NCBI GenBank assembly: GCA_021108215.1
Contig: JAIORK010000029.1
Coordinates: forward strand, 62,001 to 126,000
Direction of reading: 5' to 3'
Source: a bacterium
GTDB taxonomy: Bacteria; Oederibacteriota; JAAXVQ01; JAUVAV01
DNA: 64,000 bases
Within the stretch, counting starts at the first letter, position 1, and each line of letters begins with the position of its first letter. The translations under genes were made by a program, and so were the position numbers. This document shows positions 1 to 64,000 of this stretch, piece by piece. The notes under the pieces are model-generated. The model worked only from the letters and a program-made list of their open reading frames with translations. It was not told where the DNA came from and made no database searches.

Positions 1-173
1 TTCCGTGGGGCACCGGTTGATTTCGATGATTGTCTTATGTTGGTCAAAGCAAACAGGATAAAACTGATATAACCGCGCTTAAGGAACGTTTTTTGGAAAC
101 TGCGATGTACGATGTCTCGGAAGAAAGAATTGTTCGCAATTTGGAGTGTTTTTTGAAAAGGGTGAAGGAGTAA
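1..173 (+). pseudogene. 3' end of an unidentified gene, split by an apparent frameshift
   Basis: Two overlapping reading frames look like one protein tail. Frame 1 reads from the window edge to a stop at 70-72 (FRGAPVDFDDCLMLVKANR...). Frame 3 is open from about 30 to the stop at 171-173 (...ITALKERFLETAMYDVSEE..., ending FLKRVKE). Joining them near 50-62 gives a plausible acidic/helical C-terminus, so one base seems lost or gained there. The stop lies 4 nt before the next start, so the two genes form an operon. From the family of that neighbour I suspect a nucleotidyltransferase-type protein, but the visible part has no catalytic motif. It could be a true pseudogene or an assembly error. Confidence 0.45.
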
Positions 174-177
174 ATCT

Positions 178-843
178 GTGAAAAATACTGATTTATTACA
201 GCGGTTGACTAAATTGGGATTTCCTCTGTTTCATGTGGATGATTTACAGGCAAATGAAACAATTGCGGAATTGGCGAAGAGTCATGATGATCGCTTGTGG
301 GAAGGGTTCCCGATTGTGCTTGCCAATGCAAGCAAAGACCATCTTTTTGATTTTGACACAACCCAAACTATATTGAAGAATAAAAAAGACTATAATGATT
401 TTTATTCACTTTTTTTGATCTCCTTAGCACTTTATAAACATATGAATTTAAAAACTTCCTGGATCAATGCGCTCTATGACAATATAAAATTTATTGATGA
501 AGAAAAAATAGACTTCATTGTTGCTCAGTTGGCAACCAGAGAGAAAATTTACATTGCTGAAAAATATCTGGAACCCGAGAGACTTGAAAACACTTTTAAT
601 AATTATTTTAGTCAAAACACGATTCGTGACAAGCAAATGAAAATGGATTATGAGGAACTTTCGCTTGAATATGCAATGTCTAAAATATTCACTGCCCGTC
701 AGAAAGAAATATTTTTGAAACGTGCTCATGGTAAAAAAATGACAAAAACCGAGCGGGAATATTATTATCGCGTGATTAAAAAAAAAGCTGTAGCTTTAGC
801 AAATAACGACCTGCATATTTTAGCCCGAAAGGCTATTTCTTGA
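178..843 (+). CDS. Hypothetical protein, probable partner of a nucleotidyltransferase-like gene
   Basis: This encodes 221 aa with a GTG start and a clear AAGGAG Shine-Dalgarno at 165-170. The N-terminal two thirds are helical and acidic and match no domain I can name. The C-terminal ~55 residues (FTARQKEIFLKRAHGKKMTK, then EREYYYRVIKKK) resemble a small helix-turn-helix seen at the end of hypothetical proteins encoded beside nucleotidyltransferase genes in archaea and bacteria. DNA binding or a toxin-antitoxin-like role is therefore possible, but this is inference from recalled family resemblance. The gene is more AT-rich than the following genes, which fits an accessory module. It follows the frameshifted fragment after only 4 nt. 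Confidence 0.6.
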   Translation: MKNTDLLQRLTKLGFPLFHVDDLQANETIAELAKSHDDRLWEGFPIVLANASKDHLFDFDTTQTILKNKKDYNDFYSLFLISLALYKHMNLKTSWINALYDNIKFIDEEKIDFIVAQLATREKIYIAEKYLEPERLENTFNNYFSQNTIRDKQMKMDYEELSLEYAMSKIFTARQKEIFLKRAHGKKMTKTEREYYYRVIKKKAVALANNDLHILARKAIS

Positions 844-888
844 GAGGTGCGGTATACTGTACCCCTACAGTTATTTTAAAGGGAAAAT

Positions 889-2145
889 ATGAACCGAAAA
901 ACAAAATCACCCTTCCCGCCGCTGCGTGCCTTAATTTTTGATATGGATGGAACGCTTTACCGCAGCAGTGAACTGAACCGCCGTTATGATGAATCCATGG
1001 TCCGGTTTTTGTCCCGGGAACGCAATCTGACCTATTCGGAAGCCAAGTACCTGTTTGAAAAAACCTACTGTATGTTAATTCGTAAGCTGGGGCGCATGCC
1101 TTCTAAACTTTTTACACTAACCCAGCTGGGCGCGTGCGACCGGAAATGGGCGCGTCTTCACGGTGCCAAAGTACTGCCCGGAGAAATATTGAAATTTGAT
1201 CCCCGACTGCGCCGTGTGCTGCATAAACTCCGGGAATCGTTCCAGCTGGCCATTGTGACCAACAATCATGCGAAGAATATGCACGCGACTTTAGGCGCCC
1301 TGGGTATTGATGATTGTTTTGATTATGTGGCCTCACTTACTGACAGCGGTATTTATAAGCCTTCATCCAAATTGTATGCGATTGCAGCCAAAGCCATGTC
1401 AGTGGATTATGCTTTTTGTCTTTCAATTGGGGACCGCTTTGATCTGGATCTTGCACCTGCCGCAGATATCGGCATGCATACTCTGCTGGTGGATAAAATG
1501 GAAAATATTTACCAGCTTTCGGAAATTTTGCACAATGCGACTGCTGAAAAAATTTCTATCAAGCATCCAAAGTTGGCAGGCCCGGCGATTAATCAGGCTG
1601 CCGCGCAATTGAAAAAAGGGCGGTTGGTGGTGATTCCGACAGATACGGTTTATGGTCTGGCTGCGGTACCGGAGCGTACGGCTGTTGAACGGATTTTTCG
1701 TGCCAAAGGCCGTTCGAAAAACAGCCCCATTCCTATATTATTAAGTCATCACAGGCAGGCTGAAAAAATTGCAAAGGTGAGTAAGACGGCGAAAAAGCTT
1801 ATGCAGCTGCACTGGCCCGGTGGCTTGACTATTGTACTGCCCGTGAAAAAAGGTTCGAAAATGGGTGTGTTGGCCGGTGGCGGACGTACCGTGGCCCTGC
1901 GTGTGCCGGATCATTGGGTCGCCAGGCAGGTAATTGCCAAGGCAGGCGGTGCTTTGGCAGTAACTTCAGCAAACCGTTCCGGCGAGCCGGCACCTGTCGT
2001 TGCCAGGCATATTCACAAAAAGATAGTTGCATTTTCGACGGTTTTATTAGATGCTGGGATGTGTAAGCAAAAAAAACACTCCACGATTGTGCGTGTAAGT
2101 AATCGCAAGGTAGTTATTTTACGTCAGGGAAGCATTGTGCTTTAA
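889..2145 (+). CDS. HAD-family hydrolase fused to a Sua5/YciO/YrdC domain
   Basis: A 418-aa two-domain protein. Residues ~13-215 are a HAD hydrolase: motif I DMDGT with the nucleophile Asp at residue 18 and acid/base Asp at 20, TNNH as motif II, and GDRFDLD as motif IV, similar to pyrimidine 5'-nucleotidase-like HADs. Residues ~225-418 are a YrdC domain with PTDTVYGLAA, RAKGRSKNSP and TSANRSGEPAP. YrdC/Sua5 proteins make threonylcarbamoyl-AMP for the t6A modification of ANN-decoding tRNAs. The two halves are in one continuous frame. The HAD half might hydrolyse a nucleotide or phosphate by-product, but that is speculation. The ATG at 889 directly precedes the HAD start. No other tRNA t6A gene is nearby. 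Confidence 0.88.
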   Translation: MNRKTKSPFPPLRALIFDMDGTLYRSSELNRRYDESMVRFLSRERNLTYSEAKYLFEKTYCMLIRKLGRMPSKLFTLTQLGACDRKWARLHGAKVLPGEILKFDPRLRRVLHKLRESFQLAIVTNNHAKNMHATLGALGIDDCFDYVASLTDSGIYKPSSKLYAIAAKAMSVDYAFCLSIGDRFDLDLAPAADIGMHTLLVDKMENIYQLSEILHNATAEKISIKHPKLAGPAINQAAAQLKKGRLVVIPTDTVYGLAAVPERTAVERIFRAKGRSKNSPIPILLSHHRQAEKIAKVSKTAKKLMQLHWPGGLTIVLPVKKGSKMGVLAGGGRTVALRVPDHWVARQVIAKAGGALAVTSANRSGEPAPVVARHIHKKIVAFSTVLLDAGMCKQKKHSTIVRVSNRKVVILRQGSIVL

Positions 2146-2243
2146 CTTGAAGTTACATAATTTAAGTTGAAGTGTTTGAATGGATTTTTATTTGTACGCA
2201 AAGACATAAGTGGGAAATCACAGGCAGTCAAAGGACGGCAACC

Positions 2244-2798
2244 ATGTCTGCGAAAAGAAAATATGATAAACACACCCATCTGATGCTACGGTTTCAAAAT
2301 GGCGATGAGAGTGCTTTTAGAAGTCTGCTCATCAGCTATAAAAACCGTGTCTATGCACTTTGCTATCGTTTTTTTCAGAATCAAGCAGCTGCGGAAGAAG
2401 CTTGTCAGGATAGTTTTCATAAGATCTATGTTTCGCGCGATTCCTTCCAGCCGGAAGGCGCTTTTGTCATCTGGCTTTTTGCGATTGTCAATCAGGTGCT
2501 GCAAAGCAGCCGCCACTTGGGCGGGAATCTTAAACTTGAGCCTGTAACCCGGAAAAACCTCAAAGCATATCATACCCAATCCATTGAATCGCAGACCACA
2601 ATCCGACGCGCCATGGCAGCATTGAGCAATGAGGAGCGGTTGACCCTATTACTTGACCACTGGGAGAAACTCTCTATTCCTGAAATTAGTGAAATTTTAA
2701 ATCGTAATCCTCTGGCAGTTGAGTCTATTCTTTTTAAAGCCAGGGCCAAGCTGCGTATCAAGCTGGCAGCTTATACCGAACCGGTTGGTGTGAGGTAG
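2244..2798 (+). CDS. ECF-type RNA polymerase sigma factor
   Basis: 184 aa from the ATG at 2244, chosen over the upstream GTG (2172) because AAGGA lies 8 nt before it and the extra 24 residues do not resemble the family. Region 2 is visible around residues 10-80 (NRVYALCYRFF, AAEEACQDSFHKIYV). Region 4 covers the last ~65 residues (LSNEERLTLLLDHWEKLSIP, EISEILNRNP, then a recognition-helix-like FKARAKLR). This is the normal size for an extracytoplasmic-function sigma factor. The gene is followed after 2 nt by a zinc-finger anti-sigma gene, the classic pairing. Its regulon cannot be read from this window; the pilus and PAS-sensor genes just downstream on the other strand are candidates only by proximity. 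Confidence 0.88.
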   Translation: MSAKRKYDKHTHLMLRFQNGDESAFRSLLISYKNRVYALCYRFFQNQAAAEEACQDSFHKIYVSRDSFQPEGAFVIWLFAIVNQVLQSSRHLGGNLKLEPVTRKNLKAYHTQSIESQTTIRRAMAALSNEERLTLLLDHWEKLSIPEISEILNRNPLAVESILFKARAKLRIKLAAYTEPVGVR

Positions 2799-2800
2799 GT

Positions 2801-3067
2801 ATGGACTGTAAAATTTGCCGCGAAAATATCCATGATTTTATAAAAGATAACCTAAGCCGGAAAGAAACCGGGCAAATGAATGCACATTTGGATTTTTGTG
2901 CGGAATGCCACCGCGAAGTGGCGCAAGAGCGTAATCTCTCCAGTATGATGAATCAATGGGAAGTCCCCAAGACCGGTAAGGGATTTGATCTGCGCTTAGA
3001 TGAGCGTCTGGCGCAAGAACGCAACCGTCCCCACAGCTGGTTCCGCCGATTGTTCTCTGTGAATTAA
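2801..3067 (+). CDS. Putative zinc-finger (zf-HC2) anti-sigma factor
   Basis: 88 aa. The N-terminus has the anti-sigma zinc-binding pattern: C3/C6 near the start, then HLDFCAEC (H-x3-C-x2-C) around residues 28-35. The remainder is charged and ends in SWFRRLFSVN. It is encoded 2 nt after the sigma factor and is probably translationally coupled to it. Unlike many members of this family there is no transmembrane helix, so it would act in the cytoplasm, perhaps responding to redox or metal state through the Zn-Cys site. The role is inferred from the motif and from gene pairing. Confidence 0.8.
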   Translation: MDCKICRENIHDFIKDNLSRKETGQMNAHLDFCAECHREVAQERNLSSMMNQWEVPKTGKGFDLRLDERLAQERNRPHSWFRRLFSVN

Positions 3068-3082
3068 ATAATCCAGATATGT

Positions 3083-3529
3083 TTATATTCCGAGTTGCTT
3101 TTTGGCCCAATCAGTAATAACTTGTAACCCTTTGCTGGCAATGGGAGCTTCATTATATGCAATGACTGCATTGGTGGCGGAGACTTCGAACCCATCTGGT
3201 TTGGCAATTCGGAAAAAGCCAATAGCGGGAACCGTATAGGTTACTGTTTTGATTCTGCCTTTTTCACGCCTGCCTGTAGAATGGGGATTATTATCAGGAT
3301 TATGCTCAGGGAAGATACCACGTAATTCTTTTTTTTGTTTTTCCCATTTGGTATGATTAAAATCGCTCTCTAACCAAGCAGCCCTGCGCGCTGCCATCTC
3401 ACATTTGAGCTGGGCGCTGCCGATCATGACAAGCTGCATGATGCCCATGATAAACATCGTGAAAAGAAACATTACCAGCACCAGTTCAACAAAAGACTGG
3501 CCTTTTTGCGAGCAGATTAGCTTTTTCAT
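3083..3529 (-). CDS. TadE-like pilus assembly protein
   Basis: 148 aa. The N-terminus KKLICSQKGQSFVELVLVMF is a prepilin-like signal: a GQSFVEL cleavage region with Glu at about +5, followed by one hydrophobic helix (~residues 14-36). The rest is a small periplasmic domain with few cysteines. TadE/TadF proteins are pseudopilins processed by the prepilin peptidase and support Flp pilus assembly. Its start overlaps the stop of the upstream PAS gene by 4 nt (ATGA), so the two are co-transcribed. Two Flp pilins and a prepilin peptidase lie just beyond, on the other strand. It ends convergently with the anti-sigma gene, leaving 15 nt between them. Confidence 0.8.
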   Translation of the reverse strand: MKKLICSQKGQSFVELVLVMFLFTMFIMGIMQLVMIGSAQLKCEMAARRAAWLESDFNHTKWEKQKKELRGIFPEHNPDNNPHSTGRREKGRIKTVTYTVPAIGFFRIAKPDGFEVSATNAVIAYNEAPIASKGLQVITDWAKKQLGI

Positions 3530-4476
3530 GCCAGGGAGATAAGCGCTATTTCCCAGTTTTCGCTTGCCGGTGTAAAAACAATTTTCACCGGCAGGGCCGG
3601 TCCCTTGCCGCCCAAGACAAGGCGTTCTTCTTGGGGATGCCCCGGCTGCTTGATCGCTGTTTGATAAAAATTCATCATGGGACGCGGCAGGGGTGATTGC
3701 ATGACATGCATGCCGGTTAATTCCTCAACGCGGCAGTTGAGCAGTTCAAGCGCCAGGCTGTTGGCTGCGATAATCTTATTGTTGCGGTCAATCGCCAGTA
3801 CTGCATGCCGCATTTCAGAGAGTAAGAGTTCGGCAGTATGCCGGGCACTTCCGCTTTTCGCTGACTGACTTGTTGGTTGGATCTCGGCCCGCCGGCGAGG
3901 ATCTGTCAGGTCATAGCGACGCAAGCGCAGCAATGCAAAAAGCGCAATCAAGAGAGACGCGGCAATAATCAGGATATAAAAACGTACAGAGAAAGCATTG
4001 GAATTCTGGACCAGACCGGTCTCATCGAAAAAAGCACGGAAATAAAGCTCGTCATCATGCACCATGGGAACCAGGACGATGGTATACAATCGTCCATCCT
4101 GCTTTGTTCGGCTGACTTCCGGTGAGACCGGGCGGGGACCTTTGTACGGTTTGGTCGCCTGGCTCAACATGTTGGGATTACTATGCAGAATAATCTTGCC
4201 GGTTTTTTCAAATACCGCGCACTTCTGGAGTTGGGGATGCGTCGTGCGGCTCTCCTTGAGCACGGAGAGTGCCGCCAAATCATCTTCTGCTGTCATCGCG
4301 CGGCTCAGCTGGTTGGAAAGGTCCTGCGCAATCTGGGTTTTATATTTTTTAGACTCAGCTTTGAATTGATTTTTGGAAATGCCGGTTAAATAACTCATCG
4401 CACTCCATTGCAGGATAAAAGCGGCAATGAAGATACCAAGACCAATGGCCAAACGAGGGGTGAGCATTTTCTGCAT
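3526..4476 (-). CDS. Membrane-bound PAS-domain sensor without output domain
   Basis: 316 aa from the ATG at 4476, preceded by a GGAGGATG Shine-Dalgarno; the open frame extends upstream but has no comparable start. The order is: TM helix 1 (~residues 10-30), an extracytoplasmic region of ~130 aa, TM helix 2 (FYILIIAASLLIALFALL, ~residues 165-185), then a PAS domain near the C-terminus (HAVLAIDRNNKIIAANSLAL). There is no kinase, GGDEF or methyl-accepting domain after the PAS, and the protein stops at its end. It may signal by protein contact. It is coupled (ATGA overlap) to the TadE-like gene, which suggests a link to pilus or surface sensing. Confidence 0.75.
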   Translation of the reverse strand: MQKMLTPRLAIGLGIFIAAFILQWSAMSYLTGISKNQFKAESKKYKTQIAQDLSNQLSRAMTAEDDLAALSVLKESRTTHPQLQKCAVFEKTGKIILHSNPNMLSQATKPYKGPRPVSPEVSRTKQDGRLYTIVLVPMVHDDELYFRAFFDETGLVQNSNAFSVRFYILIIAASLLIALFALLRLRRYDLTDPRRRAEIQPTSQSAKSGSARHTAELLLSEMRHAVLAIDRNNKIIAANSLALELLNCRVEELTGMHVMQSPLPRPMMNFYQTAIKQPGHPQEERLVLGGKGPALPVKIVFTPASENWEIALISLA

Positions 4477-4678
4477 AAAGCATCCTCCACTAAAATGATT
4501 GTCGCTGCATACCCAGATGTGACCTATCACGTCCCGGGTTATTTTTCTTGCTTCGATGGTAAAAAGTATTATATAGTTTGATTGAAAAAAAAACAACTTA
4601 TGTGCAATAAAATCACAATATATCAGTCTAATGTATTAGACGTAGAAAAACCTATTTCCATGCATGGGAAAATAGATT

Positions 4679-4846
4679 ATGATAATTAAACGCTTGATAA
4701 TTGAGGAAGATGCCCAAGCCATGACCGAGTATATCCTGGTGACTGCCGCGATTGTGCTGGCTTTGACCGGGGTTTTAGCTGCCTGGAAACTACCCATTGC
4801 CAAGTATTTAAACAAAATGGCACAGGTGCTGGTGAAAACGCGATAA
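4679..4846 (+). CDS. Small Flp/Tad-type pilin-like protein
   Basis: A 55-aa ORF starting MIIKRLIIEEDAQAMTEYIL. A short basic N-terminus is followed by EEDAQAMTEY and one hydrophobic helix (ILVTAAIVLALTGVLAAW), the layout of type IVb Flp pilins (G-x4-EY motif). Here Ala replaces the usual Gly before the cleavage site, so processing may be atypical. It lies 34 nt before a second, more canonical pilin (AQGMVEYI), and the two share the EE-x-AQ-M-EYIL core, which suggests tandem duplication and divergence. The upstream Shine-Dalgarno is weak. It could be a minor pilin. Confidence 0.65.
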   Translation: MIIKRLIIEEDAQAMTEYILVTAAIVLALTGVLAAWKLPIAKYLNKMAQVLVKTR

Positions 4847-4880
4847 ATTGTTTTAACTATAAAATATCGAGGTGATAGAG

Positions 4881-5063
4881 ATGAAAAAGATGTTGAAAAA
4901 ATTGGTGGTAGAAGAAGAAGCGCAGGGCATGGTGGAATATATCCTGATTATTGCGGTGGTAGCTTTGGTGGTTATCGGCAGTATCCGGTTGTTTGGTTCG
5001 AGATTAAGTACATTATTTACAGAGAAAGCAGATGAATTAGTGGATCAGGCCAATCCTAAATGA
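4881..5063 (+). CDS. Flp family type IVb pilin
   Basis: 60 aa from the ATG at 4881, with GAGGTGAT just upstream (4869-4876). That makes the alternative GTG at 4872 unlikely, since it lies inside the ribosome-binding site. Features: leader MKKMLKKLVVEEEAQG, predicted cleavage after Gly, mature start MVEYILIIAVVALVVIG with the conserved Glu-Tyr, one hydrophobic helix, then a short polar tail. This is the usual size and pattern of the major Flp pilin of tight-adherence (Tad) systems. It would be cut by the prepilin peptidase encoded at 5541. The ATPase, secretin and TadB/TadC genes are not nearby. Confidence 0.88.
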   Translation: MKKMLKKLVVEEEAQGMVEYILIIAVVALVVIGSIRLFGSRLSTLFTEKADELVDQANPK

Positions 5064-5110
5064 TTCGGTCCTGGAAAAATTAAATGAAAGATGATTTTTT
5101 GATGAAGTCT

Positions 5111-5449
5111 GTTTAAGCTATTGAGCAAGTACGCTGCCAGGATTCGGATGTCGGCATTTTTCGCATTAGGTTTCATCATCAGTTTTTATGTTATACATAT
5201 CCCCGTCCTGGGTAATGTCCTTTGGCAGCACACGCGCTCAATAGCTTGATCAGGTCATTTCGTGGTTTTTATATCATCACACGATCCAGACCTGTGCGCA
5301 TTGTTTCTCTGCTTTGCTGCAAAGGGGCCATAAATATTACGGGGACATAAAAATAGCAGCCTGCAATGAGTCGCCGGTTGCTGAATAAGCCTGCCAGGCC
5401 ATACCCCAGCAGCGTATTTGTTCAACAATACACACAGGTCTGTTTTATT
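5111..5449. repeat. Compound palindromic region between pilin and prepilin peptidase genes
   Basis: This is most of the 477-nt gap between the pilin and the peptidase gene and has no credible ORF. It holds two inverted-repeat units. The first has 12-bp perfect arms AAGCTATTGAGC (5115-5126) and GCTCAATAGCTT (5236-5247), with inner GCTGCCA/TGGCAGC arms at 5133 and 5223. The second has ~19-bp arms starting CAGACCTGTG (5287) and ending CACAGGTCTG (5442). Family-F repeat F1 follows directly. It could be an array of mobile palindromes or a structured RNA; the sequence alone does not decide. Confidence 0.6.
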
Positions 5450-5502
5450 GTGCTGGCGCGAACACAATGGGCAGCTTGCCCGGTAAGCCTGTGGATTTTT
5501 AT
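5450..5502. repeat. Family F palindromic repeat, copy F1 (uninterrupted)
   Basis: The sequence GCGCGAACACAATGGGCAGC... TTGCCCGGTAAGCCTGTGG... recurs at 60886-60969. Two small hairpins are visible (GGGCA/TGCCC and GCTT/AAGC). This copy lacks the 31-nt insert found in the second copy and so serves as the empty site. It lies 39 nt before the prepilin peptidase start. Confidence 0.8.
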
Positions 5503-5540
5503 ATACAATTATTTGAAAATTAATTTATAAGGCGACTCTT

Positions 5541-6062
5541 TTGGGACTATCTTTAGAAATTAGTATTATTTTAAGTATCATTTTGGCTATTGCCGTTGTG
5601 ACAGATCTTCGCAGACACAAGGTCTATAACTGGCTGACATTTCCGTCTTTGTTGCTCGGACTGGCTTTGCATACATCGTTGCAAGGCTGGTCCGGGCTTT
5701 TTTTAGCATTGCTTGGATTGGCTGTCGGGTTATTCGTTTTCCTGCCTGCTTTTGTCTGGGGCGGAATGGGGGCCGGGGATATTAAATTAATGGCAGTGGT
5801 TGGGGTATTCACGGGTTGGCAATTTACCCTTAATACGGCGGTGTATGCGGCTCTGGCCGGGGGCCTACTCGCAATCATTTTTTTGCTGGTAAAAGGTGAA
5901 CTCTGGAAAACCCTGAAAAATATCGGCCGCTTTATCCGTTCCTTAATGGTTCCTAAATTAGTTGTTGAGCCGCTCTCGAAAAAACATCCTATGCCGTACG
6001 CGATCATGATTGCAGCCGGTGTTGTAGCAGCCTATTTTCTTCCGCCATTGCTTGAGTTTTAA
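5541..6062 (+). CDS. Prepilin peptidase, A24A family (TadV/CpaA-like)
   Basis: 173 aa, start TTG with AAGGCG upstream (5529-5534). This is the short A24 form without the methyltransferase domain. The two catalytic aspartates are in VVTDLRRHKVYN (Asp ~22) and GMGAGDIKLMA (GxGD, Asp ~79), with six or so hydrophobic helices. The enzyme sits in the inner membrane and cuts the leader of Flp pilins and TadE-type pseudopilins, here most likely the products of 4679, 4881, 3083 and 39483. It ends convergently with the DUF4139 gene, 6 nt apart. Confidence 0.9.
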   Translation: MGLSLEISIILSIILAIAVVTDLRRHKVYNWLTFPSLLLGLALHTSLQGWSGLFLALLGLAVGLFVFLPAFVWGGMGAGDIKLMAVVGVFTGWQFTLNTAVYAALAGGLLAIIFLLVKGELWKTLKNIGRFIRSLMVPKLVVEPLSKKHPMPYAIMIAAGVVAAYFLPPLLEF

Positions 6063-6068
6063 AAAAAA

Positions 6069-7697
6069 TTATAATCCCATGATTCCCGGGTTTTTGGGAT
6101 AGACGACCGTGAAGTTAAGTGTGATCTCTTTTTTTTCACCCGGCGCCAGGTCAATCAACCATTGCAACACACCCTCACGGTCCTGGTGTTTTTTTGTTTG
6201 CGGTTTGGGATTTATGTCAACATCCTTGACCTCGATTTTATCAGTGCGCGAGACCGGGATCGTATCCAACACTTCCAGTTGAACCGTCCGGTCTTTTAAA
6301 TTTTCCAGTGTGATGGTAAAAGAGAGCTCGCGTACAATGGATTGGCGCTGGACCATGCCCAATAATGTTTCTTTGACCTTGTCTTTTTTGGATTCGCGTT
6401 TCACCTTGATTTGACGGTCGGCACCTAAGCTGAATTGAAAATCCTCACCAGGTTTTTTATCCGGAAGATAAGTTTTTCCAATATAGCGGCTTCCGAAATG
6501 AACATTGAGATAGCCGGAGAGCAGTTCGCTGTCTGCTTGGGAACGGCAGACGAGGAAAGCCAGCGTATTGGCCTGGGGGACCACCCGGTAGAAAAAATCA
6601 CCTGGCACGGATTTTGTCAGGAGCGGTAAAATGGTCTCCTTGTCCTGGGACTCAATATCCAGTGCTTGAGGGAGTGAATACTCAAAAGCCAGCGGTAGTT
6701 CGGTTTTTTCAGTTTCCAGAAATTCAGCCTGTGGTGCCGGCGCAGACATGGCAGGTGCGGGTTCGCAGCATTCGGCGGCATCCATTTCATCATCATAGTC
6801 CATCGATTTTTTTTCCTTGCGACGGGCAGCACGGTCCATGGATGGAGCTAGCTGCTGCCGGTAGACATCAAGAATCCAGGAATGGATGTCCGGCAGCCCA
6901 ATTCCCTGCATGGGAATGACATTGGAGATTGCCAGTTTGGCAGCCAGCCAATCCTCGCCGGTTTGTTGGACAATCCGGGAGAACATGGTTAGCGTGGGTT
7001 TTTTAAGATCATTGGGGACATTGATTTTGTAAAATGGCTGCCAGCCGGCATCATAAACAATATAACTTGCTTCCAGCTCAATTGTTTGCTCCTTGGCGGC
7101 ATTGAATAAAACCTCAATGACCCGCTTGCTGTGGTCGCCTTGGCTGCAAAGGGATTCACGTGCATGACCCAGTGCGGTGAGTTCTTTGTTGAGTGCAGCC
7201 ATTTGGATTTCGAGTTCCTGCCGTTTTTCATTTGATGCATTAGCATTTTTTTCCAGAAAAACAAGCGTCTCTTCCAATTGGTTTGCACCCGGCATCGCAG
7301 TCTTAAGATCTTTGGGGATTTCCGATTGGGAAAAATGAACCACAGAATGAAGGAAGGCATCGCGCTGGTCGATGACATTCCGGCTTTTTTCTAAACGCCG
7401 GAGTACGGTGCCTTTTTCCTCGATTTGTTCATCCAGTTTTCGGATATTTTCCTGGGGTGCTTCCGGGAGATAGACCTCGCGGTATTGGACGCTATAGATT
7501 TCACCTTCGCCAAATATTTTGGCTGAGACGGAGTCGCCATCGACATTGCAGGCTTCAATATCAATCAATATTTCCTGGAGTCCTTTTTTGAGAGTGGTCT
7601 TGGCTTTGCGTGTGACCTGGGCTTGATTGGTGAACAAAGTGACGGATTCAATAATTGATTCCAGAATTAATGGTGTGATGGTTTCCTGAGCAGGCAT
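6069..7697 (-). CDS. DUF4139 domain protein (mucoidy inhibitor A-like)
   Basis: 542 aa from the ATG at 7697, with GGAGG 8 nt upstream; the longer frame start is rejected. Residues ~20-110 match the N-terminal DUF4140 region (VTLFTNQAQVTRKAKTTL). Residues ~95-190 are coiled coil. The rest is the beta-rich DUF4139 domain, including DAGWQPFYKINVP and the conserved ending WLIDLAPGEKKEITLNFTVV. An acidic/Ala-Pro segment (~residues 295-320) interrupts it. There is no signal peptide, so it is probably cytoplasmic. The biochemical role of this family is unknown; one Pseudomonas-type member was linked to alginate mucoidy. It stands alone, convergent with the prepilin peptidase gene. Confidence 0.85.
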   Translation of the reverse strand: MPAQETITPLILESIIESVTLFTNQAQVTRKAKTTLKKGLQEILIDIEACNVDGDSVSAKIFGEGEIYSVQYREVYLPEAPQENIRKLDEQIEEKGTVLRRLEKSRNVIDQRDAFLHSVVHFSQSEIPKDLKTAMPGANQLEETLVFLEKNANASNEKRQELEIQMAALNKELTALGHARESLCSQGDHSKRVIEVLFNAAKEQTIELEASYIVYDAGWQPFYKINVPNDLKKPTLTMFSRIVQQTGEDWLAAKLAISNVIPMQGIGLPDIHSWILDVYRQQLAPSMDRAARRKEKKSMDYDDEMDAAECCEPAPAMSAPAPQAEFLETEKTELPLAFEYSLPQALDIESQDKETILPLLTKSVPGDFFYRVVPQANTLAFLVCRSQADSELLSGYLNVHFGSRYIGKTYLPDKKPGEDFQFSLGADRQIKVKRESKKDKVKETLLGMVQRQSIVRELSFTITLENLKDRTVQLEVLDTIPVSRTDKIEVKDVDINPKPQTKKHQDREGVLQWLIDLAPGEKKEITLNFTVVYPKNPGIMGL

Positions 7698-7846
7698 GAT
7701 GATGAACCTCCAAAATAATTTTGAATACAACATTATCCCAGAACATTATTTTTTACGCAATGGCTATGTGTCTTTGGGGTTGGTTACTGTATATCGTGTG
7801 GTTTTGTATTGTTACCATTTCGGCGTTTTCTGTTGAAAAAAATGTG

Positions 7847-7866
7847 CGCGCCAGGGCGCGTTTTTT
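7847..7866 (+). terminator. Orphan hairpin with T-run
   Basis: CGCGC-CAGG-GCGCG (7847 to 7860) is followed by six T residues, the form of a Rho-independent terminator. A run of A residues on the other side makes it possibly bidirectional. No plus-strand gene ends upstream of it; it sits in the divergent gap before the collagen-like lipoprotein, so it may attenuate that gene or be left over from a lost gene. Confidence 0.5.
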
Positions 7867-7971
7867 ATAGATATGAAAAAAAATGAAATAATCCGCATGG
7901 AATTTTATCTAAATAAGTCCAAATAACCAGAACTTCGCAAAACACTAAAAAAATATGGGAGGCGTTTAAAA

Positions 7972-8523
7972 ATGAGAAACCAGATAGTGGCAGTTTATTT
8001 ATTGGGGATTTTGCTTACAACCGGGTGTGGGAGTAATGGCCGCGATGGCAGGGATGGTACGCATGGGGATGTGTATATTGCATATTCCTGGATGTACAGC
8101 CCTTTTTATTATTCATCTACTGATCCCGGTATTCCGGCACCAGGTTTAATCAATAATCAATATTATCTTACCTCTCCCGGCACATACACATATACCTATC
8201 GATCTTGGGATGATTCCATATGGACAGGCACTTATTCACTGAGCGCCAATTCGGGGGAAAAAGGAACTAAGGGCGAAAAAGGCGGATTCTTTTTTCAAAA
8301 AGGCGCAGATGGGAAAAATGGTGCAGATGGTGCAGATAACTACTACCAGCTTTATTGTCCGAGTTATGGTGCGACCCTGTATAAATGGACCTACTCGCAT
8401 TATTCCAGCATGCGTTTGAAGGCTGAATTGCAAAACAAGATTGAACGGGAAACGAATATCCGTGGTGAAGCACCGCTATCGATAGAAATGCGTAATCAAT
8501 TTAAAGGGTTGCGTTTGGAATAA
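7972..8523 (+). CDS. Lipoprotein with collagen-like Gly-X-Y repeats
   Basis: 183 aa with GGAGG upstream. A lipoprotein signal peptide ends in LLTTGCGS (Cys ~19). Short collagen-like runs follow the lipid anchor (GRDGRDGTHGD) and recur at ~residues 93-120 (GEKGTKGEKGG and GADGKNGADGAD), separated by a Tyr/Ser/Pro-rich segment that may be surface exposed. The C-terminus is charged. The runs are too short for a long triple helix but could trimerise. No clear homologue is recognised. The next gene is also a lipoprotein but belongs to a transporter; 130 nt separate them. Confidence 0.75.
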   Translation: MRNQIVAVYLLGILLTTGCGSNGRDGRDGTHGDVYIAYSWMYSPFYYSSTDPGIPAPGLINNQYYLTSPGTYTYTYRSWDDSIWTGTYSLSANSGEKGTKGEKGGFFFQKGADGKNGADGADNYYQLYCPSYGATLYKWTYSHYSSMRLKAELQNKIERETNIRGEAPLSIEMRNQFKGLRLE

Positions 8524-8653
8524 AAAGGGAAAGGTGATGATGTGATGTCGTTTTGCTGATCAAATCCCCCGGTCTTTTTAATCACGCTTATACGGTTGAT
8601 CATATGGGTTTTTATCCGTATGATACTGACAATGTCATAATCATGGGGGACGC

Positions 8654-9649
8654 ATGAATTATTTAAAATATTTATCAATGATGGCCGTATTTTTCATTGC
8701 CGGATGCGGCGGACAGGCGCCGATGACATTTTTGACCATTGGTACCGGCGGTGTGACCGGGGTTTATTATCCGACCGGCGGGGCGATTGCTAAATTGATC
8801 AACCAAAAATCCAGTGACTATAAAATCAAGGCCACTGTCGAATCCACTGCCGGATCGGTGTATAATGTGAATGCTGTTTTAAGCGGTGATATTGAAGTGG
8901 GGATTGTTCAATCAGACCGTCAGTATCAGGCCTATCACGGGGTGGCGGAGTGGGAAACGCGCGGTGCCCAGAAGAAATTGCGTGCTTTGTTTTCCATTCA
9001 TCCAGAGTCAATTACCTTAATTGCTACTGTGAAAAGTTCGATCACTCAGGTCGGGGATTTGAAAGGAAAAAGAGTGAATTTGGGAAATCCCGGATCAGGA
9101 CAATTACAAAATTCCAAGGATACCTTGCAGGCATTTGGGTTGACAACAGATGACATCCGGGCGGAATACGTCAAGGCTGTAGAAGCGCCGGGTTTGTTGC
9201 AAGACGGACGGATTGATGCTTTCTTTTATACGGTGGGGCATCCGGCAGGGAATATTAAAGAAGCGACTTCAGGCAGAATCAAAGTGAACATGATTAATAT
9301 TACAGGCAAGCCGGTTGATGCGCTGGTAAAACAATATTCTTATTATGCCAGATCCATTATTCCCGCAGCCTTATACCCGGCTGTAAAAAATGATACTGAT
9401 TGCCGGACTTTTGGTGTGAAAGCAACCGTGGTTTCCTCTGCGGATGTCGATGAAGCCATCGTTTACGCCATTACCAAAGAAGTGTTTGGGAATCTTGAGG
9501 CGTTTAAGCAAATGCATCCTGCTTATCAGGTGTTGACCAAGGAAAATATGCTGGAAGGACTGTCAGCACCTATTCATTCAGGTGCAATGAAATATTATAA
9601 AGAAGCCGGCTTGGATAAATTTATTGATCCGGAATCGGTTGTTGAATGA
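8654..9649 (+). CDS. TAXI-family TRAP transporter solute-binding lipoprotein
   Basis: 331 aa with a GGGGG ribosome site. The lipobox FIAGCGG puts Cys at ~18, so the protein is anchored to a membrane facing the periplasm. The mature start (FLTIGTGGVTGVYYPTGGAI) and internal GDIEVGIVQSDRQY are typical of the TAXI (TRAP-associated extracytoplasmic immunogenic) family, which binds small carboxylates such as glutamate or other dicarboxylates. The substrate cannot be assigned. The fused permease gene follows after ~100 nt that contain a palindromic repeat, a normal TAXI gene order. Confidence 0.92.
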   Translation: MNYLKYLSMMAVFFIAGCGGQAPMTFLTIGTGGVTGVYYPTGGAIAKLINQKSSDYKIKATVESTAGSVYNVNAVLSGDIEVGIVQSDRQYQAYHGVAEWETRGAQKKLRALFSIHPESITLIATVKSSITQVGDLKGKRVNLGNPGSGQLQNSKDTLQAFGLTTDDIRAEYVKAVEAPGLLQDGRIDAFFYTVGHPAGNIKEATSGRIKVNMINITGKPVDALVKQYSYYARSIIPAALYPAVKNDTDCRTFGVKATVVSSADVDEAIVYAITKEVFGNLEAFKQMHPAYQVLTKENMLEGLSAPIHSGAMKYYKEAGLDKFIDPESVVE

Positions 9650-9683
9650 TTCAATAAAAATGTATTATGGGGGGGCAGACATA

Positions 9684-9720
9684 CGGCATCCGGCATTCGC
9701 CGGACAAGTTCGCCGGACAA
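9684..9720 (+). repeat. Family E GC-rich repeat, copy E1
   Basis: The segment contains CGGCATCCGGCATTCGCCGG and two copies of CGCCGGACAAG. The same words occur in frame inside the ABC-F gene (17742-17799), and its reverse complement is the core of the inserts at 60924-60954 and 30626-30647. It lies between the TAXI and permease genes, inside a spurious 5' extension of the permease frame. Confidence 0.8.
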
Positions 9721-9753
9721 GCATCGGTCTGTCCCTGCGATATGGAAATTAAT

Positions 9754-11748
9754 ATGAATTTTGATCGTTCGTCATATCACAAAATAGCGATTGCCACGCT
9801 TGCGATCAGTTGGGCCTTGTTTCAATTATCCTTAGCCAGCTGGCTTATTTTAGACAGCATTAAAATACGCGCGCTGCATCTGGCTTTTGCCTTGTCTTTA
9901 TTATTTCTCACAATCCCGTTTAAAAAAATAAAGAGCAAACCGCCGGGAGAAACAACACTATTTCAACCAACCTGGCGTCATTGGGGCTTGGTCGTGGTTG
10001 CAAGCTTGGCAGCATTGTACATTGTTATTGATTTCAATGGATTGTCAACACGAATGGGCCAATTGTTTATACGGGATATCATTGTTGGTATGCTTTTAAT
10101 TGGCTTGTTGCTGGAAGCCACCCGGAGAAGTCTTGGCCCGGCATTGCCTGTGATTGTGCTCTTGTTTTCCATCTATGTATTTATCGCACCTTACATGCCG
10201 TCTATTTTGGCAGCCAAAGGTGTATCGATCAATAAGTATATTAATCAAACCGCATTGTCCTATGAAGGTATTTTTGGGATTCCCTTAGGTGTCTCGGCAA
10301 CCGTGGTTTATTTATTTGTATTACTCGGCGCCTTGCTGGACAAAGCCGGTGCAGGGCATTACTTCACCAGCTTGGCAGTGGCTTTGCTGGGGCGCTATAA
10401 AGGCGGGCCTGCCAAAGCGTCGGTGGTTTCCAGCGGCCTTTCCGGCATGATCTCCGGGTCCAGCATTGCCAATGTGGTGACAACCGGGACATTTACCATC
10501 CCACTGATGAAGCGGGTGGGTTACCCGGGAGAAAAAGCGGCGGCCATTGAAGTGGCTGCCAGTACCAATGGCCAATTGATGCCGCCCATTATGGGTGCGG
10601 CAGCCTTTATTATTGCCGAGTATGTAAATGTTCCCTATTTTGATGTGGTCAGAGCAGCTGCGATTCCGGCATTTGTATCGTATGTCGCTTTATTTTTTTT
10701 GACCCATTTGGAAGCCAGCAAGCTGGGAATCAAGGGATTGCCGGTTGACGCATTGCCTCGTTTCAATGAACATTTTAAAAAAGGCGTACATTATTTGATT
10801 CCCATTGGAAGTTTAATTTATGAATTGATTGTATTACGCCGTTCAACAGAATCAGCTGCGTTTCACGCGATCATTATTTTAATTGCCATTATTATCTATC
10901 AGGAAATAAAAAAATCCCTACAGCAAAAAAAGAGCGTGAAAGCCGGATTGCTGAATGCCTTGCTTTTGACCGGCCAGGGGATGGTACAAGGTTCAAAAAA
11001 TATGATAGGTGTTGCCCTGGCCACTGCCGCCGCCGGCATCATTGTGGGTGTTGTAGGACTGGGTTTGGGCAGCATGATTACCCAAATCGTTGAAGTACTG
11101 GCCATGGGGAATGTTTTTTTGTTGCTGCTTATCACAGCGATTGCCAGTTTGGTGCTGGGCATGGGTCTGCCAACCACGGCAACTTATATTGTGATGGCAT
11201 CTTTAACTGCACCGGTGATTGTTCAGGTCGGCGGAAGTTATGGGGTTGTGATTCCTTTGATTGCAGCGCATTTATTCTGTTTTTATTTTGGCATCTTAGC
11301 AGACGATACGCCACCGGTTGGCTTGGCCGCATATTCAGCAGCTGCCATCGCCAAATCCGATCCGATTAAAACCGGCTTGATCGGTTTTTTGTATGATATG
11401 CGAACCGCGATTATTCCGTTTTTCTTTATTATGAACAGCGAATTACTGCTGATCAATGTCACCGGTTGGTGGTATGGGATGGTTGTTTTTGTCATGGCCC
11501 TGCTGGGTGCATTGGCATTTACCTCATTGCTGCAGGGTTGGTTGATTGTGAAAAATGAATGGTATGAATGGCCCTTTTTGGTGATGACCACCATATTATT
11601 ATTTCATCCGACAAGTATTGTTATGTTTCTACCGCAGGGTTTGCCTGTGAAAATAATAGGGTACGGCACAGGATTATTAATTTTGGCTGGAATTGTTTTT
11701 GGCCAAAAGATGAGGGGCCGGAGGCAGGGCGAACCTGTTCACTTGTGA
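9754..11748 (+). CDS. TRAP transporter fused permease (small plus large membrane subunits)
   Basis: 664 aa from the ATG at 9754 (GGAAAT just upstream). The frame is open from 9667, but that stretch is mostly repeat E1, so the longer start is doubtful; 9742 is another option. The first ~190 residues form about four to five helices equivalent to the small (DctQ-like) subunit. The rest is the 12-helix DctM-like subunit, with the conserved SGLSGMISGSSIANVVTTGT, ASTNGQLMPPIMGAAAF and GMGLPTTATY. Such fusions are the rule for TAXI-TRAP systems. It uses an ion gradient and the upstream lipoprotein to import a carboxylate-type substrate. Confidence 0.92.
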   Translation: MNFDRSSYHKIAIATLAISWALFQLSLASWLILDSIKIRALHLAFALSLLFLTIPFKKIKSKPPGETTLFQPTWRHWGLVVVASLAALYIVIDFNGLSTRMGQLFIRDIIVGMLLIGLLLEATRRSLGPALPVIVLLFSIYVFIAPYMPSILAAKGVSINKYINQTALSYEGIFGIPLGVSATVVYLFVLLGALLDKAGAGHYFTSLAVALLGRYKGGPAKASVVSSGLSGMISGSSIANVVTTGTFTIPLMKRVGYPGEKAAAIEVAASTNGQLMPPIMGAAAFIIAEYVNVPYFDVVRAAAIPAFVSYVALFFLTHLEASKLGIKGLPVDALPRFNEHFKKGVHYLIPIGSLIYELIVLRRSTESAAFHAIIILIAIIIYQEIKKSLQQKKSVKAGLLNALLLTGQGMVQGSKNMIGVALATAAAGIIVGVVGLGLGSMITQIVEVLAMGNVFLLLLITAIASLVLGMGLPTTATYIVMASLTAPVIVQVGGSYGVVIPLIAAHLFCFYFGILADDTPPVGLAAYSAAAIAKSDPIKTGLIGFLYDMRTAIIPFFFIMNSELLLINVTGWWYGMVVFVMALLGALAFTSLLQGWLIVKNEWYEWPFLVMTTILLFHPTSIVMFLPQGLPVKIIGYGTGLLILAGIVFGQKMRGRRQGEPVHL

Positions 11749-11832
11749 GGAGGGATTCGTGATAAACAGACATAGGCGTAACATTTAGTTAATATCAATT
11801 TTGTTTAAATGAAGTAATACAGCCGATACTAT

Positions 11833-11991
11833 GACCGGTCGAAATACTTATTTTTAAAGAAAAAAACTTGTCCGGCGGATGCAGGACGCATCATCAATAG
11901 GGATATCGTCATAGTGGGCCATATCGTCGAAGTTTGCTTGGTTGTGTGCTGATAGTGCCGGTTTCTCTTTAAAAATAAGCATTTTGACCGG
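11833..11991. repeat. Family B palindromic repeat, copy B1
   Basis: This fills most of the 286-nt gap between permease and GNAT genes. The arms are near-perfect: left GACCGGTCGAAATACTTATT and on to TTTAAAGA (11833-11860), right TCTTTAAAAATAAGCATTTT then GACCGG (to 11990). The interior has GATATCGTCA and AGTGCCGGTTT, words shared with copy B2 (20501-20713) and with the core of A1 (39238-39425). No ORF inside is credible. Confidence 0.75.
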
Positions 11992-12034
11992 CTTGGCAAC
12001 AGGATGTTTTATGAATCGGGAGTAGAATGTATAG

Positions 12035-12520
12035 ATGATTGTGGAGTATAGAGATATCAAAATGAAAGATGAGCCGGTCCTATGGGATATGCTCTATTTA
12101 GCGCTGTATGTTTCGCCCGGGCAGCCGTCTTTTTCCCGCAAAATACTCAAGGATCCGTCAATTGCCCGGTACGTGGCAGGGTGGGGACGGGCTGGTGATG
12201 AAGGCTTGTTGGCCTATGCAGGTGATAAGATACTGGGCGCGATCTGGATCCGGTTGTGGCCGGAAGATGCGGATAAGGGATTTGGCTTTGTTTCTCATAA
12301 AATTCCTGAGGTCATCATGGCGGTTTTGCCTGAGCATCGAGGGCTTGGTGTGGGAACTACTTTATTGGATAAGTTGATTTCTCAAGCGCAGGTGCGGTAT
12401 TCGGCTTTGAGTCTGAGTGTTGCTGAAAGTAATTCAGCGCAGCACCTGTATAAACGTTTTGGATTTGTATCAGTTGAAAAAACAAGTGATGCTTATATCA
12501 TGGTTAAAAGATTTTGTTGA
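12035..12520 (+). CDS. GNAT-family N-acetyltransferase
   Basis: 161 aa. The acetyl-CoA-binding motif A is clear at ~residues 95-115 (VLPEHRGLGVGTTLLDKLI), and the C-terminal NSAQHLYKRFGF is the usual last strand-helix of the fold. The substrate is unknown: GNATs acetylate amines on small molecules or proteins. The start at 12035 is preceded by GGAG at modest distance; the internal Met at 12062 is possible. A bidirectional terminator hairpin follows at 12553. Confidence 0.85.
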   Translation: MIVEYRDIKMKDEPVLWDMLYLALYVSPGQPSFSRKILKDPSIARYVAGWGRAGDEGLLAYAGDKILGAIWIRLWPEDADKGFGFVSHKIPEVIMAVLPEHRGLGVGTTLLDKLISQAQVRYSALSLSVAESNSAQHLYKRFGFVSVEKTSDAYIMVKRFC

Positions 12521-12552
12521 GACCTTTCTTGGGAACGGGGTTGGTTTTAAAA

Positions 12553-12579
12553 AAAATCTAATGAAATTCATTAGATTTT
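12553..12579. terminator. Bidirectional Rho-independent terminator
   Basis: A 13-bp perfect inverted repeat (AAAATCTAATGAA and TTCATTAGATTTT) with A-rich and T-rich flanks lies between two convergent genes, GNAT (ends 12520) and the propeller protein (ends 12588). It could serve both directions. Confidence 0.75.
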
Positions 12580-12587
12580 AAATTATA

Positions 12588-14462
12588 TCAGAGCAGCAAA
12601 ACAACCTTACCTCGTTTTGTCCCTCCCGGTCCTTCCACAATGTAGATATAGGTTCCGGAAGCCACGGCTGCACCGCGGCGGTTCCTCAGGTTCCAGACAA
12701 TTGACGTACTGGGATCGTTTTTTTCAATTACTTTGACCAGTTGTCCCGTGATGTCGTAAATGCGGATTTTTACCTGGAGAGGGAGATTGGTGAACGTTAC
12801 CCGGGGAGTGACACTATCTTTGGAACGGTACGGGTTGGGGTACACCACGATCCGGGATATGTCAGTAAACGGCAGACGGGTCGGTGTGATGGTGGAGGTC
12901 TGCGTGATGCTGGGTGTCGCAGTTGCTGTGCGGGTTGGCAGCGGGGTGGAAGTAACCGTTGTAGTCGGCGTTATCGTACGGGTTCGTGTCACGGTGTAGG
13001 TCGGAGTAATCGTAGAAGTGAGCGTGATTGTGCTCGTAGGTGTGGGCGTGAAGGGCGGCGTATGGGTACTCGTGGGTGTGATGGTGGATGTGATGGTGAT
13101 GGTGAACGTGGGGGTTGCGGTCGGTGTTACAGTCGCGGTCGGTGTCGCAGTCGGCGTGGAGGTTAGTGTTGACGTTTGCGTGATCGTCGGGGTATGACTG
13201 GGGGTTTCCGAAACAGTAGCGGTAAGGGTGATGGTTGGTGTGGGACTGACAGTTGACGTCAGGGTGGGTGTGGCGGTGATGGTCGCAGTGGGTGATGACG
13301 TGGCGGTGAGGGTCACAGTCGCAGTAGGTGAGGCGGTTGGGGTGAAAGTCGGTGTACCTGCGATGGTTGAGGTGATGGTCGGTGTGGGGGTGAGCCACTT
13401 GTATTCATAGAGCAAAGTATCGACTGAACCTACATAAATTTGGTTTTCTGTGCTGCCATTCCGGCCCGGTCCCACAGCGATGGAAAGCAAATCATTGGGT
13501 GACGGACTCCCGATGTCCAGTGGAGCACTCCAGGATGATCCTGACCAGGTCAGCTCGTAAACATGATCGCCCCGCGTGGCGGCATACAGGCGCGTGACCC
13601 CGTCGCTACGGCCGTCGCCAATGGCCAGCCCGAAGACACGATCCATGCCGCTGGCAATAATCGTCGCTGCTTCCCAACTGGTTCCATTGTAATAGCGTTC
13701 ATAGATTTCTCCGTCCTGATCACCGGCATAAAGGTAAACAACGGAAGAACCGGTACGAGCCGTACCCATTGCAATAGATAAGACCTCGTTCCCGCAATTG
13801 ATGTTCATACCGGTAGCACCCCAAGATGCCCCATTCCACTGGTATTCCCGCATAAAATTTGCTTTGCTGCCGGCATAAAGGTAATTGTTGGTATCGCCGT
13901 TTTGGCCCGGCCCCACTGCGATAGATTTGACTTCGTCACCCATGGTGAGAATTGAGGTATGCGACCAGCCGCTGGAATAAGTGAATTCGTCGACCTCGCC
14001 GCTCTTATTGCCGGCATAAATCCGCTGTACGCCGTCATTGCGAGCGGCGCCAAGGGTAACGGATTTGATCTCATCATTGGTTGTGCCCGCGCTGGTTTCG
14101 CCCCAGGAAGTGCCGTTATGAAAATATTCATAGAGGACATTGTCTTTGTTGGCAGCCATAAGCCGTGATTCACCGTTATTCCGGGCGTCGCCGAGTGCGA
14201 TCCCGAAAATTTCATCATGATTTCCGGTCAGGACGAACCGGTCCCAAGAACCACCGGTCCATATATATTCATAAGCGTAATTATTTTTATTTCCTCCATA
14301 GACCGCGCTAATTGTATTATTGCGTCCCTGTCCTACAGCCACGGACATAAAATCATCACTCTCGTTACCGACCGTGGTAATTTGCCACAACGCTGAGGAG
14401 GCGCTGGGGAGAACCAATAATCCGATTAAGGCCATGAAGAATAATTTTTTTGTAGTAAACAT
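12588..14462 (-). CDS. Secreted seven-repeat propeller protein with PT-rich linker and FlgD/T9SS-like C-terminal domain
   Basis: 624 aa. There is a signal peptide ([20 protein letters not shown]). Residues ~25-355 contain seven repeats of ~46 aa, each with a [DE]-x(2-4)-[SG]-[IV]-A-[LVM]-G core, then YAG/NK and YEY...G.SW, so a seven-bladed beta-propeller is likely. Residues ~358-530 are a Thr/Pro/Ser-rich linker (TPT, TAT, TST units). The last ~90 residues ([12 protein letters not shown] ... [12 protein letters not shown] ... [12 protein letters not shown]) match FlgD-like/type A sorting domains used in type IX-like export. It is probably a surface protein. The ligand is unknown. Confidence 0.8.
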
Positions 14463-14615
14463 ATAAGACTCCTTAAATAAGACTATCTATTAAGTTTACC
14501 ATTGATTCTTTCATAATTAAGAATATAAAAATATATAGATATATGAGAAAATTAAAAAAATGGCCTAATGGTAAAGTGTTGAATTTTATGGACACAGTTT
14601 GATCGCAGGGTGGTC

Positions 14616-15983
14616 ATGATGATGAAAAAAATAATAGTTCATTTTGTGCTGTGTTTGCTGGTTTCAGCGGCGACCAGCCATGGTGCCACGACTTGGAAGT
14701 GGATTGCTTATGGAGATACCCGGACCAATGATATAGAACACCGGCAGGTACTTGATGCCATCCAAAACAGTTCCGCTGGTTATGCTTTTATTATCAATGT
14801 CGGCGATGTGGTGGAAAACGGCTGGAATCAGACGCAATGGGATACCTGGCAGGCAGCCTGTGATGATGAGCTGGGAGGGACCCACCAGACCCAGACGCCG
14901 CCGGCATATATGTCTGCGCCGGGAAATCATGATGATCTGGGGACTGGCGGACTTACCAATTGGAACACCTATCTTTTCGGTCAATATCAGCAGTATGGCA
15001 ATGACGGAAAATATTTTGTGTTTGATTATGCCAATGCCCGGTTTGTGGTTTTAAATTCCGAGGAATCACTCACGTCTTCCCAGTACACCCTGCTCATGCA
15101 GTCCATTGGAAATAATCCGCAAGAATGGCTGTTTGTTTTTTGGCACCGGCCTATTTTTGATTTTGGGCCCAAAGTCTATGAAGCAGCCATTCATTCAACC
15201 TGGGGTGTTCCTTTGTATCAAAATGGGTGTGATATTATTTTTACCGGGCATGCACATTATTATGTCAGAACTGAAAAATTAGGGCTGGACGGTAATCCCA
15301 ATCCACCCTTGGATGCGACTGCCGGCACAGTGCAAATTGTGACCGGGAATAGCGGGGCGCCATTGTATGCTGTCGATGAAAACCACGATAGTAATGGATA
15401 CATGGTGGCTTATTCATTTGATGAAGACCAGGCTGCATTTCACGGGTACACCGAGTTGAGTGTTACCGGGACGAGTATGGTGCTGCGGCATATTCGGGTT
15501 GATGGAACGGTGATGGATACGACGACATATACCGCAAACCCCAAGCCGCCGACTTTTACAGTAACACCTACACCGACTTTGACGAGTACGCCGACAAGTA
15601 GTGCTGCCAGTACACATGTGATTTTACCAGCAACCGATACGCCAACCCCGACGAATACCTATACACCAAGCCATATTCCGACATCCGCAGTTTCGCCGCC
15701 GCCAGTGGACAGTCGGGTTACGCGAGTCGTTTTACTGAGCAATCCGAGCAGAAGTATGGTGAAGTTTGTTTTACCCGGTAATATTATCGGTAAAGTGGAT
15801 ATCGGAATATTTAATATTACCGGTGAAAAAATAGCGGATTTAACCCACAAGAAAACGGTGAACAGTGCAGAAGTGTTGCGGTGGGAATGTGAGCACGTTA
15901 CTTCCGGGATCTATTTTGCCGTGATTAAAGTGGATACTGTATTCAAAGAAAGGCTGAAATTTGCGATTGGTAAATTACGCTGA
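14616..15983 (+). CDS. Secreted calcineurin-like metallophosphoesterase with PT linker and sorting-type C-terminus
   Basis: 455 aa; AGGG lies 5-8 nt before a cluster of three in-frame ATGs (14616-14624). A signal peptide ends near SHGA. Metal-binding motifs appear in order: YGDTR, NVGDVVENG, APGNHDD, FWHRP and FTGHAHYY, spread over residues ~35-215 as in purple-acid-phosphatase-like enzymes. Residues ~310-365 are a Thr/Pro linker. The last ~85 residues (VVLLSNPSRSMVKF ... IFNITGEKIADL ... TSGIYFAVIK) resemble the C-terminal domain of the propeller protein transcribed divergently from it. The substrate is unknown. The two divergent genes probably use the same export route. Confidence 0.87.
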   Translation: MMMKKIIVHFVLCLLVSAATSHGATTWKWIAYGDTRTNDIEHRQVLDAIQNSSAGYAFIINVGDVVENGWNQTQWDTWQAACDDELGGTHQTQTPPAYMSAPGNHDDLGTGGLTNWNTYLFGQYQQYGNDGKYFVFDYANARFVVLNSEESLTSSQYTLLMQSIGNNPQEWLFVFWHRPIFDFGPKVYEAAIHSTWGVPLYQNGCDIIFTGHAHYYVRTEKLGLDGNPNPPLDATAGTVQIVTGNSGAPLYAVDENHDSNGYMVAYSFDEDQAAFHGYTELSVTGTSMVLRHIRVDGTVMDTTTYTANPKPPTFTVTPTPTLTSTPTSSAASTHVILPATDTPTPTNTYTPSHIPTSAVSPPPVDSRVTRVVLLSNPSRSMVKFVLPGNIIGKVDIGIFNITGEKIADLTHKKTVNSAEVLRWECEHVTSGIYFAVIKVDTVFKERLKFAIGKLR

Positions 15984-16008
15984 CCATTCTACATGATTTG
16001 TTGTATGT

Positions 16009-16089
16009 GTCCAAATTAGAGAATTAGTGGTCAATTAGGAATGTCCTGAAAAAATCAGCATCCAGGACGATTTAGTGACAGTGGACAAC
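16009..16089. repeat. Family A palindromic repeat, copy A0 (short form)
   Basis: The ends GTCCAAATTAGAGAATTAGT and TTTAGTGACAGTGGACAAC recur almost unchanged at the ends of A1 (39238-39425). The inside is a small hairpin GTCCTG...CAGGAC with the word CAGCATCCAGGA. The outermost bases GTCCA/TGGAC are inverted, as in a small non-autonomous element. It lies just after the phosphoesterase gene. Confidence 0.75.
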
Positions 16090-16238
16090 ACAACAATGAT
16101 AATTGGCATAGCGCTCATGTTTACCTGATATCCCGCCTATGCGGCTGTCGCCGGGTTGATTCTGGATCTTCATTTTTTTTCGAAACAATGTATAATAGTT
16201 CCCTTTGAATACTGTTATGAAAAGGACCGTTTTTTATT

Positions 16239-18188
16239 ATGATTAAAATTGCAGAATTGAGCAAGTCCTACGGGCCACAGGTGTTGTTGGACAAAGTGAG
16301 TTTTAATATTAACGAGGGAGACCGTGTCGGTCTGGTGGGACGCAACGGCAGCGGCAAGACCACTTTGTTCCGTATTTTATTGGGCAATGAGGAACCGGAT
16401 AACGGTGAGGTGGCAATTCCCAAGGATTACACCATTGGTTATTTGGAGCAGCATCTTCAATTCACACAACCGACTGTTTTGGAGGAAGCGTGTCTGGGAT
16501 TGCCTCCGGACAAGGAATATGATCACTGGCGGGTGGAAAAGGTGTTGTTCGGGTTGGGTTTTACGGAGGAAGATATGCATCGTCCGCCGGGCGAATTTTC
16601 CGGGGGATACCAGATCCGGCTTAATCTTACAAAAACCCTGGTAGGGGAACCGGACCTGCTTTTGCTGGATGAGCCGACCAATTATCTGGATATTGTTTCA
16701 ATTCGCTGGCTGGAAAAATTTCTCCGGGCGTGGCAAAGAGAGTTTGTGCTCATCACCCATGATCGTCAGTTTATGGACGCTGTGACATCACACACGCTGG
16801 CAATTCATCGCTGTAAGGTACGCAAGATTGAGGGCAAGACAGCGAAGCTGTTTAATCAGATTATGCAGGAAGAGGAGATTTACGAAAAAACCCGGCGGCA
16901 CGAGGAGAAAAAACAGAAAGAAACGGAAATATTTATCCGGCGCTTTCGGGCCAAAGCACGGCTGGCCGGGATGGTCCAGTCACGGATTAAGAGTCTGGAT
17001 AAACAAAAAAAAATGGAGCAATTGGATAAAATTTCAGATGTTGAATTTTCTTTTCCCAATGCTGAGTTTCCAGGACAGGAAATGCTAAATACCGAAGAGC
17101 TGGGTTTTGCTTATGATACCGCGCTTCCCTGGTTGATCGAAAAACTTAATTTCAGTCTTGGCCCGAGGGAAAGGATCGCAATTATCGGGAAAAATGGCAA
17201 GGGGAAATCCACTCTGCTCCGTTTATTAGCTGGAGAACTCACGCCGAATACCGGGAGAATACGTCAGCATGCCCGTCTGGAAGTGGGTTATTTTGGGCAG
17301 ACCAACATTCAGCGGCTTAATTCGGAAAACACAATTGAAGATGAGTTGATTACCACGGATCCGAACCGGAGCCGGGAACGCGCACGCTCCGTTGCGGGTG
17401 TGATGCTGTTTAGCGGTGATCAGGCTTTGAAAAAGATCAGTGTGCTCTCGGGCGGTGAGAAGAGCCGGGTGATGCTGGGGAAATTGCTGCTTAAACCGAC
17501 TAACCTTTTATTGCTGGATGAACCCACCAATCACCTTGACCTGGAAAGTTGTGAATCATTGCTGGATGCGATGCAGGATTATGCAGGTTCGATTATGCTG
17601 GTAACCCATGATGAGATTTTTTTGCATACCCTGGCGGAAAAGCTGATCATTTTTGATCGTGATCGGGTTTTATTCTATCATGGCCGCTACCAAAATTTTC
17701 TTGAGGATATTGGCTGGCAGAATGAGGAGATACAAAAAGAACCCGGCATCCGGCATCCGGCATCTGCCGGACAAGTTACGCCGGACAAGTTACACCGGGC
17801 TGGCCCGGCCATATTCAGCGTAAAGGTAGACCAGGCGCCAATACCGGAAAGAAAAGAAATTTCTTCCGGGGAGAAAAAAGCGCTGCGTCAGGCCCGGGCA
17901 AAGTTAAACCAGGAAAAATCGAAAGCACTTCGGCCGGTGGAAGCTAAAGTGAAAAAGACGGAGAGTATGATTGATACCCTGGAGATGGAAATTAGCCGCA
18001 ATAATGACCGCATGGTTGAGGCCGCCACCACGGGGGATACGCAGGCGATTGCCGAACTGCCAAAAAAAAATAAAGATCTTCAGATACAGGTGGATTTTCT
18101 TTATAGGGAACTGGAAAAAGTCCATCACGCGCTGGATGTGCAGGTAAGGATGTATGATAAAAAGATGAAAGCGATCGAGGCTGGATAG
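16239..18188 (+). CDS. ABC-F family ATPase
   Basis: 649 aa with two ABC domains and no membrane segment. First domain: Walker A GRNGSGKTT (~residues 35-43), signature FSGGYQIRL, Walker B LLLLDEPTNYLD. Second: GKNGKGKST (~residues 316-324), signature LSGGEKSRVM, Walker B LLLLDEPTNHLD. The linker between them is long and basic, and the last ~85 residues form a coiled coil. ABC-F proteins act on ribosomes in translation regulation, stalling relief or antibiotic protection; the subgroup is not assigned. Residues ~502-522 (GIRHPASAGQVTPDKLHRAG) are encoded by palindromic repeat E2, inserted in frame between the second ATPase domain and the coiled coil. A TATAAT-like box lies at 16191. Confidence 0.92.
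   Translation: MIKIAELSKSYGPQVLLDKVSFNINEGDRVGLVGRNGSGKTTLFRILLGNEEPDNGEVAIPKDYTIGYLEQHLQFTQPTVLEEACLGLPPDKEYDHWRVEKVLFGLGFTEEDMHRPPGEFSGGYQIRLNLTKTLVGEPDLLLLDEPTNYLDIVSIRWLEKFLRAWQREFVLITHDRQFMDAVTSHTLAIHRCKVRKIEGKTAKLFNQIMQEEEIYEKTRRHEEKKQKETEIFIRRFRAKARLAGMVQSRIKSLDKQKKMEQLDKISDVEFSFPNAEFPGQEMLNTEELGFAYDTALPWLIEKLNFSLGPRERIAIIGKNGKGKSTLLRLLAGELTPNTGRIRQHARLEVGYFGQTNIQRLNSENTIEDELITTDPNRSRERARSVAGVMLFSGDQALKKISVLSGGEKSRVMLGKLLLKPTNLLLLDEPTNHLDLESCESLLDAMQDYAGSIMLVTHDEIFLHTLAEKLIIFDRDRVLFYHGRYQNFLEDIGWQNEEIQKEPGIRHPASAGQVTPDKLHRAGPAIFSVKVDQAPIPERKEISSGEKKALRQARAKLNQEKSKALRPVEAKVKKTESMIDTLEMEISRNNDRMVEAATTGDTQAIAELPKKNKDLQIQVDFLYRELEKVHHALDVQVRMYDKKMKAIEAG
17742..17799 (+). repeat. Family E repeat, copy E2, in frame inside the ABC-F gene
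   Basis: Three tandem CCGGCAT units are followed by GCCGGACAAGTT and CGCCGGACAAGTT, matching E1 at 9684-9720. The reading frame is kept (GGC ATC CGG CAT = GIRH, the same frame as in the 5' extension of the permease). The base composition is much richer in GC than the flanking codons. It resembles protein-inserted palindromic elements known in Rickettsia. Confidence 0.82.
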
Positions 18189-18405
18189 CCTGTTTTTATT
18201 ACATTTTCTGCAACTTGATCTGTCGGACAAACACTGATTAAAAAAAATCCGGGATTAACAATACCGTTTCACCCGCCTTTGGTCTGCATTTGATAAGGAC
18301 AAAAAACCTTCGAAAAGTAAAAAAAGTGAAATATAATATGCATTATTTGAGTCTAATTTTTATAGTCAGAATAATGGGTGCGCCAAGACGTATGCGGAGG
18401 ATACC

Positions 18406-18846
18406 ATGTTAAAAAAAGATGCAATTCATGTCATGATTATTCGTCTGGAAATGGATAAAAAAATAAATTTTTCAGTCCTTTTGTCTTCCGATGGGTCCAT
18501 CAATCGGATTGGGACCGGACTCAAGGATAATGATGATTCGACGATGTATTCCGGAATTTGCCGCGAAGATTTGTTTTTGAAAATACTTGAATATGTGCCG
18601 GATGCGATTTTTGATAAGCAGGGAAATTACGAGGTTAAAGACCGCAAGGGGCGGTGTTGTGAGATGATTTTTTATTTTTCCAATCAGGCGGAGAGTGAGA
18701 CGGCCCGTTTTAGGTTTATCTACGGCTCTGAATCCATGGGGCCGCCCCTGCCTTTCGTGCAGCTGTTTGCGCATGCCCGGCAGATTACAGATTCCTGGTA
18801 TTTGCGTCAAAAAAAGGTTTCGCAGACCATGGCGATGAAGGGCTAG
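18406..18846 (+). CDS. Conserved-looking hypothetical protein
   Basis: 146 aa with a strong GGAGG 6 nt before the ATG. There is no signal peptide or membrane helix. Hydrophobic and charged segments alternate in an alpha/beta pattern, with a basic stretch KDRKGRCCEMIFYF around residues 80-93 and a C-terminus rich in Gln and Lys. I do not recognise the family. A possible promoter (TTCGAA-N17-TATAAT, 18309-18337) lies 69 nt upstream. It stands alone between the ABC-F gene and the convergent ankyrin gene. Confidence 0.6.
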   Translation: MLKKDAIHVMIIRLEMDKKINFSVLLSSDGSINRIGTGLKDNDDSTMYSGICREDLFLKILEYVPDAIFDKQGNYEVKDRKGRCCEMIFYFSNQAESETARFRFIYGSESMGPPLPFVQLFAHARQITDSWYLRQKKVSQTMAMKG

Positions 18847-18891
18847 CCAATCCGTTGGAAGCCTAATCCACATAAAAAAACATGGTTGTTT

Positions 18892-19812
18892 TCATTGTTG
18901 CAAAAGATTCAAAAGTTTTTTTGATTGTCGCTTGTGCGCAAGATCTAGCGGTGTTTGATTATGGTTGTCCGGGAGTGTGGTCTTGGCATTGGAGCGCAGC
19001 AGTAATTTTATCAGGCGGATATAACCATGCCGGGTTGCGATATGCAATGGGGTTTGACCGTTGTGATCAGCGGCATTGATGTCACTGCCGGCTTTAATGA
19101 GATAAGCGGCTAAACGCCGGTTGTTGCCGTGGCATGCCAGGTGGAGCAGCGTTTCCTTGGTTTTCGGCAGGAAACTGTGGATGGTTTGTTGGGTGTGTCT
19201 CAGGGAAATTTTCATTGTTTTGGGAGAGGCATAAAAGGCCAGGATAAAGGGTCCGGCAGTTTGCATTTTTGAAAGGCGTTTGACTACTTTGTTGTATCCA
19301 AGTTTTCCTGCCTTGTAGGCTGGTAATAAATCGATACGATCAACGGGGGGGGAGGTTTTGGCGCCTTTGTCGATGAGCAATCCCACAACATCGGCCCAAC
19401 CTTGCATCGCCGCAAGTTCGAGGACACTTTCTCCGTTCGCAGCTTTATCATTTGGATTAAAATCACCGAGAATTAATCTGAAGGCAATCGCTTTGCTCCC
19501 GTGGCGAATTGCAAGATAAAGCACGGAACGCCGGTCTGCATCTTTGAGAGACAGGTCGGTACCCCGGGTAATCAACCAATCCGCAGTTTTGAAGTGCTGG
19601 TTTTCCAGCGCGACCAGCAAGGCTGTTTTGCCTTGGGCGTTTTGTTGGTTGATATTCGCGCCCTGGGTCAGTAATTTTTTAAGTGTTTTGCGGTCATCCT
19701 TGGCAGCAGCCTGGTGGAGAGGCGCGGAAAGAAGATCAGATCCCCCAAGCGGTGTTTGGAGACTAAGCAGTGTGAAACTAAATAATACCGTAGCAAGCAG
19801 TTGTCTGCTCAT
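18892..19812 (-). CDS. Exported ankyrin-repeat protein
   Basis: 306 aa from the ATG at 19812 (AAGGGG upstream; the TTG at 19830 is rejected). A signal peptide (LLATVLFSFTLLSLQTPLGG) directs export. Ankyrin repeats are visible in two blocks, ~residues 30-150 (LHQAAAKDDRKTLKKLLTQG, TALLVALENQHFKTADWLI, SVLYLAIRHGSK) and ~215-300 (LLHLACHGNNRRLAAYLIKA, TPLHIATRHGYIRLIKLLL), separated by a ~60-aa non-repeat segment. Ankyrin stacks bind other proteins; the partner in the envelope is unknown. The gene converges with the hypothetical gene at 18406. Confidence 0.85.
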   Translation of the reverse strand: MSRQLLATVLFSFTLLSLQTPLGGSDLLSAPLHQAAAKDDRKTLKKLLTQGANINQQNAQGKTALLVALENQHFKTADWLITRGTDLSLKDADRRSVLYLAIRHGSKAIAFRLILGDFNPNDKAANGESVLELAAMQGWADVVGLLIDKGAKTSPPVDRIDLLPAYKAGKLGYNKVVKRLSKMQTAGPFILAFYASPKTMKISLRHTQQTIHSFLPKTKETLLHLACHGNNRRLAAYLIKAGSDINAADHNGQTPLHIATRHGYIRLIKLLLRSNAKTTLPDNHNQTPLDLAHKRQSKKLLNLLQQ

Positions 19813-19906
19813 TGAAACCCCTTTTTTCAAAAGAAACCAGCCAAGAGTATTTTAGGATAAAATGAAAAAAAATGCAAAAGAGAATACCCGGGATGGGTCA
19901 GGGTTG

Positions 19907-19957
19907 CTGCTTAAACCGGGAACATACAGAGATGCAACAGGTTCCCGGTTTAAGCAG
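19907..19957. repeat. 17-bp perfect inverted repeat
   Basis: CTGCTTAAACCGGGAAC (19907-19923) and its exact complement (19941-19957) enclose a 17-nt loop. It overlaps the last codons of the hypothetical gene that ends at 19950. It is not followed by a T-run in either direction, so a mobile palindrome is likelier than a terminator. Confidence 0.75.
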
Positions 19958-20354
19958 GGCCTTCCCGGCGGGGAGTGAAGGAATCATTTGTGCGGTTTGG
20001 GGGCCGGGTATCGGGAGTTGGGAGAAAAAGTGTGTTCGACATCGCTTGCATTCTATCCGGTCTGCTTTGGTCAGGTGAATGAAAAATTGTTTGTAATTCC
20101 GGGTGTGTTGCTGCTTTTTTTATTCGTAAAGCAATGATGAGATTTATGACAATCCCGCCAAAGGAACCTTCATTATATAGTACAGGCCGTGACCCGGATT
20201 GACCAGATGACGAGTGGGTGTTTAGACGTACTTTGTTGGTTTTTTTTTCTTCATTCACAAGGTTGAACACCATAGGCGCAGTCACATTAAAGTTCTGTAA
20301 ATAGAGCTCAATGGCATTACTAAAGTTTTTGGTGAGATTTAGCAGGGTTATCAT
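19950..20354 (-). CDS. Hypothetical protein
   Basis: 134 aa from the ATG at 20354, supported by a strong AAAGGAGG Shine-Dalgarno 8 nt upstream; the frame is open 51 nt further up without such a signal. The first ~85 residues (MITLLNLTKNFSNAIELYLQ ...) look like a normal small protein with a hydrophobic stretch GGIVINLIIALRI. The last ~40 residues are Pro/Arg/Ser-rich and overlap the inverted repeat, so the 3' end may be extended by repeat DNA. No family is recognised. Confidence 0.5.
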   Translation of the reverse strand: MITLLNLTKNFSNAIELYLQNFNVTAPMVFNLVNEEKKTNKVRLNTHSSSGQSGSRPVLYNEGSFGGIVINLIIALRIKKAATHPELQTIFHSPDQSRPDRMQAMSNTLFLPTPDTRPPNRTNDSFTPRREGPA

Positions 20355-20500
20355 ATCCAATCCCTCCTTTTCTGAAAAAGCCGGTTGATTTATGATGGTA
20401 AGCAATAATGTTCTAAAATAATTGACACCGGATAATAGAAAAGTATTTATTGTTTTTAATTATTTTTGTTAAAAGTAAGAAACACAGTAGTTAGTTGAAT

Positions 20501-20713
20501 CGCCCTAAACACTTATTTTTAAAGGAAAAAACGCACCGCAAGCAAAGATGGGACATTAGGTGACGATATCGTCAAGTCCGGCTCTAGTGTAGTGCATCCA
20601 ACACTTTTTGTGTACTATGCCCGCAATGACAAATGTAAAGTTATTTATGACGCACTACACTATAGTGTATGGGTACAGTATCGGTTTTTCTTTAAAAACA
20701 AGTGTTTAGGGCG
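20501..20713. repeat. Family B palindromic repeat, copy B2, interrupted by element C1
   Basis: The left arm CGCCCTAAACACTTATTTTT then AAAGGAAAAA (20501-20530) is nearly the exact complement of the right arm (20685-20713). Interior words (AAAAAACGCACC, a GACGATATCGTC palindrome, GTACAGTATCGGTTT) match the core of A1 at 39296-39380 and partly B1. A 74-bp TA-flanked element (C1) splits the interior. With D1 it occupies the ~650-nt gene-free gap before 21002. Confidence 0.8.
20587..20660 (-). mobile_element. Small TA-flanked MITE-like element, copy C1 (internally deleted)
   Basis: The ends are GTGTAGTGC and GCACTACAC with TA on both sides (20585-20586, 20661-20662). The reverse complement reads GTGTAGTGCGTCATAAATAA ... 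TTTGTCATTGCGGGC ... AGTGTTGGATGCACTAC, matching both ends of C2 (58237-58429) but lacking its middle. It is inserted within B2. Confidence 0.8.
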
Positions 20714-20757
20714 AATAGAAAACAGGATGCTCGATTAATTTGGACGGCAATGGTTTT

Positions 20758-20888
20758 CAATATGTTAGCCGTGAATTCCCCGGATTTCAAGTCGGGGACA
20801 TTTCGTTTAAAAAGCGAAATGCGGAATAGTAATAATGATTTTCTACAGATCATATCCAAATACCCGCTTTTCAGAGCGGGAAATTGAA
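20758..20888. repeat. Family D double-hairpin repeat, copy D1
   Basis: It shares AATATGTT, GAATTCCCCGG, AAGTCGGG, ATAGTAATAATGA and ACAGATCATATCCAA with D2 (30481-30670) in the same order. Two hairpins are visible: CCCCGG...AAGTCGGGG, and CCCGCTTTTC with its partner AGAGCGGG. Such paired hairpins resemble BIME/REP doublets. Small ORFs across both copies encode similar nonsense peptides and are not called. Confidence 0.8.
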
Positions 20889-21001
20889 TAAAAAAATAAA
20901 TGTGCTGGAATAGTGTTGAAATAGGCTTTTTCAATGACAAACCGGAAGGCGGGGCGTAAAATAACAAAAAAAGAATGAGATTATTGTGGAGTGAACCATC
21001 C

Positions 21002-21985
21002 ATGGTGATAAATGTTGGTATCAGTGCCTGCCTTTTAGGTGAAAAAGTGCGCTATGACGGCGGGCATAAGGTGGATCATTATTTAAAAGAAACATGGGGT
21101 CAGTATGTTTCCTGGTATCCAGTCTGTCCGGAAGTGGAATGCGGTCTTCCGGTTCCCAGAGAACCCATGCAGCTTATTCGCAGTCCGGAGGGCATTCGAC
21201 TTAAAACCCGAAAATCAGGCCGGGATCACACAAAACGCATGGGAAAATGGATGGAAGAGAAACTGGTGAAGTTGGAAAAAGAGCCGCTATGCGGGTTCGT
21301 GTTCAAAACCAAATCGCCCAGCTCCGGTATGCGGGGGGTAAGAGTCGTTGAAGGCGATAAAATTTATAACAATGGCATAGGGATTTTTGCACAAGCATTC
21401 ATGCTGCTGTTCCCCCATTTGCCAATAGAAGACAATGCCCGTTTGCAGGACCCTGCTGTAAGGGAGAATTTTATGACCCGGGTTTTTGTTTACCACCGTT
21501 GGCTGGACTATATCGTAAATGACCGTTCCGTAAAGGGTTTGATGGCTTTTCACTGCAGGCACAGATTGTTGCTGATGGCACATAGTCCGGACCTGGTTCC
21601 CAGGTTGGGGCGTAGGATGTCAGCTTTGACCGGAAAGAACGGGGAGGCGGGAGCCCACTTGTCGGCTGGGAGAAATCAGCTGAACCAAGCCGTGTTTATG
21701 GATTATTTGGGGTTACTCATGCAGGGATTGTCCATGCGTACAACGATTAAGAAGAATACCAACGTTTTATATCATATTTTAAGGTGTTTTGAAAAAAAGT
21801 TTTCTATGGATGAAAAAAATGCGGCCGTTGAGGTCATTGAAAATTATTATCGCGGTGCTATTTCCCTGGTTGTTCCCGTGACGCTGCTTCAGCATCACTT
21901 GCGCCGGTATCCGAATAACAATTTGACAGGTCAACACTATCTTCATCCCCAGCCGCTGGAATTGATGCTGCGTAATCATGTTTGA
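21002..21985 (+). CDS. DUF523 and DUF1722 (YbgA-like) domain protein
   Basis: 327 aa from the ATG at 21002 (GGAG 10 nt upstream). The N-terminal ~145 residues are DUF523: GISACLLGEKVRYDGGHK at the start, VCPEVECGLPVPREP, and FKTKSPSSG with conserved Cys residues likely to hold an iron-sulfur cluster. DUF523 proteins include the thiouracil desulfurase TudS. The C-terminal half is DUF1722, including LMAHSP and a helical tail. The full fusion occurs in many bacteria; its physiological role is not settled, though YbgA has been placed near DNA-repair and sulfur-salvage functions. A bacteriohemerythrin gene follows. Confidence 0.87.
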   Translation: MVINVGISACLLGEKVRYDGGHKVDHYLKETWGQYVSWYPVCPEVECGLPVPREPMQLIRSPEGIRLKTRKSGRDHTKRMGKWMEEKLVKLEKEPLCGFVFKTKSPSSGMRGVRVVEGDKIYNNGIGIFAQAFMLLFPHLPIEDNARLQDPAVRENFMTRVFVYHRWLDYIVNDRSVKGLMAFHCRHRLLLMAHSPDLVPRLGRRMSALTGKNGEAGAHLSAGRNQLNQAVFMDYLGLLMQGLSMRTTIKKNTNVLYHILRCFEKKFSMDEKNAAVEVIENYYRGAISLVVPVTLLQHHLRRYPNNNLTGQHYLHPQPLELMLRNHV

Positions 21986-22065
21986 AAAAAGTATTTTTTT
22001 GGAGCGGGAGTGAAAAAAGATTTGGATGGATTTTAAGTGAAAAAATTTACGGGGAGGGGATTCAC

Positions 22066-22515
22066 ATGCATCAATTAATTAAATGGCAGAAATCAATGAG
22101 TGTCCATGTTTCGGAATTGGATGATCAGCATAAGGAAATGATTTCCATAATTAATAATTTGTATTTGGTATTAAAAGAAGATGCGGATGCACGACGCATC
22201 CAGGACATTGTTTCTCAACTGCAAACTTATGAAAAATGTCATTTTGAAGCAGAAGAGGCACTCATGGTGCACTGCGGTTACCCGGGGTTGGAAGAACACA
22301 AAGCGATGCATGCTGTTATGCAAAAAAAAATGGCTGAATTTAAAACGGGGCTGGAAAATGGAGATGTGCTGCCTTTGGTTAAATTACTTCCTTTTTTGGT
22401 AGAGTATTTGCATGATCATATCATTAAGCAGGATGGAAAGTTTGCTGAGTTTTTGCGCCGCCATAAGAGTTGCGCTAAACAATTGCCGGATAAGTTCCCG
22501 GAAAAATCCACCTGA
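22066..22515 (+). CDS. Bacteriohemerythrin
   Basis: 149 aa from the ATG at 22066, directly after GGGGAGGGGA; the frame opening at 21982 lacks such a site. Metal-ligand residues of the di-iron four-helix bundle are in place: DDQH (His22), CHFEAEE (His59 and Glu63), EEHKAMH (His78 and His82), and a His/Asp-rich last helix YLHDHIIKQD. It binds O2 and probably acts as a cytoplasmic oxygen store, sensor or scavenger, which suits a microaerophilic or anaerobic host. It is a single-domain protein of normal length and starts 80 nt after the DUF523 gene. Confidence 0.93.
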   Translation: MHQLIKWQKSMSVHVSELDDQHKEMISIINNLYLVLKEDADARRIQDIVSQLQTYEKCHFEAEEALMVHCGYPGLEEHKAMHAVMQKKMAEFKTGLENGDVLPLVKLLPFLVEYLHDHIIKQDGKFAEFLRRHKSCAKQLPDKFPEKST

Positions 22516-22575
22516 TTGACAATTCGATTGGAGAATTGTTATGATGGGTTTAAAGTCCACGCTGGGAGGTGGGGA

Positions 22576-23202
22576 ATGACTGCGATTTTGAAAATTGTAA
22601 TGGTTGTCACGACTTTATTGTTTTCCGGTTGCTATTTCACCTCGCTTCATCCCGTTACAGAAAATCCGGTTCCGGGTTCTGACCCGGCATTGTTGGGTCT
22701 TTGGAAAACAGTCGCAACGCAGTCGGATAACTCGCAGGAAGAAAATTATTTGCTGTTTATGGAAGAAACTGATGGACACATTCTTGTTGTGTTGATGGAG
22801 GATTATTACAGGTTTTCAGAAATTTATCGCGGGTTTATTTCCGATGTGAATGGAGATAAGTATTTAAATATTAAGAAGGTCAAGTCTGACGAAAAAAAGC
22901 ATGTTCGGCACAGTGATACCGGCTACTTTATTGTGCAGTATGAAATTACTGAAGGATCACAATTAAATATTCGGACACTGCGTGAAGCGCAGATTGAGAA
23001 AGCGGTGAAACAAAAGGTCCTTGCAGGCAGGATTACCCGGAATCGATATACGGATGATATTCGAATAACGGCGGCGTCGGAGAGAATTGCCGCCTATTTG
23101 GCATCACAAACACTCTCGGAATTGTTGGAGACCACTAATATGATTACCGCGAAAAAAATCAACGAACTTCCTGCGGAATTAATAAGAACTGAAAATGAAT
23201 GA
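22576..23202 (+). CDS. Putative lipoprotein of unknown function
   Basis: 208 aa from the ATG at 22576 (GGGAGG and GGGGA upstream). The signal peptide ends at the lipobox LLFSGCYF (Cys ~19). The mature part has a beta-rich pattern starting DPALLGLWKTVATQSDNSQE, which is like lipocalin-type or small beta-barrel lipoproteins, then a helical tail of ~60 residues. I do not recognise a named family with certainty. It lies 60 nt after the bacteriohemerythrin gene, possibly the same transcript. Confidence 0.65.
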   Translation: MTAILKIVMVVTTLLFSGCYFTSLHPVTENPVPGSDPALLGLWKTVATQSDNSQEENYLLFMEETDGHILVVLMEDYYRFSEIYRGFISDVNGDKYLNIKKVKSDEKKHVRHSDTGYFIVQYEITEGSQLNIRTLREAQIEKAVKQKVLAGRITRNRYTDDIRITAASERIAAYLASQTLSELLETTNMITAKKINELPAELIRTENE

Positions 23203-23356
23203 ATATTTTGATAAATGAGTGTTCCGTGTCCGGCCGGATCAGTTTCGCGCCGGCCTGATAATCGCAGCGGTTTAAAATATAAGTCTCGGGAGAGCATTGT
23301 ATTCGACAAAAGGAAACAGTGGTGGGCGCGTTACCCATTGCAGGCAAGGACGGCGC

Positions 23357-24493
23357 ATGAAGATTGCACAATTAACGGATTTGCATGTTTCTAAATACGG
23401 TATTCGTATGACCCAGTTTAGGAAAATTGGGCGCGACCGCGCAGCCCGGGACAAAGGATGGCGGACAGTATGGAAGTCCGACGGCTGGCGGATTGATATA
23501 CGTCATGCCGAACGCCGCTTGCGATTTTATGATGCGTTGCGCCTGGTTGATGATGATGGGTATATTCATGAGATTATAAAAGTGAAAAACGGTGGTACGG
23601 TAGATGCCGTGCTCAAAAAATTACATCATCGCAGAGTTATCCATAGTCGTACTTGTCATGCTTATTTGGCAAAGCATTGTCCAACCGATAAAACCATTGA
23701 ATATCTTTTAAAAGAAGATCCCAACAATGAAAACATTCAGTTTTGTGCTGTTGCAAAAACCCTGATGAAGGATAAACCCGATTGGATTATTATCACCGGC
23801 GATGTGACGGATGACGGTGTTGGCTATGATCTGGTACAAGCCGGTTTTCAACAGTATATTAAAAAAAAGCGGCTTGTTTGTATTCCAGGCAATCATGATA
23901 TTTATGCAACCTCGCCGGTTTTTAAGGAGAAGCCGCTGCGACGCAGCGTCCGTCAGAAGCGTAAAGATTGGGAAGTATTTGCGGATAGCCTGGGTATACC
24001 GAAACAGGGAGGGTATGTTTTAGATCTCGGGTCGGAGGTGGTTTTGGCCTGCTTTGACACCTGTCAACCTTCACATGTGCCGGGCAGTGCGTCGGGGTTA
24101 CTTCCGCTGCATCAAATTCATGCGGTTGAAATGCAATTGAAAGAAAGAAAAAATCATACCGTCCGGTTGGCATGTATGCACCATCCGATTATCAATATGC
24201 AGTACCATGGGTTGAATTTTCCGCTTTTTCAACCGGGGATGCGGTTGCGGAATGCCAAACGGGTTTATCCCCTGATGGCGAAAATGGGGTTCTCGCTGGT
24301 GATGTATGGACATCAGCATGCCGGTTATATTTTTCAACCGGCGGAAGGACCCGTTTTTATGAGTGCGCCTTCCAGCACTTATGGATGCCGCTCCGGTGCC
24401 AGTCCGTTCTATTGGAGCGTTGAGGTGGATCGGAAAGGGATTCATAAAATGACCCAAAAGCGTATTGGGCTTCTGGAACGCATGTATAAATAG
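23357..24493 (+). CDS. Metallophosphoesterase with a large insert
   Basis: 378 aa from the ATG at 23357 (AAGGA upstream). It has calcineurin-like phosphoesterase blocks: AQLTDLHVS (residues ~4-12), IITGDVTDDG (~145-154), PGNHD (~185), ACMHHPI (~275) and MYGHQHAGY (~335). No signal peptide, so it is cytoplasmic. The first two metal-binding blocks are usually 30-40 residues apart; here ~135 residues intervene, highly charged with His-rich parts (KLHHRRVIHSRTCHAYLAKH). It may act on a cyclic nucleotide or other phosphodiester, but the substrate is unknown. Confidence 0.83.
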   Translation: MKIAQLTDLHVSKYGIRMTQFRKIGRDRAARDKGWRTVWKSDGWRIDIRHAERRLRFYDALRLVDDDGYIHEIIKVKNGGTVDAVLKKLHHRRVIHSRTCHAYLAKHCPTDKTIEYLLKEDPNNENIQFCAVAKTLMKDKPDWIIITGDVTDDGVGYDLVQAGFQQYIKKKRLVCIPGNHDIYATSPVFKEKPLRRSVRQKRKDWEVFADSLGIPKQGGYVLDLGSEVVLACFDTCQPSHVPGSASGLLPLHQIHAVEMQLKERKNHTVRLACMHHPIINMQYHGLNFPLFQPGMRLRNAKRVYPLMAKMGFSLVMYGHQHAGYIFQPAEGPVFMSAPSSTYGCRSGASPFYWSVEVDRKGIHKMTQKRIGLLERMYK

Positions 24494-24526
24494 GGTTGGG
24501 GAATTTTTTTACCCAAAATCGGTTAA

Positions 24527-25363
24527 TTATTCGTTGAATTTTCGAATGAAAATTGAGAAGGCGGGATCGTCTGCGTAGGCATCGGCGCGCGAATTGATTT
24601 TATGGAAATCACGGTATTCGGAAAATGGGAGTTGGGTGTCAACAAGTCCGAGTTGGTAGAAAAGATCATCCGAATATCCCGGAAAAAGAATATTAAAATG
24701 AAAAGGAATCCGGCCCGGGATGATTTCGTTGATGTGGCCCACAATTGTCGTGGCACAGGTGTTGGTGAAGGTGTGGTAGAACTCGGGATGCTCATGCAGC
24801 GCGTTGGCTTTTTTCAGCATGAGAACGAATAATTGACGGAGGGTTTTTTTTTCAAGTGTGAGGGGATAGAGGAATACCTCATCGCGCCGGTACTGAGTAC
24901 GAAGTTTGATCAGGTCTTTTTCATCGCCTACTACGTACATGATTTCAAATTGTTTGAGCATTCCCTTGATGGGTGAAAAAGATTCGCCTTTCTCTTTGCG
25001 TATCTCGACGGAAATGGCAATGTAATCATTGCCGGAAAATTCAAAGCTGATGAAAGTGTGTGCCAAACCCCGCCAGGATGAAAAAGGTTCGCAGACATAC
25101 CAGGCTGATTCGATATTATTTAAATGGACGGTTTTATCATAGTGAGAAACAGCATAATCAGATACTGATTGGTATGTGACATTGCGGATATTGCTGATTT
25201 TCACCTGGTCACCCTCAAACACAGCCTGTGAAAGGATTGTCTGATCTTCGGACCAGTCGCGATGATTGGAAGGTTGAATTGCGCTATAAATAATAACCGG
25301 AATAAAAAAACATAAGGCAAAGACCAAGTTTTTCCAGCGTTTTAGTTGTTGCAACCAATGCAT
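24527..25363 (-). CDS. DUF4105 (Lnb N-terminal-type) periplasmic domain protein
   Basis: 278 aa. One N-terminal membrane helix (LVFALCFFIPVIIYSAI) is followed by a periplasmic domain. The core SSWRGLAHTFISFEFSGNDYI and the later FTNTCATTIVGHINEI match DUF4105, now known as the N-terminal periplasmic domain of Lnb, a lipoprotein N-acyltransferase; the conserved His and Cys are in these two motifs. The C-terminal membrane bundle of full-length Lnb is not present, so only the catalytic-type domain is seen. Transferase activity is inferred, not proven. Confidence 0.75.
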   Translation of the reverse strand: MHWLQQLKRWKNLVFALCFFIPVIIYSAIQPSNHRDWSEDQTILSQAVFEGDQVKISNIRNVTYQSVSDYAVSHYDKTVHLNNIESAWYVCEPFSSWRGLAHTFISFEFSGNDYIAISVEIRKEKGESFSPIKGMLKQFEIMYVVGDEKDLIKLRTQYRRDEVFLYPLTLEKKTLRQLFVLMLKKANALHEHPEFYHTFTNTCATTIVGHINEIIPGRIPFHFNILFPGYSDDLFYQLGLVDTQLPFSEYRDFHKINSRADAYADDPAFSIFIRKFNE

Positions 25364-25484
25364 GGGATATCAGCCTCCTGGGGACGTGAAAAACAGTATA
25401 CCAGTTTTTCAGTGCGAGTCATGCAAATAAAAAGTGGACTCAATAAGAGGAAGAGAACCGCCGATAGTAGTGAGAGGAGGCGGG

Positions 25485-26330
25485 ATGCAACAAAAAATCG
25501 ATCCAACCACCATGGTGAGTTTACCACCCTTGCCGGTTTCGGTTCTGCATTTGACGGAGTTGATTTCTCAGGGAAGTTATAATATCGAGGAGATCACGCA
25601 GGTCATTGAGCTCGATCCGGTACTGACCGCCAGTGTATTGCGCTGGGCCAATTCATCTTGGAGCTCGGCTCAGATTGAGATTAATAATATATGGGATGCG
25701 GTGGTCCGCTTGGGGTCGGAAAATGTTCTTAAGCTGGCAGTCGGGCATCACATGATGGCCAACATGCGAAATCGCTGCGGGAAGAGTGATTTGTCCGAGG
25801 ATAGGCTTTGGAAACATAGTGTGTCAACCGGATTTGCTGTGGAAGCTATTCGGAATGTCGTGCGTATTTCCATTCCTCATATTGCTTTTACTGCAGCGAT
25901 CATGCATGACATGGGTAAGGTGGTGATCAGCCGGCAGATGGGATATCAAGAAACCAACGCAGCGATCAGCGGTTATATGGAAAAACACCAAACAGATGAA
26001 CAGACGGCGGAAAAAGAAGTGATGGGTATGGATCATGTCGCGATGGGGAGCATGATTGCCGAACAGTGGAATATTCCCGGAACCATCCGCCAGGTTATTG
26101 CAGAGCATCACCGGCCGGATGATCATCCGGATCGGTTGGTGGATGTTATTACCTTGGCCAATTATATGAGCCGACAAATGGGATTTTCCAGTTATACATG
26201 CAGCGGGCCTGAAATCAGTATGATCCGTGTTTTACAGCGATTAGAGATGGAACCGTCCATGTTGGAGAAAGCATATGAATTGACAAAGGCAGCGTATGAA
26301 AAAACCGCTGATAAGTGGGGCTGTCGTTGA
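25485..26330 (+). CDS. HDOD-domain protein
   Basis: 281 aa from the ATG at 25485 with GAGAGGAGG upstream. The HDOD core starts at once (LPPLPVSVLHLTELISQGSY ... VIELDPVLTASVLRWANSS) and runs to ~residue 210, with an AIMHDMGKVV stretch (HD) and AEHHRPDDHPDRL. HDOD proteins are signalling scaffolds or regulators found with c-di-GMP and chemotaxis systems, many without enzyme activity. Here the HD pair is retained. No partner kinase or receiver gene is adjacent. The gene converges with the U32 gene, 4 nt apart. Confidence 0.9.
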   Translation: MQQKIDPTTMVSLPPLPVSVLHLTELISQGSYNIEEITQVIELDPVLTASVLRWANSSWSSAQIEINNIWDAVVRLGSENVLKLAVGHHMMANMRNRCGKSDLSEDRLWKHSVSTGFAVEAIRNVVRISIPHIAFTAAIMHDMGKVVISRQMGYQETNAAISGYMEKHQTDEQTAEKEVMGMDHVAMGSMIAEQWNIPGTIRQVIAEHHRPDDHPDRLVDVITLANYMSRQMGFSSYTCSGPEISMIRVLQRLEMEPSMLEKAYELTKAAYEKTADKWGCR

Positions 26331-26334
26331 TGGA

Positions 26335-27582
26335 TTAGAGCGTGGGTGGGATGGCGCGAAAAATATGCACCCTATCATTGGTACGGATACGCTTCGGGAC
26401 TTTGAAGGTTACGTCTTCACCTGGTTTGGCCCGGCAAATCGGTTTATCCTCTTTTTGCATTCCTTCTAATTTAAATGTCACCACGCCTGTGGTTGGACCG
26501 ATGATAATGATCTCATCGCCATTGGCCAGGTCACAGGCCTCGATTTTGACCCAGGCAGCAAAAGCCTTGGGATAGTAGTTTAATACCTTTCCGCAATAGA
26601 CTTTTCGATGAGTGGCATGGGAACCATGTTTACCCGACCATTGGCTGGAATCCATTCCTAAATAAAATCCTTCCGCATAACCGCGGTGGTAGATTTTTTT
26701 AAGATCTTGCTCGAGGGATTGGGTAAGGGCGGGGGAATACGTGCCTGCAACCAGGGCATCAAGCGCAGAACGGTAGGCCTTGGTCACCCAATAAACATAC
26801 TCCGCTGAGCGTGTCCGGCCTTCGATTTTTAGAACAGAAACACCGCTGGCTGCGATTTTATCAAGAATATGAATCGTGTTAAGATCTTTGGGGCTCATCA
26901 CATAGTTGTTATTCAATACCAGTTCTAAATTGTCTTCCGTATCCATAACCCGGTATTGGCGACGGCAGGGTTGTAGACATTGGCCGCGATTGGCCGATGC
27001 ATTGTGCAAATAAAGTGACATGGCACAACGGCCGGAGACGGCAACGCACATGGCGCCGTGTGCAAAGAGCTCGATTTCCAGGAGACGTCCGGCAGGGCCG
27101 GTTAGTTGGCGTGTCTGAATTTCCCGCGTAATATGCGCGACCTGTGCCAGAGAGAGTTCGCGCGCCAGCACAATACGGTCCGCATACTGACTGAAGAAAA
27201 GGACGGATTCGAGATTGGAGACCGAGAGCTGGGTTGAGATATGCGCTTCGAGCCCCTGCTGATGGCAGTAGAGCAGGGCAGCCATGTCCGACACAATGAC
27301 ACCGTTGATCCCGGATTGTTTGGCGGTATCAATGATTTGGCGGGCTTGGTCCAGCTCGTGGTCATAGAGCACTGTATTGAGTGTGAGGTAGCTTTGGATT
27401 CCGGCCTTGCGGCATTGCCCGGCGACCCGGTTGATCTCGGAGAGAGAAAAGGTGACCGTGTTTTTTGCACGCATATTAAGAGCTTCGACGCCGAAGTAAA
27501 CAGCATCGCATCCGCCTTGAATCGCGGCCTGTAATGATTCATCATTGCCGGCCGGGGCTAAAAGTTTGGGATGGGTATGCAT
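26335..27582 (-). CDS. U32-family peptidase-like protein (probable RNA hydroxylation factor)
   Basis: 415 aa. The N-terminus KLLAPAGNDESLQAAIQGGC DAVYFG is typical. The family signature ELFAHGAMCVAVSGRCAMS is present, as is the Cys cluster NRGQCLQPCRRQY. Cys residues of this group support an iron-sulfur cluster in members that hydroxylate uridine 34 of tRNA (TrhP) or 23S rRNA. A small C-terminal beta domain follows. Which RNA is modified cannot be told from this gene. The old peptidase name reflects collagenase-like members and is probably not the function here. Confidence 0.88.
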   Translation of the reverse strand: MHTHPKLLAPAGNDESLQAAIQGGCDAVYFGVEALNMRAKNTVTFSLSEINRVAGQCRKAGIQSYLTLNTVLYDHELDQARQIIDTAKQSGINGVIVSDMAALLYCHQQGLEAHISTQLSVSNLESVLFFSQYADRIVLARELSLAQVAHITREIQTRQLTGPAGRLLEIELFAHGAMCVAVSGRCAMSLYLHNASANRGQCLQPCRRQYRVMDTEDNLELVLNNNYVMSPKDLNTIHILDKIAASGVSVLKIEGRTRSAEYVYWVTKAYRSALDALVAGTYSPALTQSLEQDLKKIYHRGYAEGFYLGMDSSQWSGKHGSHATHRKVYCGKVLNYYPKAFAAWVKIEACDLANGDEIIIIGPTTGVVTFKLEGMQKEDKPICRAKPGEDVTFKVPKRIRTNDRVHIFRAIPPTL

Positions 27583-27698
27583 AAGGCGTATCCTTGAAAC
27601 TGCGATTAGTGGAAAAATGAGACTATATACTATTTATAAATAAAATGCAAATGAATGGTATACTGAGCCGTTTGGAAACAAGATGCCAAGGAGTGAGT

Positions 27699-28217
27699 AT
27701 GTGTTTTGAAAAAATGGATGAATTACTAAAAAAATATCAGGCACTGTGTGATTATTGTGATCGCTTTTTTGAAAGTGTGGTCAAAGCGTACCCCAAAGAA
27801 ATTCATTGTCAAAAGGGTTGTTCCGAGTGCTGTACGCTAAATTCGGTTGCACCGCTGGAAGCCTATGTAATTGGGAGGCAGCTTTCGGGTATTCCTCGAA
27901 TTTCCAGTGTATGTCAGGGCCAATACTGTCGTTTTTTAATCGAAGATGCTTGTGCCGTTTATCCGGCCCGGCCGATTATTTGCCGTACCCATGGTATCCC
28001 GTTGGACTATCCGGATCGTGAGGGGGTGGATGTTTGTCCGTTGAATTTTCGGGATCGTGAATGGTTTACCATTAAGCCGGAATCAATTCTCAAGGCCGAG
28101 AGAATTACTGAAAATTTTATGCGATTGAATATGGCCTATTGCATGATTGCCGGACTTCCGCCTACCAATAAAGACAGGGTTGCAATCTGGGATATCGAAC
28201 CGGCCCCAAGCGATTAG
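27699..28217 (+). CDS. YkgJ-family cysteine-cluster protein
   Basis: 172 aa from the ATG at 27699 (AAGGAG 7 nt upstream; the longer frame from 27645 is rejected). The Cys pattern C-x3-C-x2-CC (HCQKGCSECC, ~residues 38-47) and the later CAVYPARPIICRTHGIPL and GVDVCPLNF match the zinc/iron-chelating CxxCxxCC family. Its function is unknown, possibly metal binding or Fe-S assembly. Its end overlaps the convergent ribonucleotide reductase gene by 4 nt. Confidence 0.87.
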   Translation: MCFEKMDELLKKYQALCDYCDRFFESVVKAYPKEIHCQKGCSECCTLNSVAPLEAYVIGRQLSGIPRISSVCQGQYCRFLIEDACAVYPARPIICRTHGIPLDYPDREGVDVCPLNFRDREWFTIKPESILKAERITENFMRLNMAYCMIAGLPPTNKDRVAIWDIEPAPSD

Positions 28218-30463
28218 CTGCAGCGGGAGAAGCCGCAGGCACGACAGACCATACAGCCACCCTCGTGCTCGATCGCACCGCCGCATTCCGGACAAGCTCC
28301 GGTGAGACGGTCCAGCGCATCTAAACTTCCAGAGAGTTTGACCGTGCTCTCATCACCCTGCCGCCATTTAAGATAGCGTTCGATCGCCAGACCGATCGCA
28401 TCGGGGCAGGAGAGGACCATGCCCCCTTCAGCCCATGCAGGATTCGGACAGCGAATACCGCGTAAATTTTTTATGATTGCTTCCGGATTGACATCCGCGC
28501 GCAATGCCATGGATACCAACCGTGAGATGGCTTCTGACTGAGAGGCTGCGCAGCCGCCTGATTTTCCCATCTGGGTAAAGATCTCGAATAGACCGGTTTC
28601 ATCATTGTTTAATGTGATATAGAGATTGCCGCAACCGGTCCTCATTTTATACGTAGAACCCTGGATAACATCAGGTCGTTTACGCGGTTCAAGCTTATGA
28701 AGTTCTTCCGTATCTTGCTGGGAAGCGGAGCCACTCACAGATAAAACCTGGTTTTCACGGCTGCCATCGCGATAAATGGTGACACCCTTGCATCCGCTTT
28801 GAAATGCTTTGCGGAAAACTTCATCCACATCTTGGGTGTTGGCTTTTTTGGAAAAGTTGACGGTTTTGGAAACGGCATTGTCAGTATATTTTTGGAATGC
28901 CGCCTGCATACGCACATGCCAGAGCGGTGTAATATCATGGGCGGTTACAAAAATATTCTGGATATCGTCCGGAACCCCATTAATCCCATGAACAGTACCC
29001 TTGGCAGCGATTTCCTGCATTAACTCAGGAGAGTCAAATCCGTGAAAAACTGCGGTCTGTTTGAATACCGGGTTAACTTCAATGAGTTTATCATTGTCCA
29101 TGACATTGCGTACAAACGAGACGGCGAACAACGGCTCAATACCTGAACTCACACCCGCAATAATACTGATCGTTCCGGTGGGCGCGATGGTGGTTGTGGT
29201 GGCATTGCGCAACGGCCGTTCGCCGTTTTTGGCATACAGACTCTCGCCAAAGGCAGGGAAGGGCCCACGTTTTTGCGCCAGTTCGCGCGACATTTGTTTG
29301 CTCTCGTCCTGAATGAATTTCATGATGTTTTCAGCAATTTGGAGCGCTCTTTCGGAATTGTAAGGAACGCCGAGCTTGAGCAGCATATCCGCGAAGCCCA
29401 TAACCCCCAGCCCAATTTTCCGGTTGGTTTTAACCAGGTCATCAATCTTTTGCAGCGGAAAGGCAGAGACATCAATGACATTATCCAGGAAGTGAGCGGC
29501 TGAGCGAACGACGCGTTTTAATCTGGCATAATCAACAACCTTGAGACCATCGGTCTCTGTAATCATGATAGAAAGATTGATGGAACCGAGATTGCAGGCT
29601 TCGTATGGCAGCAAGGGCTGCTCACCACAAGGATTGGTGCTCTCGATATTACCCAGGTGCGGCGTTGGGTTGTCTGCATTGATATGATCGATAAAAACAA
29701 TCCCCGGTTCGCCTGTTTGCCAGGCATTTTTTACGATTTGGTCAAAGACTTTTTTGGCATTGAGCCGGCCGGCTTTTTCCTGCGTCTTAGGATGAATGAG
29801 ATCAAAGTCTTGATCTTTTTCCAATGCCTGCATAAAAGGATCTGTTAAGGCAACACTGATGTTAAAATTGGTCAGTTCCTGCGTGTCCTGCTTGCAGTGG
29901 ATGAATTGAAGGATGTCGGGATGATCGACCCGTAGAATTGCCATGTTGGCGCCCCGTCGTGTCCCGCCTTGTTTGACAGCTTCGGTTGAAGCGTTGAAAA
30001 CTTTCATAAAAGATACCGGGCCGCTGGCACAACCGTTAGTGGAGCGTACCCGTGAATTTTGTGGCCGGATGCGGGAGAAAGAGAAGCCTGTTCCGCCGCC
30101 GCTTTTGTGGATCAAGGCTGCGTTTTTAACGGTTTCGAAAATTGATTCCATACTGTCCTCAATCGGGAGGACAAAGCAGGCAGAGAGCTGCTGGAGATCA
30201 CGGCCTGCATTCATGAGTGTGGGGGAATTGGGCAAAAATTCAAGATCAGTCATCAGGTTGAAAAATTTATCGGAAACAGCGGAAATATCTGCCTGGGGGT
30301 CGTAAATCCGATCGGGGGATGCAATGTTGTTTGCCACGCGTCGGAATAATTTATGGGGTGTTTCGGTGATTTTTCCTTTGTCATTCTTTGCAAGATAGCG
30401 GCGTTCAAGAACGCGGATGGAGTTGATGGGGAGTTTTAAATCAGTGGCAGATGATTGGGACAT
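28214..30463 (-). CDS. nrdJ: Class II (adenosylcobalamin-dependent) ribonucleoside-diphosphate/triphosphate reductase
   Basis: 749 aa with GGAGG 8 nt before the ATG. Substrate-site motifs typical of the class are NGCASGPVSFMKVFNASTEA, KQGGTRRGANMAIL, NPCGEQPLLPYEACNLGSIN (active-site Cys and Glu) and TTIAPTGTISIIAGVSSGIE. The C-terminus carries a TSCPD-type domain (KMRTGCGNLYITL) and a zinc ribbon CPECGGA...CRACGFSRC. There is no N-terminal ATP-cone in the visible sequence. It reduces ribonucleotides to deoxyribonucleotides without O2, using coenzyme B12, so it works in aerobic and anaerobic conditions. I see no cobalamin riboswitch upstream; repeat D2 lies there instead. Confidence 0.95.
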   Translation of the reverse strand: MSQSSATDLKLPINSIRVLERRYLAKNDKGKITETPHKLFRRVANNIASPDRIYDPQADISAVSDKFFNLMTDLEFLPNSPTLMNAGRDLQQLSACFVLPIEDSMESIFETVKNAALIHKSGGGTGFSFSRIRPQNSRVRSTNGCASGPVSFMKVFNASTEAVKQGGTRRGANMAILRVDHPDILQFIHCKQDTQELTNFNISVALTDPFMQALEKDQDFDLIHPKTQEKAGRLNAKKVFDQIVKNAWQTGEPGIVFIDHINADNPTPHLGNIESTNPCGEQPLLPYEACNLGSINLSIMITETDGLKVVDYARLKRVVRSAAHFLDNVIDVSAFPLQKIDDLVKTNRKIGLGVMGFADMLLKLGVPYNSERALQIAENIMKFIQDESKQMSRELAQKRGPFPAFGESLYAKNGERPLRNATTTTIAPTGTISIIAGVSSGIEPLFAVSFVRNVMDNDKLIEVNPVFKQTAVFHGFDSPELMQEIAAKGTVHGINGVPDDIQNIFVTAHDITPLWHVRMQAAFQKYTDNAVSKTVNFSKKANTQDVDEVFRKAFQSGCKGVTIYRDGSRENQVLSVSGSASQQDTEELHKLEPRKRPDVIQGSTYKMRTGCGNLYITLNNDETGLFEIFTQMGKSGGCAASQSEAISRLVSMALRADVNPEAIIKNLRGIRCPNPAWAEGGMVLSCPDAIGLAIERYLKWRQGDESTVKLSGSLDALDRLTGACPECGGAIEHEGGCMVCRACGFSRCS

Positions 30464-30480
30464 ACGGTAGACCTCCGGTG

Positions 30481-30670
30481 TTTAATATGTTGGCCGCGAA
30501 TTCCCCGGCTTTTAAGTCGGGAGTGAAGCGGGATAGTAATAATGACTTTTTACAGATCATATCCAAGTCCCCTGACCGGATAGATAATTGAAGGATGGGA
30601 CTTCTGTTGGTTGCCCGCTCTTTTGCCCGGCGAATGTTGGGTGTCGGATCAGAGCGGGGAACTTGAATTA
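30481..30670. repeat. Family D double-hairpin repeat, copy D2, with two nested inserts
   Basis: It has the same framework as D1 but two inserts. Near 30574-30611 it carries GACCGGAT ... ATGGGACTTCTGTTGGT, also found inside element C2 (58287-58321). At 30626-30647 an E-type palindrome (CCCGGCGAATG...) splits the loop between CCCGCTCTTTT and CAGAGCGGGG. It lies just upstream of nrdJ and within the 388-nt gap to the next gene. Confidence 0.8.
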
Positions 30671-30851
30671 AGGTGCATATCATACGGCGGATTTGATATT
30701 TGTCAAGCAAACTTTTTAATAAAATACTATATCTACGCAATTCACAACATTCATACCACAACATATAGAGCAAATCAATATAACTCGGAACAATTATGAT
30801 TAGAAAGTAAAACCCTTACATTTTCTATCGATTTTATACAGATGATTGCGT

Positions 30852-31256
30852 ATGATAAAAAAAGGAAGCAATCCTGGAAAGGAGATTACCGCATTGGAAT
30901 GGGTTGAATATGCAGGGAAAAAAATACTCAGTAACGATTTAACGCACTTGTCTGTTGAGGACTTTATTGATGCAATGAAACGATTTGAATCCATAATATT
31001 GGAACAGCAGGAGAAGTCTGTTCTGGTGTTGTCGGATATCCGGGGAGCAAAATTTGACCGCCGAAACGTGGCGGAACTGAAAAGAACTTCTTTGGCAACC
31101 ACCCTTTTTATTGATAAATATGCTGTTGTCGGTGTTACCGGTGTTCAAAAAAATCTTTTTAAGGCAGTTCAGATGGTTACTAAACAAAAAGGTGGCAGCA
31201 CGCTGGAGGCGTTTGGCACGATTGAGGATGCAAAAAAATGGTTGGTGCAATCGTGA
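30852..31256 (+). CDS. STAS/SpoIIAA-like protein
   Basis: 134 aa, start at the ATG 30852 (a TTG two codons earlier is possible; the ribosome site is weak). The order of strands and helices (KILSNDLTHLSVEDFIDAMK ... EKSVLVLSDIRGAKFDRRN ... DKYAVVGVTGVQKNLFKAVQ ... GTIEDAKKWL) matches the STAS/SEC14-like SpoIIAA superfamily often seen in small signalling proteins. No phosphorylatable Ser can be assigned with confidence. It overlaps the following lipoprotein gene by 19 nt, suggesting coupled translation. Confidence 0.7.
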   Translation: MIKKGSNPGKEITALEWVEYAGKKILSNDLTHLSVEDFIDAMKRFESIILEQQEKSVLVLSDIRGAKFDRRNVAELKRTSLATTLFIDKYAVVGVTGVQKNLFKAVQMVTKQKGGSTLEAFGTIEDAKKWLVQS

Positions 31257-32197
31257 TAATTGTCATGGCTGCCGGAAAAATTAAACCGCGTGCTGCTTGT
31301 TTGGCGGTTTTTTTGCTTCTTCTGGCAGGATGCTCCAAAGTGCAGGAACAACAATTAAAACCATTGGAGGGAAGCATCCACGATCAAATCTATATTTCAC
31401 CGCTCGGTTCTTTCTCTGTGGATTTGACAGATGATGTAGATGTGTCTTCTTTGCAGGATGCCATTTCAAAAGACGGTTCGGCGATCGTATGTGGATTTGC
31501 GGATAAAGCCGGCAATCATTACAGCATTATGGCAACCTTTATCAGGAAAAAACCGCAGGAGAATTTTATTGCATCTTTGGTCAAAAAAAATCTTGCTCAA
31601 GGGAAACAGGTGGTTGAAAGCCGGACATCTGACGGCCGTTCCAGCTATCAAGAAAGCTATTTAGGACAAAATCAGCAGGGGCGTTATGTTGCGAAACTGG
31701 AAATTGTTTTTTATAAGGAATTAATCCTGTTTGATATTATTTTGACAGGTAAAGATGAAAAGCAGGCGCAACCAGCCACGCAACACATTGATGTGGGATT
31801 GAATCAACTGTGGGAACGCACGATATTTCGTGGTCGTTTTCGTGAACTGCCCGGTTCGCCTGCCAGGCTGGATCCGCGTATACCCATTACCGTTTATGCC
31901 GCCAAAACAGCTGCAGAAAATCTGGGGTACACGGTGGAGCTTCAGCGCACCGGCAAGCAGATTGTCCGTGTTTACACCCAAGGCAAATACAGCCGGATCA
32001 TTATTAGCTTGGGTGTGCAGCAGGTGGGAACCGATTTGGTTGTCAGCGAAGCGGTTTCCTGCATTGCCAAAGATGAAAAGTTTGCCGATCATATCAAAAT
32101 GATATTTTTTGTGGAGTTCGAAAAGCGTTTGGCGCAGGAATGTATTAAAATTAAGCGCAGCCGGACGTATGATGAAGATCTCCTATTGAATCCGTAA
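31238..32197 (+). CDS. Putative lipoprotein of unknown function
   Basis: 319 aa if started at 31238 (GAGG nearby); the internal ATG at 31265 is an alternative. Signal peptide with lipobox LLLLAGCS (Cys ~32). The mature region looks alpha/beta, with a first domain that includes HDQIYISPLGSFSVDLTDDV and a second (LGYTVELQRTGKQIVRVYTQ ... FVEFEKRLAQECIKIKR). I do not recognise the family. It overlaps the STAS-like gene and lies 24 nt before the peptidase gene, so an envelope operon is likely. Confidence 0.65.
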   Translation: MVGAIVIIVMAAGKIKPRAACLAVFLLLLAGCSKVQEQQLKPLEGSIHDQIYISPLGSFSVDLTDDVDVSSLQDAISKDGSAIVCGFADKAGNHYSIMATFIRKKPQENFIASLVKKNLAQGKQVVESRTSDGRSSYQESYLGQNQQGRYVAKLEIVFYKELILFDIILTGKDEKQAQPATQHIDVGLNQLWERTIFRGRFRELPGSPARLDPRIPITVYAAKTAAENLGYTVELQRTGKQIVRVYTQGKYSRIIISLGVQQVGTDLVVSEAVSCIAKDEKFADHIKMIFFVEFEKRLAQECIKIKRSRTYDEDLLLNP

Positions 32198-32221
32198 CAG
32201 ACAGGGAAGTGAAAGGAAAAA

Positions 32222-33199
32222 ATGAAAGATCGATGGATCCCGCTTTTAGTGATGGTTTTATTTTTGATGCTGTCAGATCCCTCCGGGACATTTGCAGAAA
32301 ATTTTTTTTATTCCGGCAGGGCCGGTTTCAGTGTGCATTGCAATCAGATGATGCTGGGATATCATGAGCAGGCGGTCTTTGCGTTGCCCGGAGAAACACT
32401 CGTGCTGCAAGTGGTCGATGCAAAATGGCGGACCGAGTATTTTTTTGATTCTGAATTTGGAAGGACCCAAAAGCAAACTGAACGTAAGTGGGTTTGGACG
32501 GTACCCGAAACGCCGGGGAATTATACTGGACGGATTTTTCAGCTTAATGGTGAAGAAGCGGTTTTTATTTATTGTTTTGTCATGGTTCCGTTTGAAGCCT
32601 TGCAAGGCGGTGACATGAACGGTTACCGGATCGGGCAGTATCCGTCGCAGGCAAACGGTCATAGCGAGATATATCCGCAACCTCGCGGTTTTATTGAAGT
32701 GACGGAAGACAATGTTGATCACAGGCTTATGCCCCATTTCACACTGCGGCAATTCATCTGCCGTCAAGACGGGGCATATCCAAAATATGTGGTGCTTGAT
32801 GAGCGTCTGCTCATCAAGCTTGAAGTACTGCTGGCCCGAGTCAATTTGGAGGGGTTTGCCTGCCACACCCTGAGTGTTTCCAGCGGTTACCGGACACCGT
32901 ATTACAACCAACGGTTGGGCAATGCTAAATATAGCCTGCATATGTGGGGCCGGGCGGCGGATATTTTTGTTGATGGGAATGGTGATCATAAAATGGATGA
33001 CCTTAACCGTGACGGGAAAAATAATATGTCGGATGTGCGGCGTTTGATAGCTATGGTGGAACAACTGGATGAAGAACCGCGTCATCATGACAAAATAGGC
33101 GGGTTGGGTTTATATGATCGTACGGAAAAGCACGGGCCGTTTGTGCATATTGACGTACGCGGTGAGCGCGCCCGTTGGGAGCGCAAGCGCGCCCGTTAG
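32222..33199 (+). CDS. Secreted M15-type peptidoglycan peptidase-like protein
   Basis: 325 aa, AAAGG upstream. A signal peptide ends near TFAEN. Residues ~25-130 form a beta-rich domain. The C-terminal ~170 residues match the DUF882/peptidase M15 fold: LRQFICRQDG, SVSSGYRTPYYNQRLGNAKY, then SLHMWGRAADIF (His and Asp metal ligands) and GPFVHIDVRG (last His). Between these lies an acidic EF-hand-like stretch (DGNGDHKMDD and DLNRDGKNN), seen in some relatives. It probably cuts a peptide crosslink in peptidoglycan. A ~20-bp near-duplicate (GCGCGCCCGTT) encodes the last residues RARWERKRAR. Confidence 0.82.
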   Translation: MKDRWIPLLVMVLFLMLSDPSGTFAENFFYSGRAGFSVHCNQMMLGYHEQAVFALPGETLVLQVVDAKWRTEYFFDSEFGRTQKQTERKWVWTVPETPGNYTGRIFQLNGEEAVFIYCFVMVPFEALQGGDMNGYRIGQYPSQANGHSEIYPQPRGFIEVTEDNVDHRLMPHFTLRQFICRQDGAYPKYVVLDERLLIKLEVLLARVNLEGFACHTLSVSSGYRTPYYNQRLGNAKYSLHMWGRAADIFVDGNGDHKMDDLNRDGKNNMSDVRRLIAMVEQLDEEPRHHDKIGGLGLYDRTEKHGPFVHIDVRGERARWERKRAR

Positions 33200-33346
33200 G
33201 AGCCATGAAAATATGCGGTTTTTATTTTGTAAAAAAAGATGTCTTAAATAAACCCAGTTAGGGACTGGTCAAGTCTAAGAAATGGTATATAATAAAAGGG
33301 CGTTTTACAAATGTTCGATGCTGGAGAACCCCGGGAAGGAATTGTT

Positions 33347-34477
33347 ATGTTGTTGAAAAAATCTTTCTTTTTTACGGTTTTTCTTTTGTCGCTGTTTATC
33401 ATGTCGCCGGCGCTGTATGCCGCAACACCGGTTTATCGCTCTATTGGTCCGGAAATGAACGGGCCGCTGGCAACCGGCAGCAGTAATTTATTGACGATTA
33501 CCGGCACCAACGCAGGATTTACATTCGATCTGCCCGGCAATGTCGGGGTAGGTGATATCATTGTCTATGATTCCAACAATGACAGTCTGCTTGATGCCCG
33601 GGCATTTATTCAATCGCGCTCCGTTGCTTCAGTTTTCATAGTCCAGGATGAATCGGGCGGTACGCCGGTTGCAACAGTGTTTCCTGATGAAAACTGGCAA
33701 ATTTACCGGTCCTATACATCGCTCTTTGAAGCTGAGTGCGGTTCTGAAAACATGGGAATTCCTACTGCATTGAGAAATTTTGACGCAACCGCAGACGGAT
33801 GGAATCTCATTAGCGGAAACAGAGTACTGCATCTGGCCTGTTATGCCGATGCGGCGGATAACACACCGGTGGTTTTTGCCGGAGCATCCTGGACAACGGA
33901 TGCAACCCACTATGTCAGGATTTTTACCCCCAAAGACCCTACGGAAGTCGGCATAAGCCAGCGTCATGATGGCAAGTGGAATAATAGTGCCTACCGTATG
34001 ATTACCAACGATGCCACCTGCATTTATTTTCAGATTGATTATTTTCGAATAGAAGGACTTCAATTTAATATCAGCACGGTATCCAGTGTTTCGCGCAAAT
34101 GCGTTAATTTGGAGACACCCGGTACTAGTGAAATTTATATTTCTCATTCCATTTTTTCCGGAACCGCGACAGATCAGAACATGCATGCCGGTATCACACT
34201 GTATAATTCCGGCAATGGACTTATATTTGTCTGGAACAATATTTTTTATAATTTTGACCGGTCCGGAACCAATTGGGTGGCTGCACTTGAGATTGATGAT
34301 TCGCAGTTTACAGCACATATTCTAAATAATACCTTTGTGGATTCCTACCGGGGACTCCAGCAAAATTCCGGAATAGTTTATGCAATGAATAATATTGCAC
34401 AGGGGTGTAGCGACGGGTTTTCAGGCATATTTGATGTCACATCAGGTCTGGTGACGCCCCCGGACCCAATGCGTTGA
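33347..34477 (+). CDS. Secreted beta-helix protein, N-terminal part (frameshifted)
   Basis: 376 aa from the ATG at 33347 with GGAAGG upstream. A signal peptide (FFFTVFLLSLFIMSPALYA) starts it. The rest is beta-rich with Asn/Gly/Ser turns (YSNGNGL-like, VWNNIFYNF, AHILNNTFVDSY, VYAMNNIAQGCS), as in right-handed parallel beta-helix surface proteins. The frame stops at 34475-34477, but the next frame continues the same protein (APGPNALNNSIVAFADYPG, a pattern usual for this family). A missing base near 34445-34464, possibly in the C5 run at 34457, explains the split. A TATAAT box lies at 33289-33294. Confidence 0.75.
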   Translation: MLLKKSFFFTVFLLSLFIMSPALYAATPVYRSIGPEMNGPLATGSSNLLTITGTNAGFTFDLPGNVGVGDIIVYDSNNDSLLDARAFIQSRSVASVFIVQDESGGTPVATVFPDENWQIYRSYTSLFEAECGSENMGIPTALRNFDATADGWNLISGNRVLHLACYADAADNTPVVFAGASWTTDATHYVRIFTPKDPTEVGISQRHDGKWNNSAYRMITNDATCIYFQIDYFRIEGLQFNISTVSSVSRKCVNLETPGTSEIYISHSIFSGTATDQNMHAGITLYNSGNGLIFVWNNIFYNFDRSGTNWVAALEIDDSQFTAHILNNTFVDSYRGLQQNSGIVYAMNNIAQGCSDGFSGIFDVTSGLVTPPDPMR

Positions 34478-35295
34478 ATAATTCAATTGTTGCCTTTGCC
34501 GATTATCCGGGACGTGATTTTCATCTGGCTCCGGGTGATATCAGTGCGAGAGATAATGGGATGAATTTGAGCGGCTACACGCCAATGCCATTTACAGATG
34601 ATATTGACAGAGAGATTCGGTCAATTAATTGGGATATCGGGGCTGACGAGGAATATCCCATTCCAACGCCAACACCGACTGTAACAGTGTCTTTCACGCC
34701 GACATTATCACCGACGGTGACCGCTTCAGCCAGCGCGACACCCTCACCCACGTTTTCGCCGACGGTGACCGTGTCCGCCAGCGCGACACCTTCACCCACG
34801 TTTTCGTCGACCCCAATATCGCCGATGACCGCAACAGACACACCCACACCGCTATTGACATCAACAGACACACCCACCTTGACGGAAACCCCGGATTATT
34901 CACCAACGATTACATCCACGGTAACGCCCTATCATTCGTCGACACAGACACCGAGTATAACCGTCACGTCGGTTGCGACATCGACTTCAACCGCTGTTCC
35001 TGAACCAAGTATAACCTCGGTGCGTATCCGGAACAATGTGATTAAAGCTGGGGGCAATCAAGGGATGGCGATTGATGTGCCGCTTGATCATGCCCAGCAC
35101 GTTTCCATTAGAATTTATAACCAGCGCGGAGAACTTATGACCGTTATTTCAGATCAGGAACAGGAATCCGGGATCTTTCAGGCAGTCTGGCAAGGTAAAA
35201 ACGCGAGTGGTTCTCCGGTTCGCTCCGGTGTTTACCTTATTTATATAAAAACAGATAATATTAATCTCAAAAAGAAAGTGGCGGTTATTCGCTGA
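34474..35295 (+). CDS. Continuation of the beta-helix protein: PT-rich linker and sorting-type C-terminal domain
   Basis: Frame fragment joined to 33347-34477 by a 1-nt shift; it has no ribosome site of its own. It carries the end of the beta-helix (DFHLAPGDISARDNGMNLSG, WDIGADEE), a Thr/Ser/Pro-rich linker of ~100 residues with repeated units (TASASATPSPTFSPTVT), and a final ~90-aa domain (VSIRIYNQRGELMTVI ... SPVRSGVYLIYIKTDN) like those ending the proteins at 12588 and 14616. Restoring one base would give a secreted protein of ~650 aa. The stop overlaps the ATG of the PorV-like gene by 1 nt. Confidence 0.7.
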   Translation: MNNSIVAFADYPGRDFHLAPGDISARDNGMNLSGYTPMPFTDDIDREIRSINWDIGADEEYPIPTPTPTVTVSFTPTLSPTVTASASATPSPTFSPTVTVSASATPSPTFSSTPISPMTATDTPTPLLTSTDTPTLTETPDYSPTITSTVTPYHSSTQTPSITVTSVATSTSTAVPEPSITSVRIRNNVIKAGGNQGMAIDVPLDHAQHVSIRIYNQRGELMTVISDQEQESGIFQAVWQGKNASGSPVRSGVYLIYIKTDNINLKKKVAVIR

Positions 35296-37250
35296 TGGTG
35301 TCAAAAACGATTCGGATAAAGCGCCAAGTCGGGCTGATGACTGTGCTGTTACTTGCGGCATTCCTGGGGAGACCTGCGAACGGGACGGCCTCGAGTGGTG
35401 CTGAGTTTTTACGGCTGGATATTCCGGCGCGGGCCGGTGCATTATCTGCCGGGTGTGCTGATTTTGTTGAGCTGGACATCTACAACCGGAATCCTTCCGG
35501 ATTGGCCGGGAAACTCCATCCTGAAATTGCATTTACACATTTTATTGCGTTTGATGAATTTGTTTATGAACAGTTGGATGCCGCTTACCCGAATTGGCTG
35601 GGCGGTACTTGGTCAGGCCGTCTGTTTTATGCCTCGGGTGCTGATTTTACAGAGTATGATGATCAAGGCATGCGTGTCGGCACGATTGATTATCACGATT
35701 TTCTTTTACATCTTACCTATTCGCATGTTGTCGGGAAAGACGTTGAGGCGGGCGTGGGACTCAAAGTTCTGGAAAGCCGTTTGGATGAGTATTCCAGCAT
35801 CGGTGCAGCGCTGGATATGGGTGTGCGGTATCGTACGCCATTGCGCTGGCTGGCATTGGGTTTGGCAATGCAAAATGTGGGTGCCCGGACGGCATTTATT
35901 AGTGAGGCTGATCCGTTGCCCATGCAGTTGGTGGCAGGCGTTGGGTTGTTTTTTTCCTTGTATGAAGGACATCGGGTGAAAATCCTGGCTGATTATACTC
36001 AGCCGCTGGGTCTTGAAGAAGATGGTTATGCAACGGCAGGTTTGGAGTATGGTTTTTTAAAAATGCTGTTTTTGCGAGGGGGATATCGTTTTAAAAATGA
36101 ATTAGGCGAGCTTTCGCTGGGGGCCGGTTTTAGATTGGCAAATATTGGATTGGATTATGCCTATCAACCGTTTTCAAACCTGGGGATTGCCCATCGTTTT
36201 ACGCTTTCGTACGTTTTTCTGCAGCAGGAAAAAAAGGCGGTGCCGCCATCAGGTGAGAAAGCGCCCGGCCGGCATGCCAAAGTCAGGGAATTAAGAGAGC
36301 TCCCGCGACATTTTGAGAGTGCGGTTACCTTTAAAACACCGAAAGTGGACCCGCGTATCAAGGACTGGCGTTTTGAAATTCGCGACCAGAAAGGAAATAT
36401 GGTCAAAAGCATCACAGGGATGGGGAAACCACCGGACTATCTCAAATGGGACGGGAAAAATCAGCAGGGTCGCCTCATGCCGAAAAAAAATCAATATCAG
36501 CTTATCTTTAAGGCGGAAGGTAAGCCGGCGGCTTCCCGGGAGATTCCGGCATTTCAAACACCGCGGCGGTTGTACTTTAAAGACGGCAGCATTTTAGAAC
36601 CGGAAGTACTCTTTCAACTGGACAAGGATTATCCGATTGCCCAATGGACCCTGCAAATGGTTGAAAAGAAAACGCAAAAAACGGTGCGTACTCTGACGGG
36701 CAAGGATAGATTGCCCGGGAAAATACTTTGGGACGGCAAAGACAGCCAGGGGCAAGTGGCGGCGACAAACCGGCGGTATTCTTATGTGCTTCAGTTGGTT
36801 TATGCCGACCGTACCAGTGTTCTTTTGTCGGGGAAAATCAGATCCATTCCGGTTCGGTTGTTTGCTACCCAGACAGGTGGGAAAGGTATCTTGATTCCGG
36901 GCATATTATTTGATTTTGACAGCGCTGCCTTCAAACCTGCAATGATGGATAAAATATTGGCTGCCAATACGATTCTTGAAAAATATCCCGAGCGGTCCAA
37001 GCTGGTTTGTGCAGGTCACTCTGATGATGTCGGCGGTGTGCGTTATAACCAACAATTGTCTGCCATGCGGGCTGCCATGGTCGGGGATTATATCCTGAAA
37101 AAAACGGGTGTTGCATCTGACCGGGTGCGCAGCCAAGGCTATGGAAAATCCCGTCCGGTGAGCCGCGCCAATACGGAAAAAGCCCGTGCCTGCAACCGGC
37201 GGGTTGAAATCAGGATATTTTTTCCTGATGTTGAAGAACAGTCCAAATAA
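35295..37250 (+). CDS. PorV/PorQ-like outer-membrane protein with Ig-like repeats and OmpA domain
   Basis: 651 aa; the ATG overlaps the preceding stop (TGATG), so translation is coupled. After a signal peptide, residues ~33-300 match the PorV/PorQ family (LRLDIPARAGALSAGCADFV, YNRNPSGLA, AAYPNWLGGTWSGRLFYASG), a beta-barrel family that includes type IX secretion components. Residues ~345-500 have two FlgD-like Ig repeats (IRDQKGNMVKSITGMG ... LKWDGKNQQG). Residues ~535-651 are an OmpA/MotB peptidoglycan-binding domain (GILFDFDSAAFKPAMMDKIL, AGHSDDVGGVRYNQQLSAMR, NRRVEIRIFF). It probably anchors an outer-membrane export component to the wall. Confidence 0.85.
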   Translation: MVSKTIRIKRQVGLMTVLLLAAFLGRPANGTASSGAEFLRLDIPARAGALSAGCADFVELDIYNRNPSGLAGKLHPEIAFTHFIAFDEFVYEQLDAAYPNWLGGTWSGRLFYASGADFTEYDDQGMRVGTIDYHDFLLHLTYSHVVGKDVEAGVGLKVLESRLDEYSSIGAALDMGVRYRTPLRWLALGLAMQNVGARTAFISEADPLPMQLVAGVGLFFSLYEGHRVKILADYTQPLGLEEDGYATAGLEYGFLKMLFLRGGYRFKNELGELSLGAGFRLANIGLDYAYQPFSNLGIAHRFTLSYVFLQQEKKAVPPSGEKAPGRHAKVRELRELPRHFESAVTFKTPKVDPRIKDWRFEIRDQKGNMVKSITGMGKPPDYLKWDGKNQQGRLMPKKNQYQLIFKAEGKPAASREIPAFQTPRRLYFKDGSILEPEVLFQLDKDYPIAQWTLQMVEKKTQKTVRTLTGKDRLPGKILWDGKDSQGQVAATNRRYSYVLQLVYADRTSVLLSGKIRSIPVRLFATQTGGKGILIPGILFDFDSAAFKPAMMDKILAANTILEKYPERSKLVCAGHSDDVGGVRYNQQLSAMRAAMVGDYILKKTGVASDRVRSQGYGKSRPVSRANTEKARACNRRVEIRIFFPDVEEQSK

Positions 37251-37385
37251 TTCGATGTTTAATATTGGAGTTTTTGGCTTTGCCCCTGAGTTTGTTTCCT
37301 GTTTGAAATAATCAATATTGCCGGTTTACCTGAAAGAAATAAAAATTTATAATAGTCATTCAAATAAATGACTGTGAGGTTTAGC

Positions 37386-39185
37386 ATGCATCAGCCCCAA
37401 CCCAAACACAACACACCGGAAACAATCCGCTGGAATTTACAGGATTTATTTTCCGGGATGGATGATGGCAATGTCAATCGAACACTGGAAAAAGCCGGAC
37501 ATCAGGCGGTGGGATTTGAAGAAAAGTACAAAGGCAATATTGCCGGCTTGACCCCTGCTCATTTGGCAATGGCTTTTGGGCTGCTGGAATCCATTATCTC
37601 GGCAGTTTACCGCCTGAGTCAATATGCCAATCTCTTGCTCACGGTAGATACAACCAATGATGCGGTCAAAGCGTTTGAAATGAAAATTCGCGAACAAGGA
37701 ACGGATATTGAAAATCACTTATTATTTTTTGATCTTGAATTGGGGAAGATTTCTTCGGAAAAGTCACGAGCGTTTTTATCCGCGCCTGAACTTGCTGATT
37801 ATCATTATTATATCAGGCGCAAGCAAGAGACTGCGAAATATGATTTGAGCGAACCGGAAGAGAAAATCATTAATTTAAAAGATTTAACCGGAAAGACGGC
37901 GTTTCAAAATTTATATGAAGAGTTTACCACGGAATTCAAATTTGAGTTTGAGCTGGAGGGGCGGGTTAAAACCATCAGTGGTGAAGAATTGCGCGCTTTA
38001 CGCCAACACGCAGATGCTGATGTGCGCCGCAGAGCCATGAAACTGTTTCTTGAACGTCATCGGGACAATCAATTGCTCATCACCAGTGTGTTCAATCAGG
38101 TGGTGAAGGACTATAACATTGAGCGCAAACTGCGTGGTTTTCAAAACCCGATGGATGTGATGAATGTGTATAATGATTTGGCCAAAGAAGCAATCGATGC
38201 GCTGCACGATGTCACGACAGAATCCAACCAATTGGTGCATCGTTATTACCGGATCAAGGCCAAATTATTGGCGTTGCCGGACATGACATTGGCGGATATT
38301 TATGCGCCTTTGCCCCAGGTCACGCGGAGGTATTCCTGGGAAGAGGCACAAGCAATGGTGCTGGATGCTTTTCGTGGTTTTGATCAGGAACTTTATACAT
38401 TGGCGCTTTCTATGTTTGAAGAAAACCGGGTCGATGCGCCTGCCCTGCCGGGAAAAAGGGGCGGTGCATTTTGCTCATCTTCTGTCCCGACGTTGAAACC
38501 CTATGTGATGCTCAATTTTCTAGGCCGGTTACGGGATGTCTCCACCATGGCACATGAGTTGGGGCATGCCGTTCATGCCATGCTGAGTATGCCGCAAAAA
38601 CTGGTTAATTTTCATTCTGTGCTTCCGCTGGCAGAGACAGCTTCGATTTTTTCTGAAATGATATTAACCGAAAACTTGCTTTCACAGGAAACGGACAAAG
38701 CAGTAAAAATATCTCTCTTGGCCGGCAAACTGGAGGAGATATTTGCCACCTCGCATCGGCAGAATATGTTTTCGCGGTTTGAGCGGACCATTCACCGGAC
38801 GATTTCAGAACGGTTGATGAGTGCGGATGAATTGTGTGCTGCCTACCGTCATGAATTAGGATTGATGTTTGGTGATGCGGTGATTATTCCTGCTGAATAC
38901 CAGTGGGAATGGGCAGCGATCCCGCATATGGTTTCGGTGCCGTTTTATGTTCATTCCTACAATTTCGCCAACTTACTCGTGATGGCGCTTTACCAGCAAT
39001 ATAAGGATGAGGGTGTGGATTTTATTCCGAAATTTAAGCGATTACTCGCAGCCGGCTCTTCAGTAAAACCGGCCCGGATTGCGGCCATCGCAGGAGCGGA
39101 TATCAATCATCCTGAATTTTGGCGGAAAAGTTTTGTGCTGATTTCTTCAATGATTGATGAGCTGGAACAACTAATCGCTGATTAA
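37386..39185 (+). CDS. M3-family oligoendopeptidase (PepF-like)
   Basis: 599 aa from the ATG at 37386 (GTGAGG upstream; 37368 is an alternative). The zinc-binding HELGH lies at residue ~390 (MAHELGHAVHAML), with the third ligand Glu in the downstream helix (PLAETASIFSEMIL), as in M3B oligoendopeptidase F. The helical N-terminal half and the conserved end VKPARIAAIAGADI fit. It degrades short peptides in the cytoplasm. No signal peptide. The length is normal for the family. Confidence 0.93.
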   Translation: MHQPQPKHNTPETIRWNLQDLFSGMDDGNVNRTLEKAGHQAVGFEEKYKGNIAGLTPAHLAMAFGLLESIISAVYRLSQYANLLLTVDTTNDAVKAFEMKIREQGTDIENHLLFFDLELGKISSEKSRAFLSAPELADYHYYIRRKQETAKYDLSEPEEKIINLKDLTGKTAFQNLYEEFTTEFKFEFELEGRVKTISGEELRALRQHADADVRRRAMKLFLERHRDNQLLITSVFNQVVKDYNIERKLRGFQNPMDVMNVYNDLAKEAIDALHDVTTESNQLVHRYYRIKAKLLALPDMTLADIYAPLPQVTRRYSWEEAQAMVLDAFRGFDQELYTLALSMFEENRVDAPALPGKRGGAFCSSSVPTLKPYVMLNFLGRLRDVSTMAHELGHAVHAMLSMPQKLVNFHSVLPLAETASIFSEMILTENLLSQETDKAVKISLLAGKLEEIFATSHRQNMFSRFERTIHRTISERLMSADELCAAYRHELGLMFGDAVIIPAEYQWEWAAIPHMVSVPFYVHSYNFANLLVMALYQQYKDEGVDFIPKFKRLLAAGSSVKPARIAAIAGADINHPEFWRKSFVLISSMIDELEQLIAD

Positions 39186-39237
39186 AAAAAATAAAAAGGT
39201 GCATGGTTTATCTTGTTTTTTAGTCTAATACATATGC

Positions 39238-39425
39238 GTCCAAATTAGAGAATAAGTGATCAATCAAGATTGCCTTGGATGCTGGTTTTTTCAGGAAAAA
39301 ACGCACCCCAAGTGTTCATGGGGCGTGGTTGACTTTGTCGGCATTACCGGCGCTAGCGTGTGGATACAGTGCCGGTTTTCCGGGAAAAAACCAGCATCCA
39401 AGGCAATTCAGTGACAGTGGACAAC
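39238..39425. repeat. Family A palindromic repeat, copy A1, enclosing a B-type core
   Basis: The outer ends match A0 (GTCCAAATTAGAGAATAAGT ... CAGTGACAGTGGACAAC). Next come 17-bp perfect inverted arms ATTGCCTTGGATGCTGG (39269-39285) and its complement (39391-39407). The interior (CGCACCCC/GGGGCG hairpin, GGCATTACCGGCGCTAGCGT, ATACAGTGCCGG) corresponds to the interior of B2. It fills most of the 297 nt before the TadE-like gene. Confidence 0.8.
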
Positions 39426-39482
39426 TTTTATTTGGAGCGCTATGAGTCTAATAATTTACCAAGCAGGGCAGGAGCAAGTATC

Positions 39483-39866
39483 GTGATTTTATGGAGAAAA
39501 AAACTACAGTGTTTGATTCGCCGCCAAAAAGGCCAGGCTATGGTCGAGGCTGCATTTGCGCTCCCGATCGTCCTGTTACTTTTTGGAGGTTGTCTCCAAC
39601 TCATACAAATCGGGATCAGTACGATTGTGGTAAAGGTGGCTGTCTATGAGGCTGCCCGGCAGGCGCATATGGATAAACAGGATTTGGGAAACGGGCGGCA
39701 AGTTGCCCAAGAAATTTGTAAAACCCTAAGCAGCGGTGCCACAGAATTTGACTATGAGGATGGGGCATATCGTGTTGTCCATCATCTCAATGCGCTTATA
39801 CCGGTGATTGGGGATGTTGCGATTACGCAAAAAGTACCCGGCTATCTTTTTCAGGCAGGAGAGTAG
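39483..39866 (+). CDS. TadE-family pilus assembly protein
   Basis: 127 aa from the GTG at 39483 (GGAG 8 nt upstream). The frame is open from 39360, but that part is repeat A1, so the longer start is rejected. The N-terminus has RRQKGQAMVEAAFALPIVLL, the TadE pattern with a basic leader, GQAMVE and a hydrophobic helix. It is probably processed by a prepilin peptidase like that at 5541. The TadG-like gene follows after 2 nt. Confidence 0.85.
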   Translation: MILWRKKLQCLIRRQKGQAMVEAAFALPIVLLLFGGCLQLIQIGISTIVVKVAVYEAARQAHMDKQDLGNGRQVAQEICKTLSSGATEFDYEDGAYRVVHHLNALIPVIGDVAITQKVPGYLFQAGE

Positions 39867-39868
39867 CG

Positions 39869-40936
39869 GTGAAGCAGCTTCTAAAGCGTTTGCGAAAAGA
39901 AGAACGGGGCAATGTGCTTTATATGACCATTGTGATGATGATGCTCCTGGTCATGTTCTCTTTGGTATTGACCAATGTTATTTATATTGGCGTCATGAAG
40001 GTACGTGCACAAAATGCGGCAGATAATATTGCGCTCTCCGCAGCGACTTTGAAGGCGCGGATGTTGAACGGCATCACGAATTGGAATGCGGTATTATGGC
40101 TGGGTGTTCGGCAAGTAGGCGTGATTAGTGAAAAAAATGGCTATAAAACGCCTCCTGAACTTGCGGTGGCTATTGCAGCCATGGTGGGGGCATCCGCGAA
40201 CCATTTAGGCGGACTCTACGATTTTAACGATAAAATTACCGGCCGGAAGTGGATTGATAGAATAGCGGAAGCCAATGGTATTGATGGGAAAAATAGTCGT
40301 TATGAGATGTTTCCAGTAAGTGCCGGACATATGCTGACATCGCTCTATTATGATATTAAGGTTGTTCCGTTTATGGTATATGCAGTTCCGGTGCTTTTTT
40401 CCATTGAACCTACGCATACCTGGTATGTGCAATCACGTGTGGAACTTCAAATCGCCAAATCTATTATTGGCGGAAAGCGATTGGGCTTTGAATTGCCGGA
40501 TATCACGGCCCGGGCCCGGGCTGAAATTCTGGATAAAGCAACATTGAATGTAATTGGGAGTGGCGGTCGAGATTGGCAGGTTGTGCTGGCACCACCAAAC
40601 AAATCTGTAGATAAATATATGCGGGATCAGACTGGGTCGAGGAATAGTGGTGGAGATGTCAATCGTCAGATACTCCCGGAGAACGCATCCATAACACCCG
40701 CGCCCTTGACCGGCCAACCGCCATTATATCAATCTTCAGAAGATTATTTGGAAAGTCTGCCCGGTAACGTTCAATATGCGTATTATAAAGAAAGATATCA
40801 GGCAGGAGCGGCAACCCTGAAAGAAAAAATTCGTTATTATGATTTGAAGCAAACTTATGGCAATGGTTTATCATGGCTGGATAGAGCGGATAGACAGCGT
40901 TGCCGGCGGCAATTGAATCAGGAAGAACAACTCTAG
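39869..40936 (+). CDS. TadG-like (Flp pilus-associated) protein
   Basis: 355 aa; GTG start with GGAG 8-11 nt upstream, 2 nt after the TadE gene. The N-terminal RKEERGNVLYMTIVMMMLLV and hydrophobic helix followed by QNAADNIALSAATLKARMLN are typical of TadE/TadG-like proteins that start with a 'GN' motif and an Ala-rich helix. The large periplasmic part has no further named domain, such as VWA, that I can see. It probably works with the TadE-like protein at the base of the pilus or in a pseudopilus. It converges with the PilZ gene, 12 nt apart. Confidence 0.78.
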   Translation: MKQLLKRLRKEERGNVLYMTIVMMMLLVMFSLVLTNVIYIGVMKVRAQNAADNIALSAATLKARMLNGITNWNAVLWLGVRQVGVISEKNGYKTPPELAVAIAAMVGASANHLGGLYDFNDKITGRKWIDRIAEANGIDGKNSRYEMFPVSAGHMLTSLYYDIKVVPFMVYAVPVLFSIEPTHTWYVQSRVELQIAKSIIGGKRLGFELPDITARARAEILDKATLNVIGSGGRDWQVVLAPPNKSVDKYMRDQTGSRNSGGDVNRQILPENASITPAPLTGQPPLYQSSEDYLESLPGNVQYAYYKERYQAGAATLKEKIRYYDLKQTYGNGLSWLDRADRQRCRRQLNQEEQL

Positions 40937-40948
40937 TTTGATCATTTG

Positions 40949-41335
40949 TCAATTATAGTTTCTTATAGGCTCCAGGTCCTCTTCTGACAATTCCTCTATA
41001 ATACTCTCCAGGTCCTGCATCTGTGATGCGGAAAGACCGGTAAATGTCATCCCCAAGAATAGCTGCTGCCGGGATTCATCGGTTTGCATCCAGCGAATTT
41101 TTCCGTTGCCGGCCAGCCGGGAAAAGGGCCGGGGCAGATTAATTAAATATTGAAATTTATCTCCTTGGTTGGGATCTGAATTTATGGGCAAACAGACTTT
41201 CATGCCGCCTGAACTGATATCAAAAACACGGCCCAATGAATAGATGTTTTTTTGAATTTTATCATCAGTGAATTGGCAGGAAACGGAAAGATTGACATTA
41301 ACGCGTGTGTGTTTTCGTTGCGGAAGGTTTTGCAA
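40949..41335 (-). CDS. PilZ-domain protein
   Basis: 128 aa. The PilZ signature is seen: the RKHTRV stretch near the start (R-x3-R form) and DISSGGMKVCLP (~residues 40-51, the D/N-x-S-x-x-G motif), both c-di-GMP ligands in active members. It is a stand-alone PilZ domain with a helical tail. It would respond to cyclic di-GMP, in keeping with the HD-GYP phosphodiesterases at 49409 and 52678. Its neighbours are TadE/TadG, so pilus or surface control is a reasonable guess. Confidence 0.88.
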   Translation of the reverse strand: MQNLPQRKHTRVNVNLSVSCQFTDDKIQKNIYSLGRVFDISSGGMKVCLPINSDPNQGDKFQYLINLPRPFSRLAGNGKIRWMQTDESRQQLFLGMTFTGLSASQMQDLESIIEELSEEDLEPIRNYN

Positions 41336-41476
41336 GGCAAATCACCTCTTTCAAACAGGGAATAATACTATCTTGCTAGTTTCGTTCCCGTAAGAGAATA
41401 ACTTAAGCGGAAAAAGGGTGCACTGCCGGGGTGAGTTTATCCTTGCGTGTTCTTCAGGCGGAGGAAATGGGATTGA

Positions 41477-42241
41477 TCAGATATTCCAGCGAATCATGCG
41501 TTGTGCGATGAATTCGGCAACTGCGGAAGACTTCCAATAACTGGTGTGTGATCCCAGCGGATCCCAGCCGGTGTTGATTTCTTTGTCCTCTACGAATAAA
41601 CGTTTGAAATGCAGACGGCAATGGCGGGCAACTCCGTCATCCGGATCAAGGATATTAATCCAGTGAGCAAGATTGGGCGGCATGGTGACAGGGTTTTCCG
41701 CATATCCCATTGCGGAAGCGAAAAGCGGGATAGGTGATCCCAGGGTGAAGAGCCCGGCGATGTTAACCTGTTTACTTAGTTTATACCGTCTGAAGCCAAA
41801 CAGATAGTCGAAGGCAATGACAGAGCCCAGGGAGTGGGCGATGACAATGGTTTTTTCCGGTTTGTTTCCACAGGATTTTTTAAAAGACTGGTGGACAGTG
41901 CGAAGAATACTCATGGGGCCGGTTTTATGCCCCTTGTCTTTGGTGTAAAAAAGCGTCTGGATGGCTAGTGGATCAATGGCCTTATACAGGAAATTCCATT
42001 TTCCCTTTCTACGGGGAATATTATATTGTAATGACAGATACCGGCTGGTCAGATTGGTGGTACGGTTGGCCCAGAGAATTTCATGCTGCATCATCAGTCC
42101 GGTTTTTTCAAGGGCAACTGAATTTTTCAGGCCTTTTATCAGAAGCTGTTTTTTGTATGCTTTGAGAATATTTTTAAATAGCAAGTTGCTGTATCCCGTG
42201 GATTGCGAATCAACACCATGGATGAATACCAGGTTGGTCAT
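41477..42241 (-). CDS. Alpha/beta hydrolase
   Basis: 254 aa. The oxyanion region LVFIHGVDSQ is at the start. The nucleophile elbow is IVIAHSLGSVIAFDYLFG (G/A-x-S-x-G form, Ser ~144). The catalytic Asp may be in WINILDPDDGVARH and the His in the C-terminal GSHTSYWKS. No signal peptide. The fold suggests an esterase or lipase-like enzyme with unknown substrate. It lies 24 nt downstream of the HD-domain gene on the same strand, so they are probably co-transcribed. Confidence 0.8.
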   Translation of the reverse strand: MTNLVFIHGVDSQSTGYSNLLFKNILKAYKKQLLIKGLKNSVALEKTGLMMQHEILWANRTTNLTSRYLSLQYNIPRRKGKWNFLYKAIDPLAIQTLFYTKDKGHKTGPMSILRTVHQSFKKSCGNKPEKTIVIAHSLGSVIAFDYLFGFRRYKLSKQVNIAGLFTLGSPIPLFASAMGYAENPVTMPPNLAHWINILDPDDGVARHCRLHFKRLFVEDKEINTGWDPLGSHTSYWKSSAVAEFIAQRMIRWNI

Positions 42242-42265
42242 AGGGTCTCCTTGCAGCTGGAAAAA

Positions 42266-43069
42266 TTAGTTTTGCATGGACAAGTAGCGGTATTTTTCCA
42301 GAAAGGATTGGATTTTAACGGCAACCCTTGTTGTTTTTTCCGAGCGGGGAAGCACATCAAGTAATTTTTTAATATAGTGGCGTTCCAGGACGAGCTGAAT
42401 GGTTTTGGGATAATTGAGGTCATAAACCCAACCGATTTTCAAGAGTTTAAAATCATTCAGCGTCTTCATGCTGCTTTTTTTTACCAGCCGTTCAGACATA
42501 ATGTCCGAGACCGCTTCTTCGGAAATATGCGGATGATCGGGAAGATCAAGCTCAATCCCGGGATTTTTTTCTTGTTGTGGGTTATGGTAATAGTCTGTTA
42601 CCAACCGCCAAATATCCAGCTTGTCCGCATCACGGAGCATTTTTGAAACCATCAGGCATTTTTCCGATTCGTGATCCGGTAAATGAATCCGGTTATGGTA
42701 GGAAATGGCGCGCAGGATAAGCTCGCGTTCGGATTCATCCTCAAGACAGTCAAAAACCTTATTTTCCCACAGAACGCGGACACCCAGGCTGGCGTGATTT
42801 TCAGATTTGGCATCTACAAATGTTTTGTATTGGGCATATTGTTCAAAGCGTCCAATATCATGAAAAAGTCCGGTAATTTCAAGCAGACGAAGATCTTCTT
42901 TCGCCAGTTCCAGATCCTTGCCTAAATGAAGAATTTCTTTGCACACATTGATGCTGTGATTTGATTTGAGCAGGAGATTATGCCGGCTTTCCGGGAAGCG
43001 GTCGACAAAGGCGTGTACATATGTTGCAAACCATTTTTTTAAGTCTTGGACATTGTTTTGCGTGATCAT
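42266..43069 (-). CDS. HD-domain phosphohydrolase
   Basis: 267 aa. HD motif: GLFHDIGRFEQYAQYKTF (~residues 68-85, H...HD...), with a further His pair in ISYHNRIHLPDHE and an Asp in LRDADKLDIW. This is the full set of metal ligands for an active HD enzyme. The type (nucleotidase, phosphodiesterase) cannot be decided. No sensory or membrane domain. It is co-directional with the alpha/beta hydrolase downstream. Confidence 0.87.
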   Translation of the reverse strand: MITQNNVQDLKKWFATYVHAFVDRFPESRHNLLLKSNHSINVCKEILHLGKDLELAKEDLRLLEITGLFHDIGRFEQYAQYKTFVDAKSENHASLGVRVLWENKVFDCLEDESERELILRAISYHNRIHLPDHESEKCLMVSKMLRDADKLDIWRLVTDYYHNPQQEKNPGIELDLPDHPHISEEAVSDIMSERLVKKSSMKTLNDFKLLKIGWVYDLNYPKTIQLVLERHYIKKLLDVLPRSEKTTRVAVKIQSFLEKYRYLSMQN

Positions 43070-43090
43070 AGATGTCGTCTCCTGTGAGGG

Positions 43091-44086
43091 CTACAGTAAC
43101 CCGATAATCAAGCCAAGTGATGCTGCATAGACATTATTACCATATTCACCGGAAATATTTAAACTGACCATGGGGAAAAGATTGAACTGTACTCCGCCCA
43201 AGAGTTTGAAGTCAAATGAACCGGCGGTTGTGCCGGCAGGACCTGTGACGGTCAGGCTTTCGGATTCAATCGGACCGGGAAGATCGGGATCCAGGGAAAT
43301 CGTGCCGGTTGAACCCACAATCGTATTGACAGCACCGGTTGTGGTCTGGAGTCCTATACCGGCATAGGGTGTTACAAAAATTAAGTTTTGACTGATGATT
43401 ATTTTGGCGTAGTAGGCAGTCATATCCCAGTCACTGCTCATGAAAACCACAGTATCCAGGGTTTGGGTATAAATATTTCCATTGTATTCAATAGAATTCA
43501 ATTCTTCAGTATGACCGTTTTGTACACGGTAATTGCCTTTCATATTGCCGACACCTAAACTGAGACTCAAATCAAAGGGAACCGGTAATTCCGGCTGAAT
43601 TCTTCCCTCCAGTTGCCATTGGGAAAATTGACCGTCGAAATCATCGGAATAGTTTAATCCGTAATTGCTGAAACCTGCGCCAATATCAATTTTTCCAACC
43701 GCCGGGAGTTTTACCAGGCCTATTTTGCCATGAATCATGCCGGTTTGAGAAAAGAAAAAGGCGGGGAGATTTAAAAAATCTGAAGAAATGGCATACGTAT
43801 CAATATCAACCAGTGCGCTTTCATCAATCGCTACCGAAAGACCGCCAGTAATACCAATTTCAAATCCAGGTAGGGTTTTCACAGCAGCTGGCCGTTGAAT
43901 GGTTCCACTGGCACCAAAAGCAATGCTTTTCGCCAATTGATTGTTGATCCAGGTTGATGCCACAGAGAAATCATCTGACAGCGTTTCCAGAGCTTTTGAA
44001 AAATCCTGAGTTGTTGCAGAAAGTGCAGATTGGGTAAAAACCAGTATGGTAAGCAGGGTAATCACCAGAGCAGACATTCTTTTCAT
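43091..44086 (-). CDS. Outer-membrane beta-barrel-like protein (DUF6588-like)
   Basis: 331 aa from the ATG at 44086 with GGAGG 7 nt upstream; the upstream frame is rejected. A signal peptide (LVITLLTILVFTQSALSA) starts it. The mature protein has many alternating hydrophobic/polar strands with Gly-rich turns (IDIGAGFSNYGLNYS, DLSLSLGVGNMKGNY) and ends SLNISGEYGNNVYAASLGLI, consistent with a small outer-membrane barrel. The start resembles proteins annotated as DUF6588. Function unknown. It is ~20 nt upstream of the HD gene on the same strand. Confidence 0.7.
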   Translation of the reverse strand: MKRMSALVITLLTILVFTQSALSATTQDFSKALETLSDDFSVASTWINNQLAKSIAFGASGTIQRPAAVKTLPGFEIGITGGLSVAIDESALVDIDTYAISSDFLNLPAFFFSQTGMIHGKIGLVKLPAVGKIDIGAGFSNYGLNYSDDFDGQFSQWQLEGRIQPELPVPFDLSLSLGVGNMKGNYRVQNGHTEELNSIEYNGNIYTQTLDTVVFMSSDWDMTAYYAKIIISQNLIFVTPYAGIGLQTTTGAVNTIVGSTGTISLDPDLPGPIESESLTVTGPAGTTAGSFDFKLLGGVQFNLFPMVSLNISGEYGNNVYAASLGLIIGLL

Positions 44087-44422
44087 TGATGAACCTCCAG
44101 GGATAAGGAATTGACTATTAAAAAAGAATAGCATAAATATCCAAAAACTTCAAAGAAACATAACAAAAACATTCCAGAACGCATTTTATTTATTATGCTA
44201 AGAGTTATGGATAGAATCGGATACATTATATAGAATTCACCTTAAGCCCTGATTGAAAAGATGATTGAAGTGCGGAACTTTGCCCTGTGGGGCGGCATGA
44301 TCTAGTGACAATCATATGGTTTCAGATGTAGGTAGTGGATTAAAAAAACACACCTATGATTTTTCAAAAAATATCGGCTATTTGGTGAGTCCTGAACCGG
44401 TTTGTGTGCGGGCAAGACGGTG
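44087..44422. other. 336-nt intergenic stretch, nothing identified
   Basis: AT-rich, with no credible ORF, repeat, RNA gene or terminator that I can see. It separates two same-strand genes and may hold the promoter of the outer-membrane-type gene. Confidence 0.4.
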
Positions 44423-44761
44423 CTAAAGGATTTTTTTGATTTTGGCTATTATATGCGAAATATTTTGATTAACCCAATTAAGATTCAATGTGTTGAGTGC
44501 TTCAATAAAAAGTAATACATCATCATCAATCGGAAAAGCAATGAAAGTGGTGTTTTTTCCGGAGAGGATCATTTTTTTTAGCGGCCCGGAGTCAAGTTCG
44601 TCCCACCATGCCTTGGAGAATTGATAGAGTCTGGCTGCTTGGAATTCCAGTTCGTTTGTGTCTTGGAACGTTGGCTTGGATGATTTCATAATGAGAATGC
44701 CATCGTGACTGACCAAACCGGCTGTCTTAGCACTTGGACTCGCTTGAAGTATTAAATCCAT
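44423..44761 (-). CDS. Roadblock/LC7-like small protein
   Basis: 112 aa with AAGG 6 nt upstream of the ATG. The pattern GLVSHDGILIMKS ... TFIAFPIDDDVLLFIEAL ... HIIAKIKKIL resembles the Roadblock/LC7 fold (beta-hairpin, helix, three strands, helix), whose members regulate small GTPases such as MglA. No such GTPase is nearby. The similarity is weak and the fold is inferred from the strand pattern. Confidence 0.5.
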   Translation of the reverse strand: MDLILQASPSAKTAGLVSHDGILIMKSSKPTFQDTNELEFQAARLYQFSKAWWDELDSGPLKKMILSGKNTTFIAFPIDDDVLLFIEALNTLNLNWVNQNISHIIAKIKKIL

Positions 44762-45334
44762 GATGCCTTGAATTGTTCATTCATAGGTATCCACTTGAAT
44801 AAATAAATTTTGAAATAATAGTAGCATGGTCCTAGTATTGAAGCAAATCTATTCATAGCAAAAAGGTGCCAGCCACTTTTGAGGATTTTTGGCAGGGATG
44901 TGTCGCAAACGGGCACTACACTGTAAAACTCTTTATTTTCAAGTGTTTTATATTGGCGAGGCAAAAAACGTTTATTTTAAAGGGTTTTTGAGTTTGAAAA
45001 GCAGACGAATCTAAAAATCAGCGCTATAAAATCCAGAAAAGTTATAAAATCCAGGAAATATCTTGGCAATATGTGTGATGGGATTTATAGAGCTATTTTT
45101 TAAAATGTATAAATTAATAAGCTGATAATTAATCCGAATAATAAATGGACAGGATATGCAGTATCTTGGGGATGCATATTTCAGTCGAAGTACTTAGTGG
45201 AATACCTTGCCTTTCACAGGAGAGAGAGCGGTCTCCCGGACTTCATTTATAAAATTAAATATAGTTGTGCTGAGCGCTGTGGCCACTTAAGAAGACTAAT
45301 TGGGGTGAGCAATACTAATTTATGCAGTAAAAAA
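44762..45334. other. AT-rich gene-free region upstream of an operator cluster
   Basis: Together with the operator cluster this makes a ~900-nt gene-free stretch, the longest in the window. I see no credible coding sequence; a 70-codon minus-strand frame (44752-44964) begins with TTG and overlaps the next gene. A short direct repeat TATAAAATCCAG occurs near 45027 and 45046. Confidence 0.4.
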
Positions 45335-45651
45335 TCTTATAATAAGAAATAAAGATACTTTGCAGAACACGAATTAGAATAATTTGCTCTATAAAATCAT
45401 GAAGATGTAAAATCTTATGATAAGAATATAAAAAAGCAAGAATTATTTCTAAAAGTTATCACTGTAGTTATATATAGTAAATCGGGCTGTCTTATTATAA
45501 GAGAATAATAAGCAATAAATAAAATGATATAATTAAGTATGCTCGAAATTATCACGTAGGTGTTGAAAGAGTGCTGCGATTTTTATTGCTTGATCTTATT
45601 ATAAGACACGTTCAACCTTGACTTGTAAACAAATTTTATCTTATAATAAGA
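45335..45651. promoter_or_regulatory. Five copies of the 13-bp palindrome TCTTATNATAAGA
   Basis: The sites are 45335-45347 (A in the centre), 45413-45425 (G), 45490-45502 (T), 45594-45606 (T) and 45639-45651 (A). Apart from the central base they are identical. Spacings between starts are 78, 77, 104 and 45 nt. I see no sixth copy elsewhere in the window. The last site covers the -10 box of the promoter for the nucleotidyltransferase-like gene at 45672. This looks like a set of operators for a dimeric regulator, plausibly the gene product itself. Confidence 0.75.
45618..45647 (+). promoter_or_regulatory. Promoter of the nucleotidyltransferase-like gene
   Basis: TTGACT (45618-45623) and TATAAT (45642-45647) are 18 nt apart, a near-consensus sigma-70 type promoter. 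Transcription would begin about 45654, just before the AAGGAGG site at 45659. The TATAAT lies inside palindrome 5, so an occupying protein would block RNA polymerase. Confidence 0.7.
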
Positions 45652-45671
45652 AAAATAGAAGGAGGTTATTC

Positions 45672-46253
45672 ATGTCAGATTTATCTCCAAAGGAAATAAT
45701 AAATATTGTTAAAGAAACACTTATTGAGCAAGACTTCATGGTTGGTATTTTTATCTATGGAAGTTTTCTAAAATCTGAAGCAACCGTTCAAACTGAAATG
45801 GAATTATTTATTTTGGTGGCTGGCACCAATTCTATTGATGCCTGCACAGAGACGGTCCGGGCAATTGAAAAAATGTTGAAAGTGAAAATTAGTCCTATAA
45901 TATGGTCTGTAGATGAACTGGATAAACCGGATAATGCGATTGTTCAGTTGGTTTTTAGAGATGGAAAAATGGTATACTGGAATTCGCTGCATGATTTTTC
46001 AGCCAGTCAGGTCTTCAAGATCAAACCGCATACCATTTTTACCTTTTCACTAAAAAATTTACCGCAAAACAAAAAGGCGCAATTTAATTACCGATTATAT
46101 GGAAAAAAAGCAAAGCAAGGTATTTTGGAAGAAGCGGGTGGGGTTCGGCTTAGTAAGTCCTGTTTTCATGTACCTTATGGCAGTAAATTCAAGATTTCTC
46201 GATTTTTTAGCAAGCTTTCTATTCAATTTGATAATAAAGAGTGTTGGATTTGA
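45672..46253 (+). CDS. Nucleotidyltransferase-like protein with conserved C-terminal domain
   Basis: 193 aa from the ATG at 45672, right after a strong AAGGAGG; the frame upstream (45618) contains the promoter. Residues ~20-100 have a nucleotidyltransferase-like start (GIFIYGSFLKSEATVQTEME, the GS-x(9-10)-E/D form), but the usual D-x-D is TEMELF here, so the metal site may be incomplete. The last ~70 residues (FNYRLYGKKAKQGILEEAGG ... FHVPYGSKFKISRFF) resemble a basic C-terminal domain found with such proteins and may bind DNA. Five palindromes precede it, suggesting autoregulation. It converges with the AlkD-like gene. Confidence 0.65.
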   Translation: MSDLSPKEIINIVKETLIEQDFMVGIFIYGSFLKSEATVQTEMELFILVAGTNSIDACTETVRAIEKMLKVKISPIIWSVDELDKPDNAIVQLVFRDGKMVYWNSLHDFSASQVFKIKPHTIFTFSLKNLPQNKKAQFNYRLYGKKAKQGILEEAGGVRLSKSCFHVPYGSKFKISRFFSKLSIQFDNKECWI

Positions 46254-46288
46254 TGAAAAATGATAAAAAATAGATAAAATTTGTGCTT

Positions 46289-46999
46289 TTATATGTCTCC
46301 GAGTAAGTACTGTTTTCTTCGTCTTTTAGGAAATTTTTCAATTGCATAGCGAAGCATTGTTCTTGGCATCGTTTTATAGCGGGATTTGAGAAAATTCTCT
46401 TCAATCATTAAGTTTCGGTTACCGATTTCCCTTAACATCCATCCGACGGATTTATGAATCAGATCATGAGAATCTTTGAGTAGTTGATCTGCCAGTTGGA
46501 GCGTTGTTTCAAATTCAAAGTGCTTAATATAATGAAAAGTCGACATGATGGCTATTCGGCGGGTCCAGAGATGCGCTGACTTGGCCCATCGGAAAAGCGG
46601 GTGTTGGTCCCTGTGAAAGAGGAAACTACCCGTAATATGTTCGGCAGAAGAATCCACTAGATCCCAATTGTTAATATAGTTGAAAAGGGTTGTATAGAGG
46701 ATGAAGATTTCTTTTTGAACAGGCTCCGGGCTTTGCTTGAATTTGGCAACGAGAATCAGCACACCGAGCATTCGTTCTTCATGAATGGGTGATATAATCA
46801 ATTTCTTGCATTGGACTAGAGGGAGGGACACGGCTATTTTGACAAGTTTTCGGATTTGCGGCACCAAAACGCCGATAAAACAGTCACCTTCACCATACTC
46901 GCCGGGGCCGGTTTTGAAAAAGCGTTGATAAATGCGGGCTTTCTCAGGGTCGGCATTCTTATGTAATTGATCTCGCAAACGAGGCAAGGACGGTTTCAT
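46289..46999 (-). CDS. DNA alkylation repair protein (AlkD-like)
   Basis: 236 aa from the ATG at 46999 (GAGGG upstream; the TTG three codons earlier is rejected). All-helical HEAT-like repeats, with family motifs GVLVPQIRKLVKIA, HEERMLGVLILVAKF, NYINNWDLVDSSAEHITGSF, WTRRIAIMSTFHYI and DLIHKSVGWMLREIGNRN. AlkD-type glycosylases excise 3- and 7-alkylpurines from DNA. Of the usual catalytic Trp and Asp residues, W-D-L-V-D is present. It has no adjacent repair genes. Confidence 0.87.
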   Translation of the reverse strand: MKPSLPRLRDQLHKNADPEKARIYQRFFKTGPGEYGEGDCFIGVLVPQIRKLVKIAVSLPLVQCKKLIISPIHEERMLGVLILVAKFKQSPEPVQKEIFILYTTLFNYINNWDLVDSSAEHITGSFLFHRDQHPLFRWAKSAHLWTRRIAIMSTFHYIKHFEFETTLQLADQLLKDSHDLIHKSVGWMLREIGNRNLMIEENFLKSRYKTMPRTMLRYAIEKFPKRRRKQYLLGDI

Positions 47000-47185
47000 G
47001 GCACACAACCCTCATTTTTTAATGGCGTTTTACAAAGTGCTTGGATTATTTTAGCAAATTCTAAAAAAAAGTTAATAAAAATGATGATTGTGACGACACT
47101 TAATGAGTGAACACACATTCCATAATAAATTATTTTTTTTGCAGTTGGTTATTCACCACCCTATTTTTGTAAGGAGTTCAGGATT

Positions 47186-47383
47186 GTGACAAAACGGTTG
47201 CTTAATTTATTCAGAAAAAAAGAAGTTATCGCGCAACGGTTACTGGAAATGCGGGCAGCTGCCGGTGATGATGCGGGTAAGCACCATTGTTATCATAAAA
47301 CAGTAAATCGTTATCAGCGGTTTATTCTCCGCAAATATTATCTGCGCAAGCGCTATTCCATTTTTAGTCGGCTGTTAAATTGA
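47186..47383 (+). CDS. Small basic hypothetical protein
   Basis: 65 aa, GTG start with AAGGAG 9 nt upstream. Very basic (MTKRLLNLFRKKEVIAQRLL ... YYLRKRYSIFSRLLN), with His and Cys in the middle (KHHCYHK). It has no recognised family and might bind nucleic acid. Its end overlaps the convergent phosphatase-like gene by 9 nt. The ribosome site makes it more likely real than chance. Confidence 0.5.
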   Translation: MTKRLLNLFRKKEVIAQRLLEMRAAAGDDAGKHHCYHKTVNRYQRFILRKYYLRKRYSIFSRLLN

Positions 47384-48307
47384 TTTTTGTACACCCGGTT
47401 GATTTCGTTTCGGGCGATTGAGCAGCAGTGTTTGGATGGTTGGGACGATATCGGTCAATGACTTGATGCTTGGTGCCAAAGTCAAACCCTGGTGTCCATA
47501 GATAATAGTAGGCACCGGATTGTTTGTATGGGATTTAACTGAAAAATCTTCGAAATTACCGTGGTCGCTGGTAAGGATTACCGTCGTTTGTTCCGGATTG
47601 ATTTCACGCAGAATATTATGAATAAAGCCATCGAGTTCTTCCAGAAGTTTTACTGCCATATCCCATTGCCGGCGGTGTCCTGCCATATCGGTCAGGAAAT
47701 ATTCAAATAAGGTGAAGTGGTTTTTTTTGACGATTTGAGCAATACGTTTGCCTGCCTCCTGCACGGAGATTGAAGGGACTTTTTTACCCGAGTGTCTCAG
47801 TGACCAGCCGGTAATATCATGATAAACCGCCGCACCTTTTTCAAAATCTTTTTCATCGCGGAAGTATCCTTGTGCGCCCAAAACAGAAAGGGTTGTGGCA
47901 GAGTGCCGCCATTTGCCATTGGCAACCATGTCCCAGTACTCGCGGCGAAAGCCATTGGCAAAAGTGGCGGAAAAGCCCTGCTCCCGGCACCATGTGAAGA
48001 TGCCTTTTTCAGCCAACAACTGTGCCAGGCGTTTGTTCGGATACGCGGGTAAATGATGGCCCAAAAGCGCAGCGGCATTGACACCTGATAAAATCGTGCT
48101 TTGTCCGGTGGCGCTTTGCGGCAGGCCTGAAATGCCGAGACCGGCATCGGTGGGGACCACGATTGCCGCATTTTTTGAAGGGTTGAGAGGGAAATAAAGC
48201 GGCGTACCTGAACCCAAGGTTGTTTGGGTGGCGGCAAACGGGTTGTGTTTAGGATTGTTTTGTCCCAAACCAATACCATCAATGAATAGTAAGAGAACAT
48301 GTGCCAT
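47375..48307 (-). CDS. Metalloenzyme-superfamily protein (phosphoglycerate-mutase/alkaline-phosphatase-like)
   Basis: 310 aa. The start AHVLLLFIDGIGLGQNNPKH has the metal-ligand Asp (DGIGLG). SATGQSTILSGVNAA supplies the nucleophile Ser/Thr region. The C-terminal TDMAGHRRQWDMA and ILTSDHGNFEDFS contain the second set of metal ligands (Asp, His, DHGN). Order and length fit the compact metalloenzyme family near 2,3-bisphosphoglycerate-independent phosphoglycerate mutase but without its insert domain, so this is probably a phosphatase or phosphopentomutase-like enzyme of unknown substrate. Confidence 0.8.
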   Translation of the reverse strand: MAHVLLLFIDGIGLGQNNPKHNPFAATQTTLGSGTPLYFPLNPSKNAAIVVPTDAGLGISGLPQSATGQSTILSGVNAAALLGHHLPAYPNKRLAQLLAEKGIFTWCREQGFSATFANGFRREYWDMVANGKWRHSATTLSVLGAQGYFRDEKDFEKGAAVYHDITGWSLRHSGKKVPSISVQEAGKRIAQIVKKNHFTLFEYFLTDMAGHRRQWDMAVKLLEELDGFIHNILREINPEQTTVILTSDHGNFEDFSVKSHTNNPVPTIIYGHQGLTLAPSIKSLTDIVPTIQTLLLNRPKRNQPGVQKSI

Positions 48308-48334
48308 GCTAACTTCCTGTATGAAAGAAAAGTG

Positions 48335-49291
48335 TTATCCGCGTCGTATAATGAAGCCTATATAGCCGGAATAGAGTAATAAGAGCAGCAATCCTTCCCA
48401 GCGGGAGATGCGTTTTTGTGTGAAAGCCAGGGGTAAAAGCAGAAGCGAGAAAATAAAGACCACCGGAAAATCAAAAGCCAGGGCATTGCTTGGAATAGGA
48501 ATGTTCGTAATGCTCGAGACCAGACCGAGAATAAGCAGTATGTTGAAGATGTTTGAACCTACCAGATTGCCTACTGCCAAATCGGCTTTGTTCCGGAAGA
48601 TGGCAATTATTGAGGCAACCATTTCCGGTAAAGATGTTCCCAGGGCGACAATGGACAATCCGATTAAAAATTCAGAGATGCCGAACAATCGGGCAATTGT
48701 GGAAGCGCCGCTCACAAAGAATTTTGAACCGCCCGCCAGGGCTGCCAGTCCAATGATTAAATATCCGAAATCAAACCAAACTGATTTAAGCAGCGTTGTG
48801 TCTGCGATGTCAGCCGTCTTAACCGCACTGGGTTTGCTTTTTCCGGCACGAAAAATCATTACCAGCAGAAAAAAAACCAAAAGACCGAGCAAACAAAGTC
48901 CTTCCAGGCGCGAAAGCTGTCCATTGAGACTAAACAGCCAGGCCAGGCCGGCCGTGAAGATTACGAGAGGGATTTCAAAACGAATGATTGTTGCAGAAAT
49001 CATCAAAGGAACCAGCAGGGCGGAGGTGCCGAGAACAAGCCCGAGGTTGGCGATGTTGGATCCCAGAACATTGCCGATGGCAATATCCGGATTGCCTTGC
49101 AAGGCGGCGATCATGGAGACGAAAAGCTCAGGAGCAGAGGTCCCGAAACCAATAATGGTCACTCCGATGACAAGTTGGGAAATACCGCGACGCATCGCGA
49201 AAGAAGCGGAACCCCGCACAACTCCTTCGCCACCCAGCCATAAAAAAACACCACCAGCAATTAACTGTAAAAAAGCAATCCAACCTGTCAT
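48335..49291 (-). CDS. Calcium/sodium antiporter (CaCA family, YrbG-like)
   Basis: 318 aa with about ten hydrophobic helices in two inverted halves. The alpha-repeats are visible: GFGTSAPELFVSMIAALQGN plus GNVLGSNIANLGLVLG (first), and ALGTSLPEMVASIIAIFRNK plus GNLVGSNIFNILLILGL (second); the paired Glu and Asn/Ser residues bind the cation. It exports Ca2+ in exchange for Na+ (or K+/H+) across the inner membrane. It lies 27 nt upstream of the metalloenzyme gene on the same strand. A terminator at 49324 isolates it from the HD-GYP gene upstream. Confidence 0.92.
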   Translation of the reverse strand: MTGWIAFLQLIAGGVFLWLGGEGVVRGSASFAMRRGISQLVIGVTIIGFGTSAPELFVSMIAALQGNPDIAIGNVLGSNIANLGLVLGTSALLVPLMISATIIRFEIPLVIFTAGLAWLFSLNGQLSRLEGLCLLGLLVFFLLVMIFRAGKSKPSAVKTADIADTTLLKSVWFDFGYLIIGLAALAGGSKFFVSGASTIARLFGISEFLIGLSIVALGTSLPEMVASIIAIFRNKADLAVGNLVGSNIFNILLILGLVSSITNIPIPSNALAFDFPVVFIFSLLLLPLAFTQKRISRWEGLLLLLLYSGYIGFIIRRG

Positions 49292-49323
49292 TATGTGTAG
49301 TGACTCCTGCTGCTTTTAGGATT

Positions 49324-49358
49324 AAAAAAATCAGGAGCACTTGTTTCGTGCCCCTGAT
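49324..49358 (-). terminator. Rho-independent terminator of the HD-GYP gene
   Basis: On the minus strand an 11-bp stem (ATCAGGGGCAC and GTGCTCCTGAT, one G-U pair) with a 7-nt loop is followed by seven T. It lies 50 nt after the stop of the HD-GYP gene at 49409 and before the antiporter start. Confidence 0.85.
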
Positions 49359-49408
49359 GATGGCAACCAGCTGAAACATGACCGGGGAAATAAGCTGCCG
49401 GATAATCG

Positions 49409-50590
49409 TTAGGACATACTCCGGTGTACTTCGAGCATTTCATCAAACCGCGCAATAAAGAGATCCAGTATAGCCGGATCGAAATGAGTGTCCCGGCCTT
49501 CCAGGAGAATGGCTTTTACTTTTTCCGGCGGAAAGGGGTCTTTGTAAGGACGCTTGGATGCAAGGGCGTCAAAAACATCGATAATGGCAAGCAAGCGTGC
49601 AGCCAAAGGAATATTTTCTCCCTGGAAATTATTGGGATACCCCCCGCCTTTCCATTTTTCATGGTGGCAGGTCGCAATCTGGATGGCGAGTTGCAGCAGG
49701 GGAGCCTGGCCGAGTATTTGCGCACCCTTGGTTGTATGCGTTTTCATAATTTCCATCTCAGCGTCATCCAGTCTGCCCGGCTTGAGCAAAATGCTATCCG
49801 GGATGGCGACTTTGCCAATATCATGCATCATCATGGAAACACGCAAATTTTCGAGCTCTTTTTCTTCGAAACCCAGTTGCGGCGCCAGCCGGACGGCATA
49901 CTCTCCGCAGCGTTCAATATGCAGTCCGGTATCATGATCGCGGAATTTTTCTGCTTTGGCCATGTTGAGCATACTTTGTATGTAAGCCTGTTTGACTTCG
50001 TCATAAAGCCGGGCATTGTCGATGGCAACCGAAATTTCCTGGGCCATATTTTTTAATTTTTGCATATCGGTTTGGGTGAAGGTACCGGAAGCTTTGTTGA
50101 GGACTTCGAGTACGCCGATTCGTTTGCCTTTGATGGGCAAGGGTGTTGCGATAAGATTTTTTGTAACGAATTTTGTTTTATCATCCACTTTTTTATAGAA
50201 AAAAGAACTTTTGGAAGCATCGGGAATGAGCAAGGTTTTTCCGGTTTGGAATGATTTTCCGGCAACCCCTTTGTCCGCCGGCATTCGGATGACTTTGAGC
50301 ATATCTTTTTTGGCGCCGGTGGCAAGGTAGAATTTCAGCTCATCACTATCCGGATCATGCAGCAAGATAGATGAGGCGGTGGCGTTGAGGGTTTTTTCCA
50401 TGAGTTTCATGGAAAGATTTAAGACTTCGTCGATGTTCAACGAAGAATTGATTAACTTGATGATGCGGTTACGTGCCGAACTGTCCAAGGTGGGTCTGGC
50501 TTTTTTTGCCGGTTTGGTTTTTGAAATGGACTTTTTTAAACTGTTTTTTTTCTTGGCGACAGCCCGGGAGTTTAGCTTGGTTTTTTTCAT
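49409..50590 (-). CDS. GAF and HD-GYP domain protein (probable c-di-GMP phosphodiesterase)
   Basis: 393 aa. A Lys/Ser/Ala-rich basic tail (~residues 1-33, e.g. KKKNSLKKSISKTKPAKKAR) is followed by a GAF domain (~45-200: VLNLSMKLMEKTLNATASSI ... NKASGTFTQTDMQKLKNMAQ). The HD-GYP domain (~210-393) has RDHDTGLHIERCGEY, MMHDIGKVAIPDSILLKPG, ATCHHEKWKGGGYPN and DVFDALASKRPYKD. The HD pair is present; the GYP position reads GGYP. No membrane helix. It likely degrades c-di-GMP under control of a GAF ligand. The tail is like that of the protein at 52678. Confidence 0.9.
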   Translation of the reverse strand: MKKTKLNSRAVAKKKNSLKKSISKTKPAKKARPTLDSSARNRIIKLINSSLNIDEVLNLSMKLMEKTLNATASSILLHDPDSDELKFYLATGAKKDMLKVIRMPADKGVAGKSFQTGKTLLIPDASKSSFFYKKVDDKTKFVTKNLIATPLPIKGKRIGVLEVLNKASGTFTQTDMQKLKNMAQEISVAIDNARLYDEVKQAYIQSMLNMAKAEKFRDHDTGLHIERCGEYAVRLAPQLGFEEKELENLRVSMMMHDIGKVAIPDSILLKPGRLDDAEMEIMKTHTTKGAQILGQAPLLQLAIQIATCHHEKWKGGGYPNNFQGENIPLAARLLAIIDVFDALASKRPYKDPFPPEKVKAILLEGRDTHFDPAILDLFIARFDEMLEVHRSMS

Positions 50591-50834
50591 GATCCCACTC
50601 CTTGTTTACATACATAAATGGCATGACCCAAAGGTCATTTTACAGCCGACACGCATGAAATCTTGTATACTATTAATCGAATCAAAAAACATATTCTGAC
50701 ATGAATTAGCTTGTACTGCAAATACTAAGATGTTTTTTTTAAATGAGTTGTTGGACGTTTTTTTTAATTATGCATTTGTTTTTTGATAGAATGTGTCGAT
50801 GCTAAAATAAGCGAAGCGAAAGAGGTGTTGGAAT

Positions 50835-51053
50835 ATGGCTGCTTGCCCAAAACTTGGAGCATGTCCTTTTTTTAAGGATCAAATGGAAAATATGCCTAAT
50901 ATTGCCGGAATACTGAAAGAAAAATATTGTCATGGGGATTATGCCGCATGCGCCCGCTACCGGGTTTCTGAAGCAAAAGGAAAAGAGTCTGTGCCCCATA
51001 ATCTGTTTCCCACGGATATATCGGAAGCGGAGGTGCTTTTAAAAGAGGATTAA
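50835..51053 (+). CDS. Small four-cysteine protein of unknown function
   Basis: 72 aa, AGAGG before the start. Cysteines are spaced as C-x4-C ... C-x6-C (CPKLGACPFF, YCHGDYAACARYRV). This arrangement, and the ending VPHNLFPTDISEA, resemble small conserved hypothetical proteins seen in several phyla, which may hold a metal or iron-sulfur cluster. No partner gene is adjacent. It ends next to the convergent MATE gene. Confidence 0.65.
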   Translation: MAACPKLGACPFFKDQMENMPNIAGILKEKYCHGDYAACARYRVSEAKGKESVPHNLFPTDISEAEVLLKED

Positions 51054-52466
51054 TTAACCCGCCGGATCGGTTAGCGCAAAGGTGTCCGGCGTGGGACCTG
51101 TTGCCGGGGGTTCGGTTTTTATTTGGAATTGGTATTCTTTTCGGACCCAGAGTCCTGCAATGATAAAAGCCAATAAATCAGAGACGGGTATTGAAATCCA
51201 TAGGCCGTTTAATCCCCAAATTCGGGGGAGAATCAGTATACAAGGTAATAAGAAAATCAGTTGGCGTGATAAAGAAATCAGCATGGCAGCCCTGCCTTTT
51301 CCCAGTCCCTGAAAAGTTGTGATCCACATAAAGGGTGGTCCCATCAGGGGGAGCATACACGTGGCCACCCGTGCGGCATGTGTTGCCAGGGGCAGAAAAC
51401 TTTCGTCACGCGTAAATAAGCTGATCCAGAAAGCCGGAAATAACTGTAAAAATAAGTACCCTACACCGATGATTGCAAAAGAACTGATGGAAGCGATTTT
51501 GACCGCCCGCCACAATCGCGGGATTTTTTTTGCGCCATAATTGTATCCGACAATCGGCATCAGTCCTTGGGCCAGGCCGGCGATTGGCATCACAATTAAT
51601 CCCATTAAACGAAAAACCAGTCCATTGGCGGCGATTGCGTGTGCGCCAAATCCGCCGAGAATATGATTGGCGATTGTCATGACAATTGAGCCGACAGTCT
51701 GCATGATAAAGGTTGGGAATCCGACCTGGTAGATATTGAGAAGAATGGTTTTGTGCGGAATGAGATAAGCAAGACGAAACCGGTATCCGGAACAGCAAAG
51801 CAGGTAAAATAAACTTAGCGATGCAGCACATCCTTGGGAGATCAGGGTGGCCACGGCAGCGCCTTTGACACCCCAGGCGGGGAAAAATGCCAGGCCGAAA
51901 ATAAAGAAAGGATCAAGCAGGATGTTTAAAATGGCACCCACGGCCATGAAAATCATGGGTGCGAGGGTATTGCCTGATCCGCGGAAAATATTGTTGCTCA
52001 TCATGGAAAAAAAAGTAAACCCGGCGCCAAACCCGATGAAAAACAAATAATTGTAGGCGAGCGGGAAAATATCGCTGGTGGCGCCCAGCAAGTTTAGGAA
52101 GGGTCGCGGAAAAAAAGTGGTCACCAAAGCAAAGAGCAGGCCAAAGATTACTGTCAGGGGGAAGACCTGACCGGCGATGTGGTTGGTTTCCTCGTGTTTG
52201 CCTTCGCCAAAGCGTCTGGCGATGAGTGAGGAAAATCCGGCGCCGGATCCGACACCAATGGCCACCAATAACATTTGGTAGGGGAAAATTACAGTGAGGG
52301 CAGCGATGGCATCAGGTCCCAGCTTGGCAACCCAGAAGGTGTCGGTGATATTGTACAGGGTCATAATAAACATAGATATCATACCGGGGATGCCCAATTG
52401 GAAAAGCAGGCGCCCAACAGGTGCGTGTCCAAGTTTTTGTGTTCTTTGCTGCATGCTTGCGGTCAT
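51054..52466 (-). CDS. MATE-family efflux transporter
   Basis: 470 aa from the ATG at 52466 (AAGGATG upstream; the longer frame is rejected). Twelve hydrophobic helices in two similar halves. Family features: GRLLFQLGIPGMISMFIMTL, the NITDTFWVAKLGPDAIAALT motif near the end of helix 1, and the corresponding second-half motif. It uses a cation gradient to export small molecules such as drugs or metabolites from the cytoplasm. The gene is alone on its strand, beside the small Cys protein. Confidence 0.93.
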   Translation of the reverse strand: MTASMQQRTQKLGHAPVGRLLFQLGIPGMISMFIMTLYNITDTFWVAKLGPDAIAALTVIFPYQMLLVAIGVGSGAGFSSLIARRFGEGKHEETNHIAGQVFPLTVIFGLLFALVTTFFPRPFLNLLGATSDIFPLAYNYLFFIGFGAGFTFFSMMSNNIFRGSGNTLAPMIFMAVGAILNILLDPFFIFGLAFFPAWGVKGAAVATLISQGCAASLSLFYLLCCSGYRFRLAYLIPHKTILLNIYQVGFPTFIMQTVGSIVMTIANHILGGFGAHAIAANGLVFRLMGLIVMPIAGLAQGLMPIVGYNYGAKKIPRLWRAVKIASISSFAIIGVGYLFLQLFPAFWISLFTRDESFLPLATHAARVATCMLPLMGPPFMWITTFQGLGKGRAAMLISLSRQLIFLLPCILILPRIWGLNGLWISIPVSDLLAFIIAGLWVRKEYQFQIKTEPPATGPTPDTFALTDPAG

Positions 52467-52677
52467 GAAACATCCTTGTGGTTTTATCGTGTTAGCGCGA
52501 TAAAATAACATACTTTATGCTTGGTGTCGAGTATTGTCCATTGGTTTCATGGTTTTCCTTGCTCTACCTCCCGGCATTGCATATAATAGGAAAGCTTGGT
52601 TTGTACAAAGATAAAATATTGTCAGAAGATACCGTTTGATAGTTTTTTCCGAAGTTGGTCGCCAGTGTGGAGACGCT

Positions 52678-54507
52678 ATGCCAATACAAAAAAAAATTAA
52701 AAAAAAGACAGTTGCCCGAAAATCTGTTTCAGCCGGACGTAAGCAGGTTGAAAAAAAGCGGATTGTCAAACCGGCAAAAAAAACAGTGAAAAAACCGGTC
52801 GTGAAAAAGACCGGGATTAAGAAAAAAAGTATGTTCGCAGAACTGGGCCGGAATCAAACCCTTTTACAAGAAAATAAGCGTTTGGCATCCGATGTCCGGA
52901 AATATAAACATCAATTGGAAATGATCCGGAAAACCTCATTTGAGTTGACCCGAGAGACTCCGATCAGCCAGACACTGGCATCCTTGGCAAAAGCCGCCTC
53001 TGAATTTTTCAATGCGGATGCTGTTTCCTGCATGCACTGGGATGTGGAAAAAAAGCAGATGCTGATTAAAGCAGGCTATGGGTTTAAGACGGATTACATA
53101 AAAAGACAGGTCATTCCCTCTCGCAGTATCCGTCCTTTTCTTGAGAACGGAGTGGAGCATGCCTATTTTGAGAATATTCAGGAAACGCCTCAGGGTGATG
53201 TAGGTCTGATTCGAGAAGAGGGATTGGTAAGCGTACTCTCGATTTTTCTTAAATTTGGCAATACAGTGTTGGGTGCTATCAATCTGTATAGCCGGGGTCG
53301 GATTCGGAAATTCACAGATGAAGAACTGGAAAACGCAAAGCTATTTGCACAACATGCTGCGATTACTGTTCAAAATGCCAATCTCTATAAAGAAATGAAG
53401 GAAGAGGCTCAGATTGCCAAAACCTTGCTTCAGGTGGCGGAGGAAGTCGGAGCGCTCAATTCATTGCAGGATGTTTTGAACCGTGTTGTGATTATTTTAA
53501 CCAGTGCGCTCAAATTTCATTTATGCGCGGTGTTTTTGTGGGATGAGAAGAAAAAGATTTTTTTACCGGCCAAAGCGATAGGCCTGCCACCGCACCGCAG
53601 TCCTTTATTTCAGACACTTATTTTGCGTAAAGAGGATTTAAATTTTACAGATAAGGAATTGGAGCAACGTTCCGTGATCAGCACACTTGAAAACCCGGGC
53701 CGTTTTCCCATGGAAAAAATTTCCAGCGTATTGCATGAGCGCGATTTACGCATTTTACCCTTAGTGACCAAGGGTAAAATGCTCGGCATTATCGGGGTGG
53801 GCGGGTTTTACGGTAAACAGAATTTTGGGTATAAAGATGAATTGTTTTTACGGGGTATTGCAGCGGAGGCGGCCATTGGGATTGATGATGCCAATTTATT
53901 TGAGGCCCTCGACGCCGCTTTTTGGGATATTATTAAATCTTTGGCAGCAGCGATTGAAGTGAAGGACAATTACACGCATAGTCACTCCGAATCGGTTACC
54001 AGCTACGCAACCGCTTTGGGCGAGGCGCTGGCGTTGGATGAAATGGAAATGAAGCTGCTCAACAAAGCCTGTTTGTTGCATGATTTGGGGAAAATCGGGA
54101 TTGAAGATAGGATTCTTCAAAAAGAAACTCCGTTGACATTTGAAGAACGGATGAATATTGAAAGACATCCTGTGATCGGTTCTCAGCTTTTACAGTCGGT
54201 CGGAAGCCTGGCGGATGTTGCGGAGATTGTCCGTTTTCATCATGAAAAATATGACGGCACCGGGTATCCGGATCGCTTGAAAGGCGAGGCGATACCTCGA
54301 TTGGCGCGCGTATTGGCTGTTGCGGATTCTTTTGATGCGATGACTTCCGACAGGCCTTATCGAAAAGCGCTTTCGTACCATCAGGCGGTTGACCAATTAC
54401 GGACTTGTTCCGGTCTGCAATTTGATCCGGATTTGGTGGACGTGTTTCTTCAAGTGTTGGATAAGAAAAAAATAAAATGGGGATTGGTTGCCGTCCTGCC
54501 GGAATAA
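52678..54507 (+). CDS. Tandem-GAF HD-GYP protein with Lys-rich N-terminal tail
   Basis: 609 aa from the ATG at 52678 (GGAG upstream; longer frame rejected). A Lys/Pro/Val-rich tail of ~55 residues (e.g. KKTVARKSVSAGRKQVEKKR) and a coiled-coil-like linker are followed by two GAF domains (~90-235 and ~245-410). The HD-GYP domain (~420-609) carries HSHSESVTSYATALGEALAL, CLLHDLGKIGIEDRILQKET, RFHHEKYDGTGYPDRLKGEA and ADSFDAMTSDRPYRKA. HD and GYP are both intact. It likely hydrolyses c-di-GMP or a related cyclic dinucleotide. The basic tail resembles histone H1-like C-terminal repeats and may bind nucleic acid or acidic membrane lipid. Confidence 0.92.
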   Translation: MPIQKKIKKKTVARKSVSAGRKQVEKKRIVKPAKKTVKKPVVKKTGIKKKSMFAELGRNQTLLQENKRLASDVRKYKHQLEMIRKTSFELTRETPISQTLASLAKAASEFFNADAVSCMHWDVEKKQMLIKAGYGFKTDYIKRQVIPSRSIRPFLENGVEHAYFENIQETPQGDVGLIREEGLVSVLSIFLKFGNTVLGAINLYSRGRIRKFTDEELENAKLFAQHAAITVQNANLYKEMKEEAQIAKTLLQVAEEVGALNSLQDVLNRVVIILTSALKFHLCAVFLWDEKKKIFLPAKAIGLPPHRSPLFQTLILRKEDLNFTDKELEQRSVISTLENPGRFPMEKISSVLHERDLRILPLVTKGKMLGIIGVGGFYGKQNFGYKDELFLRGIAAEAAIGIDDANLFEALDAAFWDIIKSLAAAIEVKDNYTHSHSESVTSYATALGEALALDEMEMKLLNKACLLHDLGKIGIEDRILQKETPLTFEERMNIERHPVIGSQLLQSVGSLADVAEIVRFHHEKYDGTGYPDRLKGEAIPRLARVLAVADSFDAMTSDRPYRKALSYHQAVDQLRTCSGLQFDPDLVDVFLQVLDKKKIKWGLVAVLPE

Positions 54508-54749
54508 AATACGGATGCTATTTTTTAGGGTGTTAATATAAGAGTTAAGCACTTTTGGATTAATAAAAATCATTGTAAAATAGATGTATTTTGACAGACA
54601 TCCGCAATGTTTTTTCAAAAGACATTCCAGATGTCTTAGCCTAACATTATTATGCAAAATTATGGTTTTTGTTTTCAAGGCTGTTTTTAATATTTACGCG
54701 TGTCTAACTCTTGTAAATAATAAACTAAAAAGGATTGGCGAATGAAACA

Positions 54750-55574
54750 ATGTTTTTTCTAGAAGCGATTGTCTTAGGTGTTGTTCAAGGATTGACTGAG
54801 TTTTTACCGATTAGCAGTTCAGCCCACTTGACACTTTTGCCGAAAATTTTTGGCTGGGAGGCCGAACTTCTCAATTCGCTGGCATTTGATGTTGCACTGC
54901 ATTTTGGAACACTGTTGGCTGTGGTGGTGTATTTTTGGAAAGATCTCAAGACAATTTTGGGCGCGTGGATTTTAAGTTTGTATCAACCCGGGATGCGCTC
55001 GGATAAAAACGTCCGCCTGGGATGGTTTATTATCATTGGCACCATTCCTGCAGTGATTGCAGCGCTGGTTTTGAAGGAGTCGATTGAAACGACGTTTCGG
55101 GCACCATGGATCATCGGGGCATGGCTGGTGGGATTCGGTTTGGTGATGGCTGGGGCGGAAGCCGCCACCCGCAAAGAACGTGAGGTGGGAAGTATGAAAT
55201 GGGGTGAAGCTCTGTTTGTGGGTTTTGCCCAGGCACTGGCTTTGATGCCGGGTGTTTCCCGCTCCGGCAGTACGATTGCTGCCGGAATGTTGCTGCGGTT
55301 TCGCCGGGATGAGGCAGCCCGGTTTTCTTTTTTGCTGGGCATGCCGGCGATTTTCGGAGCAGTGGTGTTTAATTTGCCGGATTTGGCGGCGGCGGCTATT
55401 GACCAATCGTTGGTAACACTGCTGGTGGGTATGCTCGCCGCCGCAGTCACCGGATACGGCTGCATCAAATTTTTGCTTGCTTATTTGCGTAAACGGACCT
55501 TATATATATTTGTTGTTTATCGCGTGGTGTTGGGAATTGGCATTATTATTTGGGCCCTTCGGGCCGGTCATTAA
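54750..55574 (+). CDS. uppP: Undecaprenyl-diphosphatase
   Basis: 274 aa from the ATG at 54750, the normal N-terminus of the family (FLEAIVLGVVQGLTEFLPIS); the TTG at 54735 has its AAGGA too close to be preferred. Conserved regions GLTEFLPISSSAH and MPGVSRSGSTIAAGM are present, with the catalytic Glu and Arg/Ser residues. An integral membrane enzyme that recycles undecaprenyl pyrophosphate to the monophosphate for peptidoglycan and O-antigen synthesis. A membrane-protein gene follows after 18 nt, probably in the same transcript. Confidence 0.95.
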   Translation: MFFLEAIVLGVVQGLTEFLPISSSAHLTLLPKIFGWEAELLNSLAFDVALHFGTLLAVVVYFWKDLKTILGAWILSLYQPGMRSDKNVRLGWFIIIGTIPAVIAALVLKESIETTFRAPWIIGAWLVGFGLVMAGAEAATRKEREVGSMKWGEALFVGFAQALALMPGVSRSGSTIAAGMLLRFRRDEAARFSFLLGMPAIFGAVVFNLPDLAAAAIDQSLVTLLVGMLAAAVTGYGCIKFLLAYLRKRTLYIFVVYRVVLGIGIIIWALRAGH

Positions 55575-55592
55575 TTATTTAGGAGGAAGTTT

Positions 55593-56267
55593 ATGGATCC
55601 GTATTCAACACAAATGCTTATGATGAACCAGTTTAATCATATTACCAGTGTGTTTGTTGAACATGTAGGTGACTTACTGGTTGCCTCGGTGGTTATTGTT
55701 GTCGGGTTGTTTGTGGCAGAGATCACAAAACATCTGGGAGGTGCGATTTTAGGTTTAATTCGTTGGAATGTGTTTTGCAATTGGTTGGGCATCACCCGCA
55801 TTTGGAATAAGTTTCGGGCGGATGTTGTGCCGGCCAAAGCGACCGGCGAGGTGCTATGGTGGTTGGTGTTTGTCTCCTTTGTGATGAAGGCATTGATTAT
55901 CACGGAGCTTGCATCGGTTGCCTGGATCGGACGGACCTATTTTGAGTTTTTACCCTTGTGTTTTCGCGGAGTGTTTGTTTTGGCGGCCGCCTATGCCCTG
56001 GCCCAGGGTGCAGCGCGCCTGATTGCCTTTGTCGTGGAAAAACCCGGGGCGGTCTTTGCAGCGGGTTTGGTGCGCATACTTATCTTAAGTTGTGGTGTTT
56101 ATTCAACGTTACTAACGCTGGGCTGGGATCAGAAATTTGTCTTGCCGGCGGTGCTGGTGCTTTTGGGCAGTGCAGCACTCACGCTGGCGTTGCAATGGTC
56201 TCTGGGAAAAGATCGCGTTGGGCGTCAGATTATTCGGGTGAATGATTTTGAGGAGGGGCTGTCCTAA
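55593..56267 (+). CDS. Membrane protein resembling mechanosensitive-channel TM-helix repeats
   Basis: 224 aa with AGGAGG upstream. There are about five hydrophobic helices (VASVVIVVGLFVAEI, VLWWLVFVSFVMKALII, FRGVFVLAAAYALAQGAARL, LVRILILSCGVYSTLLTLG, VLPAVLVLLGSAALTLALQW). The pattern and spacing resemble proteins made of the conserved 'TM helix' repeat of small-conductance mechanosensitive channels (PF05552) without the MscS pore domain. It lies between uppP and the debranching enzyme gene, 2 nt before the latter, so they form an operon. Function unknown. Confidence 0.7.
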   Translation: MDPYSTQMLMMNQFNHITSVFVEHVGDLLVASVVIVVGLFVAEITKHLGGAILGLIRWNVFCNWLGITRIWNKFRADVVPAKATGEVLWWLVFVSFVMKALIITELASVAWIGRTYFEFLPLCFRGVFVLAAAYALAQGAARLIAFVVEKPGAVFAAGLVRILILSCGVYSTLLTLGWDQKFVLPAVLVLLGSAALTLALQWSLGKDRVGRQIIRVNDFEEGLS

Positions 56268-56269
56268 CC

Positions 56270-58237
56270 ATGATTATTTTGGGAAGGGATATTTGTGGAA
56301 ACCTTGAGGTTTCTTCCAGGAAAGAATGGCTTGAGACCAACGGCATTGGCGGGTATGCCTTTGGCACGGTGGCCGGGATGCATACCCGGAGTTATCATTC
56401 TCTTCTGACGGCATCCATTGAGAAACCTTTGTGCCGCGTCATGATGCTTTCTCAACTTGAAGAAGCCTTGATCTATGGCGGTAAAAAGTATTCACTTTCC
56501 ACCCATCACTATCTTAAGGCGATTTCGCCGGTAGGTTATTTAAATATTGAAGAATTCAGGCTGGATCCCTATCCTGTGATTACTTACCGGATTGCCGATC
56601 TTTTGTTGGAAAAACAAATTTTCATGTCTTATGGTGTTCCCTTAACCTGGATTACTTATCGGCTTTTAAACGCACCGCCCAATCATGAAAAAGTATTCCT
56701 GGTAGTACGTCCTTTGGCCAATTTCCGCGACCATCATCTTAAGCAAAAGGAGCGGCGCTTTTTTAATACGCATCATGATTTGGAAAAAAAAGTCGTGCAA
56801 CTTTTGCCGGACCAAAAGATGCCGGCATTGAATATTTACCACAATGCCGTTGGTTATGAACATTCAGCGCAATGGTACACGGACCTTTTTTATCGGGAGG
56901 AAAAGCAACGGGGACTGGCCTGTTCGGAAGATTTATTTTCGCCCGGTGTGATTCACTTTGAGCTTTCCAGTGAGCAGGAGACCGGGTTTCTTGCTGCGAC
57001 GACCAAAATTTTGGAAAATCCCGATCCGGTGGCGGCCGCGCAAGCGGAAAAAAGTCGTCGGCATGATTTGGTGAAATCACTGGAGCCGGGAGACCGGTTT
57101 GGGAAAATCCTCGCCGCAACAGCAGATCAATTTATCGTGAAACGGGACGAAGGACTAAGCGTGATTGCCGGTTATCCCTGGCTGCCGGACAGCGGTCGGG
57201 ACAGCATGATTGCGCTGCCGGGATTAACGTTAAGCCTTGGGCGGTATGAAGAGGCACGTGCACTGTTACAAACTTATGCCGGTTTTTGCAATAAAGGGAT
57301 GCTGCCGAATTATTTCACGGAAGTGGATTCGCATCCTTATTACAACACATTGGATGCCGCCTTGTGGTTTTTTGTGGCGGTTTTTCACTATTTTGAACGG
57401 GTTGAAGATGAGACGTTTATCCGCAATGAGATCTGGGAACCGATGCGCGAAATCATTAAATACTATCGGGCAGGCACCCGTTACAATATTCATATGGACG
57501 CGGATGGATTAATTACAGTTCCGGAAGAAGGTGCTCAGTTAACCTGGATGGATGCTCAGGTAGGGGATTGGATTGTTACCCCCCGTTCGGGAAAAGTCGT
57601 GGAGGTGAATGCGCTTTGGTACAATGCACTTCGCACGATGGAGATGTTGGCGAAAATAGTTGGAACTGACCGGGAGTTGACGGAGTATCAAACGCTGGCA
57701 GGTCAGGTTGGCGATTCTTTTCACCGGATATTTTGGAATGAAGCATGCGGCTGTTGTTACGACTTGGTGGAGGAACATTATCAAGAAGAGACCACACGGC
57801 CCAATCAGGTTTTGGCAATCGCATTGCCTTTTCCGGTTGTCACCGGGAAGAAAGCTAAAAAAATTCTGAAAAATGTTCGTCAGGAATTGTATACCACATT
57901 TGGTTTTCGAACCCTCGCGCGTGACCATGCGGATTACAAGGGAACGTATGACGGTGATATCATCAGTCGTGAGGGAGCGGCGTATCAAGGGACGGTGTGG
58001 CCCTGGCTTTTAGGCCCTTATGCAGATGCTTTGCGAAAAGTCAATGGCAATACCCCTGAAGTTCGTTCTGAAATTAAGCAGCTTATTAAACCGTTTGAAG
58101 AGCATATTCGGGAAGCGGGTTTGGGGACGATTTCAGAAATGTTTGACGGAGATCCACCTCACTCTGCACGGGGGTGTTTATCCCGCGCATGGAATGTAGC
58201 GGAAATATTGCGGCTTCATCTGGAAATGCAAGCTTAG
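56270..58237 (+). CDS. Glycogen debranching enzyme (amylo-alpha-1,6-glucosidase type)
   Basis: 655 aa. The N-terminal GDE_N region holds KEWLETNGIGGYAFGTVAGM HTRSYHSLLTAS. The (alpha/alpha)6-barrel C-terminal half holds PWLPDSGRDSMIALPGL, MDAQVGDWIVTPRSGKVVEV, REGAAYQGTVWPWLLGPY and SEMFDGDPPHSARGC, which include the catalytic acids. It removes alpha-1,6 branches of glycogen. The ATG is 2 nt after the previous stop. The stop TAG at 58235-58237 is formed by TA plus the first G of element C2; the flanking TAGCG after the element means the uninserted site would also have stopped at TAG. Confidence 0.93.
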   Translation: MIILGRDICGNLEVSSRKEWLETNGIGGYAFGTVAGMHTRSYHSLLTASIEKPLCRVMMLSQLEEALIYGGKKYSLSTHHYLKAISPVGYLNIEEFRLDPYPVITYRIADLLLEKQIFMSYGVPLTWITYRLLNAPPNHEKVFLVVRPLANFRDHHLKQKERRFFNTHHDLEKKVVQLLPDQKMPALNIYHNAVGYEHSAQWYTDLFYREEKQRGLACSEDLFSPGVIHFELSSEQETGFLAATTKILENPDPVAAAQAEKSRRHDLVKSLEPGDRFGKILAATADQFIVKRDEGLSVIAGYPWLPDSGRDSMIALPGLTLSLGRYEEARALLQTYAGFCNKGMLPNYFTEVDSHPYYNTLDAALWFFVAVFHYFERVEDETFIRNEIWEPMREIIKYYRAGTRYNIHMDADGLITVPEEGAQLTWMDAQVGDWIVTPRSGKVVEVNALWYNALRTMEMLAKIVGTDRELTEYQTLAGQVGDSFHRIFWNEACGCCYDLVEEHYQEETTRPNQVLAIALPFPVVTGKKAKKILKNVRQELYTTFGFRTLARDHADYKGTYDGDIISREGAAYQGTVWPWLLGPYADALRKVNGNTPEVRSEIKQLIKPFEEHIREAGLGTISEMFDGDPPHSARGCLSRAWNVAEILRLHLEMQA

Positions 58238-58429
58238 TGTAGTGCGTCATAAGTAACTTTATATTTGTCATTGCGAGCGAAGCCCCGACCGGATGGGGGA
58301 TCGTATGGGACTTCTGTTGGTCGCAATCTCGTTTTTATCATCATTTTGCAATCAAAACAGATTGCTTTGTCGCAAAAAATGCTCCTCGCAATGATAATTA
58401 AATATAAAGAAGTGTTGGACACACTACGC
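58237..58429 (+). mobile_element. TA-flanked MITE-like element, copy C2 (full length)
   Basis: 193 bp between TA at 58235-58236 and TA at 58430-58431. The ends are GTGTAGTGCGTC and the complement of GCGTAGTGTGTCC. The interior has GTCATTGCGAGCGAAGCC, GGTCGCAATCTCG and CCTCGCAATGA, the words of a widespread 'TCATTGCGAG' repeat known in many bacteria. It also holds a segment (58287-58321) shared with D2. It makes up most of the 381-nt gap to the next gene. Confidence 0.82.
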
Positions 58430-58542
58430 TAGCGTTTTTTGGGAGAATGATTGTTTGTGGCCGTTTTCGCGGCCGTTTTTTTGAATAACGATTTTTTCAC
58501 AATAGGAAAATTTAGGCGGTGTTGCATCAACGCGAATTTACC

Positions 58543-58572
58543 TTGCTTTCTCATAAGAGATTAAAATATAAT
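58543..58572 (+). promoter_or_regulatory. Predicted promoter for the Coa1/L7-L12-like gene
   Basis: TTGCTT (58543-58548) and TATAAT (58567-58572) are 18 nt apart and lie 47 nt before the ATG at 58619. Confidence 0.45.
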
Positions 58573-58618
58573 GATTTACAAATATTCAATAAAGACCAGT
58601 TTATTTTAGGAGCGTTGC

Positions 58619-59512
58619 ATGAGCGAACCATCCGCGGTTGAATTACAGCAGCAGCATCCGCCTTCGTGCGGAAAATGGAGCTGGGGTGCAGCATTGCTTA
58701 ATATTATTTGGGGGGGCAAACACGGAATTGATGTGGCTTTTTTAACATTGGTGCCTGTCTTGGGTTTGGGTGTCCCTATTTTGTTGGGATTGAAAGGCAA
58801 TCAGTGGGCGTGGGAAAAAGGCGGCTGGAAAAGTGTGGAACACTTTGAACGCGTTCAACGTAATTGGGCTTTTTGGGGTTTTATAACTTGGTTTTTTATT
58901 TTTATTGTGTTGTTCATTCCGCTCATGTTTGGGATCGTTCAGTTGAAATGGCAACATTCTAAAATTTATAAAGATGCGATGACCGAATTTGTTAAAATTG
59001 ATAAAATCCGGACACTTCTCGGGGAACCTATCCAGGGTCGTGTTGCCGCCGCCAAAACGCTTTCATCCGATCAGGCGCGATTTTCGGTCCGTCTTAAAGG
59101 GAGTAAAACGCGGGCGACAGTACGTTTTCACTTAATGAAAATTGAAAAACAATGGTCGGTCTACCGAATGACGCTGTACAATGCCACCGGGCAAGCAGGC
59201 ATCGATTTTCCTTTGCCGGAGCACATGCTGATGGTTGGTGAGGGCAATCCGGTTCCTGCGCAAGATGAAAACCAAGTCCGGTATGACGTTGTGCTTAAAA
59301 GTGTCGGGGAGGCTGAATTGTATTCTTTGAGTAGCGTGTTGTGTGATCTCGATAATACCCTTGGAAAAAAGGCGGCAATTGAAGCTGTTCGTTATGCCCC
59401 GAAAATTATTTATCAAGGGGCTACTTTGGCAGGTGCTTTAAAAATCCAACGAAAACTGCAGGATTATGGTGCCGTGGTTGCCATCGAAAAGAAGCAGATC
59501 GGAAATGAATAA
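58619..59512 (+). CDS. Membrane protein with Coa1-like and L7/L12-C-terminal-like domains
   Basis: 297 aa, AGGAG upstream. Residues ~15-115 have three hydrophobic segments (FLTLVPVLGLGVPILLGL; NWAFWGFITWFFIFIVLF), resembling short membrane proteins beginning CGKWSWGAALLNIIWGG. Residues ~120-195 (IDKIRTLLGEPIQGRVAAA ... RATVRFHLMKIEKQWSVYRM) resemble cytochrome oxidase assembly factor Coa1. The last ~75 residues (RYDVVLKSVGEAELYSLSSV ... GALKIQRKLQDYGAVVAIEK) have the shape of the ribosomal L7/L12 C-terminal domain. The combination is unusual; function unknown. An 8-nt overlap with the next gene implies coupling. Confidence 0.7.
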   Translation: MSEPSAVELQQQHPPSCGKWSWGAALLNIIWGGKHGIDVAFLTLVPVLGLGVPILLGLKGNQWAWEKGGWKSVEHFERVQRNWAFWGFITWFFIFIVLFIPLMFGIVQLKWQHSKIYKDAMTEFVKIDKIRTLLGEPIQGRVAAAKTLSSDQARFSVRLKGSKTRATVRFHLMKIEKQWSVYRMTLYNATGQAGIDFPLPEHMLMVGEGNPVPAQDENQVRYDVVLKSVGEAELYSLSSVLCDLDNTLGKKAAIEAVRYAPKIIYQGATLAGALKIQRKLQDYGAVVAIEKKQIGNE

Positions 59513-60095
59513 ATTATCCGTTGATGTAAATGCTGCGGAGGAACAAGCAGCGCTGGCGTTTATGCGTGATGATTTTAATCAATGTTTTGAACAGATGCGA
59601 TATTATGACAATCAAATTGTCGGCATTTTTAAATTTCTGTTTGTTGTGTACACTTTTTTAACCGGTGTGGTAACAGCGTTGTATCAATATTTTTTGGGAA
59701 CTGCGCCGACAATGAAAACCCCGGCAGTGGTGACCCTGGGCGTAGGTTTGCTGCTCGGTATGTTTCTTTATGCCATTCTAATAAGAAATCGAATTTATTT
59801 TGTTAAAGCTGCCCGGTATATTAATATGCAAAGAGTTTTTTTTATGAAGATTAAACCCTTGGGATTTGAAAATGCCGTGCCGATGTATGATCAACCCGAC
59901 CGGCCGCGGCATTTCAATTGGATCAGCTCACAGTCTTGGATGATTTATATGGTGGCTTTTTTAAATGCCATGGTGTTCTATATGATCAGTCTTTTTAGCC
60001 GGTCGTTTTCCAGCCTGGCAGGCGCGGCGATTGCTTTTTCTGTTTTTTGTATTCAAATTGCCGCTGCCGTCATTGTACTCAAGTTAAGAGATTAA
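59505..60095 (+). CDS. Four-helix membrane protein of unknown function
   Basis: 196 aa from the ATG at 59505, overlapping the upstream gene by 8 nt; the frame opening at 59466 is discarded. A helical N-terminus (EEQAALAFMRDDFNQCFEQM) is followed by paired membrane helices at ~45-68 and ~78-98 and again at ~150-170 and ~172-194. This resembles RipA/DUF-type small membrane proteins near signalling genes, but I cannot name it. It is coupled to the Coa1/L7-L12-like protein, so a shared membrane complex is plausible. Confidence 0.6.
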   Translation: MNKLSVDVNAAEEQAALAFMRDDFNQCFEQMRYYDNQIVGIFKFLFVVYTFLTGVVTALYQYFLGTAPTMKTPAVVTLGVGLLLGMFLYAILIRNRIYFVKAARYINMQRVFFMKIKPLGFENAVPMYDQPDRPRHFNWISSQSWMIYMVAFLNAMVFYMISLFSRSFSSLAGAAIAFSVFCIQIAAAVIVLKLRD

Positions 60096-60126
60096 GCTTT
60101 CGGGAGTCGGGGTAGGATTATCAATG

Positions 60127-60152
60127 ACCCGGCGGGTGTTAAGGTGCCGGGT
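60127..60152. repeat. Palindrome at the 3' end of the RAYT-like gene
   Basis: ACCCGGC (60127-60133) and GCCGGGT (60146-60152) form a 7-bp stem with a 12-nt loop. It overlaps the last codons of the transposase-like gene and shares ACCCGGC and GGTGCCGGGT with repeat E3 on the other side of that gene. Confidence 0.7.
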
Positions 60153-60780
60153 GTTTATTTGTGATCGATACGCCAAGTGTATCCGGCTTGTATTTGGGAT
60201 TCATGGGATCGTCTTTCCATGAGGATGGGTTGTCAGCGATATACTCCCGCAACAAGTTGAGACGGGTTTCGTTTTTAATTTGTTCATGTTCAAGTGGTTT
60301 TTTCCAGACAGGACCTTGTAAAGCGGCATTAAACTCATAGATGTATTTTGATGAGATATCAATAAATTTTTGGATTATTTCATCAATGTCCGCAGTGACT
60401 CCCGGATTTTCACCCAGCTCGGTTTTTTCCAGGAAAATATTTTTAAGAGGTAATTTGTGCAAAACCAGGATGCCGTGCAGATGGTTAGGCATCACCACGC
60501 AAAGATCCAGATGGATATTGGGATATAGGACGGGAAGGTCATACCAGCAGTCCTGGACAGCTTGACCTGTGGGATTTAAGTGGACCTGATGGTTTTTGAT
60601 GGAGCCGAAGTGACAGGTACGCATAATGGTATGAAGTGATAGGAAATAGAGTTCGATTTCAGGCCGACCAAAAAGATCAGGTGTTGTTTTTGTTTCGGTT
60701 CGTTGCCCGGGTGGTCTGGAATTTAAATGTGAAATACGGATGCGGTTTGGTCCGGTTCGTCCTGATGGTTTTGAGAGCAT
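60139..60780 (-). CDS. REP-associated tyrosine-transposase-like protein (RAYT, Y1 family), atypical
   Basis: 213 aa. The HuH-type metal motif is in LDLCVVMPNHLHGILVL (~residues 92-108), with an upstream TGQAVQDCWYDLPVLYPNIH as in the Y1 transposase (TnpA_REP) family. The C-terminal part (VWKKPLEHEQIKNETRLNLL, REYIADNPSSWKDDP) matches the usual VW...NE...IREYI.NNP tail, but at the place where relatives have the catalytic Tyr (NYYEH) this protein has PLEHE, so strand transfer may be lost or use another Tyr (KYIYEF upstream). Its N-terminal ~40 residues are extra. Palindromes related to E and F lie on both sides. Confidence 0.75.
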   Translation of the reverse strand: MLSKPSGRTGPNRIRISHLNSRPPGQRTETKTTPDLFGRPEIELYFLSLHTIMRTCHFGSIKNHQVHLNPTGQAVQDCWYDLPVLYPNIHLDLCVVMPNHLHGILVLHKLPLKNIFLEKTELGENPGVTADIDEIIQKFIDISSKYIYEFNAALQGPVWKKPLEHEQIKNETRLNLLREYIADNPSSWKDDPMNPKYKPDTLGVSITNKHPAP

Positions 60781-60885
60781 GGTATTGAATCCTTGTCCTG
60801 GTTTGTATGTTGCTTATATAGATAAGACGCACAAGAAGGAATAATATTTCAAAAAAAATGATTTTTGTATAAAAAAATAGTTATC

Positions 60886-60969
60886 GTGCCAGCGCGAACA
60901 CAATGGGCAGCTTGCCCGGCGTACTTACCCGGCGAATGCCGGGTGCCGGGTAAGCCTGTGGATTTTTAT
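60886..60969. repeat. Family F repeat, copy F2, with an inserted E-type palindrome (E3)
   Basis: It is the same as F1 (5450-5502) except for a 31-nt insert after TTGCCCGG. The insert forms a 10-bp perfect stem CTTACCCGGC (60924-60933) and GCCGGGTAAG (60945-60954), whose reverse complement carries the CGGCAYCCGGCATTCGCCGG core of E1 and E2. It lies within the 333-nt gap between the RAYT-like gene and der, ~105 nt upstream of the RAYT start. Confidence 0.85.
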
Positions 60970-61113
60970 CCCCAGGGTGAGGAGACGCCTGTTGTGGACG
61001 GCGCTTGTCAGGTTTTTTTTCTATAACTTGTTACATTTCATTAAAAAATCACTCCCCTATTTACCTGAAACAGTATATAATCCCATTTTTAAAAATAAAA
61101 AGGTGATTGATTT

Positions 61114-62439
61114 ATGTCGAGAAAAGTTGTCGCCATTGTTGGCAGACCGAATGTAGGCAAATCAGCTCTGTTTAACCGTATTATCGGTAAAGCACGAGCA
61201 ATTGTTGATGAACATGCCGGGTTGACGCGTGATCGGAATTATGATATTGCCCGTTGGCTTGACCGGGATTTTTTACTTATTGATACAGGTGGTTTTGAAC
61301 CGGAGTCAACCGACCATATTCTTAGTCAAATGCGGCGTCAGACCCAGTTGGCGATGGAAGAAGCGGATGTCATTGTCATGGTTGTTGATGGACGGACACC
61401 GCTTGATCATGCAGATCGGGAATTGGCCAAGCATCTGCGTAAATCAAGCAAACCAATTGTTCTGGGCGTTAATAAAATAGATAACGAGCAGTTGGAAGCG
61501 CAAGCGCATGATTTTTGGTCATTGGGATTTGGACATCCTTATGCCATTTCAGCATTGCACGGCCGCTGTGTTGATGAACTGCTCGATGCGGTAATTGAGC
61601 ACATTCCGCCAATAACCAAACCAACCGAAGAAGATGAGTTGACAATTAAAATTGCAATTACCGGCAGGCCCAATGCCGGCAAATCATCCCTGGTGAATAA
61701 AATTTTGGGGACAGACCGTGTGCTGGTGCATGATGAGCCGGGGACGACGCGAGATACGGTGTCTTCGTTTTTTCAGTTTCAGAAACGACCCTATCAAATT
61801 TTGGATACTGCCGGATTGCGGGCAAAGAAAAGAATTTCTCATGCGATTGAGCGGTACGCGGTGATGCGGGCGTTGCGGACCATTGAAGAGACGCATATTG
61901 CGGTTTTAATGCTGGATGCCAGCTGCACGATTACAGAACAAGACGAACATATTGCCGGATACATCCATGAATCAGGACGCGCCTGTATTTTGGCAATTAA
62001 TAAATGGGATTTGATTGAAAAGGATACGCATACCACAGACCTGTTTATTAAAGGATTGCGGAAGCGGATGCCGTTTATGGATTATGCCCCGGTGATTACA
62101 ATCTCTGCAAAAGACGGGCAACGTGTAAACCGGCTCTTAGAACTGGCGGCCTATGTAGATGAACAGCATGTAATGCGGATTAAAACCAGCTTGCTAAATA
62201 AAGCACTTCAGGATATTATCCATAAGCATCCGGCACCCAGCCGGCGGGGGAAGGTTTTGAAAGTGAAATATATCTCCCAAACCGGCGTCAGACCACCGGC
62301 TTTTGCTCTTTTTGTCAATGACGTCAAACGGATGCATTTCGCTTACCTGCGACATATAAAAAATGAATTACGCGCCCGGTTTGGTTTGGAAGGGACGCCG
62401 CTGATTATTATGCTGCGGGGCAGTAAGGAGAAAAAATGA
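61114..62439 (+). CDS. der: Ribosome-assembly GTPase Der (EngA)
   Basis: 441 aa with AAGGTGA before the ATG. Two G domains in tandem: G1 GRPNVGKS (~residues 10-17) and GRPNAGKS (~186-193), G3 DTGG and DTAG, G4 NKID and NKWD, then a C-terminal KH-like domain (~350-441: RRGKVLKVKYISQTGVRPPA). It is essential for maturation of the 50S ribosomal subunit. It overlaps plsY by 4 nt (ATGA) and is the first gene of a der-plsY-gpsA cluster, a conserved order in many bacteria. A TATAAT box lies at 61076-61081. Confidence 0.97.
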   Translation: MSRKVVAIVGRPNVGKSALFNRIIGKARAIVDEHAGLTRDRNYDIARWLDRDFLLIDTGGFEPESTDHILSQMRRQTQLAMEEADVIVMVVDGRTPLDHADRELAKHLRKSSKPIVLGVNKIDNEQLEAQAHDFWSLGFGHPYAISALHGRCVDELLDAVIEHIPPITKPTEEDELTIKIAITGRPNAGKSSLVNKILGTDRVLVHDEPGTTRDTVSSFFQFQKRPYQILDTAGLRAKKRISHAIERYAVMRALRTIEETHIAVLMLDASCTITEQDEHIAGYIHESGRACILAINKWDLIEKDTHTTDLFIKGLRKRMPFMDYAPVITISAKDGQRVNRLLELAAYVDEQHVMRIKTSLLNKALQDIIHKHPAPSRRGKVLKVKYISQTGVRPPAFALFVNDVKRMHFAYLRHIKNELRARFGLEGTPLIIMLRGSKEKK

Positions 62440-63071
62440 TAATAGTGACCTTGAAAATTATTGGGATTTTACTCGTTAGCTACGGGATAGGGTCCATTCC
62501 TTTTGCGTATGTTTACGGGAAAATACGCGGTGTTGATATTCGGACACAAGGGTCGGGCAATCCAGGTGCGACGAACATTATGCGCGTGTTCGGAGTGTTT
62601 TCCGGAATTTTAGTATTATTGGCAGATGCGGCGAAGGGTTATCTGGCAGTGGTTATTATTGCCGGATGGGCTGTGACGGGGAATCCCGATTTACTTAAAG
62701 TCGCCTGCGGTCTGGCCGCGATTATGGGGCATACGTTTACGTTTTTTCTTCGGTTTAAAGGCGGGAAGGGGGTTGCCACAACTTGCGGCGTTTTTTTAGG
62801 TTTGGCACCCTTGGCAACCTTGCTGGTTTTAATTCCATTTGTGGTTGTCGTGGCACTTACCCGCTATATTTCAGCCGGATCATTGGTGGCTGCACTTAGT
62901 TTTCCGGCAATCATCTGGTTTGTCGGTGAAACCGGACACCAGTATTTATTTTTTTATGTTTCGGTTTTATCAGCACTGATGATCGTTTTGAAGCACCGGG
63001 CGAATATCGGTCGGATTGTAAAGGGAACGGAAAACAAATTCGGGCAGAAGGTTAAAGTGTCTTCGAAATAA
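62436..63071 (+). CDS. plsY: Glycerol-3-phosphate acyltransferase PlsY
   Basis: 211 aa, five or so membrane helices. Conserved motifs are GSIPFAYVYGK, QGSGNPGATNIMRVFG, KGGKGVATTCGVFLGL and the later LKHRANIGRIVKGTENKFG. It transfers the acyl group of acyl-phosphate to glycerol-3-phosphate, the first step of phospholipid synthesis, at the inner membrane. The start overlaps der by 4 nt, and gpsA, which makes its substrate, follows after 18 nt. Confidence 0.97.
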   Translation: MIIVTLKIIGILLVSYGIGSIPFAYVYGKIRGVDIRTQGSGNPGATNIMRVFGVFSGILVLLADAAKGYLAVVIIAGWAVTGNPDLLKVACGLAAIMGHTFTFFLRFKGGKGVATTCGVFLGLAPLATLLVLIPFVVVVALTRYISAGSLVAALSFPAIIWFVGETGHQYLFFYVSVLSALMIVLKHRANIGRIVKGTENKFGQKVKVSSK

Positions 63072-63089
63072 AGTGATGGGATGGATTTT

Positions 63090-64000
63090 ATGACGGAAAC
63101 TGTTACGCAAGGGGACCAACAGACGATTAGTGTTATCGGCGCCGGAGCATGGGGAACTGCATTGGCGATTATTTTAGCGCAAAACAACCATGCTGTCAGG
63201 CTTTGGGAATTTTTTCCTGACTATGCCGCGATTCTCAACGATCGCCGGGAGAATCCGAAATTTTTACCGGGCATAAAAATTCCGGAAACAATCCGCATTA
63301 CCAGTGATTTGGAAAAAGCGGTTCAGGACAGCCGGATTGTCGTTATGGCGGTTCCTTCCCAGGTGCTGCGAACCGTCATTCGGAAAATTGCCGGCTATGG
63401 CATGCCGCTGGACACCATCATAACAGCATCCAAAGGGATTGAACAAACGACTTTGATGAGGATGTCGGAAGTTGTTAAACAAGAATGCGGATTATGCCGG
63501 GAGTGTTGTGTGCTTTCCGGTCCCAGTCATGCAGAGGAAGTCAGCCGGCAGATTCCAACCTCCGTTGTCGCGGCGGCAAAGGATGTAGCAACCGGAACAT
63601 TTATTCAGACGTTGTTTAGTACGGAACATTTTCGCGTCTATAGCAGTCAGGATGTTGTAGGGGTTGAATTGGGCGGTGCGTTGAAAAATGTTATTGCGAT
63701 CGCCGCCGGCATTGTGGATGGCTTGGGATTGGGAGATAATACCAAAGCAGCCCTGATGACCCGCGGGTTGGCGGAGATGGGACGTTTGGGCAGGGCTTTG
63801 CAGGCGAAACCGGAGACGTTTGCCGGACTCTCCGGTATGGGAGATTTAGTTGTGACTTGCACGAGTCAGCATTCCAGGAATCGTCGCGTTGGGGAAGAAC
63901 TTGGCCGGGGCCGGACGCTGGAAGAAATTTTGAACAGTATGGAAATGGTCGCCGAAGGGGTCGAGACCACCAAGTCCGCCAAGCGCCTGGCAGATCAGAA
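63090..64000 (+). CDS. gpsA: NAD(P)-dependent glycerol-3-phosphate dehydrogenase (partial, cut by window end)
   Basis: The open frame runs off the window; 303 codons are visible from the ATG at 63090 (ATG 63081 in the same frame is also possible). The NAD(P) fold IGAGAWGTALA starts at ~residue 16, NPKFLPGIKIP and AVPSQVLRTV follow, and the catalytic region SGPSHAEEV, GVELGGALKNVIAIAAGI and GLGDNTKAALMTRGLAEMGR is present. It reduces dihydroxyacetone phosphate to sn-glycerol-3-phosphate, which feeds PlsY encoded just upstream. Confidence 0.96.
   Translation, partial: MTETVTQGDQQTISVIGAGAWGTALAIILAQNNHAVRLWEFFPDYAAILNDRRENPKFLPGIKIPETIRITSDLEKAVQDSRIVVMAVPSQVLRTVIRKIAGYGMPLDTIITASKGIEQTTLMRMSEVVKQECGLCRECCVLSGPSHAEEVSRQIPTSVVAAAKDVATGTFIQTLFSTEHFRVYSSQDVVGVELGGALKNVIAIAAGIVDGLGLGDNTKAALMTRGLAEMGRLGRALQAKPETFAGLSGMGDLVVTCTSQHSRNRRVGEELGRGRTLEEILNSMEMVAEGVETTKSAKRLADQ

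Follow-up and report, generated by a model that had tools for sequence, protein, structure and literature searches.

The palindromic elements of Rickettsia and Wolbachia occupy surface-exposed sites in proteins, and different Rickettsia elements (RPEs) have been found near each other in orthologues (PMC3767692). RPEs measure 100-150 bp, and in some families about half of the copies lie in ORFs (PMC3767692, PMC10969869). In-frame fusions of MITE and ERIC sequences and of other small elements have also been reviewed (PMC2229807, PMC10969869). GTAG/CGTC REPs are short multi-copy hairpins, mostly intergenic, some of which lie wholly within ORFs and code for 20-30 amino acids (Di Nocera 2013, PMC3733652). 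Two Xanthomonas carry different REPs at the same recB site, REPs occur inside other palindromes, and Y1 transposases are found in REP genomes (PMC3733652). The original prediction for the present locus took protein-coding palindromes to be rare outside Rickettsia, a view made outdated by the intragenic GTAG/CGTC REPs of several non-Rickettsia species (PMC3733652). According to a published proposal, Y1 (RAYT) transposases mobilise the short hairpin repeats called REPINs in single-stranded form (PMC3116915, PMC8266576). The small dispersed repeats (SDR) of Nostoc are, as far as these accounts go, very small, dispersed and presumed mobile, at about 20 bp (PMC2884548, PMC3116915), and the GC clusters of yeast mitochondria, which are GC-rich palindromes of short length (42 nt, for example), are mobile and undergo merging and shuffling (PMC4478555).

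We analysed a 64,000-nucleotide stretch of bacterial DNA (the window), in which one such repeat, here called E2, lies within a conserved gene. We consider it probable that this tiny hairpin repeat, which spreads into hairpin loops including its own, entered the linker of an ABC-F gene and was then enlarged by two 21-nt self-insertions, with a likely neutral outcome. The features concerned are as follows.

16239 to 18188, plus strand: ABC-F family ATPase gene, an ORF of 649 aa with two ABC domains and a C-terminal helical hairpin.
17742 to 17799, plus strand: in-frame E2 repeat, a three-level nest CCCGGCAT(CCGGCAT(CCGGCATCTGCCGGACAAGT)TACGCCGGACAAGT)TACACCGGG, identified by repeat matches in the genome and by its absence from 46 orthologues.
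17757 to 17776, plus strand: innermost 20-nt hairpin unit CCGGCATCTGCCGGACAAGT, defined by alignment of copies.
17724 to 17858, plus strand: linker holding the insert, residues 496-540, predicted disordered (pLDDT <50, AlphaFold model).

The DNA at 17742-17799 is CCCGGCATCCGGCATCCGGCATCTGCCGGACAAGTTACGCCGGACAAGTTACACCGGG. It codes for most of GIRHPASAGQVTPDKLHRAG; the peptide stretch at the insert is HPASAGQVTPDK, and EEIQKEPGIRHPASAGQVTPDKLHRAGPAIFS is read within the 649-aa protein. That the repeat adds about 20 in-frame residues, as originally predicted, is borne out by the ORF and by BLAST and sequence-model matches far above chance, and the insert is presumably translated. Pfam finds two ABC_tran domains and ABC_tran_Xtn in the protein, whose nearest solved structures are YheS, YbiT and EttA. 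The AlphaFold model, made with an alignment of 33 sequences, places the insert where the prediction had it, after the second ATPase domain and before the long C-terminal helical hairpin. The extra residues are most likely a neutral lengthening of a disordered linker.

For comparison, 46 ABC-F orthologues were aligned, seven of them from the same family and order (56-72% identity). The closest named relative of the gene is held by a MAG of candidate division FCPU426 (70% identity). The original prediction had called for this comparison, and what was found was not a conserved linker in repeat-free genomes: the segment was missing in 46/46 orthologues, even in those of 64-72% identity, and elsewhere among the 46 the linker varied widely in both length and sequence. 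Relative to its orthologues, the segment reads as an insertion into the ABC-F gene, which the alignment establishes at the level of sequence.

The orthologue of G004, a sister genus of the family, carries GTAGGGGCAGGTTCCCCTGACCGGAATGGATGTAGGGAACGGTCGCGACCGTTCCCTAC in the same linker. The G004 insert is unrelated to E2 and has the features of a GTAG REP, namely a GTAG end, multiple copies and a palindromic sequence. The corresponding repeat GTAGGGAACGGTCGCGACCGTTCCCTAC is a perfect GTAG palindrome that folds at -12.6 kcal/mol, gives 90 BLAST matches in G004 (both strands counted), and also occurs in G000 and G002. The simplest reading is that two independent insertions took place in a tolerant linker, one in the window genus and one in G004. 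A single old insertion in their common ancestor, overwritten later by different palindromes, would also explain why the same linker is hit in both genera, and the poorly resolved branching (supports 0.53 and 0.30) leaves room for it. However, the inserted sequences of the two genera are unlike each other, and G001 and G005, which stand nearest to G004 in the ABC-F tree, are without any palindrome, and we regard a common origin as unlikely.

The genome that carries the window (3.56 Mb, 97% complete, 67 contigs) contains many further copies of E2. With short flanks added, 17742-17799 gave 40 BLAST matches at E<=10 in this genome, the best non-self match having an E of 2.9e-12. A sequence model of 45 positions, built from 21 copies, gave 152 matches at E<=1 and, with stricter filters, 91 at E<=1e-3. 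When 58 relatives were searched, two other genera of the family gave 27 and 19 matches, and E2 was not found with the model at E<=1e-3 in the other 56. Rfam at its gathering threshold gave no match in window positions 9000-19000, and E2 had no match among phage records. The minimal unit has 20 nt, CCGGCATNCGCCGG(A/G)CAAGT, and consists of a 5-bp hairpin and a tail; the consensus unit alone folds as DNA at -5.8 kcal/mol (z -3.66). Read as sequence, the consensus has no stop in three frames of the forward strand and one of the reverse strand, and the element is therefore permissive for coding. Among 89 copies with flanks, the E2 core was found between many unlike arms, which fall into at least 10 flank classes, and several of these classes are plainly palindromic. 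Four more copies lie in the window itself.

9684 to 9722, plus strand: second E2 copy, a two-level nest with arms GGGGCAGAC / GTCTGTCCC, between the end of a TAXI-type gene and a TRAP permease.
11865 to 11889, minus strand: degenerate single-level E2 unit CCTGCATCCGCCGGACAAGT inside a longer A/T-rich palindrome.
30611 to 30661, minus strand: diverged E2 unit that forms part of the loop between the palindrome arms CCCCGCTCT...AGAGCGGGG.
60910 to 60948, minus strand: E2 copy of the variant type GGCAC/GGGTAAGT, enclosed in a longer element, ATAAAAATCCACAGG...GCACGATAA.

The copy next to the permease had been taken to share protein-coding words with the ABC-F insert. The copy is real, and the four residues GIRH are indeed in the same frame; only these are shared because an extra 7-nt unit in the ABC-F copy shifts the remaining frame. 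Its coding role was not borne out: the part of the extended ORF that is homologous to the permease of the only relative starts with residue 36, the repeat lies N-terminal to this homologous region and upstream of two internal ATGs, and it is probably untranslated, 5' of the true start. Frequent protein-coding use of E2 was likewise not borne out, the ABC-F copy being the only one deep within a conserved gene among about 90 strong and about 40 weaker copies. Other candidates were considered and rejected. In the long ORFs L094, L127, L140, L111, L116, L147 and others, the repeat lies 5' of a plausible start or itself makes a spurious ORF, and the E2-like matches inside ordinary genes (L136, L196, L146, L161) are chance matches with up to three substitutions. 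Elsewhere in the window, long threonine/proline-rich (TPTxT) low-complexity stretches occur at 12588-14462 (minus strand) and 34663-34854, in predicted surface proteins.

Comparison of E2 copies within the genome bears on how the element spreads. The empty form GGGCGAATACATGGATTCGCCC has a filled counterpart GGGCGAATACAT(CCGGCATGCGCCGGACAAGT)GGATTCGCCC that is longer by exactly 20 nt, and in the same genome TTCCCCGTTCTAAAGAGCAGGGA has a +20-nt and GTAGGGGCACGGCGCGCCGTGCCCCTAC a +21-nt filled form; the three empty/filled pairs support insertion, each being made up of relatives from separate loci of one family rather than of one site in two strains. In the exact +20 pairs, the target is duplicated by at most one base. 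When the unit was removed from the copies, a hairpin was restored across the junction, with a mean of 3.01 vs 2.05 for flanks re-paired between different copies (sd 0.09), a statistic that overstates the number of independent events, since E2 copies are kin and whole nests can be copied. We preferred this junction test to one in which inverted repeats could lie at any place within flanks of 45 nt, where the signal was weak (mean 6.4 vs 5.8).

The longer E2 cores are regular, with the form CCGGCAT + unit + NCGCCGG(A/G)CAAG, which is the form expected if a unit is inserted after CAT in the loop of another unit. Across 135 units, extra left heptamers co-occur with extra right units (39/56 vs 5/79, Fisher p 3e-15, r 0.67), where the kinship of copies again inflates the count of independent events. 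In the ABC-F copy there are two heptamers on the left and two units on the right. The two joints read TTA and are of the 21-nt kind, ACAAGTTAC, by which the frame is kept; in other E2 copies, joints of either length, 20 or 21 nt, are common. This fits selection against frameshifts, for which two joints are too few to serve as proof. The outermost level in the ABC-F gene might be an older GC-rich stretch. A second nested hairpin, CCCCGCATACGCGGGGCAAGCTGGGCAAGT, sits at one fixed place, immediately after CGGCATTCGCC, in many E2 copies (L090, L113, L123, L128, L131, L154, L158 and others), forming another nesting layer. We found no direct bacterial precedent for recursive self-nesting of a 20-nt unit in the literature searched; by description, the Nostoc SDRs come nearest.

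The ABC-F nest could instead have grown by replication slippage and template switching alone: one GC-rich palindrome would have arisen or landed in the linker, and its left heptamer and right 14-mer would then have been duplicated with the help of the hairpin, with no mobile element involved. The left and right parts are indeed short tandem repeats of 7 and 14 nt, and L132 has about eight right units with one extra left unit. Slippage would not, however, be expected to give equal nested growth on the left and right, nor to place an exact 20-mer in unrelated hairpins, and as the sole process it seems to us rather improbable. In the L132 and L116 arrays right units outnumber left ones, and here slippage is also needed. 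In L132, from position 2509 onwards (G000:C52:8239-8404), about eight tandem copies of the 14-nt CGCCGGACACAGTT have apparently grown from one E2 nest.

Insertion of a spreading hairpin into loops, the reading we favour, builds on a repeat family, a nesting grammar, an open frame and a predicted disordered site that are all established above, and the course of events was probably the following. The E2 unit would spread by inserting into the loops of other hairpins and into its own loop, probably at times when the DNA is in single strands. The first to enter the ABC-F linker may have been one unit or a related short hairpin, and two later self-insertions of 21 nt would each have added seven residues with the frame unbroken, this order being the one we infer. 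The insert would have been kept, a disordered linker tolerating a change of length. The leading candidate for the mover is a RAYT-like Y1/HUH transposase; alternatively, the units may move by template switching during replication. PF01797 (Y1 transposase) domains gave five matches in the genome itself and were present in 8/8 relatives. For the genome's two best Y1 transposase genes, the flanks examined contained neither E2 nor a GTAG palindrome, and the link to the enzyme is weak for this reason.

Whether the added residues are of use to the protein has to be asked as well. The insert might have been selected as a positively charged spacer, or because the mRNA folds into a hairpin there and translation is slowed at a domain boundary; it lies exactly at such a boundary, and palindromes have hit the ABC-F linker in two genera. 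Against this, the peptides inserted in the two genera bear no relation to each other, other genera have no insert, and the linker varies widely in length in a region predicted to be disordered. We considered a selected function and found no support for it; such a role appears improbable, and the insert is in our view presumably neutral. An assembly or binning artefact of a short-sequence draft genome, conceivable with 67 contigs and repeats able to misjoin them, is very improbable for a repeat of only 58 nt that is flanked by homologous sequence in a continuous ORF and preserves its frame.

The in-frame insertion of a hairpin is not confined to E2 in this lineage, where the GTAG family shows recurrent in-frame insertion. 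We viewed 101 GTAG palindromes in the examined stretches, which are not a random sample. Those in frame in the genome of the window lie in genes for a YgiQ-type radical SAM protein (VGATGRSPL), a CheY-like receiver (VGNGRDRSL), HsdR (VGANDYSPL), an NHL-repeat protein and two Y1-transposase-like proteins; those in G004 lie in genes for a receiver, a Y1-like protein and a 717-aa coiled-coil protein, and in G002 one lies in a Y1-like gene. Their positions, all in frame, are given below where they were recorded.

L210, 1136 to 1163: GTAG insert in YgiQ, window genome.
L260, 1558 to 1585, and L275, 1489 to 1516: a GTAG palindrome (VGNGRDRSL) shared by CheY-like receivers of two genera, in both of which it lies in the alpha3-beta4 loop.
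L166, 2892 to 2919; L259, 1929 to 1956; L281, 1731 to 1758; L289, 1495 to 1522: GTAG palindromes in Y1 (REP-type) transposase-like genes.
L166, 4427 to 4454: GTAG insert VGANDYSPL in HsdR (type I restriction), just before the helicase motif GGVIWHTQGSGKS.
L272, 1502 to 1529: GTAG insert in the 717-aa coiled-coil protein of G004.

The YgiQ insert is absent from G002, G003, G005, G006, G007 and most of the more distant genomes, while YgiQ of G004 (L300) has a different GTAG palindrome at the same loop, with an E2-like hairpin nested in it. Several insert-free paralogues and relatives of the receivers continue straight across the alpha3-beta4 loop; other odd insertions occur at this loop in the paralogues L318, L321, L323 and L324. 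GTAG insertion is likely in the HsdR, coiled-coil and NHL genes as well; the NHL-repeat protein could be compared with a single relative genome, whose sequence at the insert site is different. In the coiled-coil protein, VGADPLVLSEAEGRAVPL and similar peptides look repeat-derived. The Y1-like genes of three genera have the GTAG palindrome just after an IMPNHxHGI motif, so that the presumed mobilising enzyme family itself bears REPs at one conserved place.

It is tempting to go one step further, tentatively and with less than even confidence, and to propose that a hairpin of 20-21 nt targets loops including its own and thereby grows recursively, that its 21-nt steps add seven residues at a time in genes, and that in this candidate phylum palindromes have repeatedly and independently used the same few protein loops (the ABC-F linker, the YgiQ loop and the receiver alpha3-beta4 loop). 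Our findings extend protein-coding palindromes to an uncultured phylum, show unrelated palindromes hitting the same protein loops in different genera, and reveal a clear anatomy of insert growth in nested 20/21-nt units. A minimal recursive unit would limit the models for the movement of REP-like hairpins. Related bacteria with in-frame palindromes in several genes are a good place to study how a repeat becomes protein, and sequence comparison alone can test there whether selfish repeats supply protein segments, and where these are tolerated.

The likeness to the Rickettsia elements that was originally predicted stands: E2, like RPEs and the Wolbachia elements (WPE), is a palindromic repeat present at many loci and in frame within a conserved host gene whose orthologues lack it. 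Membership of the RPEs does not stand, since E2 differs in size (58 nt here, built of 20-21-nt units), in sequence, to which it is unrelated, in its host, which is FCPU426-like and not of the Rickettsiales, and in being almost always intergenic, with no large share of copies in ORFs. MITEs, with 70-300 bp and terminal inverted repeats of 15-30 bp, are unlike a 20-nt unit with a 5-bp stem, which has no target-site duplication beyond the single base, at most, of the exact +20 pairs. The GC clusters are organellar and have putative 2-nt target duplications, none of which are evident for E2. The cyanobacterial SDRs are reportedly mobile units of about 20-27 nt within other repeats, and those of Nostoc are said to insert into other repeats; E2 matches this description in size and nesting, unlike in sequence, where there is no link to the Nostoc SDRs. 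As in REPIN hosts, Y1_Tnp genes are present in the E2 genome, but REPINs are inverted doublets, whereas the units of E2 are direct and nested, with no Y1 gene found to flank it (two best Y1 genes examined). E2 resembles the GTAG/CGTC REPs in being a short, high-copy and mainly intergenic stem-loop; it differs from them in its smaller size, in nesting in its own loop, and in a consensus that starts with CCGGCAT and ends with CAAGT, with no GTAG/CGTC terminus. We therefore file E2 as a REP-like element, of a kind rarely intragenic, in contrast to which the insert in the ABC-F gene of G004 is a typical GTAG palindrome.

What the first reader, a model, noticed from the sequence alone, without database searches (positions are those of the whole stretch)
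34474..37250. Sorting-type C-terminal domain protein coupled to a PorV-OmpA protein
Three proteins in this window (12588, 14616, 33347-35295) end in PT-rich linkers and similar FlgD/T9SS-like domains. The third is translationally coupled (TGATG) to a PorV/PorQ-like barrel. In type IX secretion PorV carries such C-terminal domains to the sortase. This points to a T9SS-like or related export route outside Bacteroidota.
Basis: partly seen in the sequence, partly recalled or inferred. Interest (0 to 1): 0.68.

Follow-up and report, generated by a model that had tools for sequence, protein, structure and literature searches.

The report
Private carrier barrels for secreted proteins
Many secreted proteins of this bacterium come with their own private outer-membrane barrel, encoded next door, that probably carries and holds them at the cell surface; [quoted passage not shown]

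Summary
It ends in a P/T/S-rich linker plus a C-terminal Ig domain, and its stop overlaps (TGATG) the start of a PorV-family barrel fused to FlgD-like Ig domains and OmpA (35295-37250). It is one case of a genome-wide pattern. The genome has a SprA/Sov homologue, 78 type A sorting-domain places and 45 PorV-family sites. A sorting-domain gene lies directly upstream of PorV at 31/45, 12/29 and 22/38 sites in three genomes of the phylum, against 1 per genome downstream. Barrel and sorting-domain distances co-vary. This pair is kept in 6 of 6 testable relatives. C25 (PorU-type) peptidase is found in 4 of 40 genomes, none passing the PorU cut-off, and GldM in 0 of 40; a Bacteroidota control gave GldM at once. 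Best reading: a SprA-PorV, T9SS-like export route in which many cargos have a dedicated PorV carrier, probably kept as anchor. Known parallels: SprF/type B CTD and PorQ/PorZ. Export, specificity and anchoring are inferred, not shown. The phylum could not be named.

The parts
33311..34477 (+). N-terminal part of the cargo gene: signal peptide (from ATG 33347) and beta-helix-like passenger
   Evidence: ORF list; homologous to the N-terminal part of two in-frame paralogues, 36% and 38% identity; no Pfam family
34435..35295 (+). C-terminal part of the same cargo gene in another frame (first start codon TTG 34474): end of passenger, P/T/S-rich linker, C-terminal Ig domain
   Evidence: aligns to the same paralogues downstream of the first part
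34657..35007 (+). P/T/S-rich linker (limits read by eye)
   Evidence: 0.67 P/T/S in the 95 residues before the C-terminal domain
35008..35292 (+). C-terminal Ig domain, FlgD-like variant of the type A sorting domain
   Evidence: FlgD_ig 36.2 bits; TIGR04183 23.9 bits, cut-off 23; model pLDDT 89.3, best matches PorU CTD Z 10.7, translocon-bound NucA CTD Z 9.7, FlgD Z 8.9
35293..35297 (+). TGATG stop/start overlap coupling cargo to the PorV-family gene
35295..37250 (+). PorV-family protein fused to FlgD-like Ig domains and OmpA, 651 aa
   Evidence: NF033709 115.3 bits, cut-off 90
35394..36218 (+). PorV-family beta-barrel (residues 34-308)
   Evidence: profile of 60 paired barrels finds PorV of the SprA translocon, 6h3i_F, E 6.7e-37
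36354..36500 (+). first FlgD-like Ig domain (residues 354-402)
36582..36854 (+). second FlgD-like Ig repeat (about residues 430-520)
   Evidence: read from the sequence by likeness to the first; no family hit of its own
36906..37199 (+). OmpA domain, presumed peptidoglycan-binding (residues 538-635)
   Evidence: PF00691 53.9 bits
12588..14462 (-). unlinked secreted protein with type A sorting domain
   Evidence: TIGR04183 41.7 bits; no PorV site near it
14610..15983 (+). unlinked metallophosphatase with a weaker type A-like C-terminal domain

Best explanation
The two genes are a cargo and its own carrier in a SprA-based, type IX-like secretion route. The beta-helix cargo is exported by Sec (signal peptide). 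Its C-terminal Ig domain docks on the loops of its partner PorV barrel at the SprA translocon and leaves with it. Because no PorU sortase is found, the domain is probably not cleaved but stays on the barrel. Here the barrel is tied to the cell wall by its own OmpA domain, so carrier and anchor are one protein. The genome multiplies this module about thirty times. Shown: gene structure, family membership of the parts, conserved and genome-wide pairing, co-variation of barrel and sorting domain, presence of SprA, failure to detect PorU and GldM. Inferred: export through SprA, binding specificity, lack of cleavage, anchoring.
For: SprA homologue 228.5 bits, cut-off 200; SprA profile finds 6h3i_A at 2.4e-27; found in 36 of 40 genomes. 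78 type A places, 75 marked over cut-off. Sorting domain directly upstream of PorV on the same strand at 31/45, 12/29, 22/38 sites, downstream 1 each, opposite strand 1, 0, 0 (with curated models only: 26, 0 and 1 of 45). Stop/start overlap in 14 of 30 own pairs. Barrel and CTD distances co-vary: r 0.65, p 1e-4, 25 own pairs; r 0.396, null maximum 0.203, 60 pairs in three genomes; nearest neighbours agree in 36 of 60, null maximum 9. PorV-Ig-Ig-OmpA orthologues have a CTD gene upstream in 6 of 6 testable relatives. Paired CTDs are a different class: WxG motif 21/26 against 11/58, YPNP-type motif 12/26 against 53/58. The same beta-helix passenger occurs elsewhere with an unlinked CTD of the other class. 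In F. johnsoniae the CTD sets the destination (PMC12618676, Discussion), and CTDs are held by PorV loops inside SprA (PMC10994853, passages).
Against: Most co-variation can come from whole operons duplicating and being inherited together: restricted to pairs with unrelated passengers r falls to 0.246 (null maximum 0.200). By sequence the paired CTDs lie nearer to FlgD (1.2e-10) than to PorU CTD (2.5e-8). OmpA is not a mark of paired barrels: 9 of 65 paired, 15 of 47 unpaired, p 0.034 the wrong way. 14 of 45 own PorV sites have no CTD upstream. G020, 99% complete, has 21 matches to the window PorV protein but no SprA match. The window's own cargo gene is frame-split. PorU and GldM may be too diverged to see. 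No complex could be modelled; the single-sequence barrel model failed, pLDDT 33.
Confidence: 0.6

Rival explanations
1. The route is T9SS-like, but the PorV proteins are interchangeable carriers. Cargo and PorV lie together only for joint expression and dosage and duplicate as operons, with no cognate recognition.
For: In Bacteroidota one PorV takes all type A CTDs (PMC12618676 abstract) through a plastic pocket (PMC10994853 passages). Co-variation drops to r 0.246 when related passengers are removed. Dozens of CTDs have no adjacent PorV.
Against: A distinct CTD class is linked to PorV. Pairs persist across families and, in part, with unrelated passengers: 9 of 36 agreeing nearest neighbours have unrelated passengers. 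A pooled carrier would not need dozens of copies; a Bacteroidota genome has 6 PorV places against 150 scored CTDs.
Confidence: 0.25
2. A complete T9SS is present, with PorU, GldL/M and ring proteins too diverged for the curated models. The pairs then feed an ordinary sortase.
For: SprA itself passes its cut-off in only 3 of 40 genomes in the genome search, so other parts may have drifted below detection. The own genome has one C25 protein with a type A CTD. GldK, GldL, GldN, SprE and PorZ were not searched genome-wide.
Against: GldM gives 290.9 bits in a Bacteroidota control and nothing at E 0.001 in 40 genomes. The C25 model works here but finds the domain in 4 of 40, and the one in this genome scores about 42 bits on PorU, cut-off 420.
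Confidence: 0.3
3. The Ig domains are ordinary FlgD-like modules with no sorting role: the cargo stays periplasmic and the barrel is a FadL-type transporter or peptidoglycan-linked porin working with it.
For: FlgD_ig is the best Pfam match of the cargo domain and also occurs inside PorV-family proteins and a 5960-residue protein. Distant FadL-family structures match the barrel profile.
Against: In 84 of 100 places the domain ends within 25 residues of the C-terminus. The linked and unlinked CTD profiles align at 99.8%. The unlinked profile's best structures are T9SS CTDs. The PorV match is 6.7e-37 against 1.5e-7 for the next FadL-type protein. The model's best matches are PorU and translocon-bound CTDs.
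Confidence: 0.1

Closest known systems
PorP/SprF shuttles with cognate type B CTD substrates, with PorE in some operons (F. johnsoniae, P. gingivalis; PMC9143113, PMC12618676)
   Same: Operon of substrate plus its own FadL-type barrel; in some operons a peptidoglycan-binding OmpA partner; CTD kept as surface anchor.
   Different: Here the barrel is PorV-family and the CTD type A/FlgD-like. No protein passes the PorP/SprF cut-off in 40 genomes. The OmpA domain is fused to the barrel.
PorQ-PorZ pair of P. gingivalis (PMC10202324, passages)
   Same: A CTD kept on a PorV-like barrel; the review proposes that cognate PorV-like barrels protect the CTD from cleavage.
   Different: There one pair, here about thirty per genome with varied passengers. 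The window proteins fall well below the PorQ (87.2, cut-off 220) and PorZ (19.6, cut-off 260) models.
SprA-PorV translocon of Bacteroidota T9SS (PDB 6h3i, 8glk)
   Same: SprA and PorV homologues recognised by sequence; type A CTD.
   Different: Many PorV copies; no GldM found and PorU model not passed.
PorE of the T9SS
   Same: OmpA-type peptidoglycan anchor linked to a T9SS barrel.
   Different: Separate protein there; here a domain of the barrel protein.
FlgD hook-cap Ig domain
   Same: Sequence and fold of the C-terminal domain.
   Different: Sits at the C-terminus of secreted proteins beside PorV; FlgD whole-protein models score far below cut-off (34.3, cut-off 230).

Membership tests
Type IX secretion system | SprA/Sov outer-membrane translocon | tested here: met
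   TIGR04189 228.5 bits, cut-off 200; profile finds 6h3i_A at 2.4e-27; 36 of 40 genomes at E 0.001, 3 of 40 over cut-off in the genome search
Type IX secretion system | PorV-family carrier | tested here: met
   NF033709 115.3 bits, cut-off 90; 6h3i_F 6.7e-37
Type IX secretion system | substrates with type A C-terminal sorting domain | tested here: met
   78 places, 75 marked over cut-off, in the own genome; the window's paired cargo only just, 23.9 bits, cut-off 23
Type IX secretion system | PorU C25 sortase | tested here: not met
   0 of 40 over the PorU cut-off; C25 domain in 4 of 40
Type IX secretion system | GldL/GldM (PorL/PorM) motor | tested here: not met
   GldM 0 of 40, control genome 290.9 bits; GldL not searched; divergence cannot be excluded
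Type IX secretion system | GldK/GldN ring, SprE | not tested
PorP/SprF - type B CTD pairs | barrel of the PorP/SprF family | tested here: not met
   TIGR03519 0 of 40 genomes over cut-off, best 65.4 of 90.55; PF11751 matches 2 of 45 own PorV-family proteins weakly
PorP/SprF - type B CTD pairs | substrate gene next to its barrel gene | tested here: met
   31/45, 12/29, 22/38 sites
PorQ-PorZ | equivalog models of PorQ and PorZ | tested here: not met
   87.2 of 220 and 19.6 of 260 bits
FlgD hook cap | whole-protein FlgD models | tested here: not met
   best 34.3 of 230 bits

The most novel reading that the evidence does not exclude
A whole phylum uses a type IX-like translocon (SprA) without PorU sortase and without the GldL/M rotary motor. 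Instead of one recycled PorV it makes dozens of private PorV barrels that capture one cargo each and remain its permanent, partly peptidoglycan-tied anchor, so each secretion event would consume a carrier.
Probability: 0.33. Interest if true: 0.85.

Novelty: new variant of a known kind. Interest (0 to 1): 0.7.

Why it matters
Papers describe the T9SS as confined to Bacteroidota or, at most, possible in related FCB phyla, with one PorV serving all type A substrates, a PorU sortase and a GldL/M motor (PMC12618676 abstract and introduction passage; PMC11285876 passage; PMC10202324 passages). A lineage that keeps the translocon and sorting domain, multiplies the carrier and shows no detectable PorU or GldM would help separate the ancestral core of the system from later additions. 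It would also raise the question of what powers export without the known motor. The pairs give a natural set of matched CTD-barrel interfaces for working out recognition.

Tried and rejected
FlgD-only reading: rejected because unlinked CTDs of the same genome are clear type A domains and the two profiles align, and the CTD model's best matches are T9SS CTDs; Ig folds are common, so the fold alone proves little.

OmpA fusion as the mark of paired barrels: tested and not borne out (9 of 65 paired against 15 of 47 unpaired).

Naming the phylum: the one genome-contig scan returned only an OmpA match in a Saprospiraceae MAG; no other named route was open. From the relatives list (14 families repeated among 40 genomes) I infer a small phylum, hence not Bacteroidota; this is inference. 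A paper search on one candidate phylum name from memory (Goldbacteria) gave nothing on its secretion.

SprA single-sequence search of the PDB found nothing relevant; the seven-sequence profile did. Structure of the PorV-OmpA protein from one sequence failed, pLDDT 33, and was not used. In one search I translated the second cargo frame from the wrong base; corrected. In one search minus-strand loci were read on one strand only; repeated on both.

Rows dropped: one search used 25 of 26 pairs (one split barrel); one search used 60 of 64 distinct pairs (barrel pieces under 200 residues left out); one search used 45 of 64 candidate unlinked CTDs, mostly lower-scoring ones left out by eye; A5 holds 29 paired cargos plus only the first part of the window's cargo. 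In one search the table was cut, so CTD places of G012 and the control genome are not all listed.

Literature: searches found no account of multiplied PorV paired with type A CTDs; the library holds open-licence papers only, and I read abstracts, passages or single sections, not whole texts.
Full report
What is there. At 35295-37250(+) lies a 651-residue PorV-family protein: barrel (NF033709 115.3 bits, cut-off 90), one FlgD_ig match and a second similar repeat, and an OmpA domain. Its start overlaps the stop of the gene upstream, TGATG. The upstream gene is a secreted beta-helix-like protein with a signal peptide, a P/T/S-rich linker and a C-terminal Ig domain, but it is split into two frames: 33311-34477 and a frame open from 34435 to 35295. 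Two in-frame paralogues in the same genome align to both parts, so it is one gene with a frame change, either real or an assembly error. Two further window proteins carry the linker plus C-terminal domain and are not next to a PorV gene.

The C-terminal domain. By Pfam the window domain is FlgD_ig (36.2 bits, cut-off 27); it reaches the type A sorting model only just (23.9, cut-off 23). Elsewhere in the genome the same search finds 78 type A places in all, 75 marked over cut-off; 84 of 100 merged FlgD_ig/type A places end within 25 residues of the C-terminus, many with classical YPNP...GIY...K sequences. Profiles of PorV-linked (64 sequences, three genomes) and unlinked (45 sequences) domains align with 99.8% probability. 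The unlinked profile finds T9SS CTD structures first; the linked one finds FlgD first (1.2e-10), then PorU CTD (2.5e-8). The model of the window domain (pLDDT 89.3) matches PorZ best by Foldseek and PorU CTD by VIA-align (Z 10.7, rmsd 2.4, 86 aligned), translocon-bound NucA CTD Z 9.7 (rmsd 2.1, 75 aligned), FlgD Z 8.9 (rmsd 2.8, 79 aligned); many unrelated Ig domains score near 9.

A genome-wide pattern. The genome has 47 PorV-family pieces, 45 sites. With curated models a sorting domain lies within 400 nt upstream on the same strand at 26 of 45, downstream at 0, on the opposite strand at 1. With a profile built from this genome's domains: 31 of 45 here, 12 of 29 in G012 and 22 of 38 in G017, two genomes of other families of the phylum; downstream 1 in each; opposite strand 1, 0, 0. 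Stop and start overlap in 14 of 30 own pairs, 1 of 12 and 6 of 22 in the others. A Saprospiraceae genome used as Bacteroidota yardstick has 6 PorV places against 150 scored sorting domains.

Conservation of this pair. Full-length PorV-Ig-Ig-OmpA relatives (35-43% identity) occur in all seven genomes of the same family or order searched. In 6 of 6 loci where upstream DNA exists, a gene ending in a matching sorting domain precedes them; in the seventh the contig ends.

Co-variation. Distances among barrels and among linked sorting domains correlate: r 0.65, p 1e-4, for 25 own pairs; r 0.396 against a null maximum of 0.203 for 60 pairs in three genomes, with nearest neighbours agreeing in 36 of 60 against at most 9. 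Much of this is inheritance of whole operons: leaving out related passengers, r is 0.246 against a null maximum of 0.200. Linked domains are a distinct class: WxG motif in 21 of 26 against 11 of 58, YPNP-type in 12 of 26 against 53 of 58. The window's passenger family occurs elsewhere in this genome with an unlinked, YPNP-class domain, which fits the view that the domain sets the address.

The machinery. SprA: own protein 228.5 bits, cut-off 200; profile finds F. johnsoniae SprA, 2.4e-27; found in 36 of 40 genomes, though G020 (99% complete) lacks a match. PorU: 0 of 40 over its cut-off; C25 peptidase domain in 4 of 40, the own one in an 883-residue protein that itself ends in a type A domain, so it may be a cargo. 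GldM: 0 of 40, while the control gives 290.9 bits. PorP/SprF: 0 of 40 over cut-off. GldK, GldL, GldN, SprE and PorZ were not searched genome-wide.

Fusions. Pfam finds OmpA on 13 and FlgD_ig on 8 of 45 own PorV-family proteins. OmpA is not enriched in linked barrels (9 of 65 against 15 of 47 in three genomes), so wall-tying cannot be the general rule for pairs. The linked cargos are varied: subtilases, putative amidases, Kelch-type propellers, Ig-like repeats.

Mechanism. In F. johnsoniae a type A domain is gripped by PorV loops and SprA together, and PorV is pulled out with its cargo (PMC10994853, passages). Type B domains use their own SprF barrels, some with PorE in the operon, and stay anchored (PMC9143113 Discussion; PMC12618676 Discussion). 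PorZ stays on PorQ, and a review proposes that cognate PorV-like barrels shield a CTD from cleavage (PMC10202324 passages). The simplest reading of this locus is the same logic built on PorV: one cargo, one barrel, no detectable sortase, and here a built-in OmpA anchor in place of PorE. Gene structure, families, pairing and co-variation are shown; export, specificity and anchoring are inferred.

Membership. It works like a T9SS carrier module, but I do not file it as a canonical T9SS, because PorU and GldM were tested and not met. It is a new variant of a known kind. The phylum could not be named here; that it is not Bacteroidota is inferred from the small size of the phylum in the relatives list.

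Noticed in passing
window 34435-34477: Frame change inside the cargo gene near a run of five C (34457-34461); could be an assembly error, a real break or recoding.
   Followed up: partly
L083 (G000:C38:15656-16461): A PorV-family gene split into two frames (134 and 516 residues), with a sorting-domain gene upstream.
   Followed up: no
L073 (G000:C32:147557-166862): A protein of at least 5960 residues with many internal FlgD_ig repeats.
   Followed up: no
L101, L052 (G000:C53, C16): Near-identical type A sorting domains on several large proteins, some at contig ends; looks like a recent repeat family.
   Followed up: no
L188, L189, L190 (G022:C90, G036:C162, G034:C49): In family f12 a PorP/SprF-like barrel (63-65 bits, below cut-off) lies some 6-9 kb from the SprA gene.
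   Followed up: no
alignment A6 (45 own PorV-family proteins): 3 of 45 also match the phosphonate-type periplasmic binding protein family and 6 match TPR_2.
   Followed up: no
L184 (G000:C28:99545-100666): A C25 (gingipain/PorU-type) peptidase with a type A sorting domain; C25 is seen in 4 of 40 genomes.
   Followed up: partly
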